DNA of 64,000 nt, from assembly GCA_946402275.1 (NCBI GenBank), contig CAMIVY010000005.1:62001-126000 (forward strand), given 5' to 3'. Below the pieces are notes generated by a model that saw only the letters and a list, made by a program, of their open reading frames with translations, ran no database searches and was not told where the DNA came from. Numbering within the stretch: the first letter of the stretch is position 1; each line of letters opens with the position of its first letter. Source of the stretch: an uncultured Prevotella sp. GTDB lineage: Bacteria; Bacteroidota; Bacteroidia; Bacteroidales; Bacteroidaceae. Of this stretch, positions 1 to 64,000 are shown piece after piece. The translations under genes and the position numbers were made by a program.

Positions 1-573
1 CTTGTTGACATTGGTAGTGTAGAGAGTCGATGACCAGTAGATGCCCTTGATACCGCGGAACTGGGTCTCTCCATAGAAGCGGCATCCCGTGATAGGCAAG
101 AAGATGGAGTTGCCCGTCTTCTTTCCTGTAACCTTATAGCCGTTCACACCATCCCTCGAGGTCCATTCCCATTTGCATTTAGCCGGGTCCATCAGCTCCT
201 CAAACTCTTCCACCGTAGGCATACGCCACTTACCGCCCCAATTGGCTTGGGCAGCATCGTCCACGGGAGCCAGCTGAGTCCTTCGGTCGGTAGTCGAGTA
301 TTTAGTCAGGAACTGCGAATCGCCCTTGCTCCATGCATAGGTGTTCCATGAATAATAGTCCTTTGGTGCTGTCTCGCCCCATGCGAAGTACGTGCCATAG
401 CCGGAAATCTTCGTAGCACCCACATTCATATTGGCCCACCTCACACTAAGTCCCAGGTCAACAGCCTCCACAATGTCTTCAGACCTCGAGTTGTCCTCGG
501 TTGCCTTACTCTTTGCATAGCCAGCAGTTCCTAAGAACATAGCGGCCAGTGTTATGATTAAAATCTTTTTCAT
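1..573 (-). CDS. Secreted Lcl/DUF1566-type protein, 3' end cut by window edge
   Basis: The reading frame is open from an ATG at 573 to the window edge (191 codons, no stop seen), so the C-terminus is missing. It begins with a signal peptide (MKKILIITLAAMFLGTAG) and continues with motifs I recognise from the Bacteroidales 'major paralogous domain'/Lcl group: VDLGLSVRWANMNVGATK, YGTYFAWGE, AQANWGGKWRMPTVEEF, NGYKVTGKKTGNSIFLP and GIYWSST. Such modules occur in many secreted proteins of unknown role, probably lectin-like or structural. A Bacteroidetes promoter lies 18 bases upstream. The fold family is fairly clear; the function is not known. Confidence 0.75.
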   Translation of the reverse strand, partial: MKKILIITLAAMFLGTAGYAKSKATEDNSRSEDIVEAVDLGLSVRWANMNVGATKISGYGTYFAWGETAPKDYYSWNTYAWSKGDSQFLTKYSTTDRRTQLAPVDDAAQANWGGKWRMPTVEEFEELMDPAKCKWEWTSRDGVNGYKVTGKKTGNSIFLPITGCRFYGETQFRGIKGIYWSSTLYTTNVNK

Positions 574-591
574 AGTCCTGTTTTATGGCTG

Positions 592-622
592 CAAAGATAC
601 GAATAAGTGAGGAAAGAACCAA
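592..622 (-). promoter_or_regulatory. Promoter of the Lcl-type gene
   Basis: On the minus strand there is a -33-like TTGG (622-619), 19 bases, then TATCTTTG (599-592), matching the Bacteroidetes TTTG/TAnnTTTG pattern. The ATG at 573 follows after 18 bases, giving a very short leader. Confidence 0.6.
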
Positions 623-756
623 GACTTTCTTGTGTTTTTTCGAACGTGAGCATCTTTGACCGAAGGTCAGAGATAGTGCAAATCGAGAACAGTGCACGAC
701 AGCTGCAGGGTGCTCTCCATTTCCAGCACAGCCTCGTGGGGGGGCTTGTGCGGTTC

Positions 757-882
757 ATCGTTAACTAGCTCACTTGCCACCCCCTTTGAGGTTTTTTAAT
801 CGCTAACTACCTCGCAGGGGGTCCCCTTCAGGGTCGTTTTATCGCTAACTAGCTCGCAGGGGGTCCCCCCTGTCACAATATG
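757..882. repeat. Three degenerate 42-bp tandem repeats
   Basis: Units begin at 757, 799 and 841, each opening with atcg(t/c)taacta(g/c)ctc. Units 2 and 3 also share gcagggggtcccc; unit 1 is more diverged. They fill the space between two divergent promoters (592-622 and 910-940). No open frame runs through them. The function is unknown. Confidence 0.7.
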
Positions 883-909
883 ACACGGGGCTGATATTCG
901 TGGTTATTG

Positions 910-940
910 TTTGGATTTTCCTAAAATTATCGTATCTTTG
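910..940 (+). promoter_or_regulatory. Promoter of the lipoprotein hydrolase gene
   Basis: TTTG (910-913), 19 bases, TATCTTTG (933-940). Transcription should start near 947, so the ATG at 969 is the natural start and the further upstream in-frame codons are not used. Confidence 0.7.
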
Positions 941-968
941 CACCGATAATTTGCTATATATTAATAAT

Positions 969-2609
969 ATGATGACGATGACAATGAAAAAGTGGATGAT
1001 TGCCGCCATCCTTATTTGTGGCATGACAACAGTGCTCACTTCATGCAGTGACAAAGAGAGCAATCCCGCAATGCCCAGCCAACAGGAAATGGAAGAGAGT
1101 CTGGTTGGCCTGTGGCATGAAGAGTTTGACTATCAGGACGTGACGGAGAAGGGGAAACCCTTCAACCGCGCCATGATAGTGGTGGAGGCCAAAGCCGACC
1201 ATACGGGCTACGTGGCCCTGGCCGTTTTTGACGACGAGTTCAACGAGCCGCTCGAGGTTTACGGTGGTCCGAAGGATGCGCCGTTCAAGTGGCAGGTGAC
1301 GAGCGAAGGGAAAATTCTGCTGACCGACCCAGATACGGGCTCCGCCCTGCTGGCGTCGCGCAGAAGCAGTGAGGGGAATCACAACAACTTCGTGGATATC
1401 GGTCAGATAGAGATGAACCGCACTGCGTCGGGTAATATCGCTTATAGCAATACCGCCCATGAGGGCTCGCTCACCAAGGCTACCGATCAGAGCGGTTTAA
1501 TTCAGGAATGGATGGCGAAATCTACGCTGCCGCGGCCCTGCATCACCGACAGCATCCCGGTGGAGATTTTCCCCGACTATATGAACTATGTGTTCAATTA
1601 CCCGTCGGTCGATCCCTTCGGCAATCCCTGCACGCTCAGCGGTACCATCACGGTGGATAAGTCACTGATAAAAGACGATAAGCCATACAATGGCATTCTG
1701 CTTTATAACCACTTCACCATCTACGCCACCACGCAGGCACCTTCGCGTGGAGCCGTCGAGTTCCCAACGGGAGCTGCTTTCACGAACTTCATCATCGTAG
1801 CGCCCGACTACTACGGATTCGGCATTACCGAGAAGGAGCCGCAGGCCTACTGCATCTCACGAGCCAACGGACGCGCCTCGCTCGATGCCTACCTCGCTGC
1901 CAAGCGGTTGATAGAAGACCTGAAGGTGAAGAAAGGTGACGACTTCGTTATCGCTGGCTATTCGGAGGGTGGACAGACCACGATGAGCGTTTTGCGCGAA
2001 ATTTCTGAACGCCATTCTGAGATCAAGGTGAAACGGGCCTTCGCAGGCGACGGTCCCTACGATATCAACTCGATGTATGATGCCATTACCAAGGGCACCA
2101 CCGAGATGCCCAGCACCGTCTGCAACGTGCTCTATGCCTTCAACCACTTCTTCCGTCTGGGTTATGACATCCACGACTATCTGAAGGACCCCGTGGCAGA
2201 GCACTTCGATGAGTGGTTCCTCAGCAAGCAATACAAGCGTAAGGCTCTTGACGAAGAGCTTATCAAGACCAAAAAGACGGGCGAAATCTGTACGGACGCC
2301 GTCCTCGATACCGGCAGTGCCCTGTCGCGCCGGTTCAAGGGCGCCTTCACCACTGATGCGCTTACCAGCGGATGGACTCCGCGTAGCGACTTCGACGTGA
2401 TGCTATTCCATGATACGAAGGACGATGTCGTGCCTGTGGAGAACTTCTATGCCATGAGCCAGTTCCTTAAGGATCATGGCATCAAGACGCAGGAGTTCGT
2501 GGGGGAGTACAGCTCGGAAACGACCAAGGAGGCGGGCATCAGCAACCACGAGGCATCGGCGATTACCTTCTTCCTCAGAATTATCGAGTGGGTGAGGGCG
2601 AACTATTGA
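969..2609 (+). CDS. Lipoprotein alpha/beta hydrolase (secretory-lipase-like)
   Basis: 546 residues from ATG 969. Other ATGs at 972, 978 and 984 are equally possible; an upstream extension to 900 would overlap the promoter. The signal peptide ends in a lipobox (VLTSC), so the protein should be lipid-anchored. Residues of about 35-190 look like a small beta-rich N-terminal domain. The rest is an alpha/beta hydrolase with nucleophile elbow GYSEG (Ser near residue 330), an oxyanion-type segment APDYYGFG, and a late Asp/His region (HDTKDDVVP, then NHEAS) that could complete the triad. The substrate is not readable; a polysaccharide or lipid ester is likely. It is probably monocistronic. Confidence 0.75.
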   Translation: MMTMTMKKWMIAAILICGMTTVLTSCSDKESNPAMPSQQEMEESLVGLWHEEFDYQDVTEKGKPFNRAMIVVEAKADHTGYVALAVFDDEFNEPLEVYGGPKDAPFKWQVTSEGKILLTDPDTGSALLASRRSSEGNHNNFVDIGQIEMNRTASGNIAYSNTAHEGSLTKATDQSGLIQEWMAKSTLPRPCITDSIPVEIFPDYMNYVFNYPSVDPFGNPCTLSGTITVDKSLIKDDKPYNGILLYNHFTIYATTQAPSRGAVEFPTGAAFTNFIIVAPDYYGFGITEKEPQAYCISRANGRASLDAYLAAKRLIEDLKVKKGDDFVIAGYSEGGQTTMSVLREISERHSEIKVKRAFAGDGPYDINSMYDAITKGTTEMPSTVCNVLYAFNHFFRLGYDIHDYLKDPVAEHFDEWFLSKQYKRKALDEELIKTKKTGEICTDAVLDTGSALSRRFKGAFTTDALTSGWTPRSDFDVMLFHDTKDDVVPVENFYAMSQFLKDHGIKTQEFVGEYSSETTKEAGISNHEASAITFFLRIIEWVRANY

Positions 2610-2716
2610 TTAACACGGAATATTTTATTTAGGCACGGATGGACACGGAATATAAATAATCTGTGGTTCAGAATAAATAATCCGTATAATCCTTTGTAGT
2701 AATAATTAGTGAATCA

Positions 2717-5326
2717 ATGTTCGAAGGGTTGAAGGTCATACAGTTGGAGGACGGTTTGGAGGTAGTGGAACCCGACGTGCTCGTAGATATCTCGTCGCTG
2801 GCAGCCTGTTTTCAGGACTATGGCCACCATCCCCTGGCGTATGTCATTAACCGGCTGAAGCAGGCGGTTAACACACAGCCCATCCTGCTGGGTAACTTCG
2901 CCGGAACCGCCCTCGACGACCTTATTCACAACCCTGCTGCCGAGTTCCGCGATATGCTGCAGACATCGTTCTGCGAGCAGGCCCTGCAGTTCTGTACCTG
3001 CGAGGGGTTCAGCGGTGAGCAGTTCAAGCGCGATGCCCGCCAGCAGGTGGAGCATATCCGTGAGTCGGTGGAAATCCTCTTCAAGGACTATGACCGCAAC
3101 CGGGCACTGCTGGAGCCTTCGTTCGTCTGCAAGCAGCTGGGACTGAAGGGGCGCGTTGACTTGATGACTGACGACCTGCGGCTGTTGGTGGAGCAGAAGT
3201 CGGGCAAGAAATGGGTGAGCTATCGGGAGGCGCATTATGTGCAGGTGCTGCTGTACTATGGGGTGCTGCGCTATAATTTCCAGCATGAGGCCGAGGGTGT
3301 TGACGTGCGCTTGCTCTATTCGAAATACCCGGCAGCACTGGGTCTGCTGGATGTGCATAATAACGACGAGCTGTTCCGCGAGGCCATCCGACTGCGCAAC
3401 CGTATCGTAGCGTTGGAAATGAAGATAGCGCGCGAGGGCTTTGGCAGTGTGCTACCCTTGTTGCATCCCGACGTGCTGCTGGAGAATGAGCAGAAGTCGG
3501 ACTTCTATCACCGTTTTGTCCGTCCTGACATAGCGCGCGTGCTGGACCCGCTGCATGCGCTGTCGCCTCAGGAGCAAGACTATGTGGAGCGGATGGTCAC
3601 CTTCGTCTATCGTGAGCAGGCAGCAGCCTATTCGCTGAGCGGCGAACTGCCCATACTGACGGGGCTTACGCCAGAGGCGTCGGCAGCGGGCCACGGGGAG
3701 GTGGTGGTCTTGAAATGTCCGCCCTTGGAGGAGCGCGACAGGGGCGAGATAGACTTCCGTCGCGGAGACCCCGTCTATCTGTATCGCTATAAGGACCGGC
3801 CCGATGTCTGTGCCAATATATTATATAAAGGTGTGATTACCCGTCTGACCGACGACGCGATAACGGTGCGGCTCAACGACCCGCAGCACCATCCCGGCAT
3901 TTTCCAGGAAGGATGCTTTGCCATTGAGCATGCATCGTCGGACATGAGCACCACCACGTCGCTGCGCAGCCTGATGGCTTTTTGTAATGCCTCGCAGGAG
4001 AAACGCGACCTGCTGATGGGACAGCGGGCACCGCGACGGGATACGACGATGACGCTCTCCCGCAACTATCATCCCTTCTATGATGACATCCTGTTGCGTG
4101 CCAAGCAGGCCCGCGACTATTTCCTGTTGCAAGGTCCTCCGGGAACGGGCAAGACATCGATGGCCCTCCGCTTCCTGGTGGAAGAAGAACTAAACTCTTC
4201 ACTATCTACTCTTCACTATTCACTAGAGCGAAGCTCGCTTCTATTGACCGCCTATACCAATCGTGCTGTTGACGAGATATGCGGCATGCTGGAGGATAGC
4301 GGAAAAGACTATTTGAGGCTGGGCAATGAGGCATCATGCGACCCGCGTTATGCCCACCGGCTGCTGAGTGCCGCCTTTACCGACAGTACTAAGCTGGGCG
4401 ACATCCGCCAACGGCTGAAGGACGTGCCCATCCTGGTGACTACCACATCGGCGCTGCAAGGACGCCCCTTCCTGCTCGCCCTGAAGCACTTCTCACTGTG
4501 TATCGTCGATGAGGCCTCGCAGATTCTGGAGCCTAACATCATAGGACTGCTCAGTTCGGACAGCATCGACCGCTTTATCCTCATTGGCGACCATAAGCAG
4601 TTGCCTGCCGTGGTGCAACAGGCTGACGACGAGCCTCGGCTGCACTCCTGCCGGCTGTCGCTCTTCGAACGTTTGCTGCGCCAGGAGCAAGAGGCGGGCA
4701 GGGAGGTGTTCACGGGCGTTCTGGACCATCAGGGACGGATGCACCCGGAGATTGCCGCCTTCCCCAATGAGCACTTCTATCGTCGGGAACAGTTGCAGTC
4801 GGTGCCCTGTCCTCACCAGCTGGAAGAGAAGCTGGACTACCAGTTGCCCTCGCAGGACGCGCTGGACCGTCAGCTGAAGCAACATCGGGTGATGTTCTTC
4901 CCGTCAACCGATGAGGCTGTACTGGTGGCCGACCTGCTACGCCGCATCTACAGACAGATAGGACCAGCCCGCTTTGATGCCGACCATTCCATCGGTGTGA
5001 TAGTGACCTATCGCTACCAGATAGCCCTGATACGCCGTGAGATGATGAAGCTTGACATTCCTGAACTGCTGGACATCAGCATTGACACGGTGGAGCGCTA
5101 TCAGGGTTCACAGCGCGACGTCATCATCTATTCGCTGGGTGTGCAGAATGCCACCGACCTCGACTTCCTCACCTCCAACTGTTTTGAAGAGGACGGCAGG
5201 GTGATAGATCGTAAGCTGAATGTGGCGATGACGAGGGCTCGCAAGCAGCTGCTGATGATCGGAAATCGGGATGTATTATGCCGGAATGCCATTTTCCAGG
5301 AGCTTATGCAGCGATATTCCGTTTAA
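2717..5326 (+). CDS. Dna2-like superfamily 1 helicase with N-terminal nuclease-like region
   Basis: 869 residues. The C-terminal half has the full SF1B set: Walker A GPPGTGKTS (about 472-480), Walker B VDEAS (about 597), GDHKQLP (about 624), GRMHPEI, TVERYQGSQRDV (about 791) and NVAMTRARKQL. The N-terminal part has GRVDLM and LLVEQKSGKK, which resemble the acidic and Lys residues of Cas4/RecB PD-(D/E)XK nucleases, with Cys residues around CEQALQFCTC, so a Dna2-type nuclease-helicase is likely. Its role would be DNA repair or replication. Residues of about 492-510 (NSSLSTLHYSLERSSLL) are encoded by a heptamer array plus palindrome (4198-4240) inserted in frame just after Walker A. The gene ends 20 bases before the next one. 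Confidence 0.8.
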   Translation: MFEGLKVIQLEDGLEVVEPDVLVDISSLAACFQDYGHHPLAYVINRLKQAVNTQPILLGNFAGTALDDLIHNPAAEFRDMLQTSFCEQALQFCTCEGFSGEQFKRDARQQVEHIRESVEILFKDYDRNRALLEPSFVCKQLGLKGRVDLMTDDLRLLVEQKSGKKWVSYREAHYVQVLLYYGVLRYNFQHEAEGVDVRLLYSKYPAALGLLDVHNNDELFREAIRLRNRIVALEMKIAREGFGSVLPLLHPDVLLENEQKSDFYHRFVRPDIARVLDPLHALSPQEQDYVERMVTFVYREQAAAYSLSGELPILTGLTPEASAAGHGEVVVLKCPPLEERDRGEIDFRRGDPVYLYRYKDRPDVCANILYKGVITRLTDDAITVRLNDPQHHPGIFQEGCFAIEHASSDMSTTTSLRSLMAFCNASQEKRDLLMGQRAPRRDTTMTLSRNYHPFYDDILLRAKQARDYFLLQGPPGTGKTSMALRFLVEEELNSSLSTLHYSLERSSLLLTAYTNRAVDEICGMLEDSGKDYLRLGNEASCDPRYAHRLLSAAFTDSTKLGDIRQRLKDVPILVTTTSALQGRPFLLALKHFSLCIVDEASQILEPNIIGLLSSDSIDRFILIGDHKQLPAVVQQADDEPRLHSCRLSLFERLLRQEQEAGREVFTGVLDHQGRMHPEIAAFPNEHFYRREQLQSVPCPHQLEEKLDYQLPSQDALDRQLKQHRVMFFPSTDEAVLVADLLRRIYRQIGPARFDADHSIGVIVTYRYQIALIRREMMKLDIPELLDISIDTVERYQGSQRDVIIYSLGVQNATDLDFLTSNCFEEDGRVIDRKLNVAMTRARKQLLMIGNRDVLCRNAIFQELMQRYSV
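4198..4240. repeat. In-frame heptamer array plus palindrome inside the helicase gene
   Basis: Units ttcacta, tctactc, ttcacta, ttcacta (4198-4225) are followed by the palindrome agcgaagctcgct (4228-4240). The same heptamer occurs between sufD and sufS at 40013-40033. Confidence 0.75.
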
Positions 5327-5332
5327 AATTCG

Positions 5333-5340
5333 TAACTTTG
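5333..5340 (+). promoter_or_regulatory. -7 box giving a probable leaderless ABC ATPase mRNA
   Basis: TAACTTTG lies 5 bases before the ATG at 5346. No good TTTG is seen 19-21 bases upstream, so the promoter is less certain than the others here. Confidence 0.4.
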
Positions 5341-5345
5341 CCGCC

Positions 5346-6134
5346 ATGGAAAGTGTTGTACTGCAAAACCTGAGTATAGGATATCTCACGAAAGACAGCC
5401 GGAAAGTGGTTGCCACGGGCTTGAATGCCACTATCAACAGTGGCGAACTGACCTGTCTGCTTGGTCGTAACGGCATTGGTAAATCAACCCTGTTGCGCAC
5501 CCTTTCGGCCTTCCAGCCCGCACTGGACGGTGACATCAGCGTAGTTCTCACCTCTCACCCCTCACCTCTCACCTCTTTATCCGATAAGGAGCGAAGCCGT
5601 GTCATCGGTATTGTGTTGACGGAAAAACCTGATGTGCAGAATATGACCATCGAGGAACTGGTGGGTATGGGCCGTTCGCCTTACACTGGTTTCTGGGGCA
5701 CATTAGACGCTGAAGATGAAGAGATCGTGTGTGAAGCCATCCGGTTGGTGGGTATAGAAAACCTGCAGGGACGCATGGTTCATACGCTCAGTGACGGTGA
5801 ACGGCAAAAAGTTATGATAGCCAAAGCCTTGGCACAACAGACACCTATCATCTACTTAGACGAGCCGACGGCCTTTCTGGACTTCCCCAGCAAGGTGGAG
5901 ACCATGCAGCTGTTGCGCAAGCTGGCTGCTGAGGAGCAGAAAACTATTTTCCTCTCTACGCACGACGTGGAACTGTCGTTGCAGTTGGCTGACAAGATAT
6001 GGCTGATGGAACCGGAACAGTTGAGTGTAGGTACGCCTGCTGAGTTGGCTGCGGAGGGTGTGCTAAGCCGGTTTATAGAGCACGACGGCATTGTCTTTGA
6101 CAAAGACTCTTTAACCATCCATATCCGCAAATAA
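5346..6134 (+). CDS. ABC transporter ATP-binding protein, FecE/BtuD-like
   Basis: 262 residues from ATG 5346; an upstream extension to 5271 would overlap the helicase gene. Walker A GRNGIGKST (about 39-47), signature LSDGE (about 147), Walker B and D-loop IIYLDEPTAFLDF and H-loop STHD are intact, so it should hydrolyse ATP. The layout resembles ATPases of siderophore, heme or cobalamin importers, but no permease or binding protein is adjacent. Residues of about 67-76 (LTSHPSPLTS) come from four heptamers (5547-5574) between strand GDISV and DKERSR, where family members usually have a short variable loop. The imported substrate is unknown. Confidence 0.8.
   Translation: MESVVLQNLSIGYLTKDSRKVVATGLNATINSGELTCLLGRNGIGKSTLLRTLSAFQPALDGDISVVLTSHPSPLTSLSDKERSRVIGIVLTEKPDVQNMTIEELVGMGRSPYTGFWGTLDAEDEEIVCEAIRLVGIENLQGRMVHTLSDGERQKVMIAKALAQQTPIIYLDEPTAFLDFPSKVETMQLLRKLAAEEQKTIFLSTHDVELSLQLADKIWLMEPEQLSVGTPAELAAEGVLSRFIEHDGIVFDKDSLTIHIRK
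5547..5574. repeat. Four in-frame ctcacc(t/c) heptamers in the ABC ATPase gene
   Basis: Units ctcacct, ctcaccc, ctcacct, ctcacct. The array is 28 bases long and lies in a surface-loop position of the ATPase. Confidence 0.8.
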
Positions 6135-6207
6135 TGGCTTGCGTGATATTGTTAGACAGGATATTTGTAGGATAAACGCGGAAAAAATGTGAAAATCATG
6201 CAAAATA

Positions 6208-6239
6208 TTTGCAGGATTCATGGAAAATGCGTAATTTTG
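6208..6239 (+). promoter_or_regulatory. Promoter of the rimP-nusA-infB operon
   Basis: TTTG (6208-6211), 20 bases, TAATTTTG (6232-6239). This predicts a leader of about 60 bases before the rimP ATG at 6305, containing the hairpin at 6252-6288. Confidence 0.75.
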
Positions 6240-6251
6240 CAGCGTTCAGAG

Positions 6252-6288
6252 GAATGAGGGGCTTTACGAAGCCTCTCATTCTTGTTTT
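6252..6288 (+). promoter_or_regulatory. Terminator-like hairpin in the rimP leader (possible attenuator)
   Basis: gaatgaggggct (6252-6263) pairs with agcctctcattc (6270-6281), 12 pairs with one G-U, around loop ttacga. The T-rich stretch ttgtttt follows. It lies between the promoter and the rimP start, so it could terminate transcription or control the operon that encodes NusA. Confidence 0.6.
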
Positions 6289-6304
6289 AACTAACAAACA
6301 TTTT

Positions 6305-6778
6305 ATGATAGACAAGAACATCATTAAGACAGCAGTTGAAGAATGGTTGGAGAAGGGCGACTACTACCTGGTAGATGTCGAGATGACTCCCGATGATCGT
6401 ATTGTAATTGAGATTGACCATGCTGATGGAGTATGGATTGAAGATTGTGCTGACCTGAGCCGTTTCCTCCAGGAGAAGCTGGGTGAGGAACTGGGCGATT
6501 ATGAGCTGGAAGTAGGCTCTGCAGGTATCGGTCAGCCTTTTAAGGTGGTGCAGCAGTATCGCAACCACGTTGGTAAGGAGGTAGAAGTCTTACAGCAGAA
6601 CGGCCAGAAAGTACAGGGCCTCTTGAAAGCGGTGAGCGAAGATGGTAATCAGTTCGTCGTGACTACCAAGGAGAAGCAACAGGTGGAGGGCAAGAAGCGT
6701 CCTCAGTTGGTGGAGGTTGATAAGACTTTTGCCATCAGCGCAATAAAGTCTTGCAAATACCTGTTGAACTTTAAATAA
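6305..6778 (+). CDS. rimP: Ribosome maturation factor RimP
   Basis: 157 residues from ATG 6305. Longer versions from 6209 would start inside the promoter and are rejected. RimP assists 30S subunit assembly in the cytoplasm. The middle region VEIDHADGVWIEDCADLSR and the following LEVGSAGIGQPF match the conserved core of the family (usual form: VEVSSPGLDRPL), and the length is normal. It is the first gene of rimP-nusA-infB, an order conserved across bacteria, and is separated from nusA by 27 bases. Confidence 0.9.
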   Translation: MIDKNIIKTAVEEWLEKGDYYLVDVEMTPDDRIVIEIDHADGVWIEDCADLSRFLQEKLGEELGDYELEVGSAGIGQPFKVVQQYRNHVGKEVEVLQQNGQKVQGLLKAVSEDGNQFVVTTKEKQQVEGKKRPQLVEVDKTFAISAIKSCKYLLNFK

Positions 6779-6805
6779 GTCAAAAATCAAAAAACAAAAT
6801 ATATT

Positions 6806-8062
6806 ATGGCAACAAAGAAAGAGAAAGGCCCCTCTATGATAGAGACCTTTCAGGAATTTAAAGAGACAAAGAACATTGACCGCACCACACTGGTGAGCGT
6901 ACTGGAGGAAAGCTTCCGTAACGTTATCGCCAAGATGTTCGGTTCTGATGAGAACTACGATGTGATTGTAAACCCCGACAAGGGTGACTTTGAGATTCAC
7001 CGCAACCGTATTGTGGTTGCTGACGGTGAGGTAAAGGACGAAAACAAGGAAATTAGCCTGACTGAGGCACAGAAGATAGAGCCCGACTATGAGGTAGGCG
7101 AAGAGGTTTCTGAGGAAGTAGATTTCCAGAAATTTGGTCGCCGTGCCATTCTGAACCTGCGTCAGACGCTGGCTTCAAAAATTCTGGAGCTGGAGCACGA
7201 CTCTCTGTATCAGAAATACAAGGATAAGGTGGGACAGATTGTCAGCGGTGAGGTTTATCAGATGTGGAAGCGCGAGGTGCTGCTTATTGACGACGAGGGT
7301 AATGAACTGCATTTGCCCAAGGCTGAGCAGATTCCTTCAGACAGCTATCGTAAGGGCGAGACCCTTCGTGCCATCGTGAAAGAGGTACAGAATGAGAACA
7401 ACAATCCCCGTATCATCCTGTCGCGTACCAGTCCGTTATTCCTGGAACGTATGCTGGAGGCAGAAGTTCCCGAGATTAACGACGGTCTGATTACTATCCG
7501 TCGCATTGCCCGTATGCCGGGTGAGCGTGCTAAGGTTGCCGTTGAGAGTTATGACGACCGCATTGATCCAGTGGGAGCCTGTGTTGGTGTGAAAGGTAGC
7601 CGTGTACACGGTATTGTTCGTGAGCTCTGCAATGAGAACATTGACGTCATAAACTACTCAAGCAATACCCAACTCTTCATCCAACGTGCCCTCGCACCTG
7701 CCAAGGTGACCAGTATTACTCTGAACCCTGAGGAACATAAGGCTGAGGTCTATCTGCAGCCAGAGGAGGTTTCACTCGCCATCGGTAAGGGTGGTCTGAA
7801 CATCAAGCTGGCCTCCATGCTGACAGAATATACTATCGATGTATTCCGCGTGGTTAACGAAGCTGATGCTGATGAGGATATCTACCTCGACGAGTTTGCT
7901 GACGAGATTGACCAGTGGATTATCGACTCTATCAAGGCTATTGGTCTGGACACAGCCAAGCAAGTTCTCAATGCTCCCCGTGAGATGCTTATTGAGAAGG
8001 CAGACTTGGAGGAAGAGACTGTTGACCATGTACTGGAAGTGCTCAAAGCAGAGTTTGAATAA
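6806..8062 (+). CDS. nusA: Transcription termination/antitermination factor NusA
   Basis: 418 residues. NusA binds RNA polymerase and nascent RNA and modulates pausing and termination. Seen in order: an N-terminal polymerase-binding domain (about 1-125), an S1 domain around residue 140-200 (IVSGEVYQMWKREVLLID), and two KH domains, the first with GACVGVKGSRVHGI and the second with AIGKGGLNIKLA. It ends after KH2 plus a short helical tail, without the acidic repeats of E. coli NusA, as is usual in Bacteroidetes. It lies 15 bases before infB in the same operon. Confidence 0.95.
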   Translation: MATKKEKGPSMIETFQEFKETKNIDRTTLVSVLEESFRNVIAKMFGSDENYDVIVNPDKGDFEIHRNRIVVADGEVKDENKEISLTEAQKIEPDYEVGEEVSEEVDFQKFGRRAILNLRQTLASKILELEHDSLYQKYKDKVGQIVSGEVYQMWKREVLLIDDEGNELHLPKAEQIPSDSYRKGETLRAIVKEVQNENNNPRIILSRTSPLFLERMLEAEVPEINDGLITIRRIARMPGERAKVAVESYDDRIDPVGACVGVKGSRVHGIVRELCNENIDVINYSSNTQLFIQRALAPAKVTSITLNPEEHKAEVYLQPEEVSLAIGKGGLNIKLASMLTEYTIDVFRVVNEADADEDIYLDEFADEIDQWIIDSIKAIGLDTAKQVLNAPREMLIEKADLEEETVDHVLEVLKAEFE

Positions 8063-8077
8063 ATTTATGATTAATAT

Positions 8078-10903
8078 ATGGGAGTAAGATTAAATAAAGT
8101 ATTATCAGAACTCAACATTGGACTTCAGACTGCTGTTGATTTCCTGAAAAACAAGAAGGAGCTTGGTGAGGTGAAGGACGAAATGACGCCTAACACCAAG
8201 ATTTCCGATGAGCAATATCAGGCACTGGTCAGCGAGTTCAATGGCGATAAGGCTGTGAAGACGCAGGCCGACATGATGTTCACCAAGAAGGTGAAGGAGA
8301 AGAAGGCGGAGAAGTCCGAAAAGTCTGAGAAGCCAGAGAAGGCTTTGACGAAGACCGAGGAAATGATGGAACAGCGCACACAGTTGAAGACGTTGGGAAA
8401 AATCAACCTTGATGAAATTGGCAAGACCAAGGCAGCCCCTGCCCCAAAGGAGACTCCAAAAGAGGCTCCTGTTGTAGAGGCTAAGCCAAAGGAGAAGGCA
8501 GAAGTGAAGTCCGAGCCTAAGGTTGAGGCTAAGCCAGAGTCTCAAAAAGAGGTGAAGCCCGAGCCAGTAGTGGAGGAAAAGTCTGAAGTTGAAGAGCCTG
8601 TTGTTGAAAAGGAGGAACCTCAGGAAAAAGAAGAGCAAGTAGAGACCTTGGAGTTGGCTAAGACCCCTGGTGATGCCAAGATTGCCCAGAATGCTCCTCA
8701 GTTGAACGTGTTGGGAAAGATAGACCTGTCAACACTCAATCAGAGCACTCGTCCTAAAAAGAAGACAAAGGAGGAGCGCCGTAAGGAGCGTGAGGAGAAG
8801 GCCGCCGGCGAGCGCCGTAAGCGTGAGCGTATCCGTACCGACAAGGTGGATATCGAAGCAGCTGCCAAGCAGGTTAACCAGCAGGGTGGTGGCAAGAAGA
8901 ACAAGAACAATAATAACAATAATAATGGTCAGCAGCAGAACCAGCAGGGTGGCGGTAAGAAGAACAAGAAGAACCGCCCTGTAAAACCACTGGAGGTTGA
9001 CGATGAGGCAGTAGCACGCCAGGTAAAAGAGACGCTGGCCCGCCTTACCTCAAAAACCAATCAGAACAAGAAGGGTGCCAAATATCGTAAGGAGAAGCGT
9101 GACGCCGTAGCTGAGCGTATGAGCGAGGAAATGGCAGCCGAGGCAGCTGACAGCAAGGTACTGAAGCTGACGGAGTTTGTTACTGTTTCTGAGTTGGCAA
9201 CGATGATGAACGTTGGTGTCAATCAGGTTATCGGTACTTGTATGTCTATAGGCATCATGGTGTCTATCAACCAGCGTCTGGATGCCGAGACCATCAATAT
9301 CGTGGCAGAGGAATTCGGATTCACTACCGAGTATGTTTCTGCCGAGGTGCAGAATGCCATCACTGAGGAGGAGGACGACGAGAACGACCTGATTTCTCGC
9401 GCTCCTATCGTTACTGTGATGGGACATGTTGACCACGGTAAGACATCGTTGCTCGACTACATCCGCAACACCAATGTGATTGCTGGTGAGGCAGGTGGTA
9501 TTACCCAGCACATCGGTGCTTACAATGTGAAACTGAAGGACGGTCATAGCATCACGTTCCTTGACACTCCTGGTCATGAGGCTTTCACCGCCATGCGTGC
9601 CCGTGGTGCTCAGGTGACGGATATCGCCATCATCATCGTGGCTGCCGACGACTCTGTGATGCCTACCACGAAGGAGGCTATCGCTCATGCCCAGGCCGCT
9701 AATGTTCCGATGGTGTTTGCCATCAATAAGATTGATAAGCCAGGAGCCAACCCCGACAAGATTCGTGAGGATTTGGCCAATATGAACCTGCTTGTAGAGG
9801 AGTGGGGTGGTAAGTACCAGTGTCAGGAGATTTCCGCCAAGAAGGGTATCGGCGTCTATGAGTTGCTCGAAAAAGTGCTGCTCGAAGCTGAGATGCTCGA
9901 CCTGAAGGCTAATCCTAACCGCAAGGCCACCGGTTCTATAATCGAGAGTTCGTTGGACAAGGGTCGTGGCTATGTCTCCACGGTATTGGTATCGAACGGT
10001 ACGCTGAAGGTAGGTGATATCGTGATTGCCGGAACAGCCTGGGGTAAGGTAAAGGCGATGTTCAATGAGCGTAACCAGCGCATTGAGAAGGCCGGTCCTG
10101 CCGAGCCTGCCATCATCCTTGGCTTGAACGGAGCGCCTACTGCCGGTGACTCCTTCCACGTGATGGAGTCGGAACAGGAGGCTCGCGAGATTGCCAACAA
10201 GCGTATCCAGTTGCAGCGTGAGCAGAGTCTGCGCACGACCACCAAGCTCGGTCTTGATGAGTTGTCACACCGTATTGCTCTGGGTGAGTTCCATGAGCTG
10301 AACATCATCGTAAAGGGTGATACCGACGGCTCTATCGAGGCTTTGAGCGATTCGTTCATCAAGCTTTCTACCGAGAAGGTTCAGGTGAACGTTATCTCGA
10401 AGGCCGTTGGTCAGATTTCAGAGAATGATGTCATGCTGGCCAGTGCTTCCGAAGCTATCATCATCGGTTTCCAAGTTCGTCCTTCTGCCGATGCCCGTCG
10501 TGCTGCTGAGCGTGAGGGTGTCGAGATCAACACCTATTCCATCATCTACGACGCCATTGACGATGTGAAGCAGACCATGCAGGGTATGCTTGACAAGGTG
10601 AAGAAGGAGATTATTACCGGTGAGATTGAGGTGAAGCAGGTCTTCAAGATTTCGAAGGTGGGTACTGTTGCCGGTGGTCTGGTTATCGACGGTAAGGTAC
10701 ACTCGAAAGACAAGGCTCGCGTGGTTCGCGACGGTATTGTGGTTCACACAGCCGCTATCGATGCCCTGAAGCGTTACAAAGACGACGCCAAGGAGGTGGC
10801 TACTGGTCTAGAGTGTGGTGTATCACTGGTTAACTTCAACGACATCCAGGTTGGCGATATCATTGAAACCTTCACCGAGATAGAGGTAGAACAGAAACTG
10901 TAA
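8078..10903 (+). CDS. infB: Translation initiation factor IF-2
   Basis: 941 residues. IF-2 is the GTPase that brings initiator tRNA to the 30S subunit. The G domain is complete: GHVDHGKTS (from residue 449), [12 protein letters not shown] and SAKKGIG. Upstream is a typical IF2_N module, then a long low-complexity linker rich in Lys, Glu and Pro (about 70-200) and an Asn/Gln/Gly tract near 270-290. The C-terminal domains ([23 protein letters not shown]) are intact. The long charged linker is usual for Bacteroidetes. Confidence 0.97.
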
Positions 10904-10930
10904 TAGTAGAACCCTTTTATTTCAGAAAGA

Positions 10931-12544
10931 ATGCGTAGATTATTCATAATAGCACTATCATTCGTAACGTGTCTGTTGGCTGCTGAGGCTGCCGAACAGC
11001 CCTCTGGCAGTTTTGAGGGTACTTTTGTAAAGAACCCGATGCTATGGGCCGATGTGCCCGATCCCGATGTCATCCGCGTTGGTGATACCTATTATCTGGT
11101 GAGCACCACCATGCACCTCATGCCCGGTGCTCCCGTTATGCGTTCTAAGGATCTGAAAAACTGGGAGACCGTCAGTTACATCTTCGACAAGCTGACCGAC
11201 TCGCCCAAGTACGACCTGCAGGAAGGTACGGCATACGGTCGCGGCCAGTGGGCCACCTCAATGAAATATCACAATGGTCGTTTCTATGCGCTCCTGGCTC
11301 CCAACGAGGCAGGAGCGATGGGCGACACTTATATCTTCACTGCCGAGAAGGCAGAGGGAAAGTGGACCCTCCTGTCGCGCATGCGACATTTCCACGACTG
11401 CTCACTGTTCTTCGATGATGATGACCGGGTGTATGTCATTTACGGCACCGGCGAGATGATGGAGCTGAAGCCCGACCTGTCTGATGTCATCGAGGGTTCT
11501 CACCATCAGTTGTTCAAGCGCGAGGCTGACGAGACGGGCATTCTGGAAGGCAGCAGGATGCTAAAGTACAAAGGCCATTACTACCTGCTGATGATTTCGC
11601 AGGTGTGGGGCGTTCCCGGCCGTTACCGTCGTGAGGTGTGCTATCGTGCCGACGATATCCGCGGCCCTTACGAGAAGCGGGTCATCCTGCAGAGTCCCTT
11701 TGGTGGATTCCCCCATGTGGGACAAGGCACCATCGTAGATAGTGAGTATGGCGACTGGTACGGCATCATCTTCCAAGACCGTGGGGGCGTAGGCCGTGTG
11801 CCGACGCTGATGCCCTGCCGCTGGATTGACGGATGGCCTATGCTGGGCGACGAGGAAGGCCTGGTGCCCACCCGTGTCCGTGCATTGGTCAACGGCGAGC
11901 CCGAGAAACATATTGTCTGCAGTGACGATTTTTCCAATGAGAAACTCGGTCTGCAATGGCAGTGGAACCACAATCCCGTGGATGGTGCCTGGTCGCTGAC
12001 CGACCGTCCGGGATGGCTCCGACTGAAAACCTGTCGGGTAGTGCCCAACCTCTACCTGGCTCCCAACACACTGACGCAGCGCATGGAAGGACCTACGTGT
12101 AGCGGTTCCGTCAAGCTGGACCTTTCACGGATGAAGGATGGCGACTGTGCGGGCTTCTCCGCTTTCAACAGCGATGCCGGTGTGCTGATGGTCAGGAAGA
12201 ACGGCCGCAAGTTGGTGCTCACGCTGAATGAGCAGTCGGTGAAGCTGTCGGAGAGGGATAAGAAAGTGGAGCACGTTGCCGACCAGGTGATAGCCACCGT
12301 ACCCCTCACCTCGCCCGTCCTCTGGCTGCGCATCAATGCCGACTTCAACGTAGGGCGCGACGTGGCACAGTTCTATTATAGCACGGACGGCGAGCAATGG
12401 ACCCAGCTGGGTGGCGACTACAAGTTGCGCTTCGACTGGCAGCGTTTCTTCATGGGTTCCAAGTTTGCCATCTTCAACTATGCCACCAAGCGCCTTGGAG
12501 GCTATGTTGACGTCGATTGCTTTAACTATCATGTAACAGATTAA
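10931..12544 (+). CDS. Secreted glycoside hydrolase family 43 protein (xylosidase/arabinofuranosidase-like)
   Basis: 537 residues with a signal peptide (MRRLFIIALSFVTCLLAAEA). The five-blade propeller of GH43 is recognisable: DVPDPDVIRVGDTYYL holds the catalytic base Asp near residue 42, HDCSLFFDDDDRVYV the middle Asp, and TGILEGSRMLKYKGHYYLL the acid Glu. A C-terminal beta-sandwich (from about residue 330) is typical of two-domain GH43 enzymes that cut xylose or arabinose links. The gene lies 27 bases after infB and 24 before sufB, so this sugar enzyme appears to sit in a housekeeping transcript. The exact substrate cannot be read. Confidence 0.85.
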   Translation: MRRLFIIALSFVTCLLAAEAAEQPSGSFEGTFVKNPMLWADVPDPDVIRVGDTYYLVSTTMHLMPGAPVMRSKDLKNWETVSYIFDKLTDSPKYDLQEGTAYGRGQWATSMKYHNGRFYALLAPNEAGAMGDTYIFTAEKAEGKWTLLSRMRHFHDCSLFFDDDDRVYVIYGTGEMMELKPDLSDVIEGSHHQLFKREADETGILEGSRMLKYKGHYYLLMISQVWGVPGRYRREVCYRADDIRGPYEKRVILQSPFGGFPHVGQGTIVDSEYGDWYGIIFQDRGGVGRVPTLMPCRWIDGWPMLGDEEGLVPTRVRALVNGEPEKHIVCSDDFSNEKLGLQWQWNHNPVDGAWSLTDRPGWLRLKTCRVVPNLYLAPNTLTQRMEGPTCSGSVKLDLSRMKDGDCAGFSAFNSDAGVLMVRKNGRKLVLTLNEQSVKLSERDKKVEHVADQVIATVPLTSPVLWLRINADFNVGRDVAQFYYSTDGEQWTQLGGDYKLRFDWQRFFMGSKFAIFNYATKRLGGYVDVDCFNYHVTD

Positions 12545-12568
12545 TCGACGAAAGTCAATAAACGATAC

Positions 12569-14014
12569 ATGGAAGAAAAGAACCAATTTGTCCGTCAGGT
12601 AGCCGAACAGAAATATGAGTTCGGTTTTACCACGGATGTACATACAGAAATCATCGAGAAGGGGCTGAACGAGGATATCGTCCGGCTCATCTCTGCTAAG
12701 AAAGGGGAGCCCGACTGGATGCTGGACTTCCGCCTGAAGGCTTTCCGCTATTGGAAAGAGCAACAGGAACCGAAGTGGGGACATGTCCACGTGCCGCCCA
12801 TCGACTACCAAGCCATCAGCTATTATGCCGACCCTATGGCGAAGAAACCTCAGGGTGACGGCAAGATAGACCCCGAGCTGGAGAAGACCTTCGACAAGTT
12901 GGGCATTCCACTGGAGGAGCGCTTGGCACTTTCAGGCAATACGGCGGTCGATGCCATCATGGACTCCGTCAGCGTGAAGACTACCTTCAAGGAGAAGCTT
13001 CGCGAGAAGGGCGTCATCTTCTGCTCCATCGGCGAGGCCATCAAGGAGCATGGCGACCTGGTTCGCCAGTATCTCGGAACCGTCGTACCCTATCGCGACA
13101 ATTTCTTTGCCGCCCTCAACTCGGCAGTGTTCTCCGACGGTTCGTTCGTCTATATCCCCAAGGGTGTGCGCTGCCCGATGGAGCTCAGCTCCTATTTCCG
13201 CATCAATGCCCGCAACACGGGTCAGTTTGAGCGCACACTCATCGTGGCCGACGACGACTCCTACGTCAGCTATCTCGAGGGCTGTACTGCTCCGATGCGC
13301 GACGAGAACCAGCTGCATGCCGCCATCGTCGAGATTATCGTGATGGACCGTGCCGAGGTGAAATACTCCACCGTACAGAACTGGTATCCGGGCGATGAGA
13401 ACGGCAAGGGCGGTGTGCTGAACCTCGTCACCAAGCGCGGCGATCTGCGCGGTGTTGGTTCCAAGTTGTCGTGGACACAGGTAGAAACCGGCTCGGCCAT
13501 CACATGGAAATATCCATCTTGTATTCTGCGTGGCGACAACTCACAGGCCGAGTTCTACAGCGTGGCCGTCACCAACAACTACCAGGAGGCCGACACCGGT
13601 ACCAAGATGATTCACATGGGCAAGAACACCCGCTCTACCATCATCTCGAAAGGCATCTCTGCCGGCCATTCGCAGAACTCCTACCGCGGACTGGTGCGTG
13701 CCACATCGAATGCCGACAATGCCCGCAACTACTCGTCGTGCGACTCGCTGCTGCTGGGTTCCGAGTGTGGTGCCCATACCTTCCCCTATATGGACGTTCA
13801 CAACGACACCGCCATCTTCGAGCACGAGGCCACGACGTCGAAGATTTCCGAAGACCAGCTGTTCTACTGCAACCAGCGCGGCATCCCCACCGAACAGGCT
13901 GTTGGCCTTATCGTCAACGGCTATGCCAAGGAAGTCATCCAGAAGTTGCCGATGGAGTTTGCCGTTGAGGCTCAGAAGCTGCTCAGCGTATCGCTGGAAG
14001 GAACGGTAGGCTGA
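12569..14014 (+). CDS. sufB: Fe-S cluster assembly scaffold SufB
   Basis: 481 residues, normal length. SufB forms the SufBCD complex that builds Fe-S clusters in the cytoplasm. Conserved segments include [53 protein letters not shown] and the C-terminal [21 protein letters not shown] and [20 protein letters not shown]. In Bacteroidetes sufC normally follows directly; here sufC, sufD and sufS are at 38.8-42.2 kb on the opposite strand. Transcription probably comes from the infB side, since no -7 box is visible in the 24-base gap. Confidence 0.95.
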
Positions 14015-14070
14015 TTTCATGTAGAGGCCGACATCTTTTTAGCGAGTATGATGAGAATTTAGTGGCGAAT

Positions 14071-15045
14071 ATGAAGAGAAATGCTTTTATCGTCCTGTTG
14101 CTGTGTATGGCTGAGGCCCTCTTTGCCCAACAGGAAATCATCATGCCCCCGTTTTTGAAGGCTGGCGATACCATTGCCGTGATATCGCCCTCCAGCACGC
14201 CCGACTCACTCACCGTCGCCAAAGGGTGCGACGCCCTCAGGGCATGGGGTTTCGTGCCGATTGTCGGACCCCACGCCTTGGACAATTACCACAACTTTGC
14301 CGGAAAGGCCGATGAACGGGCCACCGACCTGCTTTGGGCATTACGCGATTCTACCGTGAAGGCTGTTATGTGCAGTCGTGGGGGCGATGGTGCCGTACAA
14401 GTAATAAGGCGCATCCCCCTCAGCGAGTTCCGCCGTCATCCCAAGTGGGTGATGGGTTTCAGCGATGCCACCGCCCTGCATAGCGCAGTGGTGTCGGCAG
14501 GTGTGATGAGCATTCACAGCACCATGTGCGACGGCATATCAGCCCTGGGTAGGCGCGATTCCGTGAATACCATTCTGCATCACTTGTTGTCAGGCGAACT
14601 GCCCCATTATCAGGTGCCAGCCCATCCCCTCAACCAGCAAGGTGAGGCGGAAGGCATCCTGGTGGGCGGCAACTTCTCCGTGTTTTGTGGCTTGGCAGGC
14701 TCTGACTATGACTTTCTGAACCGTGCCGATGAAGGACTGATACTTTTCATGGAAGATACCGGCGAGTCGATGACCAAGGTTGACCGGATGCTCCATCAGT
14801 TGGAAATTCGGGGCATCCTCTCCAAGCTCAAGGGAATCATCATCGGACATTTCTCCAAATACAAGAGTCCAGAGAACGATTTTGCCGATATGTACGAGAT
14901 GCTCCATGAGTATCTGCAGCAGCTGTCTATCCCCGTCTGCTACGATTTCCCTGTGGGTCATCACAGCACCTATAACTATCCCTTGATAGAAGGTTGCAGG
15001 GTTCGCCTGAAGGTTGATTCCGCCGGAACCTCCCTGAGTTTCTGA
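14071..15045 (+). CDS. Exported LD-carboxypeptidase (peptidase family S66)
   Basis: 324 residues from ATG 14071 (a GTG at 14062 would add three residues). The N-terminus is a signal peptide ending ...MAEALFAQQ, so it acts in the periplasm. S66 enzymes cut the L-Lys/Dap-D-Ala bond of muropeptides during wall recycling. The Ser-Glu-His triad can be placed: VMGFSDATAL (nucleophile Ser), LFMEDTGES (Glu) and IIIGHFS (His). Length fits the family. It starts 56 bases after sufB, just past the presumed rearrangement boundary, on the same strand. Confidence 0.88.
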   Translation: MKRNAFIVLLLCMAEALFAQQEIIMPPFLKAGDTIAVISPSSTPDSLTVAKGCDALRAWGFVPIVGPHALDNYHNFAGKADERATDLLWALRDSTVKAVMCSRGGDGAVQVIRRIPLSEFRRHPKWVMGFSDATALHSAVVSAGVMSIHSTMCDGISALGRRDSVNTILHHLLSGELPHYQVPAHPLNQQGEAEGILVGGNFSVFCGLAGSDYDFLNRADEGLILFMEDTGESMTKVDRMLHQLEIRGILSKLKGIIIGHFSKYKSPENDFADMYEMLHEYLQQLSIPVCYDFPVGHHSTYNYPLIEGCRVRLKVDSAGTSLSF

Positions 15046-15089
15046 AATTTGTATAAAGAAAAATAATAGAGAAGATACTTGTAGAATGT

Positions 15090-15121
15090 TTTGGTAATAA
15101 TTAATTAAGTTCGTACCTTTG
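15090..15121 (+). promoter_or_regulatory. Promoter of the C10 peptidase pseudogene
   Basis: TTTG (15090-15093), 20 bases, TACCTTTG (15114-15121). The match is good, so the broken gene may still be transcribed. Confidence 0.7.
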
Positions 15122-15190
15122 CCTTCAACAATTTTTAAACCTCTTTGGAAATAACAATCAAAGAAAACGATATATTAATTACTAAAACTT

Positions 15191-16428
15191 ATGCGAAGAA
15201 TATTGAATTTGTTTTTGCTGCTCTGCCTACCATTGATGACGATGGGTGAGGAGATCAGCCAGCAACAGGCAAGGGAAAAGGCATGTGCCTTTATGCAACA
15301 CCTGCAAGGCCGGAGAGCTCAGGCACTTGGCAGTGTCAGCGAGAACGTACAACCCGTGGAAATGGGATTACATTCACTCTACGCTTTCAACTGCAAGGGT
15401 GGGGGCTATGTCATCGTCAGCGGTGACGACGCCACCACGCCCATTTTGGGCTATTCACCAGATGGGGTGCTGAATGTGGACGAGATGCCGGCGAACCTCC
15501 GTACATGGCTGGAAGGCTATGCCGACCAGATTCGCAGGCTACAGCGTGGAGAGGCAAAGGCGGCTACACGCAGGGCTCCTGTTGCCCGTGCCAAGATAGA
15601 GCCGCTCGTCAAAGCACAATGGAACCAGCGCGCTCCTTTCAATCTGGAATGTCCGAAAGATGTGGAAGCCGGAGGGGTGCTGTCGGCTTCAGGCTGTGTG
15701 GCAACGGCTATGTCGCAAGTGATGTACTTCCATAAGTGGCCACAGGGAGCTACAACACCCTATACGACTATTGGCAAGAAGGATGTACCTTCTACTACGT
15801 TTGACTGGGATAATATGTTGCCCGTTTATGAAGAAGGGAAATACACGGAAGCGCAAGGCAATGCCGTTGCCCATCTGATGCGATGGGCAGGCTGGAGCGT
15901 TGATATGCAATATGCAGCAGCAATGTCGGGTGCTGCGACGGGCCGCATTGAGAGAGCCATGCGCCTGTGTTTCGGCTACGGATACAAGTTAAGGCGGACG
16001 ACGGCCGCCAGGACTTCTGCCTGTTGCGCGTTGACCCCTCGCTGGCCGGCAAAACCGTGCGGTTTACTGATGGGAACATCAACACATCCTTGTTTCAAAT
16101 GGCCTTGTCCTCCAGCTTGTACGTCTATAACAACTATTGCCGCCATACGAAGCAGAATGTCTATGTCGTAGAAGGCAACCGCTTTGTGCTGAAGCAGAGC
16201 ATTGAACTCAAGCCATTCACGCAATACCTGCAACTGGCCGATGGCGTAGAGAATCCTCCCGCCTTCCTCACCATCGTCGATGTCAACAATCCTTCGGGAA
16301 TTGACGAGGTCAGGAGCCTGAAGGCTAACGACCAGGAAATCTACTACGACCTGCAGGGTCGTCGCCTGAACGGCAAACCCCAGCGAGGGCTATATATAAA
16401 GAATGGTAAGAAAATTATAGTTCAATGA
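15191..16428 (+). pseudogene. Broken C10 (streptopain-like) cysteine peptidase
   Basis: The first frame (from 15191) encodes a signal peptide, a propeptide-like region (GGGYVIVSGDDATTPILGYS) and the catalytic Cys block SASGCVATAMSQVMYFHKWP (Cys 169). Near 15985-15992 the homologous reading moves to another frame (VKADDGRQDFCLLRVD onward), which ends at 16428 with a tail (YYDLQGRRLNGKPQRGLYI, then NGKKIIV) typical of secreted Prevotella proteins. The catalytic His block expected in between is absent, so an internal deletion together with the frameshift has destroyed the peptidase. Read in its first frame it would end at 16171 with unrelated residues. It is almost certainly non-functional as a protease. 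Confidence 0.8.
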
Positions 16429-16470
16429 CCTACGGGCTTAATTTTTAGATAGCACATAAAAAAAAGTAAT

Positions 16471-16512
16471 TCCTCCCTGTGTTGTGAAATGCGGGGAGGA
16501 TTTTTATTTTTC
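16471..16512 (+). terminator. Hairpin terminator after the C10 pseudogene
   Basis: tcctccct (16471-16478) pairs with ggggagga (16493-16500), followed by tttttattttt. Confidence 0.6.
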
Positions 16513-16566
16513 CTTTCAATATATATAGGAAGTGTTGCCAAATATTAAGAAACATCTTTGATTTTT

Positions 16567-16680
16567 AGTCCGTCCCTACGGACTGCCAGTCCGCTCGGGT
16601 CGGACTGCGATTCCGAAGCCTTCGGACTGGTGGCTACTATCATAACCCAAAGTTGTTCCATAATAACCTTGGGTTATTTT
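16567..16680. repeat. Cluster of palindromes in the spacer before the VirE element
   Basis: Three hairpins in a row: agtccgtccctacggact (16567-16584), agtccg...cggact (16588-16606) and tccgaagccttcgga (16612-16626). These are followed by ataaccc...gggttat (about 16640-16677). The first recurs at 27183-27198. No gene is seen from 16429 to 17080. Confidence 0.7.
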
Positions 16681-16738
16681 CCATTAAGCGTTCCTTATTA
16701 ATTGTTAAACGTGCCTTATTCGCATCAGAACCAAGGAT

Positions 16739-16851
16739 TTTCAAAATGTCCCTCCCTTCCTCCCGTTTTTGCTCGGAAGCCCTTTATACAAAGAGGTTAA
16801 GTCACGGGAGGGATACTCGGTTCTCACTCCCGTCTCCCTCCCTTTTTTGGT
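16739..16851. repeat. Left inverted repeat of the VirE element
   Basis: About 113 bases, near-identical in inverted form to 18296-18410 over the outer 65 bases (shared blocks tccctcccttcctcccg, tttttgctcggaagcccttt, tacaaag) and again at the inner end (cccgtctccctccc). The middle differs more. It lies upstream of the VirE promoter. No obvious target-site duplication is visible outside the pair. Confidence 0.85.
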
Positions 16852-16930
16852 GGTGTCACTCACCTTATTTATTATATAGCAGAATTTGCACGATAATACC
16901 GTGAATAAACGTGCTTTTTTAGGCAAATTA

Positions 16931-16962
16931 TTTGCAAACCGCCAATTTTTTTTGTATCTTTG
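16931..16962 (+). promoter_or_regulatory. Promoter of the VirE-type gene
   Basis: TTTG (16931-16934), 20 bases, TATCTTTG (16955-16962). It lies inside the inverted-repeat pair. The leader before ATG 17081 is about 110 bases. Confidence 0.75.
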
Positions 16963-17080
16963 CAATGCATTTCGAAAGAATGCAAATTGGGATAATGGCA
17001 ATCATGGAAAACACAAGAAAAACACCATGAAAAACCAGCCAATAACGAATTTATAAACCATTAAAAAAAGAAAAGAAACT

Positions 17081-18289
17081 ATGGAAGAAAAATCCTTAGT
17101 GGTGGTTGAACAGCCCCAAAATGTTCAAAAAGAGAGTGTGCTTATCATTGAGCAGTTCCTTAACGACAACTATCGTCTGCGACGCAACATGCTGAGCGGA
17201 AAGGTCGAATTCAAGATGAGGGCCGAGGTAACAGCCGACTATCGTCCGCTGACACAGGAGGCCCTGAATAGCATCATTATCCGAGCCCTTCGCGAAGGAC
17301 TGGACGAGGAGTGCAACCCCAAGGCTGACATCACCATGTATGTCAACTCTGAGGAGGTGCGCATGTACAACCCCGTTTTGGCTTTCCTGAACGACCTGCC
17401 CCAATGGGACGGACAGAACCACGTAGCCAAGCTCTTCTCGCGTCTGCCAGGCCTCAGCACGGAGCAACTCGCCTTCCTAGCCGTCTGGCTACGATCTACG
17501 GTGGCTCATTGGTTACAGATGGACACCATGCACGGCAATGAGGTGGTTCCTGTGCTGATTGGTGCTCAAGGTTGTGGCAAGACCACCTTCTTGCGCCGAC
17601 TGCTACCCTCTCAGCTTCGTGAGTACTACCTGGATCACCTGAATCTGTCGAACAAGTTCGACAAGGAGATGGCGCTGACGAACAACCTGCTGGTAAACCT
17701 CGACGAACTGGAAGCCATCCGCCCCAGTCAGCACGCAGCCCTGAAGCAGACCTTATCGAAGAATAAGGTGAACGGACGCCCCATCTTTGGCAAGGCTCAG
17801 GACGACCGTCCCCGCTATGCGTCGTTTGTCTCGACTACCAACAATCCGCATCCGCTAACAGATGCAACAGGCTCGCGTCGCTACATCTGCATTTCCATTC
17901 CCAAAGGTCAGCTGATAGACAATACTGGCGACATTGACTACGAGCAGTTGTATGCCCAGGTGTTGTATGAAATCCAAGAGTTGAATGCCCCTTATTGGTT
18001 CAACAACGAGGAGGTAATCCGTATTCAGCAGCTGAACCTCGCCTACATGCAACAGAAAGACATTGCAGAGATGGTGAAAGTCTGCTTTCGCAAGCCCAAG
18101 GAGGGTGAGAAGGTGAAGTCGATGAGCACTACGGAGATGCTGGAGATTATCCGCAATGCATACCCCAACGTGTCTGTTACGACAAAGGCGAAAGTAGAGC
18201 TGGGACGAGCACTTGTCAGTCTCGACTACGAGCGCAAAGAACATAGCCATGTGGCTTTCTACAAAGCCGTTCCGATACAGGCAGCGTGA
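17081..18289 (+). CDS. VirE-family P-loop ATPase (phage/mobile primase-helicase type)
   Basis: 402 residues. The core matches the 'virulence-associated E' family: Walker A GAQGCGKTTF (about 161-170), an acidic Walker B LVNLDELEAI (about 203-212), a sensor-like SFVSTTNNPHPL and the arginine pair GSRRY (about 264-268). The N-terminal 100 residues (NYRLRRNMLSGKVEFK) resemble the start of the helicase part, but the separate VirE_N domain common in Bacteroides relatives is missing. Such proteins are usually encoded in phages and integrated elements. Here the gene and its promoter are enclosed by two long inverted repeats. Biochemical role is not established; DNA unwinding in replication of an element is an inference. 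Confidence 0.85.
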   Translation: MEEKSLVVVEQPQNVQKESVLIIEQFLNDNYRLRRNMLSGKVEFKMRAEVTADYRPLTQEALNSIIIRALREGLDEECNPKADITMYVNSEEVRMYNPVLAFLNDLPQWDGQNHVAKLFSRLPGLSTEQLAFLAVWLRSTVAHWLQMDTMHGNEVVPVLIGAQGCGKTTFLRRLLPSQLREYYLDHLNLSNKFDKEMALTNNLLVNLDELEAIRPSQHAALKQTLSKNKVNGRPIFGKAQDDRPRYASFVSTTNNPHPLTDATGSRRYICISIPKGQLIDNTGDIDYEQLYAQVLYEIQELNAPYWFNNEEVIRIQQLNLAYMQQKDIAEMVKVCFRKPKEGEKVKSMSTTEMLEIIRNAYPNVSVTTKAKVELGRALVSLDYERKEHSHVAFYKAVPIQAA

Positions 18290-18295
18290 GGGTAG

Positions 18296-18410
18296 GGGAG
18301 TAAAAACGGGAGGGAGACGGGAGGGATATTTGTTTTCCCTCCCGCGCCTCAACCCCTTTGTACAAAGGGCTTCCGAGCAAAAACGGGAGGAAGGGAGGGA
18401 GATTTTGAAA
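18296..18410. repeat. Right inverted repeat of the VirE element
   Basis: Inverted copy of 16739-16851. It starts 7 bases after the VirE stop codon. It contains the perfect palindrome ccctttgtacaaaggg (18354-18369), which is imperfect in the left copy. Confidence 0.85.
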
Positions 18411-18436
18411 TTCTTTAAAAAATTGAAACTAAAAAA

Positions 18437-18889
18437 ATGGAAATCATGAATATCAAAGAAGAACTATTAATCAAGCAAGCCCAAGAAGGCTATACCGTAT
18501 GTTATGTAGAGAGCTGCCCATTGCGCAACCACTGTCTGCGATGGCTCGTAGGACAGCACCTGCCCAATACCGCCAGTACCTACCGATGTGTCAATCCGCA
18601 CTTCGAGGGTGTGGCAACTGCAGAGTGTCCCATGTGTCGCAACGACCAGAAGGTACGCTTTGCCAAAGGCATGACCCATACCTTCACAAGCGACATGCCC
18701 AAGCGTGTCGAACCTGCTGTCCGTCAAGGTGTCATCAGCCTTACCAACCGCACCTACTATTTCGAATACCGCAATGGCTCACGTCTCATACCCCCTGCCC
18801 TACAGGAAGACATCCGCAACCTGTTTCGCAAAAGTGGATGGACAGACGAAGTGAAATTCGATGGGTATGTAGAGGACTACAACTGGTAG
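18437..18889 (+). CDS. Cys-rich DUF6078-like protein
   Basis: 150 residues; the start could also be ATG 18446. Six Cys residues sit in the N-terminal half (22, 27, 33, 51, 64, 67) in patterns CYVESCPLRNHC and ECPMCRN, which suggests one or two metal sites. I associate it with the DUF6078 family, small Bacteroidales proteins of unknown function, but from memory only. It has no visible promoter of its own and starts 27 bases outside the right inverted repeat, so it is probably co-transcribed with the VirE gene. A strong terminator follows. Confidence 0.65.
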   Translation: MEIMNIKEELLIKQAQEGYTVCYVESCPLRNHCLRWLVGQHLPNTASTYRCVNPHFEGVATAECPMCRNDQKVRFAKGMTHTFTSDMPKRVEPAVRQGVISLTNRTYYFEYRNGSRLIPPALQEDIRNLFRKSGWTDEVKFDGYVEDYNW

Positions 18890-18921
18890 TCAAAAGGACT
18901 CTCTGACGATAAATGCAATAA

Positions 18922-18955
18922 AAAAAGTCCAGCACTCATTGCTGGACTTTTTAAG
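18922..18955. terminator. Strong terminator between DUF6078-like gene and susD
   Basis: Perfect 13-bp stem aaaaagtccagca / tgctggacttttt (18922-18934 and 18940-18952), loop ctcat. It has T-runs on both strands, so it can stop both converging transcripts. Confidence 0.85.
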
Positions 18956-18973
18956 AAATATCTTTGATAATAA

Positions 18974-21217
18974 TTACTCAGCCAAGGGGTCGAAGGTACC
19001 TAAAGCACCACCGTTGTTATAGTCCTCCCAACCGATAGTCTGTAACAATCCCTGATTGTGGGCAGATACACCTTGTTGGAAACCGAGGAAATAATACTTC
19101 GGCAGGAAGTTGATATACTTCGGCGAATAGTCTGGATTACGTGGGTCACCTGGACGCTGGGTATAAACCAAGTAGTTCTTGTAGAACTTCTTCAGGTCTT
19201 CAAGCTGTTGAGTCAGGTCTTTACGCAAGTCAACACCGGCAGGTCGTGTAATTTCGTTGTCATTCAAATACTCCAACAACGGGTCTTTGTCATAGTCCTG
19301 ACGAGCAGAAGTTATGCTATACTCATCAGTATTCTCCCAGTTAACCTGATACATGAAGCTCTCACGACGCTGGTTGTTAAATGGCTTGAAGCCTAACCAA
19401 TTACAGGTGTTACCGCCCCAACCAGTAGGTTTCCAAGAGTCTGGCGCACCCTGAGGCAATTCTGCACCACCATCAAAGAGCATATAACGGCGCATATCGT
19501 CGAAACGTTTGCCTTCATAAGCAAACTCTATCTGACGCTCATAAAGGATGGCACTGATACATGTTGCCTCATCAGAAGAAACGGTCAGACCACAGTCGCC
19601 TGTATAGCCTGCACGCTGACGGATACGCTTCAAGATAGCATACGACTCATTAATATGACCTGCGTAGCAAGCAATCTCAGCCAAGTTCAGCAGCACCTCC
19701 GCATAACGCAGTTCCATTAACGGAGCAGCAGAGCAGAAAGGAACAGCATAACCACCATTCTTGGCACCTTGTCCGTCAGGACGATAGTCATATACAGCAG
19801 CATTTACATCTGCATCGTCAGACTTCTTGCGTACCATCATACCACCAGCTTTGCTGAGATTGTCAGCACCACGGTAGCTCGTATTGTTCTCGTCCAGAAT
19901 GTCTCCATTATAGAACCAGTTGTAGTTCCACAACACATAGTCAACACCCTTGTTGAACGAGGGGTTGTGGGGGTCCATTGCCGTTGCATCGCCATAACCG
20001 CCAGTCTTGTAAGCCCAACGTACGCCAGGGAATGCAAATGTACGATAGAAACGTGGGTCACGGTTCATAAAAGGATACTGCTGCTCATAGGTAATAGAAG
20101 AGCTAGGCAATTTGCTGTAAGCAGTATAGCTGGCAGGAGCCTTACCGTCAGACATGGGAAAGAGGTCCACCATCATCTGAGAAGCTGTATAGCCGCCTCC
20201 ACCAGTATTACCTGGACGGATGTCACGCTCCCAGCGGTTGTGCTTAACATTATCAGCATAACCAGAGAAGTCAACCAGCGTATTATACAATGTAACAAAT
20301 ACTGCCTCTGGATTCTTGTTTACGTTAGCAAACATTTCAGCAAAGGTAGAGGCATTCGTTCCAGGATTTTCCTCACCATAGAGACCATATCCACAAGCAT
20401 CAATAATGTGCAGATCAGCTGACATTTCCTCATAAGCCTCCTTGAAACGTTCAGGATCCTTGGCACGATTGAAGAGAGGGCTGCACCACAAAGTCAGCAC
20501 ACGTCCTTTCAATGCCAATGCTGTACCAGAGGTAACACGTCCATAGTTCTCAGAACTTTCCCAACCACCGTTTGTGGTGAAGGGAGCCAGTTTTTCTGCG
20601 GCAATTTCCAGGTCGTTAATGATAAATTCGAAACATTTCTTAGCGCTGGAACGTTGTGTGAAGGCAGAGGAATTAGGCTCGAGCACCTTATCTACGATGG
20701 GCACACCACCATACCACTTCACCAGTTTATAATAAGTCCATGCACGGAAGAAGTAAGCCTGGCCTAAGAGCTCATCTTTCTGTTCCTGAGTCAAAGTACT
20801 TGCATTGATACCCTCAATAGCATTGTTAATGTTACGGATTGCACCATAAACAGCCTGCTGTACATTATCCATGTTGGCACCACCAAAATAGTCTAACACC
20901 TGGTTGGTAGTTGTTAAAGACTGCATGGGGTTATCGGTTCCATCAACAAACTTAGAGAATCCGGTATATTCCTCTGTTGATTTGCCAGCTTCGTCGCCTC
21001 TACCAACAGAAGGATACTGCCAGTCCATATCTGCAACATTAGGCAGACACCATCCATAGAGGTCGTTGATACGACCCTTAGCACCTACGTAGTAATTATA
21101 TACATCCTGTCCTGTAGCGTCGTAATTCTGTTTCTCTTCCAAGAACTTGTCACTACAAGAAGTGAGGGCAGTAGCTCCCAACAACAGGAATCCGAAATAC
21201 TTGATACTATTTTTCAT
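18974..21217 (-). CDS. SusD/RagB-type glycan-binding lipoprotein
   Basis: 747 residues. The signal peptide ends in a lipobox (ATALTSC), placing it on the outer membrane. SusD-type features are clear: GQAYFFRAWTYYKLVKWYGGVPIVDK in the N-terminal helical part, SGTALALKGRVLTLWCSPLF, and near the C-terminus YAEVLLNLAEIACY and AYEGKRFDDMRRYMLF. SusD proteins lie over the SusC pore and capture oligosaccharides. It is longer than most relatives (usually 500-650), with extra length in the middle. It lies 30 bases after susC and is the last gene of the operon. Confidence 0.93.
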   Translation of the reverse strand: MKNSIKYFGFLLLGATALTSCSDKFLEEKQNYDATGQDVYNYYVGAKGRINDLYGWCLPNVADMDWQYPSVGRGDEAGKSTEEYTGFSKFVDGTDNPMQSLTTTNQVLDYFGGANMDNVQQAVYGAIRNINNAIEGINASTLTQEQKDELLGQAYFFRAWTYYKLVKWYGGVPIVDKVLEPNSSAFTQRSSAKKCFEFIINDLEIAAEKLAPFTTNGGWESSENYGRVTSGTALALKGRVLTLWCSPLFNRAKDPERFKEAYEEMSADLHIIDACGYGLYGEENPGTNASTFAEMFANVNKNPEAVFVTLYNTLVDFSGYADNVKHNRWERDIRPGNTGGGGYTASQMMVDLFPMSDGKAPASYTAYSKLPSSSITYEQQYPFMNRDPRFYRTFAFPGVRWAYKTGGYGDATAMDPHNPSFNKGVDYVLWNYNWFYNGDILDENNTSYRGADNLSKAGGMMVRKKSDDADVNAAVYDYRPDGQGAKNGGYAVPFCSAAPLMELRYAEVLLNLAEIACYAGHINESYAILKRIRQRAGYTGDCGLTVSSDEATCISAILYERQIEFAYEGKRFDDMRRYMLFDGGAELPQGAPDSWKPTGWGGNTCNWLGFKPFNNQRRESFMYQVNWENTDEYSITSARQDYDKDPLLEYLNDNEITRPAGVDLRKDLTQQLEDLKKFYKNYLVYTQRPGDPRNPDYSPKYINFLPKYYFLGFQQGVSAHNQGLLQTIGWEDYNNGGALGTFDPLAE

Positions 21218-21247
21218 AATTGTTTTCTTTTAAGATAGAATAATAGA

Positions 21248-24200
21248 TTAGAATCCCAGGTTGACACCAATCGTCCACTTGCGCAGGTTAGGATAGGTTC
21301 CATAGTTTCCTGCCATCGGATTGAAGAACTTGTCAGGATTGTCATTGTAGAAGTTAATCAAGTTCTGACCAGTCACGTTGATACGAGCGCTCTGAATGCC
21401 AATACCCTTGAACCAAGCCTTGGGCAGGTTGTAAGCCACAGTCAGACGATTCAATGTAACTCGGGCAGCACTGATGCGCCAGAATGAAGATGCAGCACTG
21501 TTGATGCTGAAGCCAGGGTTAGGCATGCTAGCATTACGATTAGCCTTCTGAATCATATTGCCTTGTCCATCGTAGATATCATCATAAACGAATACGTCAT
21601 CAGGATTCCAGAACGAAGGCATGTTGGTAAAGTCATCGGAATAGGTTAGCGCCTTGCTTGGAACTGTTGTATAAGAGCCCCAGTTGGCACCGAACTGCAT
21701 GGTGAGCTGAATACCCTTCCACTCTGCACCAGCATTGATGGTGAATCCATAGATATTATTACTACGCTTGCTCAACTGAACCTCATCCTCTGCAGTCACC
21801 TCATGGTCAGGACCAGCATATTCGCCTGTTGCATGATTATAGGCACCACGAATATCCTTGTAAATCAACATACCAGGATGAACATCCTTCTTCTCCATGC
21901 CGAGGTACTTACCGTATGAGCCATCATCCTTCTTCAGATAAGTGTCAAAGTATTGATCGATGTCATGGTAAGTTCGGAACATGCCCAGACACTGGTAACC
22001 CCAAAGGCCATTGTCGGAACGGTCGCCAGGACGAACAGCCTTATAGAAGTCAGAAGTAGCCCACTGCTGCTCGTTGACCTTATTGTCACTATAACCTGTA
22101 TTCAAGTTAACATGATACTTGAAGTCCTTACCAATCTTGTCGCGCCATCCAATGCTAAGCTCCCATCCCCAGTTGTCCATGCTACCATAGTTGTAAGGAG
22201 CACTCTGGTTACCAACAGTAGAAGGAATAAGGCTGGTATAGTTCAACAGGATATCGCGGTTACGCTCATAGTAATAGTCAAATCCTACGCTTAAACGCTG
22301 ATTCAAGAAGCGGAAGTCAAGACCAACGTTAGTCTTATAAGACTTACTCCAATGAACATCCTCGTTATAAGTTGCTGAGTTTTTGTTCATGGTGATACGA
22401 CCACCAGAGGCATTACCTGTTCCTTCACCAAATACGGAACCCTTATTCGGGTCAAGGTTATAGGTAGCCTGCCATTGCCAAGGAGCAATGTTATCACGAC
22501 CTGTGATACCATAAGAAGCACGAATCTTCAGGAAGTCAATCCATGTGAGCCATTTCGTATTCTTGAAGAATGGTTCCTCACTCATTACCCAACCCAAGCT
22601 GAATGTTGGGAAGGTTCCCCAGTAGTTCTTAGGAGCGAACTTGGTGGAAGCATCCGAACGAAGCAAGAACTCAACGAGATACTTGTCACTATAAGCATAG
22701 TTGGCACGCCAAATGTAAGAGAGCATACCACCTTCTGAACGACTGAAGTTAACAGAAACCTCCGACTCGTCCTTGTTAACACCAGAATACTGGTAGTTGG
22801 TAAATTCATATGGAGAAGTAGCCTTAGAGAAGTTGAACTCACTCTCTGTCTCAGACTTCTCGATAGAGAACAGGGCACTGACATCATGCAAACCAAACTT
22901 ACGGTTATACTGGAACGTGAGGTTGAGCTGATAGTTGTCCGTGCGAATCATCTGACGGCTCAAGAAGTCACCGTTGTTCTGGGTGCGCTGGTTGAAATTA
23001 GACTCTGCCAGATATTCGTAAGTAGGATCATCACCACTGGTTGGGGTATAAAGGTGCATACCACTACCATAGCGGTGTGTCATTTCATAAAGGTCATATT
23101 TCGAACCAAACTGGTTGGTTTTGCTGGTGTTGATGCTCTTAGCATAAGAGAAGCTAACCTTTAAGCCCTTCAGGATTTTGCTCCATCCAAAATCGTAAGA
23201 GATACGGCCATTGATGGTAGAGTTAGAATCCATATTTCTAGTGTAGTCACCATGATTCTGAAGAATATCATAATGGTATGTTCTCAGGTTATTGCCATCA
23301 GAAGTATTGCTGATACCGTATGGAAGCAAGGCATGTCCATCAACATACTCTGGCAAGTAGTATGGACGAGTGAGCAGACGCTGATAGTCTTCCGTTCCAG
23401 AACCACCTACTGATACATAAGGAGAATTCTTCTTACCATAGTCACCACTTACATTCAGGTTGGCAGACAGCCACTTGCTGATTTTCACGTCAACACCTGC
23501 ACGATAGTTCCAACGGTCATAGTCCAAATTACCCATGTTACCATCCTGCTTGAAGTAACCTACAGAAGCAAAGTAGTTCACATTATCCGTAGCACCACTT
23601 ACATTGACATTGTGCTTCTGGGTATAACCGGTCTTCCAATACTTGTCCAACAGGTCATAATTCAGACCCTTCATTGCTTCCAACTCATCACTCTGGAAGA
23701 GCTGGGTCAAGTTGTCCAAAGAGGCATTCTTGGGATTCCTGGCTGTTACGATATTCACCAGTCGGCCAAAGTCATAAGCACTCAACATAGAAGGACGGGA
23801 AATCTCGTCAGCAATACCGAAGCTACCACTGTAAGAAATACGGGGAGCACCCTGCTTACCTTTCTTCGTGGTAACCAGGATAACACCGTTAGCAGCACGG
23901 GCACCATAAACCGCAGCAGCAGCATCCTTCAATACAGAGATGCTCTCAACTTCTGAGGGGTCCAAATTGCTGAAAGCCTCAGCACCAGGATTCTGACGGA
24001 TGTTACCCATCTTCACGTCGTTCGGATAGATATATCCATCGATAACATACAAAGGCTCCGGAGATGTGTTGGTGTCAACATTACCACTCAGAGAGGCCAG
24101 CGAACGGGCATCACGAACGTACAGTTCGGCACGCTCACCAGGACGAGAATCACCACCGGCTACTGACAGACCATTAACCAGTCCGCTCAGCGTTGAACCA

Positions 24201-24598
24201 AGACTACCTCCTGCAAGGTCCTGAACGTCATTCATATCGACTGTACCTACAGAACCTGTCAAGTGGGCCTTCTTCTGTACACCATAACCAACGACTACCA
24301 CTTCCTGCAAGTCGGTGTTATTAGTTTCCAGCTGTACCTTACCACCAGTGGTTGGTGTATCTTTATAACCGATATAGGAAATTACGACTTTACCATTTTG
24401 AGGAACTTCCAATTTATAGTTACCGTCAAAGTCAGTAACGGTAGCGGTTTTAGTGCCTTCTACGCGTACTGTAGCACCGATAACAGGCTCACCAAGTTCG
24501 TCAATGACCGTACCTGTTACCACCTTGTTCTGGGCCATCATAGGCAGTGCACATAGCATTGCTATGCCCAACAGAAAAGATTTTATAGTCTTATTCAT
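21248..24598 (-). CDS. SusC/RagA-type TonB-dependent outer-membrane receptor
   Basis: 1116 residues. It has a signal peptide (ending LPMMAQ), a CarboxypepD_reg-like domain (VTGTVIDELGEPVIGATVRVEG), the TonB-box-like segment LQEVVVVGYG, a plug (PLYVIDGYIYPNDV, ESISVLKDAAAAVYGARAANGVI) and a 22-strand barrel ending in WTIGVNLGF. It imports oligosaccharides across the outer membrane with the SusD partner next door. The neighbours (DUF4957-type lipoproteins, PL1 lyase, DUF3826, DUF4955-type protein) point to pectin fragments; the substrate itself is inferred. Confidence 0.95.
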   Translation of the reverse strand: MNKTIKSFLLGIAMLCALPMMAQNKVVTGTVIDELGEPVIGATVRVEGTKTATVTDFDGNYKLEVPQNGKVVISYIGYKDTPTTGGKVQLETNNTDLQEVVVVGYGVQKKAHLTGSVGTVDMNDVQDLAGGSLGSTLSGLVNGLSVAGGDSRPGERAELYVRDARSLASLSGNVDTNTSPEPLYVIDGYIYPNDVKMGNIRQNPGAEAFSNLDPSEVESISVLKDAAAAVYGARAANGVILVTTKKGKQGAPRISYSGSFGIADEISRPSMLSAYDFGRLVNIVTARNPKNASLDNLTQLFQSDELEAMKGLNYDLLDKYWKTGYTQKHNVNVSGATDNVNYFASVGYFKQDGNMGNLDYDRWNYRAGVDVKISKWLSANLNVSGDYGKKNSPYVSVGGSGTEDYQRLLTRPYYLPEYVDGHALLPYGISNTSDGNNLRTYHYDILQNHGDYTRNMDSNSTINGRISYDFGWSKILKGLKVSFSYAKSINTSKTNQFGSKYDLYEMTHRYGSGMHLYTPTSGDDPTYEYLAESNFNQRTQNNGDFLSRQMIRTDNYQLNLTFQYNRKFGLHDVSALFSIEKSETESEFNFSKATSPYEFTNYQYSGVNKDESEVSVNFSRSEGGMLSYIWRANYAYSDKYLVEFLLRSDASTKFAPKNYWGTFPTFSLGWVMSEEPFFKNTKWLTWIDFLKIRASYGITGRDNIAPWQWQATYNLDPNKGSVFGEGTGNASGGRITMNKNSATYNEDVHWSKSYKTNVGLDFRFLNQRLSVGFDYYYERNRDILLNYTSLIPSTVGNQSAPYNYGSMDNWGWELSIGWRDKIGKDFKYHVNLNTGYSDNKVNEQQWATSDFYKAVRPGDRSDNGLWGYQCLGMFRTYHDIDQYFDTYLKKDDGSYGKYLGMEKKDVHPGMLIYKDIRGAYNHATGEYAGPDHEVTAEDEVQLSKRSNNIYGFTINAGAEWKGIQLTMQFGANWGSYTTVPSKALTYSDDFTNMPSFWNPDDVFVYDDIYDGQGNMIQKANRNASMPNPGFSINSAASSFWRISAARVTLNRLTVAYNLPKAWFKGIGIQSARINVTGQNLINFYNDNPDKFFNPMAGNYGTYPNLRKWTIGVNLGF

Positions 24599-24628
24599 AA
24601 TAATATGCTCTTTTGTTGTAGATTATAC

Positions 24629-26134
24629 TTAGGGAAGCCAACGTGGGTCACCAGTACCAAGCGTAGCCTGCTTAGAGCCACTGATGTGGAAGTCGCCATT
24701 GGCAGGATTAGCAAAGTGTGGATCTTCCTCGATGTTCGTACCAGTTGTATCGTAATCCTGAGGATCCTGGAAGGTTCCATCCTTCTTCATATAGGTGTTG
24801 TTCAGGAAGGTTGCAGTAGGCTGGTTAGCCTTACCCTGCAGGAAACGACGGGGAACGCTACCGCTAGTTGAGCAGTTCCAGAAAATACAATTCTTCATGT
24901 TCCAGTAAGAGGTGGTCTTACCAAAGATACCATTATAGTTACCCCACTGGCCGTCATTTTGACAAACATTCCAGAATGTACAGCTCTCATAGGTCAACGT
25001 AGTTGTTTCCCATCCAAAGGCTTGCTTCGCCTGATCAATGCCGAAGCCACCGTAGCGAACGAAATAGCGATAACCGAACTCTGTCGTGTTATAGAATGTA
25101 GAGTTCCTGACGGTCATCTCCTTGATGAATCCACCACCGTTATTGGTATAGAAATAAGCATAGTTGTTATTGTTGGTTGATGTGGTAAGGTGAACCACAC
25201 AATCGTCAATCAGAACCGTTGTTGGGAACCATACACCATTTGTACCGAACGAAGCATCTGTCAGGAAGAAGGAGTTCAAGTTGTCGATATTACAGCTAAT
25301 AACAGAAATAGGCTCGCTAATCTGATAGAAATAGTAGTCTGTATTCCATGCATTTACCTTGACTGGAGTCTCCACAGGCTTCTTCGACAACAGTATGAAG
25401 GCACCGTCAAGGTTTGTGCAGTCGAAATCAATGTATTTCAGGCCCAGACCTCCACCAACGCAGAATGCTACTTTGGGCTTAGAACCTTCTTCATTTGCCT
25501 TGAACGTCACCTTAGCAGGGTTGTTCTCGTCCTCGGAAACCAGGTTGAACATGAATCCGTCAACATCCACAGTATCAGAGATTTCATACTGTCCACCAGC
25601 CTCAAGCGTGTAGGTGATGTCTGAACCTCTGTAGCTTACAGGAATGGGATTTGCCTTAAAGAAAGCCGCAATATCCGAACCAGCAGGAATAACACCCAAA
25701 TCAATGGTATAGGTGTTCCACTTGAACGTTGTAATACCTTCTGGAGCAGTGTTTCCCTCTGGAATGTTGTCATTAACCTTAATCGTGATGTAGTAATAGG
25801 TCTTGTCGATTCGAGGAATCGTCACATAATTGACCTTTGTCACACGATCCTTGGCTATGACATTGGTACATTCGTCAGGCGTGTCGCCTTGGAAAACATT
25901 AACCGTGTAAGTTCCTGCACCATTGATAGCATCCCACGTAATCGTTTGGGACTGCTTGTCAGAGCTGGCCTTGACTGTAACTGTAGAGGCATCTGGGGTC
26001 GTGAGCTGGAAACCAGGATACGTACCAACGAATGACTCTTTTTCAAAACCATCCTGTGCACATGAAGCCAAGAACATACCTGCCGATAGCAGTAGGCATG
26101 TCTTCATTGTTGCTAATAAATGATTCTTTTTCAT
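24629..26134 (-). CDS. Surface lipoprotein with DUF4957/DUF5123-type beta-helix
   Basis: About 501 residues from ATG 26134 (ATG 26140 is also possible). Signal peptide with lipobox FLASC. Residues of about 40-130 look like a fibronectin-III-type domain (WDAINGAGTYTVNVF). The rest is a right-handed beta-helix with repeated short strands and motifs NAWNTDYYFYQIS, FYNTTEFGYRYFVRYGGFG, CQNDGQWGNYNGIFGKTTS and SGSVPRRFL. This arrangement is common in pectin loci of Bacteroides and Prevotella and is thought to bind the glycan at the surface. The second half is closely similar to the protein at 27430-28578, so the two are paralogs. It lies 30 bases before susC. Confidence 0.85.
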   Translation of the reverse strand: MKKNHLLATMKTCLLLSAGMFLASCAQDGFEKESFVGTYPGFQLTTPDASTVTVKASSDKQSQTITWDAINGAGTYTVNVFQGDTPDECTNVIAKDRVTKVNYVTIPRIDKTYYYITIKVNDNIPEGNTAPEGITTFKWNTYTIDLGVIPAGSDIAAFFKANPIPVSYRGSDITYTLEAGGQYEISDTVDVDGFMFNLVSEDENNPAKVTFKANEEGSKPKVAFCVGGGLGLKYIDFDCTNLDGAFILLSKKPVETPVKVNAWNTDYYFYQISEPISVISCNIDNLNSFFLTDASFGTNGVWFPTTVLIDDCVVHLTTSTNNNNYAYFYTNNGGGFIKEMTVRNSTFYNTTEFGYRYFVRYGGFGIDQAKQAFGWETTTLTYESCTFWNVCQNDGQWGNYNGIFGKTTSYWNMKNCIFWNCSTSGSVPRRFLQGKANQPTATFLNNTYMKKDGTFQDPQDYDTTGTNIEEDPHFANPANGDFHISGSKQATLGTGDPRWLP

Positions 26135-26156
26135 AAGCATTTTAGTTAGTAATTAA

Positions 26157-27074
26157 TTATTTGTTCTCATATTTATCGCGTTTTTGCTCTGCCTGAGCAG
26201 AGAATATTTCTTTCAGATAAGCCACATTGGTGCCGAAGTTGCTACGGACATTGCGCACATCCTTGGCATTACGGCTTCGCTCTACCACGAGCCACCCGCT
26301 CCACTTCATCTTGTCAAGGGTCTTCTTGATTTTATGCATATCAATGCGAGGGTCTTTGTCGAGCGTCACACTATCCGTCAGCGAGGCATGTATCTGGGCA
26401 ATGCGTTCGCGTCCTAACAACCTGAGTTCTTTTGAGGGGTCCAGTCCCTGATCGACGGCATCCTGCAGATTATAGTAAATCTTGATGCCTTCGCTGTTTA
26501 CCTCATCTAATAATTTAATGTTCGTGCGCGCGTCAAGCTGTGTGCGGATGCCAATGGTCTTGCCAGAGGCAGAAGCCATCTCGCCTACTTCATGCAGACG
26601 GCGCACCATTTCTTTGTGTTCTTCACCTGCTTGTTTCCACTCATGTCCGCTACCTCCGAGGGGTAGGAAGGCGACCTTGGCACCAAAGACATCCATTGTC
26701 TTTAGACAATCTTCAATCAAGTCCTTGTAATTATCGCGCTTCAGGAAACTTTGGGCAAAGAAACCTGACATAGCAATGGAGGGAACGGCAACGCCTAACG
26801 AATCGGCGGTACGACGGAAAAGCTGCTGGAAATGCGGTTCGCGCAACTTGTTCTCGAACAGGACACGCTTTCCCAGCGGGCCCATATCGACTTCCACTCC
26901 ATCGGCATGAATGTCTTTTGCTAATTGGAATTCACCCAGTTTCTGGCGTTTCAGCATCATCCAGTCACAAGCAGCCACACGATATTGCGGTTGAGCCAAT
27001 ATGCAGGATGGCCATACTGTAAGTACGGCTAAAACCCCTAAAATCAGGCGTTTTCTGACTTTTGATTTGTCCAT
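26157..27074 (-). CDS. Exported sugar phosphate isomerase/epimerase-like TIM-barrel protein
   Basis: 305 residues. The body matches the xylose-isomerase-like TIM barrel (AP endonuclease 2 family): LAKDIHADGVEVDMGPLG, VFGAKVAFLPLGGSG, EVGEMASASGKTIGI, IKIYYNLQDAVDQG and MKWSGWLVVERSR. The N-terminus (KRLILGVLAVLTVWPSCILAQ) is a signal peptide, so the protein is periplasmic or anchored, unlike cytoplasmic isomerases. Several usual metal ligands are altered (IRTQLDAR and YYNLQDA where E and D/H ligands are common), so a binding or lyase-like role is possible. It is the first gene of the operon with the lipoprotein, susC and susD. Confidence 0.75.
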   Translation of the reverse strand: MDKSKVRKRLILGVLAVLTVWPSCILAQPQYRVAACDWMMLKRQKLGEFQLAKDIHADGVEVDMGPLGKRVLFENKLREPHFQQLFRRTADSLGVAVPSIAMSGFFAQSFLKRDNYKDLIEDCLKTMDVFGAKVAFLPLGGSGHEWKQAGEEHKEMVRRLHEVGEMASASGKTIGIRTQLDARTNIKLLDEVNSEGIKIYYNLQDAVDQGLDPSKELRLLGRERIAQIHASLTDSVTLDKDPRIDMHKIKKTLDKMKWSGWLVVERSRNAKDVRNVRSNFGTNVAYLKEIFSAQAEQKRDKYENK

Positions 27075-27109
27075 TTAGTAGTTACTATTGTAAAGCTTTA
27101 CGTTATTTA

Positions 27110-27132
27110 AGACGTTTTAAGATAATAAATGT
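27110..27132 (-). promoter_or_regulatory. PUL promoter element, copy 1 (isomerase-susCD operon)
   Basis: Minus-strand 23-bp element acattta..at.ttaaaacgtct, 20 of 23 identical to 32249-32271. It ends 35 bases before the ATG at 27074. No TAnnTTTG box is visible in this leader. Confidence 0.55.
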
Positions 27133-27182
27133 AACTATTTTCCTTTTTTTTTCTGAAAATAAAGCAGGGTTATTAAATTTTT

Positions 27183-27198
27183 GTCCGTCCTTACGGAC
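27183..27198. repeat. gtccg/cggac palindrome
   Basis: gtccgtccttacggac, 15 of 16 bases the same as the hairpin at 16568-16583. It lies in the divergent spacer 27075-27429. Confidence 0.6.
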
Positions 27199-27208
27199 TA
27201 AATGTACC

Positions 27209-27221
27209 TTTACCATTTTAA
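27209..27221 (+). promoter_or_regulatory. PUL promoter element, partial copy 2
   Basis: tttaccattttaa, identical to 32252-32264. It lies about 100 bases upstream of the promoter of the 27430 gene. Confidence 0.4.
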
Positions 27222-27297
27222 TGAGAAGGAAAATAGCACGGAACCAGTATCTGACGGACATAAAAATCAGCAGAATGTAAAAAAAGTGAGAAAAAAG

Positions 27298-27328
27298 TTG
27301 TGGTTTTCGCAAAAATTATCTATATTTG
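27298..27328 (+). promoter_or_regulatory. Promoter of the second DUF4957-type gene
   Basis: TTG (27298-27300), 20 bases, TATATTTG (27321-27328). The leader to ATG 27430 is about 95 bases. Confidence 0.7.
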
Positions 27329-27429
27329 CAGCGCAATGTGCAATGACTCACCCTCCTATGGAGGCTGTCACTCACAAAACAGAACTATATAATATTAAAC
27401 CATATTTATTTAAACTAAAACAAAAGATT

Positions 27430-28578
27430 ATGAAGAAAAGTTTGATTTTCTGCGCAGCTCTTCTTGCTTGCGCTTTCAGCTTCCAGTCTTGCGACAAGGT
27501 TGACAACCCAAGTGGTACAGGTCCTACAGAAGCTGTTATCGACAATGGTATGGATCTTGCTGAGGTTGCTACAAAGTTCGTTGATGCCAAGGGTGTTGTA
27601 ACATTGCCTGCTGGCGTTGAACTCGTTCTGAACGAGCCCGTTGAGTTTGTAAGGCCAATCACTATCGTTGGTGACGAGAAAGAGCCCGCTACGATTGTAT
27701 TTAACTCTGAGGATGCTGGTTTCATCATTAATGGTGGACTGACGCTGAAGAACATTAAGTTCGACTGTAACGCATCCAAGGCTCCATTTATCCAGTTGAG
27801 CAAGAATCCTGCCGTTAACGCATCAAAAGTTAATGCATGGAATACAGACTACTATTTCTATCTGATTGCTGATCCTATCGAGGTTATCAACTGTTATGTT
27901 GACGGTGTGAACTCTTTCTTCCTGACCGACAACAAGATTGAGAACAATGGCGTTTGGTTCCCCACCACAATTTTGGTTGACAACAGTATTGTACGTCTGA
28001 GCACACCTGCCAACAGTTCTAGCAACGCTTATTTCAACCTCAACAATGGTGGTGGCTTCGCTAAGGAGATGACCGTTAAGAACTCTACATTCTATAACAC
28101 TACCGACTTCGGCTTCCGCTACTTCGTACGCTATGGTGGCTTCGGAATTGATCAAGCAAAGGAAGCCTTCGGATGGGAGGAAACCAAGTTGTCTTACGAG
28201 AACAGCACATTCTATAATGTTTGTCAGAACGACGGACAGTGGGGTAACTACAATGGCCTTGTCGGAAAGACTACTTCATTCTGGGTAATGACCAACTGTA
28301 TCTTCTGGAACTGCTCAACAAGCGGTAGTGTTCCCCGTCGATTCCTGCACGGAAAAGACTACTCTAAGAATCCTGAGAACAAGACATTCTTGAACAACAC
28401 CTATATGAAAGTTGACGGAACCTTCCAGGATCCTCAGAATTATGACACAACTGGTACTAACATTGAGGAAGATCCTCAGTTTGCTGATCCTTCAAAGGGT
28501 GACTTCACCATCAAGGGTTCTAAGCAGGCAGAGCTTGGCACTGGTGACCCACGTTGGGTGACTCCCATCAATCAATAA
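27430..28578 (+). CDS. Surface lipoprotein with DUF4957/DUF5123-type beta-helix, second paralog
   Basis: 382 residues from ATG 27430; the in-frame stretch back to 27202 lies over the promoter and is not coding. Signal peptide with a Cys in FQSC. It lacks the fibronectin-like domain of the 24629-26134 paralog and goes directly into the beta-helix. It shares motifs NAWNTDYYFYLI, FYNTTDFGFRYFVRYGGFG, CQNDGQWGNYNGLVGKTTS, SGSVPRRFL and FQDPQNYDTTGTNIEEDP. It should bind pectin at the cell surface. The gene runs away from the susCD operon, so the two paralogs form an inverted pair around the isomerase gene and the shared spacer. Confidence 0.85.
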   Translation: MKKSLIFCAALLACAFSFQSCDKVDNPSGTGPTEAVIDNGMDLAEVATKFVDAKGVVTLPAGVELVLNEPVEFVRPITIVGDEKEPATIVFNSEDAGFIINGGLTLKNIKFDCNASKAPFIQLSKNPAVNASKVNAWNTDYYFYLIADPIEVINCYVDGVNSFFLTDNKIENNGVWFPTTILVDNSIVRLSTPANSSSNAYFNLNNGGGFAKEMTVKNSTFYNTTDFGFRYFVRYGGFGIDQAKEAFGWEETKLSYENSTFYNVCQNDGQWGNYNGLVGKTTSFWVMTNCIFWNCSTSGSVPRRFLHGKDYSKNPENKTFLNNTYMKVDGTFQDPQNYDTTGTNIEEDPQFADPSKGDFTIKGSKQAELGTGDPRWVTPINQ

Positions 28579-28626
28579 TGATGCAGAGTAAATCTGGTAA
28601 TTAATTCTCATTTATAATAAATAATG

Positions 28627-28663
28627 TACAGGCGCGCCCACGAAGGACGTGCCTGTATTTTTT
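28627..28663 (+). terminator. Terminator of the second DUF4957-type gene
   Basis: tacaggcgcg (28627-28636) pairs with cgtgcctgta (28648-28657) with one G-U, followed by six T. Confidence 0.8.
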
Positions 28664-28692
28664 GTTATCAACAAACGAAAAGGGCTAAAATA

Positions 28693-28724
28693 TTTGGTAG
28701 TATTACTAAATTTGGTTACCTTTG
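28693..28724 (+). promoter_or_regulatory. Promoter giving a leaderless lipoprotein mRNA
   Basis: TTTG (28693-28696), 20 bases, TACCTTTG (28717-28724). The ATG at 28730 starts 5 bases after the box. Confidence 0.75.
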
Positions 28725-28729
28725 CCTCG

Positions 28730-29191
28730 ATGAATAAGATACTGATTTGGACATTGATGTTGTGCAGCCTGCTACTGACGGGTTGTGACAAGCTGGACGA
28801 TAGTGACGACGGAATGGTAAATGAGATTCTGCCAGGCAGATGGGCTTTCACCTATGTCATTGAGGGTGATCAGGACCCAGGGTTGGAGTTTAACTACAAA
28901 CTAGTCATCTTCAACGAAGACGGGACGTGCGCCATTACCTACGACGAGGAGATTCACTATAAGGACGAGAAAGGAGAATGGCATACGGAAATCGTAGAAA
29001 AGGCACTGCATGGAACCTATGTCGCCAACAATTCCTTAATCCGCATAGTCAGTAGCGACATAGGCGGTGAGGAACGTGTATTGCTATGGAGCATTATTTC
29101 GCTCTCAACAAAACAAGTGGTTGCTGAATACAACTTCTCCATGAATGGCGCGAGCCTATTGGCTACCGTCACGCTGGACAGACAACCTTAG
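28730..29191 (+). CDS. Small lipoprotein, lipocalin-like
   Basis: 153 residues from ATG 28730; an upstream in-frame start at 28649 would precede the promoter. Signal peptide with lipobox LLTGC. The rest has the look of the small beta-barrel lipocalin-like lipoproteins of Bacteroidales (LPGRWAFTYVIEG, YKLVIFNEDGTCAITYDEE, GTYVANNSLIRIV), which follow a W-x-x-x-Y, D-G-T layout. No function is known for the group. It converges on the DUF4249 gene and is separated from it by 15 bases. Confidence 0.7.
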   Translation: MNKILIWTLMLCSLLLTGCDKLDDSDDGMVNEILPGRWAFTYVIEGDQDPGLEFNYKLVIFNEDGTCAITYDEEIHYKDEKGEWHTEIVEKALHGTYVANNSLIRIVSSDIGGEERVLLWSIISLSTKQVVAEYNFSMNGASLLATVTLDRQP

Positions 29192-29206
29192 AGATTCTGG
29201 GGGATA

Positions 29207-30022
29207 TTAGTCCTCTTCTACCTCATCACGATAGAAGGTGCACTGGTAGTTGATAACATAGTAGGCTGAGAAATAGCCGAGACATCCGCCCGTGAAGTTG
29301 GCAATAGGGTTAGTGCCAGCATTATCCATTACCTGCATGGAGTAGAGATAGTCGTAGGACAACTTGTCGATAGAACGAATCTCCAGACGGATCTTGTCAC
29401 CATCATGTAATGCATCGTTATCGCCCTCATCCATCTTCTTTTCCGTACTGCATTGGAATAACTGCTGAAGATCACCATTAGGATCCTTGTCGTCATTCAT
29501 AACTGCCCAACGATAGCCCACCCCATTACGATAGATGTGCATGAAATAGTAGCTCTTCTTATCTGGTGTATCCGCTATATGCAGGTCGCCGAAAAGAATC
29601 CGCTCAGAAAGCATCTTAGTCCAAACAAAACGGAAAGACTTCATAACGGGAGCTTCCTGCATGGTAGAGGAAGAGGTGAAATGCTTGCCGTCAACGCTAA
29701 TGTCAATATCGTAAGTGTAGCCTGGCTGAGCCTTCCACGAGGAAGTATAGGTACCATTATTGGTAAACTTCAAGGTCTCAGAATAATCCTCCTTCTTGCT
29801 TCTGATGACAACTGTCGCATTGTCAACGTAATGCTCACTTCTTGAATTTTCTGTTACGTTCTGGGTAGTCGATACCTGGACTTTGGTACCTTCCTGAGTC
29901 ATCATGGCCTCAGCAACATAGAGGGGCTCCACCTGATGATAGTCCATAGGTATTTCTTTCTCACAAGAAAATAGCGTAGAAACACACAACAACCAGAAGG
30001 GAAACTTTATATTTTTCTTCAT
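29207..30022 (-). CDS. DUF4249-type outer-membrane lipoprotein
   Basis: 271 residues with lipobox LFSC in the signal peptide. The pattern YVAEAMMTQEGTKVQVSTTQNV, DNATVVIRSKKEDYSETL, YTSSWKAQPGYTYDIDISVDGKHFTSSSTMQEAPVM matches the DUF4249 family, beta-rich lipoproteins encoded next to TonB-dependent receptors. It follows the receptor gene by 4 bases, so the two form one unit and probably one outer-membrane complex. The ligand is unknown. Confidence 0.8.
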   Translation of the reverse strand: MKKNIKFPFWLLCVSTLFSCEKEIPMDYHQVEPLYVAEAMMTQEGTKVQVSTTQNVTENSRSEHYVDNATVVIRSKKEDYSETLKFTNNGTYTSSWKAQPGYTYDIDISVDGKHFTSSSTMQEAPVMKSFRFVWTKMLSERILFGDLHIADTPDKKSYYFMHIYRNGVGYRWAVMNDDKDPNGDLQQLFQCSTEKKMDEGDNDALHDGDKIRLEIRSIDKLSYDYLYSMQVMDNAGTNPIANFTGGCLGYFSAYYVINYQCTFYRDEVEED

Positions 30023-30026
30023 CTTC

Positions 30027-32096
30027 TTAGAATTTCAGGTTGAATGAAACGGAAGGCACAATGCCAAAGAGACTGTATTGCTTGGCTTTCGTGCCACGAC
30101 CATACTTACTATCCTCAAAGCGGATCAGATAGGGATTGTAGCGATTGTACAGATTATAGATACCAAAAGTCCACTCACGAGTCAGTCTGCCTCCCTTGAT
30201 TTTCTTGCTCCAGGTGGCACTCACGTCCAGACGGTGATAGTCTGGTGCTCGATAACCGTTGCGCTCAGCATAATAATAGATGTAGTTGTCTATAATCTGA
30301 TACTTGGCACTGGGAGCCGTAAAGGCCTGCCCTGAGTTGAATATCCATGTAGCATTCAATGTCCAGGCGGGTGACAGCTTATAGGTAGTTACTATGTTAA
30401 TATCGTGGCGACGATCATTATTGGCATCATACCACTGGCCCATACTGATGCCGTCAATACGCGTCTGAGACCAGGATAAGGTATAACTCAGCCAACCCGT
30501 CAGCTTACCACTATTCTTACGGGCACAGATTTCCGCACCATAACCCCTGCCCTCGCCTGCTAATACCAGACGCTCAATCTCGATGGCAGAAGCAAAACTG
30601 ATGCCGTCACGATAGTCCAGCACATTATCTACATGACGATAATATCCTTCCAAAGAGAAATCATAATCCTGCAAAGGAGTCATATAGAACACACCCAAGC
30701 TCACCTGATCTGCCACCTCTGGCTTTATCAGGTTGGTACTGATGGTATAACGGTCGAAAGGAGTGGTGGTACTCTGACTGCGTAACGCATGAATATTCTG
30801 TGATGTACGACTATATCCAGCTTTGATGCTCCATTGTTCTGTAGGCTGAAAGACCATGCTCACACGAGGCTCAATATTGATATGAGTCTTTACGGGCATA
30901 TTCTTCGTTCGTTTATACAACCACGTAATGTTTCCTTTCTCGTCCACATCATAATAATAAGGACCACCTAAGGCAGAAACAGCAGACAGGCGAACGCCTG
31001 CAGAGAAAGTGAACTGGTTGATGGGGTTATATTGCCAATTCACCCAAGCACTATTGTCCCAAGCCTTACGCTGTTCCTTCTCATGATTGTACATACGGGT
31101 CCATTCTGCCGACTTTACATCCGTCAACATTGTCTGGAGACCAGCATTCAACTCATGCTTGCCAAAGAGCAACCGGAAGTTTTGGCGTAGTCCTACATGA
31201 CGGATATGACCCAGATAGGCTATGTTGAGCCCCAGGATATTGATGCCATTATCCGTATCGTATGAAGAAGCAAACAACGTAGTCTGTGAGGTAGAATGCC
31301 CCCTGAACTGGTGAACCCAAGACAGACTACCTGCAAGGTTAGTCCATTTCATATCAACCATATCAGTAAGGGCCGTCTTGTCGTGACTGGCAAAGAATGA
31401 GAAGAACAGACGGTTGCGGTCGTTCACTTTATAATCTAACTTCAGATTGGTATCAAAGAAATAGAGCGAGTTGTCACGATACTTATCTGTCAATTTCAAG
31501 AACAGATCAACATACGAACGACGAACGTTAAAAAGCAAGTTCAACTTATCTTTAATGACAGGACCTTCTATCGAACCTTTGGCAGCCAGCAATCCGATGC
31601 TGATGTTTCCACCCCACCGGTCTGTTCGTCCTGTACGACTGGTAATGTCTAAGACTGCTGAAGATGCTCCACCAAATTGAGCAGGAACAAGTCCCTTGTA
31701 GAGAGTTGCTGTAGCCAAGGCATTATCGTTGAATGTGGAGAAAAGACCCGCCAGGTGACCTACATTATACACTGGAGCGTCATCATAAAGAATAGTGTTC
31801 TGGGCTGCTGTTCCACCACGAACCTGAAAACTACTTGAAGCATCACTCTCAGCCTTCACACCAGGCAGTAGCTGTAAAGAACGCATTACATCCACCTCGC
31901 CAAACAATGCTGGTGCCGAGGTGAGCTCCTTCATCTGTATCTGTTCTGCTCCTATCTGCACCGAACCTATTCGGCGTTGCGCATTGTTGGCATTGACAAT
32001 GACTTCTTGTAACTGTTGCCCCTTTACCGTAGTGGTATCTTGAGCTTCAGCAGCCAGTGGTAATAGTGCAATGAGCAGTATGCTAAGTCTGTTCAT
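30027..32096 (-). CDS. TonB-dependent receptor, short form paired with DUF4249
   Basis: 689 residues. Signal peptide (MNRLSILLIALLPLAAEAQ), a TonB-box-like QEVIVNAN, and a plug with MRSLQLLPGVKAESDASSSFQVRGG, then a barrel ending in SFNLKF. The N-terminal CarboxypepD_reg-like domain found in most relatives is missing. This receptor type, with a DUF4249 lipoprotein, is not a SusC; peptides, siderophores or other small ligands are possible. The transcript should begin at, or one or two bases before, the start codon. Confidence 0.85.
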   Translation of the reverse strand: MNRLSILLIALLPLAAEAQDTTTVKGQQLQEVIVNANNAQRRIGSVQIGAEQIQMKELTSAPALFGEVDVMRSLQLLPGVKAESDASSSFQVRGGTAAQNTILYDDAPVYNVGHLAGLFSTFNDNALATATLYKGLVPAQFGGASSAVLDITSRTGRTDRWGGNISIGLLAAKGSIEGPVIKDKLNLLFNVRRSYVDLFLKLTDKYRDNSLYFFDTNLKLDYKVNDRNRLFFSFFASHDKTALTDMVDMKWTNLAGSLSWVHQFRGHSTSQTTLFASSYDTDNGINILGLNIAYLGHIRHVGLRQNFRLLFGKHELNAGLQTMLTDVKSAEWTRMYNHEKEQRKAWDNSAWVNWQYNPINQFTFSAGVRLSAVSALGGPYYYDVDEKGNITWLYKRTKNMPVKTHINIEPRVSMVFQPTEQWSIKAGYSRTSQNIHALRSQSTTTPFDRYTISTNLIKPEVADQVSLGVFYMTPLQDYDFSLEGYYRHVDNVLDYRDGISFASAIEIERLVLAGEGRGYGAEICARKNSGKLTGWLSYTLSWSQTRIDGISMGQWYDANNDRRHDINIVTTYKLSPAWTLNATWIFNSGQAFTAPSAKYQIIDNYIYYYAERNGYRAPDYHRLDVSATWSKKIKGGRLTREWTFGIYNLYNRYNPYLIRFEDSKYGRGTKAKQYSLFGIVPSVSFNLKF

Positions 32097-32101
32097 GACT
32101 G

Positions 32102-32132
32102 CAAAGGTAGTGCAAATCGAGAGAAATGCAAA
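32102..32132 (-). promoter_or_regulatory. Promoter giving a leaderless TonB-receptor mRNA
   Basis: Minus strand TTTG (32132-32129), 19 bases, TACCTTTG (32109-32102). The ATG at 32096 follows after 5 bases. Confidence 0.75.
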
Positions 32133-32248
32133 ATAAATTGAGATTTATTTTCATTTCCGAGATGAAGCCTACCTAAGACCGAAGGTCAAAGGTACGATTA
32201 AGCGAGTAAAAAAACAAATTTATGTGCAAAAAAACGTTTATTGAATAG

Positions 32249-32271
32249 ACATTTACCATTTTAAAACGTCT
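32249..32271 (+). promoter_or_regulatory. PUL promoter element, copy 3 (PL1 operon)
   Basis: 23-bp element shared with 27110-27132 (minus). Contains tttaccattttaa (32252-32264) and ttaaaacgtct (32261-32271). It ends 32 bases before ATG 32304, about the same spacing as copy 1. No TAnnTTTG box is visible. Confidence 0.55.
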
Positions 32272-32303
32272 AATTGAAAATTAATGTATAAAAACTAATC
32301 AAG

Positions 32304-34073
32304 ATGAAGAAACTTTTTATGATGGCTGTTGCAGGCTTGATAGGCGTGTCAGCTAGTGCACAGTATCCCCAACTGACTGATGAGGCCAAGCAACTCATCG
32401 ACCAACAGAAGAAACAATGGAAAGCTCATAGCGACTCTGCATGGGAAGTAGCTTTCCCGATTGTTGTTGAAGAAGCAAAGGCAGGGCGCCCTTATGTGCC
32501 CTGGGCTGCTCGTCCATACGATTTGCGTCAGGCAAAGATTCCCGCATTCCCTGGTGCCGAAGGTGGTGGTATGTTTACCTTTGGCGGACGTGGGGGTAAG
32601 GTTTATACCGTTACCAACCTGAATGATGACGGTCCTGGCTCGTTCCGTTGGGCCTGCGAACAGGGTGGTGCTCGTATTGTAGTGTTCAACGTCAGTGGCA
32701 TCATCCGTCTGAAGTCACCCATCTATGTGCGTGCTCCTTATATTACCATAGCCGGACAGACAGCTCCTGGTGATGGTGTGATTATTGCTGGTGAGTCGTT
32801 CCAAGTGGATACTCACGACGTGATAGTTCGCCACATGCGTTTCCGTCGTGGAGAGACACTGGTCACCAACCGTGAGGATTCGTTCGGTGGCAATCCTGTG
32901 GGTAACATCATGATTGACCACTGCTCTTGCGAGTGGGGTCTTGATGAGAACATCTCGTTCTATCGTCACATGTTCGATATGCACGATGGCAAGCCCAATC
33001 GCAAGGAACCCACTGTCAACGTGACCATCCAGAATACGATTTCTGCCAAAGCACTTGACACATGGAACCATGCATTTGGTTCGACTATCGGTGGCGAGAA
33101 CACCACTTTCATGCGCAACCTGTGGGCAGACAATACGGGTCGTAACCCTTCTATCGGATGGGGTGGCGTATTCAATTATGTGAACAACGTGGTATATAAC
33201 TGGGTTCACCGTACTGCTGACGGTGGCGAGTTTACCACTATGTCGAACTTCATCAACAACTACTATAAACCTGGTCCTCTGACACCCAAAGATACGCCTG
33301 TTGGTCATCGTATCGTAAAAGCAGAAAGCCGTTCTCAGGGTTTGTTTCCCTTCAAGCAGTTTGGCCGTGTTTATGCAGTAGGAAATATCATGGAAGGCTA
33401 TCCTGAAATTACAAAGGACAACTGGAATGGTGGTATTCAGACGGCAGACAAGGACGGTGATATGGATGCTACTGAGAAGGCTTTGATGCGCTCCAACGAG
33501 CCTTTCGAAATGCCTTTCGTCAAGATTATGGGTGCCGAACAAGCTTTCGAATGGGTACTCTCCAATGCTGGTGCCAATATCCCCTGTCGTGATATTGTTG
33601 ACGAGCGCATCTGTGAAGAGGTTCGCACTGGTCAGGCCTACTTTGTAAAAGACTACGAGAAGGAAATGGCCAAGATTGAAAAGAAGACCAAAGTGGCTCA
33701 GAACCCCTACGGTGACATGTGGGGACTTCACAAGAACTCAAAGAACGATGAAGGATTCTTCAAATACCGTCGCTTGGGCAAAGATTCTTATAAGCAGGGT
33801 ATCATCACCGATCCTCGCCAGATGGGTGGTTATCCGGAATACAAAGCTTGGGAACCTTACGTCGATACAGACGGTGACGGTATGCCCGATGAGTGGGAGA
33901 AACAGTATGGTCTGAATCCCAACGATGCTTCGGATGCTGTGAAGGACTGCAATGGTGATGGCTATACCAACATCGAGAAATATATCAACGGCATTAATCC
34001 CAACACCAAGACAGACTGGCGTAATCTGAACAACAACTATGACACGCTGGCTGCTAAAGGAAAACTGATGTAA
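32304..34073 (+). CDS. Secreted pectate lyase-like protein (polysaccharide lyase family 1)
   Basis: 589 residues with a signal peptide (MKKLFMMAVAGLIGVSASAQ). The right-handed beta-helix of pectate lyases is recognisable from FPGAEGGGMFTFGGRGGKVYTVTNLNDDGPGSFRWA through ITIAGQTAPGDGV, VIVRHMRFRRGE, MIDHCSCEWGLDENIS and RNPSIGWGGVFNYVNNVVYNW. Near the C-terminus are Ca-binding-type repeats (DTDGDGMPDEWEKQYGL, DCNGDGYTNIEKYI). It should cut homogalacturonan by beta-elimination outside the inner membrane. It leads an operon with the DUF3826 and DUF4955-type genes at gaps of 6 and 6 bases. Confidence 0.88.
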   Translation: MKKLFMMAVAGLIGVSASAQYPQLTDEAKQLIDQQKKQWKAHSDSAWEVAFPIVVEEAKAGRPYVPWAARPYDLRQAKIPAFPGAEGGGMFTFGGRGGKVYTVTNLNDDGPGSFRWACEQGGARIVVFNVSGIIRLKSPIYVRAPYITIAGQTAPGDGVIIAGESFQVDTHDVIVRHMRFRRGETLVTNREDSFGGNPVGNIMIDHCSCEWGLDENISFYRHMFDMHDGKPNRKEPTVNVTIQNTISAKALDTWNHAFGSTIGGENTTFMRNLWADNTGRNPSIGWGGVFNYVNNVVYNWVHRTADGGEFTTMSNFINNYYKPGPLTPKDTPVGHRIVKAESRSQGLFPFKQFGRVYAVGNIMEGYPEITKDNWNGGIQTADKDGDMDATEKALMRSNEPFEMPFVKIMGAEQAFEWVLSNAGANIPCRDIVDERICEEVRTGQAYFVKDYEKEMAKIEKKTKVAQNPYGDMWGLHKNSKNDEGFFKYRRLGKDSYKQGIITDPRQMGGYPEYKAWEPYVDTDGDGMPDEWEKQYGLNPNDASDAVKDCNGDGYTNIEKYINGINPNTKTDWRNLNNNYDTLAAKGKLM

Positions 34074-34079
34074 TAGCTT

Positions 34080-34694
34080 ATGAAAAAAGTTCTAGTTTTA
34101 CTTGTCGGACTAGTCACCTTAGTCTCAATAGAAAGCAAAGGTCAGGTCGTTCCTCTCAATACTGAGGGGCAGGATCCTAAATACGTAGAGACCATCAAGG
34201 GACGTGCACAGAAAATTGTTGACGGTCTGAACTTGGCAGATGCCCAAAAGGCAGAAAGCGTGCGCAATATCATTGCCAATCGCTATTTCCTGCTGAACGA
34301 CATCCACAACAAGTATGACAAGACTCATCAGGATGCCCGCGACGCAGAGCTCTACAAACATCATTTCGAACTCGCATCTGCCCTCTCCCTCTATCTGACC
34401 AATGAGCAGATTGATGCCGTCAAGGATGGCATGACCTATGGTCGACTGAAACGTGACTATCGTGCGACGTTAGAGATGATTCCATCACTGACCGAGGAAG
34501 AGAAAACACAAGTGCTCATCTGGCTCCAAGAGGCTCGAGAGTATGCTATGGATGCCGCTGATTCCAAAGGCAAGCACTTTTGGTTTGACAAGTACCGTGG
34601 ACGTACCAACAACTGGCTCTCCTCACGTGGATACGACCTGAAAAAGGAACGTGACAACTGGATGAAAAGAATAGAAGAGGCGAAGAAAAAGTAA
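34080..34694 (+). CDS. Secreted DUF3826-type protein of the pectin locus
   Basis: 204 residues with a signal peptide. Predicted mostly helical with many charged residues (ADAQKAESVRNIIANRYFLLNDIHNKYD, QIDAVKDGMTYGRLKRDYRA, LPSLTEEEK-like region and FDKYRGRTNNWLSSRGYDL). I associate this with DUF3826, a family repeatedly found next to PL1 and rhamnogalacturonan genes in Bacteroidetes. No enzyme motif is evident and no function is established. Position between PL1 and the DUF4955-type gene suggests a role in pectin breakdown. Confidence 0.75.
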   Translation: MKKVLVLLVGLVTLVSIESKGQVVPLNTEGQDPKYVETIKGRAQKIVDGLNLADAQKAESVRNIIANRYFLLNDIHNKYDKTHQDARDAELYKHHFELASALSLYLTNEQIDAVKDGMTYGRLKRDYRATLEMIPSLTEEEKTQVLIWLQEAREYAMDAADSKGKHFWFDKYRGRTNNWLSSRGYDLKKERDNWMKRIEEAKKK

Positions 34695-34700
34695 AGAGAA

Positions 34701-37700
34701 ATGAACAAGCACGTATTAGTCGCTTTGACAGTATTATTTGTAATTCCATCGGCAGCCCAAGAGGTGCCGATGGATTACTCGTATTGTGGCTATCATCGTT
34801 CAGAACAGTCCATTCCTTCAGCAAAGGTGGTCACCTATGTACAACCGTCAGGACAAGACGATGCACAGACTCTACAAACTGCCATTGACTGGGTAAGCCA
34901 ACAAAAGCCTGACAAGCAGACAGGGCTGCGTGGTGCAGTACTACTCTCCGAAGGAACCTTTACAATCAGCGAACCCTTACGCATCCATACCAGTGGCGTA
35001 ATACTTCGTGGTTCAGGACGTGACAAGACTATTCTGGTGAAGAAAGGATATGATCGTGGTGCCCTTATATATATAGAAGGTACGCACGATATCATCGTGA
35101 AGGATACGTTTGCTGTGGCCGACACCAAAGCCGGCTCTCTCACAATTGGTGTGCAGAACGGCTCTTCTCCCTTGAAGCCAGGTACTCGCATCACCATTTG
35201 GCGCCCATCCACTCCAGAGTGGATTGAGTCACTAGGCTGTTTGTCGTTTGGTGGCGGCAAGCGAATGGGCTACTGGGCATGGCATCCTGGCGATATCGAC
35301 CTTCAATGGCATAGGCAGATTATGGCGAACAACGGCAGAGAATTGACGCTGGATGCTCCTATCACATCAACTATAGAGAGTCGATGGGGAGGTGCAAAAG
35401 CCATAGTCTATGAACAGGCTGGACTACTTAGTGAGAGTGGTGTAGAAAACCTGTCATTAGAATCAGACTATGACAAAACCCTACCGATGGACGAAAGCCA
35501 CTGCTGGGATGGTGTCTATATCGCTGATGCTGAAAACTGTTGGGTACGCATGGTGAATTTCCGACATTTTGCTGGCTCGGCAGTAGTTATTCAGAAATCT
35601 GCTCAACAAATTACCATAGAGGATTGTCAGTCTTTTGATCCCATCTCAGAGATAGGTGGTTTGCGTCGTCGTACTTTCTTGACCTTTGGCGAAAAGATTC
35701 TCTTTCAACGCTGTTATTCTGAGCATGGCATCAACGATTTTGCAGTAGGACACACAGCTCCTGGTCCTAATGCCTTTGTGCAATGCGACAGCTATGAGTC
35801 GTTCGGTCCCAGCGGAGCCATATCCTCATGGGCACCAGGCATTCTTTTTGACATAGTGAACATTGATGGCAATGACATCGTGTTCAAGAATTGGGAGTTG
35901 GAGAAATTCGGTGCTGGATGGAGCACTGCTAACAGTACCATGTGGCAATCAACAGCTGCTGGACTTTTCTGCTATTCACCTGACACGCTGAACCGCAACT
36001 ATTCCCGTGGATGTTGGGGACAGGTGATGGGTAATGGCGAATATAGCGAGATGAATGAACACGTCAAGCCCTATTCGCTGTTCGCTTCCCAACTGGAGAA
36101 GCGATTAGGGAAAGATGTATCAGCACAATGTCGTGTATTGGAACGCAACACCAATGCTTCGTCATCTCCTACTATCGAAGAAGCTATCCGTATGGCTGAA
36201 GAGGCCCTGAAGCCTCGTCTTACTCTCCAGCAATGGATTGACGCTGCCCACTTCAATGGGGATATCACTCCTACAAAGGCTTTTGCCAATAAGCCTAGTA
36301 ACAATAGTCAAACTAGTAAAAACCATTACGCCATTAAAAATGCCTGGCTGACAAAAGATGGAGCAGTACTTGTCGGTGGTAAGCACCAAACCCCGTGGTG
36401 GAACGGGCGAACCACAGATGCATCGATGAAAAAGGCAAAGATAGCCTTGACACGTTTCGTACCGGGACAAGAGGGAATGGGTGGCACAGACCGTATAGAT
36501 AGCGTGATTGCCAACATGCAACGCAACCACACACTTCTATTCAGTCAGAACTATGGCTTATGGACAGACCGTCGTCGTGATGACCATGAACGCATCCGTC
36601 GTAAGAACGGTGACGCATGGGCTCCTTTCTACGAACAGCCCTTTGCCCGTGTTGGTAAGACCCTCTCTTACTCCCCCTGCTTAGGGGGAGATCCAGAAGC
36701 CGCCCCTAAACAGGGGAGGTTGGAAGGGTCTTTGGCTTGGGACGGTATGTCTAAATACGATTTGACGAAACTGAACAAATGGTATTTCTGGCGTCTGCAG
36801 CAGTTTGCAAAAAAGACCGAATCTATCGGTATACTCCTGAAGAACCAGCATTATTTCCAGCATAACATTCTGGAGGCGGGTGCTCATTGGGTGGATTGTC
36901 CCTGGCGTACGGCGAATAACGTAAATGACACTCCTTTCCTGGAGCCTGTCAATTTCACAGGCGACAAGCGTATCTTCACCGCCACCTTATTCTATGACAT
37001 TACGAATCCCAAGCTACGTGAACTGCATCGCCAGTATATCCGCCAGTCGTTAGATGCCTTTAAGGGTCAACCTAATGTCATCCATTCTATTGGTGAAGAA
37101 TTTACTGGTCCACTTCATTTCGTGCAATTTTGGCTTGACGTGATAGCAGAATGGGAAGCTGAGAACGGAAAAGTACTGGTTGATTTAGCCGTTAATAAAG
37201 ACGTACAGGACGCAATCCTCAACGACCCCATTCGCTCTAAAGTCGTTGACATCATCGATATTGAACAGTGGTTCTATCATAACAAAGGGGAATATGCCCC
37301 AGAAGGTGGTGTCAATATGGCCCAGCGCCAGTATATGCGTAAGATCAGGACGGGAAGTGCCCGCTTTGAAGATGTCTATCGAGCTGTCAGCGAATACCGC
37401 ACTAAATACGGTAAAGCCGTTATCTATTCTGCCCAGAAATATCCTGAGTTGGGATGGGCTTCCCTGATGGCAGGTGGCTCTTGTGCCGCAATACCCGTCA
37501 AAGACGAGGTGTTCCTGCGCAGTATTTCTTTGATGAAACCAGAGAAAACAGAAGATTATTATCTACTAAAAAGTACTGAAGGCATGGTGGTTTATTTGCC
37601 ACAAAATGGTGGACAAAACATCTCCTTACCCAGCAAGGACACCTATGTTTTATATCAAATAGACGAGCGGACAGGTCAATTAAGACGGATAAGCAACGTA

Positions 37701-37754
37701 AAAGATATTGTAAATTTAAAGGAAAAAGGCCTCTTCTGGATTAAGAAAAAATAA
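34701..37754 (+). CDS. Large secreted beta-helix protein (DUF4955/DUF6298-type)
   Basis: 1017 residues with a signal peptide (LTVLFVIPSAAQ). The N-terminal half is a pectin-lyase-like helix (DDAQTLQTAIDWVSQQ, SGVILRGSGRDKTILVKKG, VENLSLESDYD, NCWVRMVNFRHFAGSAVVI). The C-terminal half (from about residue 540) looks like a TIM-barrel glycosidase-type domain with HSIGEEFTGPLHFVQFW and SKVVDIIDIEQWFYH, which I associate with DUF6298. Enzyme activity is not established. Residues of about 657-677 are encoded by an inserted palindromic repeat (36671-36716). A strong terminator follows. Confidence 0.75.
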   Translation: MNKHVLVALTVLFVIPSAAQEVPMDYSYCGYHRSEQSIPSAKVVTYVQPSGQDDAQTLQTAIDWVSQQKPDKQTGLRGAVLLSEGTFTISEPLRIHTSGVILRGSGRDKTILVKKGYDRGALIYIEGTHDIIVKDTFAVADTKAGSLTIGVQNGSSPLKPGTRITIWRPSTPEWIESLGCLSFGGGKRMGYWAWHPGDIDLQWHRQIMANNGRELTLDAPITSTIESRWGGAKAIVYEQAGLLSESGVENLSLESDYDKTLPMDESHCWDGVYIADAENCWVRMVNFRHFAGSAVVIQKSAQQITIEDCQSFDPISEIGGLRRRTFLTFGEKILFQRCYSEHGINDFAVGHTAPGPNAFVQCDSYESFGPSGAISSWAPGILFDIVNIDGNDIVFKNWELEKFGAGWSTANSTMWQSTAAGLFCYSPDTLNRNYSRGCWGQVMGNGEYSEMNEHVKPYSLFASQLEKRLGKDVSAQCRVLERNTNASSSPTIEEAIRMAEEALKPRLTLQQWIDAAHFNGDITPTKAFANKPSNNSQTSKNHYAIKNAWLTKDGAVLVGGKHQTPWWNGRTTDASMKKAKIALTRFVPGQEGMGGTDRIDSVIANMQRNHTLLFSQNYGLWTDRRRDDHERIRRKNGDAWAPFYEQPFARVGKTLSYSPCLGGDPEAAPKQGRLEGSLAWDGMSKYDLTKLNKWYFWRLQQFAKKTESIGILLKNQHYFQHNILEAGAHWVDCPWRTANNVNDTPFLEPVNFTGDKRIFTATLFYDITNPKLRELHRQYIRQSLDAFKGQPNVIHSIGEEFTGPLHFVQFWLDVIAEWEAENGKVLVDLAVNKDVQDAILNDPIRSKVVDIIDIEQWFYHNKGEYAPEGGVNMAQRQYMRKIRTGSARFEDVYRAVSEYRTKYGKAVIYSAQKYPELGWASLMAGGSCAAIPVKDEVFLRSISLMKPEKTEDYYLLKSTEGMVVYLPQNGGQNISLPSKDTYVLYQIDERTGQLRRISNVKDIVNLKEKGLFWIKKK
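36671..36716. repeat. In-frame palindromic insert in the DUF4955-type gene
   Basis: Two hairpins, ctccccctgcttagggggag (36671-36690) and cccctaaacagggg (36703-36716). They encode about 16-20 extra residues (SPCLGGDPEAAPKQGR) without shifting the frame. Confidence 0.7.
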
Positions 37755-37760
37755 GATTTC

Positions 37761-37803
37761 AATGGGAAAAATCAACAAAATACCGATTTTTCCCATTTTT
37801 TTA
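37761..37803 (+). terminator. Terminator of the PL1 operon
   Basis: Perfect 13-bp stem aatgggaaaaatc / gatttttcccatt (37761-37773 and 37785-37797), then a T-run. Confidence 0.85.
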
Positions 37804-37837
37804 ACGGTTTTTTCTCGCGTAGTATTTGTTTTTTCCA

Positions 37838-37845
37838 TACCTTTG
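37838..37845 (+). promoter_or_regulatory. -7 box of the ECF sigma gene
   Basis: TACCTTTG, 44 bases before ATG 37890. The -33 side is T-rich but has no clean TTTG at the expected distance. Confidence 0.5.
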
Positions 37846-37889
37846 CATCTGGAAACAAACTACTTAAAAACAAATCTAACTACTACTGC

Positions 37890-38447
37890 ATGGCAAACAA
37901 CCAACTTAAAGCTAGGACCCGAGAGCTCGTGACTGAGTTTTGCGCTGGTAACGATAGTGCTTTTGCTCAATTGTACGATCTCTATATCCAAATGCTGTTT
38001 AATTACGGCATGAAGATAACACAAGACCAAGAGTTGTTGAAAGATTGCATTCATGACGTCTTCATGAAGGTTTATAGCAAGCGTGGGGAGAAGAACAGCA
38101 TCAATAATCTGGGCTCCTACTTGCTTATTTCGTTGAAAAACCGCCTGTTTGATGAGTTCCGTCGTCAGACCTTTACCACTGAAGATGCCGTAGAGGATTA
38201 TGAATTTCGCTATTCTACCCCTGATGTGGAAAACGACTATCTCTACTCAGAGAAAGAACAGATGCAAAGTGCAAAGGTTGCCCACCTCATGAAAAACCTC
38301 ACCCGTCGCCAGCGTCAGGCTATCACCTTATATTATCTAGAGCAGCGTAAATACGATGAGATTTGTCAGATTATGCAGATGAACTATCATTCTGTCCGCA
38401 ACCTGATGCATAGAGGCATGCTAAAATTACGTGAGGCTGCCATATAA
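37890..38447 (+). CDS. ECF-type RNA polymerase sigma factor
   Basis: 185 residues. Region 2 is visible in FAQLYDLYIQMLFNYGMKITQDQELLKDCIHDVFMKVY and region 4 as LTRRQRQAITLYYLEQRKYDEICQIMQMNYHSVRNLMHRGMLKLRE, the two-helix DNA-binding form. ECF factors in Bacteroidales usually control a TonB receptor through a FecR-type anti-sigma factor. Here only an 84-codon FecR-N-like ORF follows, and sufS converges from the other side. Target promoters are unknown. Confidence 0.88.
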   Translation: MANNQLKARTRELVTEFCAGNDSAFAQLYDLYIQMLFNYGMKITQDQELLKDCIHDVFMKVYSKRGEKNSINNLGSYLLISLKNRLFDEFRRQTFTTEDAVEDYEFRYSTPDVENDYLYSEKEQMQSAKVAHLMKNLTRRQRQAITLYYLEQRKYDEICQIMQMNYHSVRNLMHRGMLKLREAAI

Positions 38448-38509
38448 TAATTGTCACTATATGATGACAATATGAACCTTTCTCCGTCCTAAATAAAAAG
38501 ACGGATTAC

Positions 38510-38764
38510 TTGAAACAAACTATTTACACCAAAGTTGACGATTTCTTGCGTGATGATGACTTCATCCGCTATGTTATAGATTCCTGTTCGGAAAAAGAAT
38601 CCTATTGGGCTTCTTACCTGCAGGCAGCTCCGCATATCCGTTCTGCATACCTAAAAGCATGTCACATTCTCAACCACTTGGACGATTGTGAGATACTGTC
38701 ACCAGAAGAAGTGGAATGCCTCAGACAACGCATCATGCATTCCGCAAGCCTACACTTCAACTAA
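38510..38764 (+). CDS. Short ORF resembling the N-terminal domain of a FecR anti-sigma factor
   Basis: 84 residues from TTG 38510; no ATG is available and the frame is closed by a stop at 38465. The segment DDFIRYVIDSCSEKESYWASYLQAAPHIRSAYLKACHIL fits the helical sigma-binding domain at the start of FecR-type regulators (pattern: 'FI.....S..E..YW..Y....P......A..IL'). The membrane helix and periplasmic FecR domain are absent. It begins 62 bases after the ECF gene, so the pair is probably co-transcribed. It may be a soluble anti-sigma factor or a truncated remnant. Confidence 0.5.
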   Translation: MKQTIYTKVDDFLRDDDFIRYVIDSCSEKESYWASYLQAAPHIRSAYLKACHILNHLDDCEILSPEEVECLRQRIMHSASLHFN

Positions 38765-38768
38765 AAAA

Positions 38769-38821
38769 ATCTGGCTGACGCGGCGGGTACTTTTTACTAA
38801 AACATCTGGCTGACGCGGCGG
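38769..38821. repeat. 18-bp direct repeat at the sufS 3' end
   Basis: atctggctgacgcggcgg at 38769-38786 and again at 38804-38821. The second copy encodes the last codons of sufS (RRVSQM on the minus strand), the first lies downstream of its stop. Confidence 0.8.
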
Positions 38822-40011
38822 ATGCCATTCACCAAAACATCAATCTCCTCCTTTGTATTATAAAGGGCAAACGATGCCCTCACGGTGCCACTGATGCCCA
38901 AACGGTCCATCAAAGGCTGTGCGCAATGGTGTCCCGTACGAACAGCAATGCCCAAGCGGTCCAGAAGCGTTCCCATGTCCAGATGGTGAATATCACCTAC
39001 GAGGAAAGAGACCACCGCATCCTTATGCTCTGCTTCACCAAATATGCGCATTCCGTCGATGGTCTTCAGCTGTTCCATGCAATAACGGGTCAGTTCCTGC
39101 TCGTGAGCCGTGATATTTTCGAGTCCAACAGAAGTGATATAGTCGATGGCAGTAGCAAGACCGTGAGTAGCCACATAGTCGGGAGTACCGGCCTCAAACT
39201 TAAAGGGCAGCCGCTCAAAAGTGGTCTTTTCCCACGTCACCTTATCAATCATTTCGCCGCCACCCTGATAAGGGGGTAATTTCTCCAGCCACTCTTCTTT
39301 TCCATAAAGCACACCGATACCTGTCGGTCCGTACATCTTATGTCCGCTGAAAGCAAAGAAGTCACAATCCATCGCCTGCACATCTACGCTGAAGTGTGGA
39401 GTGCTTTGGGCACCATCAACCAGCACGGGGATGTTGTGGGCATGAGCTGTCTTGATAATCTCCTCCACAGGATTCACCGTACCCAGTACATTGCTGACAT
39501 GAGCCACACTGATGATTCTGGTTCTTTCCGAAATCAGCGATTCCAGCTGGTCCAAACACAATTCCCCCTCGTCGGTGATGGGAATATGCTTTACGACGAT
39601 TCCTCGTTTCATAGCCTGTAACTGCCACGAAACAATGTTGGAATGGTGCTCCATATCAGTAACTAGCACCTCGTCACCCTCCTTCATCTGACTCTCGCAG
39701 AACGACGATGCCACCAGATTGATAGCTTCCGTAGTGCCACGGGTAAAGACTATCTCCTCTGTTTTGCGGGCATTGATGAATTTTCGTACTTTTTCACGGG
39801 CAGCCTCATGGAGGTCGGTAGCCTGCTGTGAGAGATAATGCACCCCGCGATGCACATTGGCATTCACGTTCAGGTATTCCTCACGCATGGCATCCAGCAC
39901 GCAGAGCGGTTTCTGCGTGGTTGCCGCATTATCCAGATAAACCAGTGGCTTACCATATACCTCGCGGCTCAAAATCGGGAAATCCTGACGGACTTTATTG
40001 ATATCGTACAT
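38797..40011 (-). CDS. sufS: Cysteine desulfurase SufS
   Basis: 404 residues from ATG 40011; a GTG at 40017 inside the heptamer array is less likely. SufS is a PLP enzyme that takes sulfur from cysteine for Fe-S assembly. Seen: PLVYLDNAATTQKP, ANVHRGVHYLSQQAT, the PLP-lysine block FFAFSGHKMYGPTGIGVLYG and the catalytic Cys in VRTGHHCAQPLMDRLG. Length is normal for group II. It is the last gene of sufC-sufD-sufS here; a 65-base spacer with repeats separates it from sufD. Confidence 0.95.
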   Translation of the reverse strand: MYDINKVRQDFPILSREVYGKPLVYLDNAATTQKPLCVLDAMREEYLNVNANVHRGVHYLSQQATDLHEAAREKVRKFINARKTEEIVFTRGTTEAINLVASSFCESQMKEGDEVLVTDMEHHSNIVSWQLQAMKRGIVVKHIPITDEGELCLDQLESLISERTRIISVAHVSNVLGTVNPVEEIIKTAHAHNIPVLVDGAQSTPHFSVDVQAMDCDFFAFSGHKMYGPTGIGVLYGKEEWLEKLPPYQGGGEMIDKVTWEKTTFERLPFKFEAGTPDYVATHGLATAIDYITSVGLENITAHEQELTRYCMEQLKTIDGMRIFGEAEHKDAVVSFLVGDIHHLDMGTLLDRLGIAVRTGHHCAQPLMDRLGISGTVRASFALYNTKEEIDVLVNGIRRVSQMF

Positions 40012-40012
40012 T

Positions 40013-40072
40013 TTCACTATTCACTATTCACTATTCTTTGACCAAGGTCAAAGCGACCAGAGGTCGAGCGCA
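40013..40072. repeat. Heptamer array and two palindromes between sufD and sufS
   Basis: Three ttcacta units (40013-40033), then ctttgaccaaggtcaaag (40036-40053, 8-bp stem) and gcgaccagaggtcgagcgc (40053-40071). The 22 bases at 40051-40072 match 51745-51766 at 21 positions. Confidence 0.85.
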
Positions 40073-40076
40073 CTTT

Positions 40077-41414
40077 TCACTTACAAAGCTTACATCCTTC
40101 ACACTTGCTCAACTCACCACGGAACCGTTTCTCCACCAGATAGTGCAGGCGGTCGCGCAGGGGTTCCAGTTCCATGTGGTCTATCACTTCGTTGATAAAG
40201 GCATTCTGCAACAGCAGACGGGCTTCTTTCCGGGAGATGCCTCGCTGCTGCATATAGAACAGGGCGGCATCGTTCAGCTGTCCCACCGTAGAGCCATGAG
40301 CGCATTTCACATCGTCGGCATATATCTCCAGCATGGGCTGGGTGTACATCCGGGCCTGCTTGGTGGCTGTCAGGTTCTGGTTGGTCATCTGCGACGTGGT
40401 TTTCTGCGCATCCTTCTTAACCAGCACCCGACCAGCGAAGGCTCCCGTAGCCTCATCGTCCAGCACATATTTATAGAGTTCGTTCGACGTGCAGTGTGAC
40501 ACATGATGCGTAATCAGCGTATTGTTATCGACATGTTGCTGCTTGTCGGCTATCACGCAACCGTTGCACGAGCATTCAGCCCCCTCGCCCACCAGGTCAA
40601 GGTTCAGCTTATTGCGCGTCACACCATTATGCAGCGTGATGATATTATGGTTCACACGACTGTTAGCCTGCTGCTCGATATAAACGTTGCTGACACGCGT
40701 GCTCTTGTTGTGAGTCTCCTCCAGACAGTAGAGGTCCAGCTTGGCATTCTCGCCCACATAGGCCTCAATGACCTGAGTAGCCAGGAAGCGGCGGTCGTCG
40801 GCAGCATGATCACAGAACAGGAACTTTACTTCCGCACCCTCTTCCACGATGATGAGCACCCGACGGTTCACCATCAAATCGACATCCGAACGCAGGATAT
40901 TGATAACCTGTATGGCACGATCCACCACCACATCCTTCGGCACATAGACGTAAAGCCCGTCCTGTGCCAGCATCGTGTTCAGGTCTGTCACGGCATCAGC
41001 ATCCTTTGCTGCCAACCGGTTATAATATTCCGAAGTGGCAAACTCCTTGAGAGAGCCTAACACCACCCCTTCCGGCAGATGGCTGCGGTGTTCTACAGGA
41101 TAAAAGCCGTCGTTCACCACAAAGTACAACGAGGTCGAGAGGTTGGGGACGTCGCACTTGAACGCTTTGTAAGGGTCAACGGGAATCTCCAGCCGGTTCA
41201 AGTTCAATCCATAGTCGGGCTCAAAAATCCTGGCTATGTCCGTATATTTATAGCGCTCCACCTTCCGCGTGGGGAAACCACCCTGCTTGAACCGCTCGAA
41301 GGCAGCATCACGCTGGGCATTCATCACCTCCGACGAATGCTCGAAAATCATGCCTCGCGCCTGTTCGTAAAGCTCTATGTATTGCTTCTCGGAAGTCAAT
41401 TTCTCACTTCTCAT
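40077..41414 (-). CDS. sufD: Fe-S cluster assembly protein SufD
   Basis: 445 residues from ATG 41414. SufD is the SufB paralog in the SufBCD scaffold. The conserved C-terminal part is present: HHVSHCTSNELYKYVLDDEATGAFAGRVLVKKDAQKTTSQ, ADDVKCAHGSTVGQLNDAALFYMQQRGISRKEARLLLQNAF. The N-terminal helices are more variable. It starts 3 bases after the sufC stop codon, in a heptamer array that supplies the sufC C-terminus and the sufD N-terminus, so the two genes are translationally close. Confidence 0.93.
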   Translation of the reverse strand: MRSEKLTSEKQYIELYEQARGMIFEHSSEVMNAQRDAAFERFKQGGFPTRKVERYKYTDIARIFEPDYGLNLNRLEIPVDPYKAFKCDVPNLSTSLYFVVNDGFYPVEHRSHLPEGVVLGSLKEFATSEYYNRLAAKDADAVTDLNTMLAQDGLYVYVPKDVVVDRAIQVINILRSDVDLMVNRRVLIIVEEGAEVKFLFCDHAADDRRFLATQVIEAYVGENAKLDLYCLEETHNKSTRVSNVYIEQQANSRVNHNIITLHNGVTRNKLNLDLVGEGAECSCNGCVIADKQQHVDNNTLITHHVSHCTSNELYKYVLDDEATGAFAGRVLVKKDAQKTTSQMTNQNLTATKQARMYTQPMLEIYADDVKCAHGSTVGQLNDAALFYMQQRGISRKEARLLLQNAFINEVIDHMELEPLRDRLHYLVEKRFRGELSKCEGCKLCK

Positions 41415-41428
41415 TTCTCATTTCTCAT
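41401..41428. repeat. Heptamer array at the sufC/sufD junction
   Basis: Four units ttctca(c/t) (41401-41428). On the coding strand they read gagaaat, gagaaat, gagaagt, gagaaat-like and contain the sufC stop and the sufD start. Confidence 0.8.
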
Positions 41429-42179
41429 TTAGGACGAAGTCCGCCTTTATCCAATCATAGCCACGCTCCTGAATCTGCTTAGCCAACTCAGGACCTGCCG
41501 TCTTCACTATCTGACCCTTATACAACACATGTACCACGTCGGGGCGAATCATCTCCAACAGGCGGTCGTAGTGAGTAATGACGATGCACGATGTCTCGGG
41601 AGTCTTCAGTTTATTCACGCCCTCGGCCACGATGCGCATAGCATCGACATCCAGTCCAGAGTCCGTCTCGTCAAGTATGGACAACTTCGGTTCGAGCATA
41701 GCCATCTGGAAAATCTCGTTACGCTTCTTCTCACCACCACTGAATCCCTCGTTCACTGAACGACCAGCCAACTTATTATCCAGTTCTACTATCTTCTGTT
41801 TCTCACGCATCAACTTGATGAAGTCACCGGCTTTCAGTTCGGGCAATCCCATATACTTGCGTTTCTCGTTGATGGCAGCCTTCATGAAGTTAGTCATCGA
41901 GACACCAGGGATTTCCACCGGATACTGGAACGAGAGGAAGAGTCCCTCGTGCGCCCTATCCTCAGGTTTCATCTCCAATAGATTCTTTCCATTGAAGTAT
42001 GCCTCGCCCTCCGTAACCTCATAGAGAGGATTGCCCACAAGCACAGCACTCAGCGTACTCTTTCCCGAACCATTAGGTCCCATAATGGCATGCGTCTCAC
42101 CATCCTTGATGGTCAGATTGATACCCCTTAATATTTCTTTGTCGCCAATCCTGGCGTGCAGGTTTCTTACTTCCAGCAT
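41418..42179 (-). CDS. sufC: Fe-S cluster assembly ATPase SufC
   Basis: 253 residues. SufC is the ABC-type ATPase of the SufBCD complex. Walker A GPNGSGKST, Q-loop region LFLSFQYPVEIPG, signature GFSGGEKKRNEI and Walker B SILDETDSGLDVDAM (the family's own variant with D-E-T-D-S-G-L-D) are intact. Its partner sufB is at 12.6 kb on the other strand. Upstream is a 247-residue membrane protein gene (42220-42963), and beyond it a second copy of the first 16 sufC codons and a promoter at 43055-43086 that probably drives all four genes. Confidence 0.95.
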   Translation of the reverse strand: MLEVRNLHARIGDKEILRGINLTIKDGETHAIMGPNGSGKSTLSAVLVGNPLYEVTEGEAYFNGKNLLEMKPEDRAHEGLFLSFQYPVEIPGVSMTNFMKAAINEKRKYMGLPELKAGDFIKLMREKQKIVELDNKLAGRSVNEGFSGGEKKRNEIFQMAMLEPKLSILDETDSGLDVDAMRIVAEGVNKLKTPETSCIVITHYDRLLEMIRPDVVHVLYKGQIVKTAGPELAKQIQERGYDWIKADFVLNEK

Positions 42180-42219
42180 TTTTATTTTCGTTTCTACTAA
42201 TTGTACTTAATTACATTAT

Positions 42220-42963
42220 TCACTTCTTGGCATCCTCCAGCCGCATGAGCCGTTCCAGCATCTCTGCATCAATAGCCTTGGTGATACTGTCAGTCCTTGA
42301 CTTGTCGAACAGCATCTCACGCTTCTTGGAGTAAGCATCCAGCTCTTCATCGCTGATGTCCATCATCTGCTTGCACACGTTCATCCGCTCTTTTGCATCG
42401 GCAAGATAATAACTGCCTATGCTTAGATGCGTCACAAAGTCCAGATCGCGGATGCCTTCGTAGGAACTGATGCCGGACTTCATGAACTCCTTTCGCAGCT
42501 TTTCCACCACTTCGTCACGGTACTTCTTGCGTATGTTGTAGATCTGCGACACATTCTCAGAGAAGAGGATATTGCCTATGATATCAATGGTCTCGATGTT
42601 GGACGAGAAGATATTCTCCACCGATTCCGAGTATTGCATCTCGGGCACCATGGAGACAAACATAAAGGGATTCTGCTTCATCAGCTCAGGATTCTCTATC
42701 ACCTTCACCTGCTGTTCGAATCCGTTACGCAACAAACTGTCGACTGCCTCCATCTTTTCTATCGAGGAACTGATGTCGTAGAGGATCGTCATTACCATCT
42801 CATGCTTGGCGGCCTCCTTCTTGCGGCTGTCGAGCCATCCGGCAGTACCGAAAGTGAGTACTATCGAGATGGTGGTAGCCACCAGAGACAACAAGAACTG
42901 CTTTAGCATGGCGGTGCCACTGCCTGCCTTCAGCGATTTCGGGGTGTGCAACTTTACGTTCAT
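42220..42963 (-). CDS. Unknown membrane protein inserted upstream of sufC
   Basis: 247 residues; family not recognised. Residues of about 20-47 (AMLKQFLLSLVATTISIVLTFG) form one membrane segment, followed by RKKEAAKHEM and a long, mainly helical, probably coiled-coil region ending in charged residues (AIDAEMLERLMRLEDAKK). This single-pass layout resembles small inner-membrane proteins of unknown role (DUF6090-like), which I cannot confirm. It starts 11 bases after the stop of the 18-codon sufC-like leader ORF and ends 40 bases before sufC, so it sits between the promoter and sufC and should be co-expressed with the suf genes. Confidence 0.7.
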   Translation of the reverse strand: MNVKLHTPKSLKAGSGTAMLKQFLLSLVATTISIVLTFGTAGWLDSRKKEAAKHEMVMTILYDISSSIEKMEAVDSLLRNGFEQQVKVIENPELMKQNPFMFVSMVPEMQYSESVENIFSSNIETIDIIGNILFSENVSQIYNIRKKYRDEVVEKLRKEFMKSGISSYEGIRDLDFVTHLSIGSYYLADAKERMNVCKQMMDISDEELDAYSKKREMLFDKSRTDSITKAIDAEMLERLMRLEDAKK

Positions 42964-42974
42964 ACTGCTATTTG

Positions 42975-43031
42975 TTAAAGTGATATCTCTTTATCGCCAA
43001 TCCTGGCATGCAAGTTTCTTACTTCTAACAT
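42975..43031 (-). pseudogene. 18-codon leader ORF duplicating the start of sufC
   Basis: Reads MLEVRNLHARIGDKEISL then stop. The first 16 residues equal those of SufC. Compared with sufC, codons 2, 7, 8, 13 and 15 differ and all are silent (for example CTG/TTA, CAC/CAT, GAC/GAT); codon 17 is TCA instead of TTA. It is preceded by a strong promoter and followed 11 bases later by the unknown membrane protein. It is either the old start of sufC cut by an insertion, or a translated leader. Confidence 0.8.
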
Positions 43032-43054
43032 ACAACTTTTTCTATTACTGCGTG

Positions 43055-43086
43055 CAAAGGTACAACTTTTACTTGAGAAAAGCAAA
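43055..43086 (-). promoter_or_regulatory. Promoter of the leader ORF-membrane protein-sufCDS unit
   Basis: Minus strand TTTG (43086-43083), 20 bases, TACCTTTG (43062-43055). A consensus-quality match. Confidence 0.8.
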
Positions 43087-43105
43087 AATACCAGTTACGG
43101 ATTCA

Positions 43106-44413
43106 TTACAGGAATGCATAGCGGCAGATGAACAGGACGGCGAGCAGGATGGTTGCCCAGTTCATGTTGTTACGCTCGTCCGTGTCCCTGAACGTGCCGG
43201 ACAGCAGGTGTATCAAGACGTATGAGATGACACCCATCAGGATGCCGTCGGAGATGCTGTAGGTCAGCGGCATGAGCACGATGCACACGAAGCAGGGGAT
43301 GGCCGTTACGTAGTTGGAGAAATCGACCTTGCGGATGTCGTGCATCATCATCACGCCCACCAGGATGAGCGCTGCTGCCGTAGCCTGTGCCGGAATGGCA
43401 AGGAACAGCGGTGCGAAGAGCAATGCCACGGCAAAGCAGACGGCGGTGGTAAGGCTGGTCACGCCAGAGCGTCCGCCCACATTCACACCCGAGGCACTCT
43501 CTACGTAGGTTGTCACCGTCGAGGTACCAAGCATAGCACCTACGGTTGTTCCGATGGCATCAGCCATAAAGGCCTGGTTCAGGTTCTTCACGTTGCCGTT
43601 GTCGTCAACCATACCTGCTCGGTTGGACACGCCAATCAACGTTCCAATCGTATCGAACATATCGATAAACAGGAAAGTGAGCACCACGACAACCATATCT
43701 ACCGTGAAGATGTTGTGAAACTCAAACTGCAGGAAGATAGGGCTGATGGAGGGAGGTGCTGACATGATGCCCGAATAGTTCGTGACGCCCAGTGGAATGC
43801 CCACGAGGGTGGTCACCAGTATGCCGATGAGCAGTGAGCCCGTAACGCCCCTCACCAGCAGCGCCGCGGTCAGTATGATGCCGAAGATGCTCAGCAGCAC
43901 AGCCGTGTCGTGCAGGTTGCCCAGTGTGATGAACGTCGATTCCGACGAGGTGACGATACCCGCACCCTTCAGTCCCACAAAGGCGATGAAGAGTCCGATG
44001 CCAGGGCTGATGGCACGGCGCAAAATCAGCGGGATGGCGTTCACGATATGCTGGCGCAGACCTGTAACGGTCAGCAGGATGAATATAATACCCTCAATCA
44101 TGACGGCAGTCAGTGCGAACTGCCACGAATACCCCATGGTGAGCACGACGGTAAAGGCAAAGAAAGCGTTCAATCCCATACCTGGAGCCAGGGCGAAGGG
44201 CAGCTTGGCATAGACAGCCATCACCAGCGTGGCCACCACCGCCGAAATACACGTTGTGGTGAACACAGCGCCGGCGTCCATACCCGTCACCGACAGGATG
44301 CTGGGATTGACAGCCAGGATGTAAGCCATCGTCAGGAAAGTGGTAATGCCACCAATCACCTCCTTGCGCAAAGTCATCGTGGAGGAATCGAATCCGAAAA
44401 GTTTCTCTAACAT
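43106..44413 (-). CDS. AzgA-type NCS2 purine permease
   Basis: 435 residues from ATG 44413; an extension to 44473 would overlap the promoter. About 13 membrane segments are apparent. Signature parts of the adenine/guanine/hypoxanthine branch are present: ILAVNPSILSVTGMDAGAVFTTTCISA, FALAPGMGLNAFFAF, ISPGIGLFIAFVGLKGAGIV, FLFIDMFDTIGTLIGVSNRAG and TSTVTTYVESASGVNVGGRSGVTSL. It should import purine bases with protons across the inner membrane. It is transcribed from its own promoter; the next gene upstream, a secreted 5'-nucleotidase, could supply nucleosides outside. Confidence 0.88.
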   Translation of the reverse strand: MLEKLFGFDSSTMTLRKEVIGGITTFLTMAYILAVNPSILSVTGMDAGAVFTTTCISAVVATLVMAVYAKLPFALAPGMGLNAFFAFTVVLTMGYSWQFALTAVMIEGIIFILLTVTGLRQHIVNAIPLILRRAISPGIGLFIAFVGLKGAGIVTSSESTFITLGNLHDTAVLLSIFGIILTAALLVRGVTGSLLIGILVTTLVGIPLGVTNYSGIMSAPPSISPIFLQFEFHNIFTVDMVVVVLTFLFIDMFDTIGTLIGVSNRAGMVDDNGNVKNLNQAFMADAIGTTVGAMLGTSTVTTYVESASGVNVGGRSGVTSLTTAVCFAVALLFAPLFLAIPAQATAAALILVGVMMMHDIRKVDFSNYVTAIPCFVCIVLMPLTYSISDGILMGVISYVLIHLLSGTFRDTDERNNMNWATILLAVLFICRYAFL

Positions 44414-44442
44414 AGTTTTTTTTTTTGATTTATTTTTCCGCA

Positions 44443-44474
44443 CAAAGGTACAGACTTTTTTACTGTTTTCCAAA
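44443..44474 (-). promoter_or_regulatory. Promoter of the purine permease gene
   Basis: Minus strand TTTG (44474-44471), 20 bases, TACCTTTG (44450-44443). It is followed by a leader of about 25-30 bases, mostly A and T. Confidence 0.8.
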
Positions 44475-44538
44475 TAATCTGCCTTAATCTTCGCTATTTC
44501 TCTAGGACCATTGTCGTCGCAGAAGCTCCGCCGAGGAT

Positions 44539-44656
44539 GCGCTCAGTTGCTCAATCGGGTGCGCTCAGTTGTTCAATCGGGTGCGCTCAGTTGTTCAATC
44601 GGGTGCACTCAGTCGGTCAATCGGGTGCACTCAGTTACTCAATCGGGTGCACTCAC
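44539..44656. repeat. 22-bp tandem repeat array, five units and a partial sixth
   Basis: Units of 22 bases starting at 44539, 44561, 44583, 44605 and 44627 with pattern gc(g/a)ctcag...tcaatcgggt; a sixth begins at 44649 and is cut after 8 bases. Units 2 and 3 are identical. 22 is not a multiple of three, so it is not a protein repeat. The spacer 44414-44781 holds only this, a promoter and a terminator. Confidence 0.85.
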
Positions 44657-44689
44657 CCGGAAACTTCCATCATAGTGTTTTTTCATAAA

Positions 44690-44721
44690 AATCTCCCTGC
44701 ACGTCGCAGTGCAGGGAGATT
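44690..44721 (-). terminator. Terminator of the 5'-nucleotidase gene
   Basis: Perfect 13-bp stem aatctccctgcac / gtgcagggagatt, loop gtcgca, with a T-run on the minus-strand side. Confidence 0.85.
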
Positions 44722-44781
44722 AACCTGTTATCATGTCACAGGGTGCACATCGGGTCGACCCGTGTGGCACGTAATAATTGT

Positions 44782-46563
44782 CTATTTCGCCACGATGAAA
44801 TGGGGTGCCGTGTCTATGGAGATAAGGCCGTTGTTACGCCGGGCTTCCTCGGTAAGGATGCGCACCGCATTCTCGTTGTCCACATGGTCCTTGCTCTTCA
44901 GCCGCGCCGTGTTGTTCCACTTCACCAGGGGGTTATGCCGTCCCGTTGCCTTATCGACACGGTCGCCGGTGGCAACAAACTGGCTGACGGCCACACGGAC
45001 GGTGCGCTCCGGCCATCCCTCCGTCCAACGCCCATCGGCATAGATGGTAGTGCCGTCCTTCACCATCGAGCGCAGCGTATAGCTCTCGTCGGCATTCACG
45101 GTGATATAGCAGTCGATGCCCACCATCCGCGACAGAAGCATGGCACCCGTCTTGGTCATCGCATATTCCATCAGTTGCAGCAGGTCGGCATAGGTGATCT
45201 CATAGACATAGATAAGGTTGTCGAAGGGGAACATCTCGTAGATATTCGACACGGCGATGTCGCGCGTCTTAGCTCCGTGCAGGGGGAATGCCGTCCGCAC
45301 TCCGCCATTGTTCACGAAGCCGATGTCGGCATTTCCAATGCGGCGCACCAGGTCGCTCATCCAGTTACCCATCGCAGAGGCCCTTCCGCCACTGCCTGGA
45401 AGCGCCAGACTGTCGTCCACATTGTTATAATTGCGCACCAGGCTGACGTTGATATGTCCTATCACCCTCTCGAGCATAGGACGGATGTAGCTGACAGCAC
45501 TGTCCGATAGCGCCACGATGTCAGCTTCCAGGTCGTCGACATTCTCGCCCGGAGCAGTATGGGTGTCGCGAAGCTTATCTACAATCTCGTTCCGGCAGTT
45601 ACCGGTATGTGCAAACGTCACCTTCCCCTTGCCGTCGGCATGGAACATCAGCTCGGCATAGGAATACGACAGACCATTGGCCCTGCCCTGCAGATAAGGG
45701 AGACCCCATGCCGTAGTGTCACACAGGTTCATGTGGCTATGACCGCCCAGCACCAGGTCGAACGCTGTCTGCTCGCCCAGCTCCTCGGCAGCCTCCTTAG
45801 CCACCCCGTGAACCAGCAGCACCGTGGCGTCGCAGAGGCCGTTGCGCTCCAACGAGTCGGCCAGCGCGTTCACCCGTGCAAAGTCTATGCGGACCTCGTA
45901 GCCCTTGTCGGCAAACTGGTGGGTTAACATGCTCTTGGCATAGTAGTGAGCCATGCCCACAACGCCAACCCTCACCCCCAAGCGGTGACCGTCGCCACTG
46001 CTGGCCGTCTTGTCAACGACAATATAGTCGCGAGTGGTATTCGTACGCTTGCCATGACGATACAGATTGGCACAAAGCACGGGAACCGCATTGTCGCTCC
46101 GCTGTCCGCCATACTCATAGCCCAACAGCGTGGCATCGTCGTCAACCATCGTCTCAAAGCCCCAGTCGAACTCATGATTACCCAGCGCCACGGCGTCGTA
46201 GCCCATCCGGTCGAGCGCCACATACATAGGCTCGCCACGACGGATGTTCGACAGCACCGTGCCCTGGTAGATGTCGCCGCCATCCAGCAGCAACAACCGC
46301 TTTTTGTCATAGTCGGCACCACGCCCGCGGATGTCGTTCGCCTTGTCGGCAATATACGCCAGACGGTAGTGGTTAGTACCCGACGACGTGTTCACCAACG
46401 ACCCGTGCAGGTCTGTCGTCTCGATGACGGGCAGGGAATAATAGCCTGCCGGAACCACCGACTGGCCACGCTGCAGATGACGGCTGGAAGAACAGGCTGC
46501 CACCAAGAGCAGTGCCGAAATCATGCAGACCCATTGTCTGACGCTGAACTGAAAACTATGCAT
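44782..46563 (-). CDS. Lipoprotein 5'-nucleotidase/2',3'-cyclic phosphodiesterase-type phosphatase
   Basis: 593 residues; lipobox LLVAAC in the signal peptide. The metallophosphatase domain has the metal-binding motifs VIETTDLHGS, LDGGDIYQG, ALGNHEFDWG and VLGGHSHMNL; the C-terminal 5'-nucleotidase domain has NWMSDLVRRIGNADIGFVNNGGVRT and NIYEMFPFDNLIYVYEITYADLLQLMEYA. It should cleave nucleotides outside the inner membrane. It begins 6 bases after the amidohydrolase gene upstream and probably ends an operon. Confidence 0.88.
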   Translation of the reverse strand: MHSFQFSVRQWVCMISALLLVAACSSSRHLQRGQSVVPAGYYSLPVIETTDLHGSLVNTSSGTNHYRLAYIADKANDIRGRGADYDKKRLLLLDGGDIYQGTVLSNIRRGEPMYVALDRMGYDAVALGNHEFDWGFETMVDDDATLLGYEYGGQRSDNAVPVLCANLYRHGKRTNTTRDYIVVDKTASSGDGHRLGVRVGVVGMAHYYAKSMLTHQFADKGYEVRIDFARVNALADSLERNGLCDATVLLVHGVAKEAAEELGEQTAFDLVLGGHSHMNLCDTTAWGLPYLQGRANGLSYSYAELMFHADGKGKVTFAHTGNCRNEIVDKLRDTHTAPGENVDDLEADIVALSDSAVSYIRPMLERVIGHINVSLVRNYNNVDDSLALPGSGGRASAMGNWMSDLVRRIGNADIGFVNNGGVRTAFPLHGAKTRDIAVSNIYEMFPFDNLIYVYEITYADLLQLMEYAMTKTGAMLLSRMVGIDCYITVNADESYTLRSMVKDGTTIYADGRWTEGWPERTVRVAVSQFVATGDRVDKATGRHNPLVKWNNTARLKSKDHVDNENAVRILTEEARRNNGLISIDTAPHFIVAK

Positions 46564-46569
46564 AAATCT

Positions 46570-48339
46570 TTACATGGAGAAAATCTTCTTGCCCTCGAAG
46601 TAGGTGGCTGTAGGCTTGGTGGCGTGGATCTCCATCACGGGACAGGTCAGCACATCCTGGTTCAGCAGCAGGAAGTCGGCATACTTACCGGTCTTGATGC
46701 TGCCGCGCTCGTCCTCGATGAACATCTGCTTGGCGCAGTTGATGGTCATGGCGGTGAGGGTCTGCTCGCGGGTGGCGAGTTCCTCTGGCCACCACGGTGT
46801 GCCATTCTCAGACCAAAGCACACCCGTTACGGCTATCTCCATGATGCCGAAGGGGTCGTCAGGACTGCCACTCGTTGCAGGATAGTCGGAGTGGATGGTA
46901 ACAGGGATATTGTGGTCGAAGAACGACTTAAAGGGGTAGGACTTGTCTTCCTGACCTGCAGGAACCATGGTCTTCAGCACCTCAGGTGCACCAGTTGGCA
47001 TGTGATGCCATGTCACACCAGAGGTGACATAGATGTTATGCGCTGCCATGCGCTTATAATCCTCATCATTGACGTTGCGCACATGCACCAGCGTATTGCG
47101 CATCTCGTCCTGTCCACCGTTGACGAAAGCATTGACAACCTGATGGACACCCTTGTTTCCCATGACATGAATGTGGATGGTCAGCCCCTGGGCATTAGCC
47201 TTGCGCGTCAGCTCGGTCACTTCCTCTTCCGTCCAGTTGGCAATGCCTTGGTGACCGTCGGGATAGAGCGGATCCACAATGGCCGTACCAGCTTCTACTC
47301 CACCGTCGAAGAGCAGCTTGATCCATCGGGGCAAGACGCGCTTTGAAGCGAACTTCTTGGCATCGACCGCCCTGGCCAGAGCCTCATCCATATCCATCCA
47401 GCTTTCAATCTCGTAGGGCAAGCCCACGACAAAGTGCAACTTGCCTTCCTTGTCCATCTGCTGGCAAGCCTGGTAGTAATTGGTGTTTACGAAATAGTTG
47501 CCCCAGCCGCCGTGGTACATGGTGTAACCTACTGATGCCATATATTGGGAGATTTCATCCAAATTAGACAAAGCCCTGTCGAGGGTATAGAGATTGTCGT
47601 TATCTAGGAAGGAGCGCAAGTAGGTCTGTGCCTGTTCCTTCATCAGACCAGTAGGCATACCGTTGGCATCTACCACAATCTCGCCACCGCGTAATGTGGT
47701 CTTGCCGGCTGTGCCGTCCTCCTTGATGATGCCAGCCTTTTTCAGCAAGATTGTGTTACCCAGTGCTTTGTGGCATTCCTCGTCCAACAAATAGATGGGG
47801 ATATCACTGCAGATGGCATCCAGATCCTCACGAGTAGGCAGAGGGTCGAGACTCTGGAGACGCCAGCCTTGTCCGAAGATGGAGGTAGCCCCTTCTGCCT
47901 TTGCTTTCTTGACAGCTTCGGGAAGAATCTCCTTCAGCAATTTCTCTGAGGTAACATCCAGTCCTATCATCGTGCCGATGGTCTTCAGCGCATAGCCCAG
48001 CATGTAATGGGAATGGCCGTTGCCGCAGCCAGGCATCACCAGTCCCTTGCCGGTATAATCGATCACCTCCGTCTTGCCATTCACGATATACTGCTCGGCG
48101 CCCTTCTTATCACCTACATAGACGTACTTGCCGTCCTTCACGGCAAAGGCTTCCGCCATCTGGTAGTTCTCCGACGTGAAAATCTTGCCAATGACCACCA
48201 GGTCGGCACCGCTCTTTTCGTCCTTACCAGGATTGTCACTCACCGCACAGCCGGAAAGCATGCCCATTGCAAGTACAACACTCAGCACTGCGATACAGGA
48301 TAGCATCTTCCCGATACGCTTGCAAATTGTCTGTTTCAT
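46570..48339 (-). CDS. Lipoprotein amidohydrolase (Amidohydro_3, YtcJ-like)
   Basis: 589 residues with lipobox MLSGC. The metal-dependent amidohydrolase barrel is visible: MPGCGNGHSHYMLGYALK (first HxH), GLTIHIHVMGNKGVHQVVNAF, NVYVTSGVTWHHMPTG-like region, and HSDYPATSGSPDDPFGIMEIA with the last Asp. These enzymes cut C-N or C-O bonds in many substrates. It is a paralog of the next gene (48373-50004) but carries a lipid anchor, so the two may act on either side of the membrane. Substrate unknown. Confidence 0.85.
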   Translation of the reverse strand: MKQTICKRIGKMLSCIAVLSVVLAMGMLSGCAVSDNPGKDEKSGADLVVIGKIFTSENYQMAEAFAVKDGKYVYVGDKKGAEQYIVNGKTEVIDYTGKGLVMPGCGNGHSHYMLGYALKTIGTMIGLDVTSEKLLKEILPEAVKKAKAEGATSIFGQGWRLQSLDPLPTREDLDAICSDIPIYLLDEECHKALGNTILLKKAGIIKEDGTAGKTTLRGGEIVVDANGMPTGLMKEQAQTYLRSFLDNDNLYTLDRALSNLDEISQYMASVGYTMYHGGWGNYFVNTNYYQACQQMDKEGKLHFVVGLPYEIESWMDMDEALARAVDAKKFASKRVLPRWIKLLFDGGVEAGTAIVDPLYPDGHQGIANWTEEEVTELTRKANAQGLTIHIHVMGNKGVHQVVNAFVNGGQDEMRNTLVHVRNVNDEDYKRMAAHNIYVTSGVTWHHMPTGAPEVLKTMVPAGQEDKSYPFKSFFDHNIPVTIHSDYPATSGSPDDPFGIMEIAVTGVLWSENGTPWWPEELATREQTLTAMTINCAKQMFIEDERGSIKTGKYADFLLLNQDVLTCPVMEIHATKPTATYFEGKKIFSM

Positions 48340-48372
48340 AATTCTTTGTTTGTTATTAATATATAATGTAAT

Positions 48373-50004
48373 TTATGCCTTATAGACCTCCTCGCCGTCA
48401 ATGATGGTAGCAATGATGTTGGCCTGAGCCACCTTCTCGATGTCGTCGTGCAGGAAGTCGCAGTCATAGACCGTCATATTGGCAATCTTTCCGAACTCGA
48501 TAGAACCCATGCGATGCTCCTGACGGAACTGGCGAGCCACATTGATGGTCATAGCACGCAACGACTGCTCGCGGGTGATGGCCTCCTTGGTATTGCGACG
48601 CGTGTCTCCCGCCACCACGAACTGAGGATAGCCCCGCCTTTCAGCGGTGTAAATGCTAAGCTTGACATCCATCATCGGGGAAACGGGATAGTCGGAGTGG
48701 AACACCACATTGGCACCAGCATCATAGAACGACTTGATGGGATAAGCACTGTCAGCCATTTCCTGACCCACCGACGATACCTCTTGTTCGTAATTGCCCG
48801 CCAATTTACCCGACCACAGGGGAGGAACGGCAGGAATAGTGCCGGTTGCCGCCATGCGGCGGATATCTTCGTCGGTAACATATTGCAGGTGTGCCAGAAT
48901 GTTGCGCTGGTCCTTGTTGCCGGTAATCTTCTCGGCATCCTCAATGCAGTCCAGCATGAAGTGGGTAGCACCGTTCCCTACGGAGTGGGCATGGACGGAG
49001 AGTCCCTCCTTGTCAGCCTCAGCAATCAGCTCAACCATCTTGTCGTGGTCGTTGAAACGCTCCACACCGTGATAGCCAGGCTGATCGTCATAATCCTTGA
49101 GCAGCCAAGCAGTGTGGGCTTCGGTTACACCGTCCAACAACACTTTCAGACCAATGATTTTGTAATACTCGTGACTGTATTTTGCACGAATAGCAGCCAC
49201 GTTAGCCACTTCTGCCTTCGGGTCTTCAGCATTGTCGGGAATAATCACATTGGCGTATGTGCGCAGCTTCAGCTTGCCTTCCTGCTCCAGCTCATAGTAA
49301 GCCTCAGCCTCAGGGAAACGAAGGTCATCGCCAGCAAAGGCAGTGGCAGTAAGTCCGCTTGCGATGGCAAAGTCCTGCCACGCCAAGATATAGCTCTTAG
49401 CTTCCTCAACCGTCACCGGCACCTCATGAATGACCTTGAAGGCAGGCCCCTCGCAGAGATAGCCAGTCGGTTCCCCTTTTTCGTCCACATATACCAGGTC
49501 GTAGCCATATTCCTTGGCGCGCTGGGCATCGATGCCTGCCCATTCCAGCGCCTTGGTGTTGAGCAGACAGGAATGAGCGTCGGCAGAATTCATGATAAAG
49601 GGCTTGTCGGGACATATCTCATTGAGGTATGCCTTTGTGACTGGTTCCTCATTGGGAATCCATCCGGCAGCCATATAGATTTGACGTTGAGGATTCTTGG
49701 CAATGAACTCCTTTATAATCTCCCGGTATTTAGCATAGTCGGTCTTTAACCCCACTTGGGCAAGGTTAGCCTGTCCAATGGCACGATAACCGGCAAAGAC
49801 ACCGTGGGCATGAGCCTCCATGAAGCCAGGATAGATGAAGTTATCACCATAGTCCATCACCTTCGCATCCTTACCGGCAAGCCGCTTAGCCTCCTCCACG
49901 CCACCGATATAGGCAAAGACGCCGTTCTTTACTACCGCAGCCTTGGCATAAGGCCGCTTCTCATCCATCGTAATGATGTTGCCGAGAATAATCGTCTTTT
50001 TCAT
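48373..50004 (-). CDS. Cytoplasmic amidohydrolase (Amidohydro_3, YtcJ-like)
   Basis: 543 residues, no signal peptide. Motifs: IYPGFMEAHAHGVFAGY (HxH), LSVHAHSVGNGATHFMLDCIE, NILAHLQYVTDEDIRRMAATGTIPAVPPLWSGKLAGN and VVFHSDYPVSPMMDVKLSIYTAERRG. It lacks the lipid anchor of its paralog downstream. It lies 65 bases after the carboxylesterase gene, in a spacer whose sequence resembles the esterase leader. A detoxifying or catabolic role is possible; no substrate can be read. Confidence 0.85.
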   Translation of the reverse strand: MKKTIILGNIITMDEKRPYAKAAVVKNGVFAYIGGVEEAKRLAGKDAKVMDYGDNFIYPGFMEAHAHGVFAGYRAIGQANLAQVGLKTDYAKYREIIKEFIAKNPQRQIYMAAGWIPNEEPVTKAYLNEICPDKPFIMNSADAHSCLLNTKALEWAGIDAQRAKEYGYDLVYVDEKGEPTGYLCEGPAFKVIHEVPVTVEEAKSYILAWQDFAIASGLTATAFAGDDLRFPEAEAYYELEQEGKLKLRTYANVIIPDNAEDPKAEVANVAAIRAKYSHEYYKIIGLKVLLDGVTEAHTAWLLKDYDDQPGYHGVERFNDHDKMVELIAEADKEGLSVHAHSVGNGATHFMLDCIEDAEKITGNKDQRNILAHLQYVTDEDIRRMAATGTIPAVPPLWSGKLAGNYEQEVSSVGQEMADSAYPIKSFYDAGANVVFHSDYPVSPMMDVKLSIYTAERRGYPQFVVAGDTRRNTKEAITREQSLRAMTINVARQFRQEHRMGSIEFGKIANMTVYDCDFLHDDIEKVAQANIIATIIDGEEVYKA

Positions 50005-50069
50005 TTCATTATTATTTTAGAATGAGTAATTCGGCTAAACGTTTGCATATACTGTCCGCATTATCCTAT

Positions 50070-51779
50070 TTATATGCAATAATACTTGGTCAGGAAATAG
50101 GTGCGCTCCCAATCCACCATCTTTCTCTGAGATTCCTTCTCAGGATGAATATTAAACTCATCAAAGATCATGATATTCTTGTCTGTCAGGTCGTAAAGCG
50201 GCCATTCGTATGCCTTGCCGTCGGGCGACTCTGAGGCACTAAGCGACGGATTGCCGGTCTTGGCAAACTGAACCCACATCCGACGCATGGTCTTTGAGAA
50301 GGTCTTGTCGAATTGCCTTCCTGTGACTAGATTCTCCTCCGGATGGTTGAATACCGTCGAAAGTTCTACTGCATGCCCGCTCTTCATCAATGGTATTGAT
50401 GATTCGGGCGTGAAGAGATAGGTGAACGACTTGCCGCCGCCCATTGTCTGACACTCAGACAGTCTGATGAGGGGTGCTCTAAACCAGCCTTGGTCGTAAA
50501 GGCGGCAAATTTTCTCATAACTCTCTCCGGGTATGTCGTTGTAGAAACTTTCAACCAATGCTTTTTCTTCGTCCGTCATCTGTGAGATTACTTTTGCCTT
50601 GCGGTCGAGGCCCCACGCAGTGAAAGGCTCTGGTCCGCCCATAAAAACCATGAAATAATTCATCTCGTCTTTATTGCAACCCTGCATGATGTCAATGTCT
50701 TTTGCCACGCCATTCTCGTATGCCGCATACGGGTCAAGAGGCAAGTATTTCCCGTCCCTTTCTGGCATTATCCTCAAAGAGATTATGGCCGATGTTTTTA
50801 AGAATTTCTCGACATCGACTTTCTGGAGGTCTGCCACGGTCTTGCAGCCCAATGCTTCCATCAACTTGTTCGTACAGTCGATAGCCTGTTCCGAAGACCT
50901 AGTGAAGACTGGGCTACCGCTCTGGGCGATAACCTTCTTGAAGTACTTATGGGAGCCTTCTACCAAAGGGAGCACAGTTACGCTTCCGCCACCTGCTGAC
51001 TGGCCGAAGATAGTCACATTCTCGGGATCGCCGCCAAAGGCCGCGATGTTTTCGTGAACCCACTTCAAGCCCATGATTTGATCCAGGAGTCCCAGATTCT
51101 GTGCGTCAGGATAATCCTTGCCGTCCGGAAGATGAGAGAGATGGAAGAAGCCGAAAATGCCGAGCCTGTACTCGATAGAAACGAGGATGACATCCGGATT
51201 CTCTTTGACGAAATTGGTGCATTCCTCACGTGGTTCGGACGTTCCGCCGATTTCAAAGGCGCCACCATGGATCCACACCATGACCGGTTTCTTCACTGTA
51301 CTCGCCTCAGCAGACTTCCATACGTTCAGATATAAGCAGTCTTCACCTTGGGGGTAAAGACCTCCAAGTTGGGTGGTATTCCCATCCTGGCGGGGAGCTT
51401 TGCCATTGTAATACGCCTCATAGACGCCGTCATCCGGTACAATATCCACGGGCGCTTTCCAACGCAGGTCACCGACAGGCTGTTTACCGACAAAGGGAAT
51501 ACCCTTGAAGGCAATGACATGATCATCCGTCTTTTTGCCGACAAAGGTGCCGTTGATACACTTGACGGCCAACGATTGGTCAAAATCACCGTTCGTAATC
51601 TCTTTGTTCTCACCGTATAGGGATTTCATCTTTTCCTCAGCAGTTTGAGGCTTCTGTACTGGGTTGTCGTCTTTTACGGCGCATGAGTTGAGGACTATTA
51701 AACCACAAATCAGGAGGGCGGCGAGCATCCAATTCTTGTTAAACAAGCGACCAAAGGTCGAGCGCATAATCTTTTTCAT
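50070..51779 (-). CDS. Lipoprotein type B carboxylesterase
   Basis: 569 residues. The signal peptide ends in lipobox VLNSC. The carboxylesterase fold is clear: DCLYLNVW and MVWIHGGAFEIGG (oxyanion hole), FGGDPENVTIFGQSAGGGSV (nucleophile Ser near residue 259), and FMRRMWVQFAKTGNPS near the end. It should hydrolyse an ester outside the cytoplasm. Residues 6-11 (RSTFGR) are encoded by a dispersed palindrome (51747-51765) placed in frame just before the hydrophobic part of the signal. It leads the esterase-amidohydrolase-amidohydrolase-nucleotidase run. Confidence 0.88.
   Translation of the reverse strand: MKKIMRSTFGRLFNKNWMLAALLICGLIVLNSCAVKDDNPVQKPQTAEEKMKSLYGENKEITNGDFDQSLAVKCINGTFVGKKTDDHVIAFKGIPFVGKQPVGDLRWKAPVDIVPDDGVYEAYYNGKAPRQDGNTTQLGGLYPQGEDCLYLNVWKSAEASTVKKPVMVWIHGGAFEIGGTSEPREECTNFVKENPDVILVSIEYRLGIFGFFHLSHLPDGKDYPDAQNLGLLDQIMGLKWVHENIAAFGGDPENVTIFGQSAGGGSVTVLPLVEGSHKYFKKVIAQSGSPVFTRSSEQAIDCTNKLMEALGCKTVADLQKVDVEKFLKTSAIISLRIMPERDGKYLPLDPYAAYENGVAKDIDIMQGCNKDEMNYFMVFMGGPEPFTAWGLDRKAKVISQMTDEEKALVESFYNDIPGESYEKICRLYDQGWFRAPLIRLSECQTMGGGKSFTYLFTPESSIPLMKSGHAVELSTVFNHPEENLVTGRQFDKTFSKTMRRMWVQFAKTGNPSLSASESPDGKAYEWPLYDLTDKNIMIFDEFNIHPEKESQRKMVDWERTYFLTKYYCI
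51747..51765. repeat. Dispersed palindrome inside the carboxylesterase signal peptide
   Basis: gcgaccaaaggtcgagcgc, one base different from 40053-40071. It encodes residues 6-11 (RSTFGR) on the minus strand. Confidence 0.8.
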
Positions 51780-51818
51780 TGTTTTTTTTTAGGATGAGTA
51801 ATTTGTCACTAAACGTTT

Positions 51819-51827
51819 GCAAATATA
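51819..51827 (-). promoter_or_regulatory. -7 box of the carboxylesterase gene
   Basis: tatatttgc on the minus strand, 39 bases before the ATG. A TTTG on the -33 side is only 14-15 bases away, so the promoter may need an activator. Confidence 0.5.
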
Positions 51828-51874
51828 AGAAAAATCTACAAACAAACATAGCCTCAGGTGCTATACAAATCGTA

Positions 51875-51912
51875 TTTTGTATATTTTGAGACTGTTTTTG
51901 TAAATTTTGAGA
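51875..51912. promoter_or_regulatory. 17-bp direct repeat with 21-bp period, probable AraC operator
   Basis: ttttgtatattttgaga (51875-51891) and ttttgtaaattttgaga (51896-51912), 16 of 17 identical, start to start 21 bases (two helical turns). It lies between the AraC gene and the carboxylesterase, about 50 bases upstream of its -7 box. Confidence 0.65.
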
Positions 51913-51921
51913 GTCGGTCCG

Positions 51922-53019
51922 TTAACTACCCTGCATTTCTTGCATCCATGCCATTACGCTCTGCCCCGTGCGCTGCTTGAAGGCCAGTGCGAAAGTGCTG
52001 TAGCTGCGGTAGCCGCTGTCGTGGGCCATTTGCTTTGCTGAGACGGATTGCTGGGATGCGATGGCCTCACGATAGAGACTGATGAAATGGTGGATGCGCA
52101 GGTTGTTGATATAGGCATTATAGGTGGTGCCCTGGCTGGAGAAATACTGGCTGAGGTAAGTGCGGTTGGTTCCCACGGATTTGGCAAGCTGGCTAAGCGT
52201 CAGGTCGTGCTGCAGGTATAGCTGCGTGTCTATGCAACGCTGCTGGAGCAAGAGCCCCAGGTCGTTGGTCACAGTCTGTCCCTCCGTCATGGTTGATTCC
52301 TCATCGGCCTCCTGTGACTGCGGGATGCTCAGGTCGCTCAACGTCTCCACGCGCCACAGCAGATAGCCAATCAGTACGACTACGATTAGTTGTAGAATGT
52401 ATTCGAAAGTCAGGTCGTCGCCGGTCAGCGTATAGACAAGGAACACGAGCAGTATGATGGCCAGCACCACGAAGCTCTGCCACACCTCCTTGTGCTCCAG
52501 GTCGGCATAGTTGTCGCGCAACCATCGCCCGTATTGCTGCAATGCAAACACCATATAGACTATCAGTCCTATGCTCATCAGCAGCAGATAGCCTATCAGC
52601 ACGGGGAAAAGGGCATCGCTGCAGGTGACGACGCACCACACCATGCCCACGACGAGCGGCATGACCATCACGACGACAGACCACAACGGTCGCCTGCGGT
52701 CTTGCAGCATGGAAAACAGCACGATGATGGCCAGCGGAAAGAATGTTATGCAGTCAATCAGTCCGCCAACCAGATTGGCCAGATGCACGTCGTCGCTGGA
52801 GGTGATGAAGAACAACGGCCCCATGTACCACAGATGATTCACCACGAAGACGGCAAACAAGGCTGCCGTCCAGCGGCGCAGCCGTACTGGCGGCGTGACG
52901 TCAGGGTCAATGGCATTGCCCCGACGAAACAGCAGATAACAACTGGCCATCAAGGCCATAGCTGTTACCACTGCATAAAGCATGATGTAGAATGGATCTA
53001 CCCTGATTTGATCGTACAT
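51922..53019 (-). CDS. Membrane-embedded AraC-family regulator
   Basis: 365 residues. The first about 230 residues contain six or seven hydrophobic segments (from IMLYAVVTAMALMASCYLLF to YILQLIVVVLIGYLLW). The C-terminal about 100 residues are an AraC-type double helix-turn-helix: DLTLSQLAKSVGTNRTYLSQYFS and SAKQMAHDSGYRSYSTFALAFKQRTGQSVMAWM. It should sense a ligand in the membrane or periplasm and bind DNA at the membrane. The direct repeat just downstream of this gene, in front of the carboxylesterase, is its most likely target. It is separated from the following operon by 31 bases. Confidence 0.85.
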   Translation of the reverse strand: MYDQIRVDPFYIMLYAVVTAMALMASCYLLFRRGNAIDPDVTPPVRLRRWTAALFAVFVVNHLWYMGPLFFITSSDDVHLANLVGGLIDCITFFPLAIIVLFSMLQDRRRPLWSVVVMVMPLVVGMVWCVVTCSDALFPVLIGYLLLMSIGLIVYMVFALQQYGRWLRDNYADLEHKEVWQSFVVLAIILLVFLVYTLTGDDLTFEYILQLIVVVLIGYLLWRVETLSDLSIPQSQEADEESTMTEGQTVTNDLGLLLQQRCIDTQLYLQHDLTLSQLAKSVGTNRTYLSQYFSSQGTTYNAYINNLRIHHFISLYREAIASQQSVSAKQMAHDSGYRSYSTFALAFKQRTGQSVMAWMQEMQGS

Positions 53020-53050
53020 GACTTATCTAGAATTTACACTACTTGCCCTT

Positions 53051-54196
53051 TTACAGATGTTTTCGGAAGAATTCGAGGACGCGGTGCTGGGCTTTTTTAT
53101 TGCAGCTGTGCGGCATGTCCCATAGCTCTGTGTCTAGCTTGGCATCGGCTCCTTGTGACTTCCATGTGTCGTGCATGGTCTGGAAGGCTTTCTGGACACC
53201 AGCGACGGGGAAGAGCTTGTCCTGCGAGCCATTGATGAAAAGCATGGGTTTGGGACAGGCGAGGCTGGCGATATGTGGATAGTCGAGCCAGCGGCGAAGA
53301 CCAGGGAAGCAGTTGGCAAAACCGCCATTTTCCGTACGACTGTATTTAAAGGACATCTGCTCATCGGTGGTTACCATCCAACAGATGGCGGTACCCACCT
53401 TGATGCGGTCGCTCAAGGCAGACAGCATCCAGGCGCGATAGGCACCCATTGACCATCCTGTACAGCCTATGCGTCGGGCATCCACCTCGGGCATCTGTGC
53501 CAGGTATTCCGTGCCTGCAATATCGTCGTAGGTCATCCAAGCAGACAGGTCAATGCCATACATCATCATATTGCCGGCTATCATGTCGTAGCGGTCGCGG
53601 CGTGCCCCTTCTTTCTGTCCCCGTTCGCCCCACATCGGTGCATCGGCAGAGAATACTACGTAGCCGTTCTTTGCCAGGTAGTCGCCGAAGTATTGACCTT
53701 CATAGCCCTTCAGCCACTCGTCGGCATCCTTGATGACCGTTGAGTCTTCGCAAGCCAACGGGCGGATCATCTTCTCCTTGCCGATAAAGAGGTGGGCCCC
53801 GTGATCGTGCAGGGCATTCACGGCGGGGAAGGGTCCTTTGCCGTCGGGGATAAGCACATAGGCGGGCACCGTATAGTAGCGGCTCAACCGGATTTCTATC
53901 TTGCGTGCCTTATAGCCGTCGCGCTGTTCCTCGTATAGTACCTTTGCCTCATAACCATGAGCAGGAGCAGGTGGGGGAGTGAGCATGCAGTCGAACACCT
54001 TCTGTCGAGCCATCTTGCGCCATTCATCAAAGTCTCGGATATCGCTATGTCCCCAAGCCAAGGGATAGTTCAGGTCGGCTAACAGCGAGTCAGCATATAC
54101 GGGCAGGTTGCGCATGAACTCGTATTTGTCACGCGTCTGGGAAAGGGCATTCATGCTGCATAGCAGCAATCCTGCAATGACAGAGATGGTTTTCAT
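53051..54196 (-). CDS. Secreted alpha/beta hydrolase (dienelactone hydrolase/acetyl xylan esterase-like)
   Basis: 381 residues from ATG 54196; the in-frame start at 54283 would overlap the preceding gene. Signal peptide (TISVIAGLLLCSMNALSQ). Nucleophile elbow GCTGWSMGAYRAWML (Ser near residue 249), oxyanion-type region LHDHGAHLFIGKEK, and late Asp and His in NGSQDKLFPVAG and WDMPHSCNK. This resembles prolyl-oligopeptidase-like esterases found in pectin and xylan loci. It is the last gene of the GH106-SGNH-GH2-regulator operon, 13 bases after the regulator. The substrate, perhaps an acetyl or methyl ester, is inferred. Confidence 0.8.
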   Translation of the reverse strand: MKTISVIAGLLLCSMNALSQTRDKYEFMRNLPVYADSLLADLNYPLAWGHSDIRDFDEWRKMARQKVFDCMLTPPPAPAHGYEAKVLYEEQRDGYKARKIEIRLSRYYTVPAYVLIPDGKGPFPAVNALHDHGAHLFIGKEKMIRPLACEDSTVIKDADEWLKGYEGQYFGDYLAKNGYVVFSADAPMWGERGQKEGARRDRYDMIAGNMMMYGIDLSAWMTYDDIAGTEYLAQMPEVDARRIGCTGWSMGAYRAWMLSALSDRIKVGTAICWMVTTDEQMSFKYSRTENGGFANCFPGLRRWLDYPHIASLACPKPMLFINGSQDKLFPVAGVQKAFQTMHDTWKSQGADAKLDTELWDMPHSCNKKAQHRVLEFFRKHL

Positions 54197-54209
54197 TGTA
54201 GTTTGTTTT

Positions 54210-56873
54210 TTATTGCTGGTTGACGTATTCGCGGGGTGACATGCCGAAGCGCTTTCGGAAACATTTGCCAAAGTAGCTGGCATCCTTGAAACCGGAGCGA
54301 TAGGCTATCTCGGTGATGTTGAGATTGGTAGTCTGCAGGAGTTCTGCAGCATGACTAAGTCGGAACTCCTTAATCAGGTCAACAGGTGCAAAACCTGTTT
54401 GACCTTTCACTTTCTTATAGAAGGCAGAACGCGAAAGGCCCATTTCTGCTGCCATATCGTCTATGTTGTATTCGCTATTGGGAATGTTCTGACGGATAAT
54501 ATGGTGCAAGTGGTCAATGAACTCGTCGCCCTCATCTGGCTTACTGGTCAGTTTGGCCAGTCGCTGGCTGATATATATCTCGTTACGCATACGATTCATC
54601 TGCAAAATGGTACGGATAACAAGCCAGGCTATTAAAAGGGCAATGGATATATAGATAAGGTATGCCCACCATGTAGCCCACCAGGGAGGCAGGATGCTTA
54701 TTGTGATACGCGCCGATGACTGAAGGGTAGGATTTGCATCGTCAATGGCTTCAACAATAAAGGTATATTTGCCGGGAGCAACCTCATTATATGGTGCAAC
54801 ACGGTGAGGTCCGGGATAATGCCAGTCCCGGTCGTATCCTTCCAGTTTGTAACGATAACTGATTTGTGAATGGTCTTGGAACTTCAGGGCTGCAAATTCT
54901 ATGATAAATGAGTTTTGATCATGCTCCAGTTCTATTTGTTCACAATATGGTATGGCTAGTGGACCTTCATAGGACTGGTTGTCTGAAATGATGTCAATGA
55001 TACAGGTGCGATAGTTTGTCTTGCTGGTCTGCAACTGGTCTGGGCTGAAGGTTAGAATACCTTGTTTGGTACCAATCCACATATGTCCGTCTGTAGAGCA
55101 TAGTGCGGAGGTCTCTTCCATCTGCACGTCAGGAATGCCGTCATAGCGGTCGAAGTTGCGGATGCGCCCTGTCTGTTGATTATAACAGGAAAGGCCTGCC
55201 TCTGTAGCAAACCAGAGCCGTCCATGCTGGTCTTCTGTGATAGAGTAGATAACGTCATTACGCAGTCCTTCACGCAGTCCAAGAGGTGCGAAACGAATGG
55301 TTTCCTTATCAGCAATAAGACGTTGCAGTCCACCACCAAAAGCACCCACCCAAATCTGTCCAGTCTGGTCACGGTGCATGGTGTAGATATCGTTGTTGGC
55401 AAAGTTTGCCATAGGGGTGTTCTGGTAGGTTTTGAACAGGATGGCTTTCGGCTTGTCCAGATTACCATTGAGACTCATCAGTCCGTCAATAGTACCCACC
55501 CATATTCGTCCTTGCTGATCCTCCGTGATGTTTCGTACTTCGGTATAAAGTCCATAGGCGGGATAATGCCTAAAACCGTGGTGCTTATTATAGAAGGTCA
55601 AATGTCCATCTGTGCTCTCTTTGACTAAGTTTAGTCCGCCATCAAGTGTACCCACCCATATTCTGTTTTTCGAATCAAAGAAAGTATAATAGACATTATT
55701 GCCGCTGATGCTGGATGGGTTGCCTTTCTGATGCTTATAATGCGTCAGCTGATATCCCATAGGCTGTGAACTGTCAGGTGTTGCAACAATCAGTCCGTCA
55801 CCCTTAGTGGAGAGCCACAGTCGCCCGCGATTGTCCTCTGTGGCATGATAAACAGCACCGATGCCATATTGTGCATAAGGAAGTGTTTTCTTTAATTCAC
55901 CATTGGAAGCATAGATATACACGTCCCGACTGCGAGTGCTGACGAGTATTTGTCTATTACGCATCTGATAGATGCAGCGAACTCCTGTCAAATCGTGGTT
56001 AGGCAACGAGATAAGGTTGAATGTATGGCGAGGTGTGCTGATGCAAAAAATGCCTTGTGAGGCAGTAGCAACCCATAGCAGACTGTCCTTGTCCTGATAG
56101 AGATTTGCGTATTTGTCGATACCAGCTTCTGTCACCAGTCGGTTGAGTCGTTCAGCTTCCTGCTGTTGCCGTGCCTCCTCTTTCTGCATAGCCTCCCTCA
56201 GAGAGCCTTTTCCTTTCCGTAGGGTGAAAATGCGATAATCACGTCCGACATAGACCATGTAGTCTTTTGTTTCTTCTGTGATATCCTCTCGCAGTTGAAG
56301 CGTCTGTGGGTCAATCTTCCCCTTAGCATCCACCAATTTCTGAATACTGATACTCCCATTTCTGTTCGTACAAGCCATCAGCAACGTCTTGTCTTTTGTC
56401 AGCAATAGGATGTACCCTTCCTCATTACGTTGTGTCTTGATGACCTGTAGGTTCTTGGTATATTTCTTCAACTCGTTGTCAACAGCATGGAAATGAAGCG
56501 TGCGAGGATTGAATGTAAAGAGTTTCCAATCTACCGTTTTCAGCCACAATGTACCTTGCGCATCCTCTGCAATGCTTTCCACCTTATGGGGAGGATTGTC
56601 AGAAACCATTTTCTTTGCCTCTTCATTACCTTGCAAGCGCCCTTCGGTTGAGCGATAGGTAACGAACTTTCCACCATCAAAACGGCATAAGCCATACCAA
56701 GTGCCAAGCCATAGAAAACCATCGCTGCTTCGTAAAGCGCACATTACGTTGTTTGAAGGTAATCCGTTGGCTGTTGTATAATGTTCGGAAATGACAGAGG
56801 GTACTGCCTGCGCCATGCAGGTAGCTATTGATAGCATTCCCAACAGCAAGGATGACAAGACTCTTCGTACCAT
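54210..56873 (-). CDS. Propeller-sensor AraC regulator lacking the kinase (HTCS-like)
   Basis: 887 residues from ATG 56873, 4 bases after the GH2 stop. A signal peptide is followed by a periplasmic two-propeller sensor with repeats like RGRLWLSTKGDGLIVATPDS, KNRIWVGTLDGGLNLV, QGRIWVGTIDGLMSL and HGRLWFATEAGLSCYN, then a Y_Y_Y-type domain (ISYRYKLEGYDRDWHYPGPH), a membrane segment (about 728-752, WWAYLIYISIALLIAWLVIRT) and an AraC DNA-binding domain (YNIDDMAAEMGLSRSAFYKKVKG, NITEIAYRSGFKDASYFGKCF). The usual HisKA, ATPase and receiver domains of Bacteroidetes hybrid sensors are absent, with only about 40 residues between membrane and AraC domain. It probably controls its own operon. Confidence 0.9.
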   Translation of the reverse strand: MVRRVLSSLLLGMLSIATCMAQAVPSVISEHYTTANGLPSNNVMCALRSSDGFLWLGTWYGLCRFDGGKFVTYRSTEGRLQGNEEAKKMVSDNPPHKVESIAEDAQGTLWLKTVDWKLFTFNPRTLHFHAVDNELKKYTKNLQVIKTQRNEEGYILLLTKDKTLLMACTNRNGSISIQKLVDAKGKIDPQTLQLREDITEETKDYMVYVGRDYRIFTLRKGKGSLREAMQKEEARQQQEAERLNRLVTEAGIDKYANLYQDKDSLLWVATASQGIFCISTPRHTFNLISLPNHDLTGVRCIYQMRNRQILVSTRSRDVYIYASNGELKKTLPYAQYGIGAVYHATEDNRGRLWLSTKGDGLIVATPDSSQPMGYQLTHYKHQKGNPSSISGNNVYYTFFDSKNRIWVGTLDGGLNLVKESTDGHLTFYNKHHGFRHYPAYGLYTEVRNITEDQQGRIWVGTIDGLMSLNGNLDKPKAILFKTYQNTPMANFANNDIYTMHRDQTGQIWVGAFGGGLQRLIADKETIRFAPLGLREGLRNDVIYSITEDQHGRLWFATEAGLSCYNQQTGRIRNFDRYDGIPDVQMEETSALCSTDGHMWIGTKQGILTFSPDQLQTSKTNYRTCIIDIISDNQSYEGPLAIPYCEQIELEHDQNSFIIEFAALKFQDHSQISYRYKLEGYDRDWHYPGPHRVAPYNEVAPGKYTFIVEAIDDANPTLQSSARITISILPPWWATWWAYLIYISIALLIAWLVIRTILQMNRMRNEIYISQRLAKLTSKPDEGDEFIDHLHHIIRQNIPNSEYNIDDMAAEMGLSRSAFYKKVKGQTGFAPVDLIKEFRLSHAAELLQTTNLNITEIAYRSGFKDASYFGKCFRKRFGMSPREYVNQQ

Positions 56874-56877
56874 ATTC

Positions 56878-59478
56878 TTATTTCTGTATGCCAAAATCAG
56901 CTTGTTGAGCCTCTACTTCCTGTAACATCTTGGCTTTTTCTTTCTCGGAGAGGAAGGGCTTGTGGGAATTATTGGGCTCATAGGACTCATAGGTCTCATG
57001 GGACTTATAGGTCTTATAGGATTCGGAAAAGCACATCGGCAGGTCGTAAGGTACACTTTCTATTTCCAGTTCTGCTGGGGTGGGGGCATGAGTGCCAGGA
57101 AATTGAACCTCAGCCTTGATTATTATCTTACCTGCATTCTTAGTACTGCGAATGAGTACAGGGGCAGACCCCCATTCTACAGCTCGAGGGTTAGCATTAA
57201 TAGAGGCATCACCAATAATCTCACCTTCACCTTCAATGGTAAAGCGTATATTTTCCTTTGCCAGGCGGCGGACGTGTCCCAGGTCGTCCGTTACTTCGCA
57301 GACAACTACCACAAAGTCGGAGCCGTCGGCTACCAGCTTTTTACCCATCTCGTCCACATAGAGACGGAGCTTTGTGCTTCTACGCGAAGGCATCTTTTCT
57401 TCCGTGCAAACCACCTTCCCTTTTATGATGCCTTCTGCCACCATCTTTACATTCTGCCAGTTACGCTGAGTATAGCTCCAGTTACGAGCTTCAAAGAAGT
57501 CCCATGCATCCTTGAATACTACCATTCCATTTTCAACAGGAAGTGTCCAGCAATGTTCACCATCGTACATCGTCAGTCGTACGCTGTCGCAATTGCTGAA
57601 GATGGTAACATCCTTCTCAGAGAATTGTGTCATCTCATGAGCAATAGCTACGATGGGCTGTTCAGTAGCCTGTCGGAGCACAGCAGCAAACATCGAGAAG
57701 GCTGTCTTCTTCTGGCGGAAGGCATCATAGATACCACCCCAATAGGGATCGGGATGATAGCCGCGCTGATGGTCAAAGGGATGCCACTGGCAACCACCGA
57801 TAAACTGTCCGGTGGTGTGATACAGTTCCTGCGTCGAGCGATAGAGGCTTAGGGCCTGTGTCAGCATAGGGCGCTCACCCCACGAACGGGAGGCACGGTT
57901 CAGGTTGTTATGGGCGTACCAGTCATCGACCAGCTCACCAAACTCGCGGGTGAAGATGCACTGCCTGGGCTTATCGGCCTTGAAGTCGTCACCAGGCCAG
58001 CCATATACCACGTCATAGTTCTCTGCCACACCGGCACTGTGTACATCGGCAGCAGCCATTGGGCGATAAGGGTAAGGATACTCGTCTTTCGTAATCTGTA
58101 AGGCTTGCAGTGCAAAGTCCTCCGGATAGCGCGTCTCGTTCAAGATGGGTTCCCACATCAAGACGCAAGGATGGTTTCTGTCGCGACGGATGATGTTGCG
58201 CGTGTTCTCGTGAACTTTCTCATCCCACCCCTTGTCCTTGTTCCAATATTGCCAACCAGGAGTAGCTACGATGATAAAGAGGCCCAGCTCGTCACAGGCA
58301 TCCATGAAAGAAGGATCTTGAGGATAGTGTGCCGTGCGGATAATGGTAAATCCTGCATCACGCAATCGCTTGGCGTCACGCCATTGCTGAGAGTTAGGTA
58401 GGGCATTGCCCACATAGGCAAAGTCCTGATGACGATTGGCACCCACTAGCTGGTGGTATTTCTTACCATTGAGATAGAAGCCTGGCTGGCGACCTTGAGC
58501 ATCGTCCGTACGCACAAACTCGAAACTTCGGATGCCTATCTTCGTAATGCCACCATCCAGACAGGTCTTACCATCCTTGATGCGGGTGGCTATTTGATAT
58601 AAATAAGGTGTTTCAGGACTCCAAAGTTTTGGGCTCTTGACAAGGAATCGCTGGGTAATGGTATGCGTCTCGCCGGGCTGCAACCTCAGTTTGGCTTGTT
58701 GCCGTGCCACAACATTAGACGAAACTGACGGTGCGAGAACGTTTTCTACGGTAACGGTTCGAGGGCGGCTGTCGCTGTTGCGCACCTCGGTATTGACAAA
58801 CACCTCTGCACTTTTCTCACTGATGTTGGCATAATGTACGAAGAGACCTCCGCCAGCCACCTTGTTTTCCTCTATGGCATCGGTAATAGCCACCTTGTTT
58901 TTAGCGATGAGCCACACGTCACGATAGATGCCACCATGATAGGCGAAGTCAAGTGTCATCTGCTTCTTACCAGGAGGATAGGTCTTGTCATCACTGTTGT
59001 CTGCACAGATAGCAATGACTAAATCGTCACCCACTTGGTAGCCGGAAAGAGGGATGGTAATAGGCAAATAGCCACCTTCGTGCTCTTTCACCTTCTTACC
59101 ATTGATGTAGATAGTCTGCTTGCCCATGATGGCTTCAAAATGAAGGGTGACATCACGACCTGCACATTCTTGTGGCAATACAAAGTGCTTACGATACCAT
59201 GCCTTGCCCTGATAGTTACGGCAACCACTGGCTTCGGCAGGCATCAGTTGCACACTATGAGGTGTTGAAATCACTTCCCAAGAATTGTCGTTAAAATCCT
59301 TCGTCTCGGCACCAGCCACATCACCTAAATAGAATCGCCATCCAGCATTGAAATTCCAAATTAAGCGACCACTATGCTCCAAAGGAAATAAACCAGCCAC
59401 GGAAACATTCTCTGCAAGGAGGGAACTTGCTGATGTGGTCAATATGCAAAGGAAAAGGATAAATAGTAATTTCTTCAT
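56878..59478 (-). CDS. Secreted glycoside hydrolase family 2 enzyme (beta-galactosidase-like)
   Basis: 866 residues with a signal peptide. N-terminal sugar-binding-type domain (WRFYLGDVAGAETKDFNDNSW), beta-sandwich, then the TIM barrel: RLRDAGFTIIRTAHYPQDPSFMDACDELGLFIIV, the acid/base VLMWEPILNETRYP (Glu near residue 447) and the nucleophile CIFTREFGELVDDW (Glu near 515). Further C-terminal beta domains follow. Family membership is firm; galactosidase or glucuronidase cannot be separated by eye. The extreme C-terminus contains a 54-bp nonamer array (56971-57024), giving the repeat TYK/SHE/TYE/SYE. Confidence 0.88.
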   Translation of the reverse strand: MKKLLFILFLCILTTSASSLLAENVSVAGLFPLEHSGRLIWNFNAGWRFYLGDVAGAETKDFNDNSWEVISTPHSVQLMPAEASGCRNYQGKAWYRKHFVLPQECAGRDVTLHFEAIMGKQTIYINGKKVKEHEGGYLPITIPLSGYQVGDDLVIAICADNSDDKTYPPGKKQMTLDFAYHGGIYRDVWLIAKNKVAITDAIEENKVAGGGLFVHYANISEKSAEVFVNTEVRNSDSRPRTVTVENVLAPSVSSNVVARQQAKLRLQPGETHTITQRFLVKSPKLWSPETPYLYQIATRIKDGKTCLDGGITKIGIRSFEFVRTDDAQGRQPGFYLNGKKYHQLVGANRHQDFAYVGNALPNSQQWRDAKRLRDAGFTIIRTAHYPQDPSFMDACDELGLFIIVATPGWQYWNKDKGWDEKVHENTRNIIRRDRNHPCVLMWEPILNETRYPEDFALQALQITKDEYPYPYRPMAAADVHSAGVAENYDVVYGWPGDDFKADKPRQCIFTREFGELVDDWYAHNNLNRASRSWGERPMLTQALSLYRSTQELYHTTGQFIGGCQWHPFDHQRGYHPDPYWGGIYDAFRQKKTAFSMFAAVLRQATEQPIVAIAHEMTQFSEKDVTIFSNCDSVRLTMYDGEHCWTLPVENGMVVFKDAWDFFEARNWSYTQRNWQNVKMVAEGIIKGKVVCTEEKMPSRRSTKLRLYVDEMGKKLVADGSDFVVVVCEVTDDLGHVRRLAKENIRFTIEGEGEIIGDASINANPRAVEWGSAPVLIRSTKNAGKIIIKAEVQFPGTHAPTPAELEIESVPYDLPMCFSESYKTYKSHETYESYEPNNSHKPFLSEKEKAKMLQEVEAQQADFGIQK
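56971..57024. repeat. Six nonamers in the GH2 C-terminal tail
   Basis: attgggctc, ataggactc, ataggtctc, atgggactt, ataggtctt, ataggattc. In frame on the minus strand they encode (S/T)-(Y/H)-(K/E) triplets beyond the last domain. Confidence 0.85.
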
Positions 59479-59487
59479 AACACTTCA

Positions 59488-60948
59488 TCATTTAGGATTA
59501 TTATAATCGCCGGCTCCTTTAGAGACTGTAGTTGGTGCAGGCTCCCAATTGTCTGTGCGGAAAGAACTGACAGGCAGTCCATCGTGCATCAGGTCGCCAT
59601 CGGCCCAATCCTTGAAGGCATATCGCACCGCAACGGGTGTCTTTACTTCTTTGCATACCACATAGACTCGATTACGAGACACCCAGACCTTTGATGCTGG
59701 GTAGAAAACCTTGTCAGCACCAGCCACTTCAAAGTTCTTGGAAGTAGTGCCGTGCTCAAAGTAAACCCACTCTTTGCTTCTGTCGAAGGAAACCACAGCA
59801 GTATCGTTTTGGAAAGCCACCTCTTTATATACTGCGAAATCAGGCAAGCCTTTCATTTGATAGGTATTGCTGAGAGCCAGAATAGCTAAGCGTTCACCAG
59901 CCTGACGTTTTTTGCGAGGGTGGATGCCATATTCCAGTCCGGCATCCATCAGCACAGCCATGCGGGCATTGTCAATCATTGATTCTGCTTTCGCTTGTTG
60001 CTCACGCAGGTATTCACTGCCTTTCCATTGGATGAGCGAATAGTCATAGGGTGCTATCTGACAGTAATAGAAGGGGAAATTGCCTTGCTTCCAATCACTT
60101 CGCCAACCCTCTACCATTGCCTTCAACAAGGGGGCATAGAAATCATAGCGGGGCACATTATCCTCGCCCTGATACCAAATGGCACCTCGCATAGTGTAGC
60201 CGATGAGTGGCTTCAACTGTCCATTATAGAGTGCTGAAGGACAGCGTTGCTGCAACTTCTTCACATCTTCCTCCGTGATAGTCTGCTTTACCTTGGGAAA
60301 TGCCTTTAGCCATTCAGGAGCCATCCATGCCTCGCAAGCTGAACCACCCCAGGAGGTACAGATGAGTCCCACGGGCACGTTGAGTGTTGAGCGTAGCGCC
60401 TTACCAAAGTAATAGGCTGTGGCTGAGAAGTCGCGTACGCTGGCACTATTGGCCTCATTCCATTGACCTGTCACATCCCATTCAGGTGTCAGCGAAGCAT
60501 GTCGCTTTACGGTAAACAATCGTAAATTTACATCCTGACAATGCAGCAGTTCCTCTGTTGTCCCTTCTACAGGTTGCTGCTTGAAGCCTTTCATCTGCAT
60601 CTCCATGTTCGACTGGCCAGAGCATATCCATACCTCGCCAATCATGACGTTGTTCAGTTGAACATAGTCTCGGTCTTTGAAGCCAATGAAATAAGGACCA
60701 CCTGCTTTGGGTGTCTTTACCTTGACGCCAAAGTGTCCATCCTTGTTGACAGGAACATTATGTGATTTCTTGTCCCACGAAGTGCTGATAATGACTTTGG
60801 AACCAGGCTCACCCTTACCCCAGATATAACACTCCGTTTGCTGTTGCAGCACCATGTTGTCGCTGAAGAACTTGGGGAGTATGACCTTGGCATTAGCCGT
60901 GAGGGCCATCAGTGCTACAAAGGCGCAAAGAATTTTTCTCATAGTCAA
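59488..60948 (-). CDS. Secreted SGNH acetylesterase (sialate O-acetylesterase-like)
   Basis: 486 residues; ATG 60942 is an alternative start. Signal peptide, then an N-terminal beta domain. The SGNH blocks are present: WICSGQSNMEMQMKG (nucleophile Ser near residue 110), GLICTSWGGSACEAW, GYTMRGAIWYQGEDN and the Asp/His region DAGLEYGIHPRKK. These enzymes remove O-acetyl groups from sugars; in pectin loci they deacetylate rhamnogalacturonan. It lies 3 bases after the GH106 gene and 9 before the GH2 gene, in one operon. Confidence 0.85.
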   Translation of the reverse strand: MTMRKILCAFVALMALTANAKVILPKFFSDNMVLQQQTECYIWGKGEPGSKVIISTSWDKKSHNVPVNKDGHFGVKVKTPKAGGPYFIGFKDRDYVQLNNVMIGEVWICSGQSNMEMQMKGFKQQPVEGTTEELLHCQDVNLRLFTVKRHASLTPEWDVTGQWNEANSASVRDFSATAYYFGKALRSTLNVPVGLICTSWGGSACEAWMAPEWLKAFPKVKQTITEEDVKKLQQRCPSALYNGQLKPLIGYTMRGAIWYQGEDNVPRYDFYAPLLKAMVEGWRSDWKQGNFPFYYCQIAPYDYSLIQWKGSEYLREQQAKAESMIDNARMAVLMDAGLEYGIHPRKKRQAGERLAILALSNTYQMKGLPDFAVYKEVAFQNDTAVVSFDRSKEWVYFEHGTTSKNFEVAGADKVFYPASKVWVSRNRVYVVCKEVKTPVAVRYAFKDWADGDLMHDGLPVSSFRTDNWEPAPTTVSKGAGDYNNPK

Positions 60949-60951
60949 TTA

Positions 60952-63900
60952 TTATTTTACGGTAGTCAAGATGACAGGTGTCTCAATCAGTCCGGCAGGT
61001 AATAGCGCATCACCTTTAGTGCGGTATTTGGCATTTGTCCAGATGCCGTTGTATGGTGCCTTACCCTGGTCAGCTCCACGCAGGGCGTTGTGCCATGTGT
61101 TTACTACCTCAATCTCAATTTTGTTATTGCCCTTTTTCAAGGCACCGGTAATCTCTACTTCATAGGGAGCTGTCCATGCAATGCCACAGTCTTTGCCGTT
61201 CACCCACACATGGGCAATATCCTTCACGTTAGGAAGTGAGAGCCAGGCACGCTTCTTCAAAATCTTTTTCTCCTTCAAAGGCCATGTGATTTTATAGAGA
61301 GCATGTCCGCTGAAATAGCGTATCTTGTCATCAGAATGCTTGCTCCAGTCGAAGAGTTGCTGATTTTTCAGCGTAATACCACTTTCTTTGAAGGTGATAT
61401 CAAAGCTGTTTCCACCAGCATCCAGTTTTGAGACACCCTGTTTCCAGGCAGGGAATTCTTTGTCCCTAGGCAGGGAATTATAATTTCCTCCGTAGGAAAC
61501 GAAAGCAGACTCATAAGGAGCCAACGTTACAGAGCCTTTAAAGTTGTAGGTGTCATCCGTTTGTGGATAGTAAAGTATTCCGTTTCCATGATGCTGACGG
61601 AATGAAGGAGTGAAGGTCTGTTCCTTATTTGTTTGGTTCGAAAGGAAATAGATGTCCTGTCCGTTGTCATAGCGATGGGTAAACGCAATGCCTTCGGGCA
61701 ATACTGCATCTGGGGCAATACCTTTTAATTGTGCATCCTGATAAGGCTTGTCGATAACCATCACCCCTTGGTTGCGTAGCTCATTGATTCGTTTCTGTGC
61801 TTCTGGAGACACCAGGACACCTTCAGGTATTACCAACACCTTATAGTTAAAAGATGGATATAGCAATACATCCTTGTTCATAGAGTCGTATTGGTATCCG
61901 TGAAGTGGATTGATCCAGTCCTTCAGGTCAAAGATAGCAGCAGAATGCTTAACACCAACGGGCGACTCTTCCATGAGCAGTCCCGCATTGGCAAGACGTT
62001 TTTTCTCTGAGGCAACCCTTTCTGCACCAAACAATCCTGGCAGTATCTTTACGAGCTTGTCAGGAGTAAATGCCCGACAGGGTATTTCCTCACCTGTATA
62101 TACAGCGATATCCACAACGGGCTTTCCTTTTTGCAAGAGCTTTTGACAACGGGTGATATACTTCACGAACGATTTAGCTTCAGGGTACCAAGTCTGGTCG
62201 CGTTGGAAGAAAAGTCCTATGCCATCAAGCGTCATTCCTGGCTTTTTGTCGAGCCAAGGGTTGTGGGTGTTCACATGAAAGAAGAGACGGTTCATACCCA
62301 GTGCGAAGTTCCTGTCCAATATGGGCTTCACCATAGCAGGTGTTTCGTCCCATACGCCACGAACCTCAGTGAATCCCTCGGCTTGTATAATATCTTTGCC
62401 ATAGATATGTGCGCCACTGATAGCATCAAGCATGTCGTTGGGTTTGTCGTGTGTGGGTGAGTTCAGCCAGAATTCTCCCATAGGCATGTCCGTATATTTA
62501 TAATGCTTCATACCGTCGGAAACCATAGTGGGAGCCACATTCTCGCACGAAAGTTTTACGCCATATTTGTGGGCCATCTCAGACACGGTAGCGAAGAATG
62601 CCTCGTTCTTCAATTCGTCAATGGTTTTGCGAATGTCGCGAAGTATCACCTCGGCATTGTCGATAGCCACACCAGCCATTACCGGCAACAGGGGCAGTAG
62701 GTTGTAGCCTCGTCTGCGAGCAAACTCTTCGGCAAAAGTCGGTGACCAGTTCTGTGAACCACATTCCCACGAATCTACATGCATATATTTGATGACATCA
62801 TGATGGGGGCGCTGCATGAATTTGCCGAACCAGTTCTCTATCTGCTTCTGAACAGCCTTTGGTGAGAACTTGTCACACTCTAGTCCCTTGCCACCACCTG
62901 CTGTAGCGTTGGTATGACCTGTTGAGGTATAGCCCATACGGATAATACGCCAAGTGCCACCCATCAGATTCAGGTCTAACATATCACCCTTCATCTGTGT
63001 AGTTGTTATCTGGTAGAGGTGGGTGCGCTGTTTGCGGTTCAGGTGCTCGGCAGGCATGTCTGGGGCAATGCGCCATACCAAGCCTGCTTTTCCCTCCCAG
63101 TTGTCAATAGCGGGAACAGTGCCTAAACGGATGTTTTTCACTCGCAACACGGGTTTCCATTTAGCGGCATCCAAGTCTTCTGCACCAGGTTCTGTACCTG
63201 CAGGTCTCCATTCGAAACGGAAATACTTGGCGCGAGTGGGTGGAATGCTGAATGTGGTATTGTAGCCAGTGTTCTGCCATCCCTGTCTTGGTGGAGTCAG
63301 CTGTATCACCTCACGGAAGATAACGCCGTCGTCAGATGCTTTGATGGTGAGGCGCTGACTTTGGAAATTGGTGCCCGATGGTTCTATCTCCACATTAAAT
63401 ATCAATGCAGGCTTCTGCAGTTCGTATTGTATCCAGCAGGCTTTGTCTGCACAATAGACACCTTTGTCGTTAATAGTAACCTCTGACGAGTAGGTGGTTC
63501 TCTTGACATTGCTTGGGGAATATTTCTGTTGTAGGTCAGCATATCTCATGGCAAAACTTTCCTGGTTAAGGTCGGATACGTTGACAGCATATACAGCAAT
63601 GTCTTTGTAATAGTCCTGATAGTGTTGAGGCTTTGGCATCTTAAACCGATGTTGTCCTCCGCGGACTATTGTATCGCAGAATACTATTTTCTGCATAGAT
63701 TCCTCTGGCTTAATCCAAGGACCACCTGCCAATGCAAATCCATCACAGATGTGAATACCCATTTTCAGGTCAAGTTCATCGGCTTGCTCTAAGGCGCAAT
63801 CCACCATCCGCCAGAAGTTGTCACTCATGGCATTGGCATTACCTTGATACTCGGGATGCTCTTCTGCTCCGCGGATAGGCATCAGGTAGCAACCTCCCAA

Positions 63901-64000
63901 GCCCACCTCCTTCATGGCTTTCAGGTCGGCTTTGATACCTTGTTCCGACACAGCTCCGTACATCCAATACCAGAATGTCCAGGGCTTTTCCGTGTCAGCA
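60952..64000 (-). CDS. GH106-type alpha-L-rhamnosidase, 5' end beyond the window
   Basis: At least 1015 codons are visible; the frame continues upstream of 63963 to the window edge, so the ATG there is internal (upstream residues read KPWTFWYW before MYGAVSEQ). The start WYWMYGAVSEQGIKADLKAMKEVGLGGCYLM matches the N-terminal barrel of GH106 rhamnosidases. Further family-type parts are AEEFARRRGYNLLPLLPVM, SCENVAPTMVSDGM, FWLNSPTHDKPNDMLDAISGAHIYGKDIIQAEGFT, HVNTHNPW and a C-terminal carbohydrate-binding-like domain (LPNVKDIAHVWVNGKDCGIAWTAPYEVEITG). It should remove rhamnose from pectic or other glycans. Signal peptide and start are outside the window. Confidence 0.85.
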   Translation of the reverse strand, partial: ADTEKPWTFWYWMYGAVSEQGIKADLKAMKEVGLGGCYLMPIRGAEEHPEYQGNANAMSDNFWRMVDCALEQADELDLKMGIHICDGFALAGGPWIKPEESMQKIVFCDTIVRGGQHRFKMPKPQHYQDYYKDIAVYAVNVSDLNQESFAMRYADLQQKYSPSNVKRTTYSSEVTINDKGVYCADKACWIQYELQKPALIFNVEIEPSGTNFQSQRLTIKASDDGVIFREVIQLTPPRQGWQNTGYNTTFSIPPTRAKYFRFEWRPAGTEPGAEDLDAAKWKPVLRVKNIRLGTVPAIDNWEGKAGLVWRIAPDMPAEHLNRKQRTHLYQITTTQMKGDMLDLNLMGGTWRIIRMGYTSTGHTNATAGGGKGLECDKFSPKAVQKQIENWFGKFMQRPHHDVIKYMHVDSWECGSQNWSPTFAEEFARRRGYNLLPLLPVMAGVAIDNAEVILRDIRKTIDELKNEAFFATVSEMAHKYGVKLSCENVAPTMVSDGMKHYKYTDMPMGEFWLNSPTHDKPNDMLDAISGAHIYGKDIIQAEGFTEVRGVWDETPAMVKPILDRNFALGMNRLFFHVNTHNPWLDKKPGMTLDGIGLFFQRDQTWYPEAKSFVKYITRCQKLLQKGKPVVDIAVYTGEEIPCRAFTPDKLVKILPGLFGAERVASEKKRLANAGLLMEESPVGVKHSAAIFDLKDWINPLHGYQYDSMNKDVLLYPSFNYKVLVIPEGVLVSPEAQKRINELRNQGVMVIDKPYQDAQLKGIAPDAVLPEGIAFTHRYDNGQDIYFLSNQTNKEQTFTPSFRQHHGNGILYYPQTDDTYNFKGSVTLAPYESAFVSYGGNYNSLPRDKEFPAWKQGVSKLDAGGNSFDITFKESGITLKNQQLFDWSKHSDDKIRYFSGHALYKITWPLKEKKILKKRAWLSLPNVKDIAHVWVNGKDCGIAWTAPYEVEITGALKKGNNKIEIEVVNTWHNALRGADQGKAPYNGIWTNAKYRTKGDALLPAGLIETPVILTTVK

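What the first reader, a model, noticed from the sequence alone, without database searches (positions are those of the whole stretch)
16739..18410. VirE-type P-loop gene bounded by inverted repeats of about 113 bp, without a transposase
The repeats at 16739-16851 and 18296-18410 are near-identical in inverted form over their outer 65 bases and enclose a complete promoter and one ORF (VirE-type ATPase, no VirE_N domain). Only VirE plus repeats are inside; a Cys-rich DUF6078-like gene starts just outside. Known elements with terminal inverted repeats carry transposases, so a replication protein alone between such repeats would be an unusual minimal element, or a unit moved by a factor in trans. 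The right copy contains a perfect 16-bp palindrome, ccctttgtacaaaggg, which may be a binding site. The link to mobility is inference.
Basis: partly seen in the sequence, partly recalled or inferred. Interest (0 to 1): 0.78.

Follow-up and report, generated by a model that had tools for sequence, protein, structure and literature searches.

The report
Helicase gene with dispersed cognate repeats
In Prevotella-type gut bacteria a DNA-helicase gene sits between inverted copies of a repeat that also occurs, paired the same way but without the gene, at up to 30 other places found in one genome; the helicase likely recognises its own repeats and would help to spread them, although the unit encodes no recognisable transposase.

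Summary
A 402-aa VapE/VirE-like AAA+ ATPase (17081-18289) lies between inverted arms of about 115 bp. It is not a one-off: of 61 related genes that I read in the genus, window included, 60 have such arms. Each arm is a stereotyped array: direct iterons of 11-12 bp, one inverted iteron, a conserved core, outer iterons. The iteron sequence differs between units and tracks the winged-helix C-terminus of that unit's helicase far more than its N-terminus. The closest solved structure is the replication initiator PriRep1 (7pds), of a group that reads iterons just downstream of its own gene. The same arms occur without the gene as inverted intergenic doublets: 5 in this genome, 30 in G071, 46 in a (cut) list over six near-complete genomes, every one in the same orientation. 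Homology between some unit pairs ends outside the arms, from a left palindrome array to the stop of the downstream DUF6078 gene. Best reading: a Rep-type helicase and its origin-like arms form a minimal mobile system that likely also acts on gene-less copies, laid out like REPIN-RAYT but with a helicase in place of the transposase. DNA binding, replication and the integration step are untested. No clean empty site or target duplication was found.

The parts
16567..16720 (+). Left-end palindrome module: AGTCCG hairpin array (16567-16628), AACCCAAGGTT hairpin (16642-16677), AAGCGTTCCTTATT / ACGTGCCTTATT repeats (16686-16720)
   Evidence: Shared with the five gene-less copies in this genome and with L079 from about 16563; AGTCCG arrays lie at 12 places in this genome, six of them with arms
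16733..16848 (-). Left arm: outer iterons, core (16780-16796), inverted iteron, inner iterons of GGGAGGG type
16955..16962 (+). Predicted -7 promoter box TATCTTTG of the VirE gene (consensus recalled)
   Evidence: Sequence
17081..18289 (+). VapE/VirE-like AAA+ helicase, 402 aa; C-terminal 326-398 predicted winged helix
   Evidence: Pfam PF05272 1.6e-34; PHROG DNA helicase family 2.4e-43; 7pds E 4.4e-9; Foldseek 7pds 3.1e-7; model
18302..18416 (+). Right arm, 13 nt after the VirE stop codon: direct iterons 18306-18315 and 18317-18326, inverted iteron 18336-18344, core with 18354-18369, outer iterons to about 18400
18437..18889 (+). DUF6078 gene (150 aa, conserved cysteines); homology between the window and its nearest relatives ends at or near its stop
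   Evidence: Pfam PF19555 3.6e-44; near the gene in 31 of 61 loci; end of homology (about 40 nt further with L084)

Best explanation
This is a helicase gene of the replication-initiator (Rep/PriRep) type between two inverted arrays of repeats that the protein's C-terminal winged helix is predicted to bind, and the same arrays, paired and without the gene, are scattered through the same genomes. The likely mechanism is that the helicase loads on its own iterons, as SaPI Rep does at the origin just downstream of its gene, opens the DNA and starts local copying between the two arms; the copied segment (the gene unit, or in trans a gene-less doublet) is then inserted elsewhere by host or unknown enzymes. 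Shown: the arms, their conserved anatomy, their statistical link to the protein's C-terminus, the dispersed doublets, and near-identical units at different loci. Inferred: DNA binding, unwinding, replication, action in trans. Unknown: the integration step and the role of DUF6078.
For: Arms in 60 of 61 loci read (55, 5 more with arms outside a DUF6078-VirE pair; for L119 BLAST found none, though its left arm is visible) and in 18 of 20 further loci, down to 49% identity; only 2 of 21 remote VirE relatives have them. Arm type tracks the C-terminus: partial correlation 0.48 (61 units) and 0.45 (60 units) given the N-terminus, reached in 0 of 2000 and 0 of 1000 permutations; the reverse is 0.10-0.12. 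For the LEFT arm, which lies upstream of the gene, it is 0.39 against 0.15. Same-genome pairs with mostly 83-100% alike genes per 60-nt block but changed C-terminus and both arms changed: L097/L100, L111/L112, L105/L106. Nearest solved structure PriRep1 with dsDNA; the C-terminal model has winged-helix topology. SaPI Rep reads iterons directly downstream of its gene with its C-terminal domain (PMC7581432, passages seen). Gene-less doublets: 5 in G000, 2 in G213 and 3 in G281, 46 over six genomes with 0 in the other orientation (from the 150 of 163 matches that one search lists), 0 of 40 spanned by a frame of 80 aa or more, strong hairpins in the two folded. Units 97% alike at different loci: L083/L084, L110/L113.
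Against: No target-site duplication seen and no clean empty site: the site of L113's left flank in G110 lacks the unit, but its right flank was not found in G194; the L084 site in G007 holds what reads as a remnant of another unit. Some units keep their locus in two or more species (L126/L131, L118/L120, L092/L103/L123). The permutation tests do not fully remove shared ancestry; the N-terminus also keeps a weak link (25 of 2000, 0 and 1 of 1000); among pairs with N-terminal identity under 80% the link falls to 0.16 (left) and 0.21 (right). One G281 doublet (L173) matches arms of other genomes' units best, and one arm of L163 matches L088 best. The AAA+ core of the model is poorly predicted. 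Nothing shows that the helicase is active or acts in trans.
Confidence: 0.5

Rival explanations
1. A domesticated Rep: the helicase and its dispersed arms serve the host chromosome (a site family for replication control, chromosome layout or fork rescue), and the doublets are maintained sites rather than parasites.
For: Doublets are intergenic (0 of 40 spanned). In G071 doublets and gene units are never closer than 19.8 kb (4 of 20,000 simulations) and on contig C12 lie about 48 kb apart (CV 0.13, 0 of 20,000). Nearly all listed helicase frames are open.
Against: If the single arms on these contigs are counted, one lies 4.5 kb from a gene unit and the minimum spacing is no longer unusual (2817 of 20,000). 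Over all contigs the spacing is not significantly regular (CV 0.70, 1830 of 20,000) and C12 was picked afterwards; G061 has irregular gaps. Most genomes of the genus sampled lack a close copy of the gene (88 of 299 have it at E<=1e-100).
Confidence: 0.22
2. Ordinary non-autonomous elements moved by an unrelated transposase (for example a Y1/RAYT-type or IS enzyme); the helicase is a passenger between the repeats.
For: Y1 transposases occur in 5 of 6 genomes tested; the layout resembles REPIN-RAYT (PMC3116915, passages incl. abstract text).
Against: No arm within about 1.5 kb of any of the 12 Y1 places found; G281 has no Y1 match but has gene-less doublets; arm sequence tracks the helicase C-terminus, not expected of a passenger. 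Only Y1 was searched; other transposase families were not.
Confidence: 0.15
3. Replication module of a larger island or satellite that has decayed: the arms are a true origin, the dispersed doublets are remains of old islands.
For: Relation to PriRep1; VirE relatives in phage records (470) and plasmid records (88), all under 60% identity.
Against: Nucleotide comparison of the flanks shows no common neighbours around unrelated units, though integrase and phage families were not searched; doublets keep one orientation, and 30 copies in one genome are hard to get by decay.
Confidence: 0.08
4. Gene regulation only: the arms are operators or terminators of the VirE gene.
For: The right arm lies at the stop codon and the left arm upstream of the promoter.
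Against: Does not explain dispersed doublets in one orientation or arms placed outside a DUF6078-VirE pair.
Confidence: 0.05

Closest known systems
SaPI Rep / PriRep1 replication initiators with iteron origin (7pds; that PriRep1 is of a SaPI is recalled)
   Same: AAA+ helicase related in sequence and fold; C-terminal winged helix here predicted; iterons directly downstream of the gene; specificity tied to the C-terminus
   Different: Here the iteron array is doubled, inverted, on both sides of the gene; no primase family matched; gene-less copies dispersed in the chromosome
REPIN-RAYT systems
   Same: Inverted repeat doublets in intergenic DNA that fold into hairpins, dispersed in a genome that holds a gene flanked by the same repeats and evolving with them
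   Different: The gene is a Rep-type AAA+ helicase, not a Y1 tyrosine transposase; arms are about 110-bp iteron arrays, 0-30 doublets found per genome, several types per genome
MITEs and their parent IS elements
   Same: Gene-less copies with terminal inverted repeats matching those of a gene-bearing parent
   Different: No transposase in the parent; no target duplication seen; homology of DUF6078-bearing units ends outside the inverted repeats
SCCmec Cch2 helicase with downstream direct repeats
   Same: Helicase binding direct repeats just downstream of its gene (PMC7581432, passages)
   Different: Part of a large cassette with recombinases; repeats on one side only

Membership tests
REPIN-RAYT | Repeats arranged as inverted doublets in extragenic space | tested here: met
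   46 doublets, all -/+ and none +/-, beside 32 listed arms without a partner in the list (list cut); 0 of 40 spanned by a long frame
REPIN-RAYT | Doublet forms a hairpin | tested here: met
   Two doublets folded as ssDNA, z -6.9 and -7.6; the others were not folded
REPIN-RAYT | Associated gene is a Y1 tyrosine transposase (RAYT) | tested here: not met
   VirE has no Y1 match in Pfam at E<=1; no arm near any of 12 Y1 places; G281 has no Y1 match yet has doublets
SaPI Rep / PriRep initiators | Homologous AAA+ helicase | tested here: met
   7pds phmmer E 4.4e-9; Foldseek E 3.1e-7
SaPI Rep / PriRep initiators | C-terminal domain reads iterons next to the gene | tested here: inconclusive
   Position and covariation fit; binding not measured
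SaPI Rep / PriRep initiators | Borne on a phage-inducible island | tested here: inconclusive
   Left neighbour in the window is a C10 peptidase, right neighbour reads as SusD-like (name recalled); flanks share no neighbours across unrelated units; integrases and phage genes were not searched
Transposon with TIRs / MITE parent | Encodes a transposase | tested here: not met
   The unit's two genes match VapE-like/DUF3874/helicase and DUF6078 families, no transposase
Transposon with TIRs / MITE parent | Target-site duplication | tested here: inconclusive
   None seen by eye at the ends compared; not tested systematically
VirE/VapE Pfam family PF05272 | Score above Pfam cut-off | tested here: met
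   119.7 bits against cut-off 25

The most novel reading that the evidence does not exclude
A new kind of bacterial mobile system with no transposase: a solo Rep-type helicase that copies any DNA lying between two inverted arrays of its own iterons, moving its own gene and a population of gene-less doublets, with the winged-helix C-terminus and the iterons co-evolving so that several such systems coexist in one genome without cross-talk.
Probability: 0.4. Interest if true: 0.92.

Novelty: categorically new. Interest (0 to 1): 0.82.

Why it matters
If true, dispersed palindromic repeats in bacteria need not depend on a transposase: a replication initiator with its origin could spread as a very small selfish unit. 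The many natural helicase-repeat pairs also make a ready data set for reading winged-helix DNA specificity, and would give a protein to an intergenic repeat family of Prevotella.

Tried and rejected
Rfam: no match in the window and loci L003-L007. PADLOC and NCBIfam: only weak P-loop or irrelevant matches. Structure of DUF6078: mean pLDDT 56.6, not used for a fold search. Empty-site searches: joined flanks of L083 and L084 in 149 genomes gave, in most of the 128 with a match, the right-flank gene of L083; no listed match crosses a junction, but only two candidates per genome were scored; no VirE in the 18 loci checked of the 20 asked for. L138 looked like an empty site of L084 but seems to hold the 5' end of another unit (read by eye). 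L258/L259 (95% alike, different flanks) have their left break inside a gene fragment that reads like RhuM (name recalled), so rearrangement is possible. AGTCCG arrays were first taken as part of the unit; they also occur without arms (6 of 12 places in this genome), so they are a separate repeat family that forms the left end of some units. Spacing of doublets in G071: one search left out the single arm at C12:373459 while counting two other single arms; one search redoes it both ways, and the minimum-spacing effect does not survive when single arms count. Papers (9 searches): DUF6078 (0), DUF3874 (0), VirE + Prevotella + inverted repeat (2, unrelated by title and abstract), SaPI + replication initiator + iterons + helicase (4), Prevotella + miniature inverted-repeat transposable (8, listing only), self-loading helicases + staphylococcal (6, listing only), REPIN + RAYT (18, 12 listed), Prevotella / REP / RAYT (134 with two of three terms, 12 listed), 'virulence-associated E' + Prevotella + mobile element (0): no description of this system seen in these listings.

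Full report
Observation. The ORF is a VapE-like AAA+ ATPase with a DUF3874 C-terminus and matches a PHROG DNA helicase family (2.4e-43). DUF6078 follows at 18437-18889.

A family, not a single case. A search of 299 genomes of the genus found the gene at E<=1e-100 in 88 (its list of places is cut). From that list I fetched 60 loci, two of them from this genome. With the window, 55 of 61 have inverted arms within 700 bp; mismatched pairs of loci give 18 of 120. In 54 of the 55 the right arm begins between 39 nt before and 26 nt after the end of the stop codon; in L095 DUF6078 lies between. Five of the six misses have DUF6078 upstream of VirE, and the arms then enclose both genes. The last, L119, has a right arm and a visible left arm that BLAST missed. 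Of 20 further loci 18 have arms, including genes of 49-53% identity; one miss has only 93 bp upstream (L261) and one has none (L274). Of 21 remote relatives (24-38% identity) only 2 have flanking inverted repeats. A protein search scored 6672 relatives among 7998 candidates, a capped number. In the named genome collection the best 80 of 393 loci are Prevotella, Prevotellaceae, Bacteroidaceae or Bacteroidales, many of them by title from cattle, sheep, goat, deer or buffalo gut. At nucleotide level the window's own arm is found in only 2 of 39 other relatives searched (G007, G022), so arms change fast.

Anatomy of an arm. From inside to outside: two or three direct iterons with a period of about 11-12 bp, one inverted iteron, a conserved core near CTCAAACCCTTTGTACATCGGCATTTGAG, and one or two outer iterons (read by eye). 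The iteron sequence differs between units: GGGAGGG here; GTGAGGG, ACTCACC, CTAACAC, TTATATGTTT, CGGGAAATCTA, GGTTAGATGT and others elsewhere. The three close units of this genome carry three different types; among the six of G281 several types are seen, some of them alike in part.

The arms track the protein's C-terminus. Over 61 units, right-arm similarity correlates with identity of residues 325-400 when residues 1-320 are held constant (partial r 0.48; 0 of 2000 permutations), and only weakly the other way (0.10; 25 of 2000). The C-terminus touches the right arm on the DNA, so linkage could give this. The left arm lies upstream of the gene and still tracks the C-terminus more (0.39 against 0.15; each reached in 0 of 1000; 60 units, L119 dropped). 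Among pairs with N-terminal identity under 80% the effect is weaker but of the same kind (left 0.16 against 0.02, right 0.21 against -0.02). In 41 of 60 units the left arm's best partner among all right arms is its own (the arms were picked by mutual similarity, so this is partly built in). Within single genomes, L097/L100, L111/L112 and L105/L106 are mostly 83-100% alike over the gene and then change together in the C-terminus and in both arms. The model gives this domain a winged-helix order of helices and strands with pLDDT near 87, and by eye the variable residues lie around the predicted wing. The closest solved structure by sequence and by fold is PriRep1 with dsDNA (7pds). For SaPI Rep it is known that the C-terminal domain reads iterons directly downstream of the helicase gene (PMC7581432, passages).

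Gene-less doublets. This genome has five further pairs of arms, 39-79 nt apart, without the gene. Two more lie in G213 and three in G281; four of these five have a best match to arms of that genome's own units in at least one arm, L173 matches units of other genomes better. In six near-complete genomes a search with 17 arms gave 163 matches, 150 of them listed. These make 46 gene-less pairs (G071 30, G061 5, G182 5, G281 5, G284 1, G233 0), 13 pairs around known genes and 32 arms without a partner in the list. All 46 are in the same -/+ order as around the gene, none in the other. Each listed match falls on an arm of the same genome, though each genome was offered the arms of all six. A second query in G071 found essentially the same set, with 40 of 50 candidates scored. 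None of 40 doublets is spanned by a frame of 80 aa or more. Two doublets folded as ssDNA are far more stable than shuffles (z -6.9 and -7.6). Where an AGTCCG array lies between the arms of gene units (G281: L097, L100) it also lies between the arms of the three doublets read there, and where it lies outside (G000, G213) it does so in both. So the doublets derive from, or share descent with, resident units.

Ends and movement. L083 and L084 are two units of one genome at different loci: 97% alike from just inside the left arm to the stop of DUF6078, 91% alike over left arm and left-end module, after which homology stops. The window and its 13 nearest relatives in the set (80-98% protein identity) share DUF6078 where present but no other flank stretch over 200 nt (flanks from 600 bp upstream and 200 bp downstream, up to about 3 kb). 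L110 and L113, in two closely related genomes, share a 97% unit with different left flanks; their left end is an array of ATTCCCACGTTGGGAATA palindromes, and a G194 contig that likely continues L113 shows homology to L110 ending at the DUF6078 stop. So DUF6078-bearing units appear to run from a left palindrome array to the end of DUF6078, not from arm to arm. L105/L106, without DUF6078, are alike only from the gene start to the right arm, and L258/L259 break on the left inside another gene fragment. DUF6078 is near the gene in 31 of 61 loci: after the right arm in 25, between VirE and the right arm in one, upstream in five. Against easy movement: several units keep their locus across species, no clean empty site was found, and no target duplication was seen.

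Mechanism. I take the helicase to bind its iterons, open the DNA and drive copying between the two arms; gene-less doublets would be served in trans. How the copy is inserted is unknown. The layout is that of REPIN-RAYT (PMC3116915, passages), but the gene is not a RAYT, no arm lies near the 12 Y1 transposase places found, and G281 has doublets without any Y1 match. Other transposase families were not searched. A role in the host chromosome is the main rival: in G071 doublets and gene units keep at least 19.8 kb apart (4 of 20,000 simulations), and on contig C12 lie about 48 kb apart; but with single arms counted the minimum spacing is ordinary (2817 of 20,000), and over all contigs regularity is not significant (1830 of 20,000).

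Novelty. I found no account of this system in the searches listed under Tried and rejected. The parts are known (Rep helicase, iterons, dispersed doublets); their union in a transposase-free dispersed system is not, as far as these searches show.

Noticed in passing
L304-L310 (G071), contig C12: Gene-less doublets and the two helicase units on C12 lie 37-57 kb apart (CV 0.13, 0 of 20,000 simulations), but a single arm at C12:373459 breaks the pattern (CV 0.34, 30 of 20,000) and other contigs do not show it. No explanation.
   Followed up: partly
window 15191-16428: C10-peptidase (streptopain-like) gene left of the unit seems split into two overlapping frames (15191-16171 and 15967-16428), a likely frameshift.
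   Followed up: no
G000, G213, G281, G007: AGTCCG..CGGACT palindrome arrays are a separate intergenic repeat family; the pattern has no match in G071 and G061.
   Followed up: partly
L171 205-1705: A broken VirE copy between arms of the L097 type in G281.
   Followed up: no
L258 / L259 left break: The unit's left break lies in the 5' part of a gene that reads like RhuM (name recalled).
   Followed up: no
L110 right flank: A Cas9-like gene start follows the DUF6078 gene in G110 (read by eye, name recalled).
   Followed up: no
L092, L103, L123, L077, L090: The same right-flank region carries VirE units in several species, with L090's unit in the opposite orientation: a possible insertion hot spot.
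   Followed up: no
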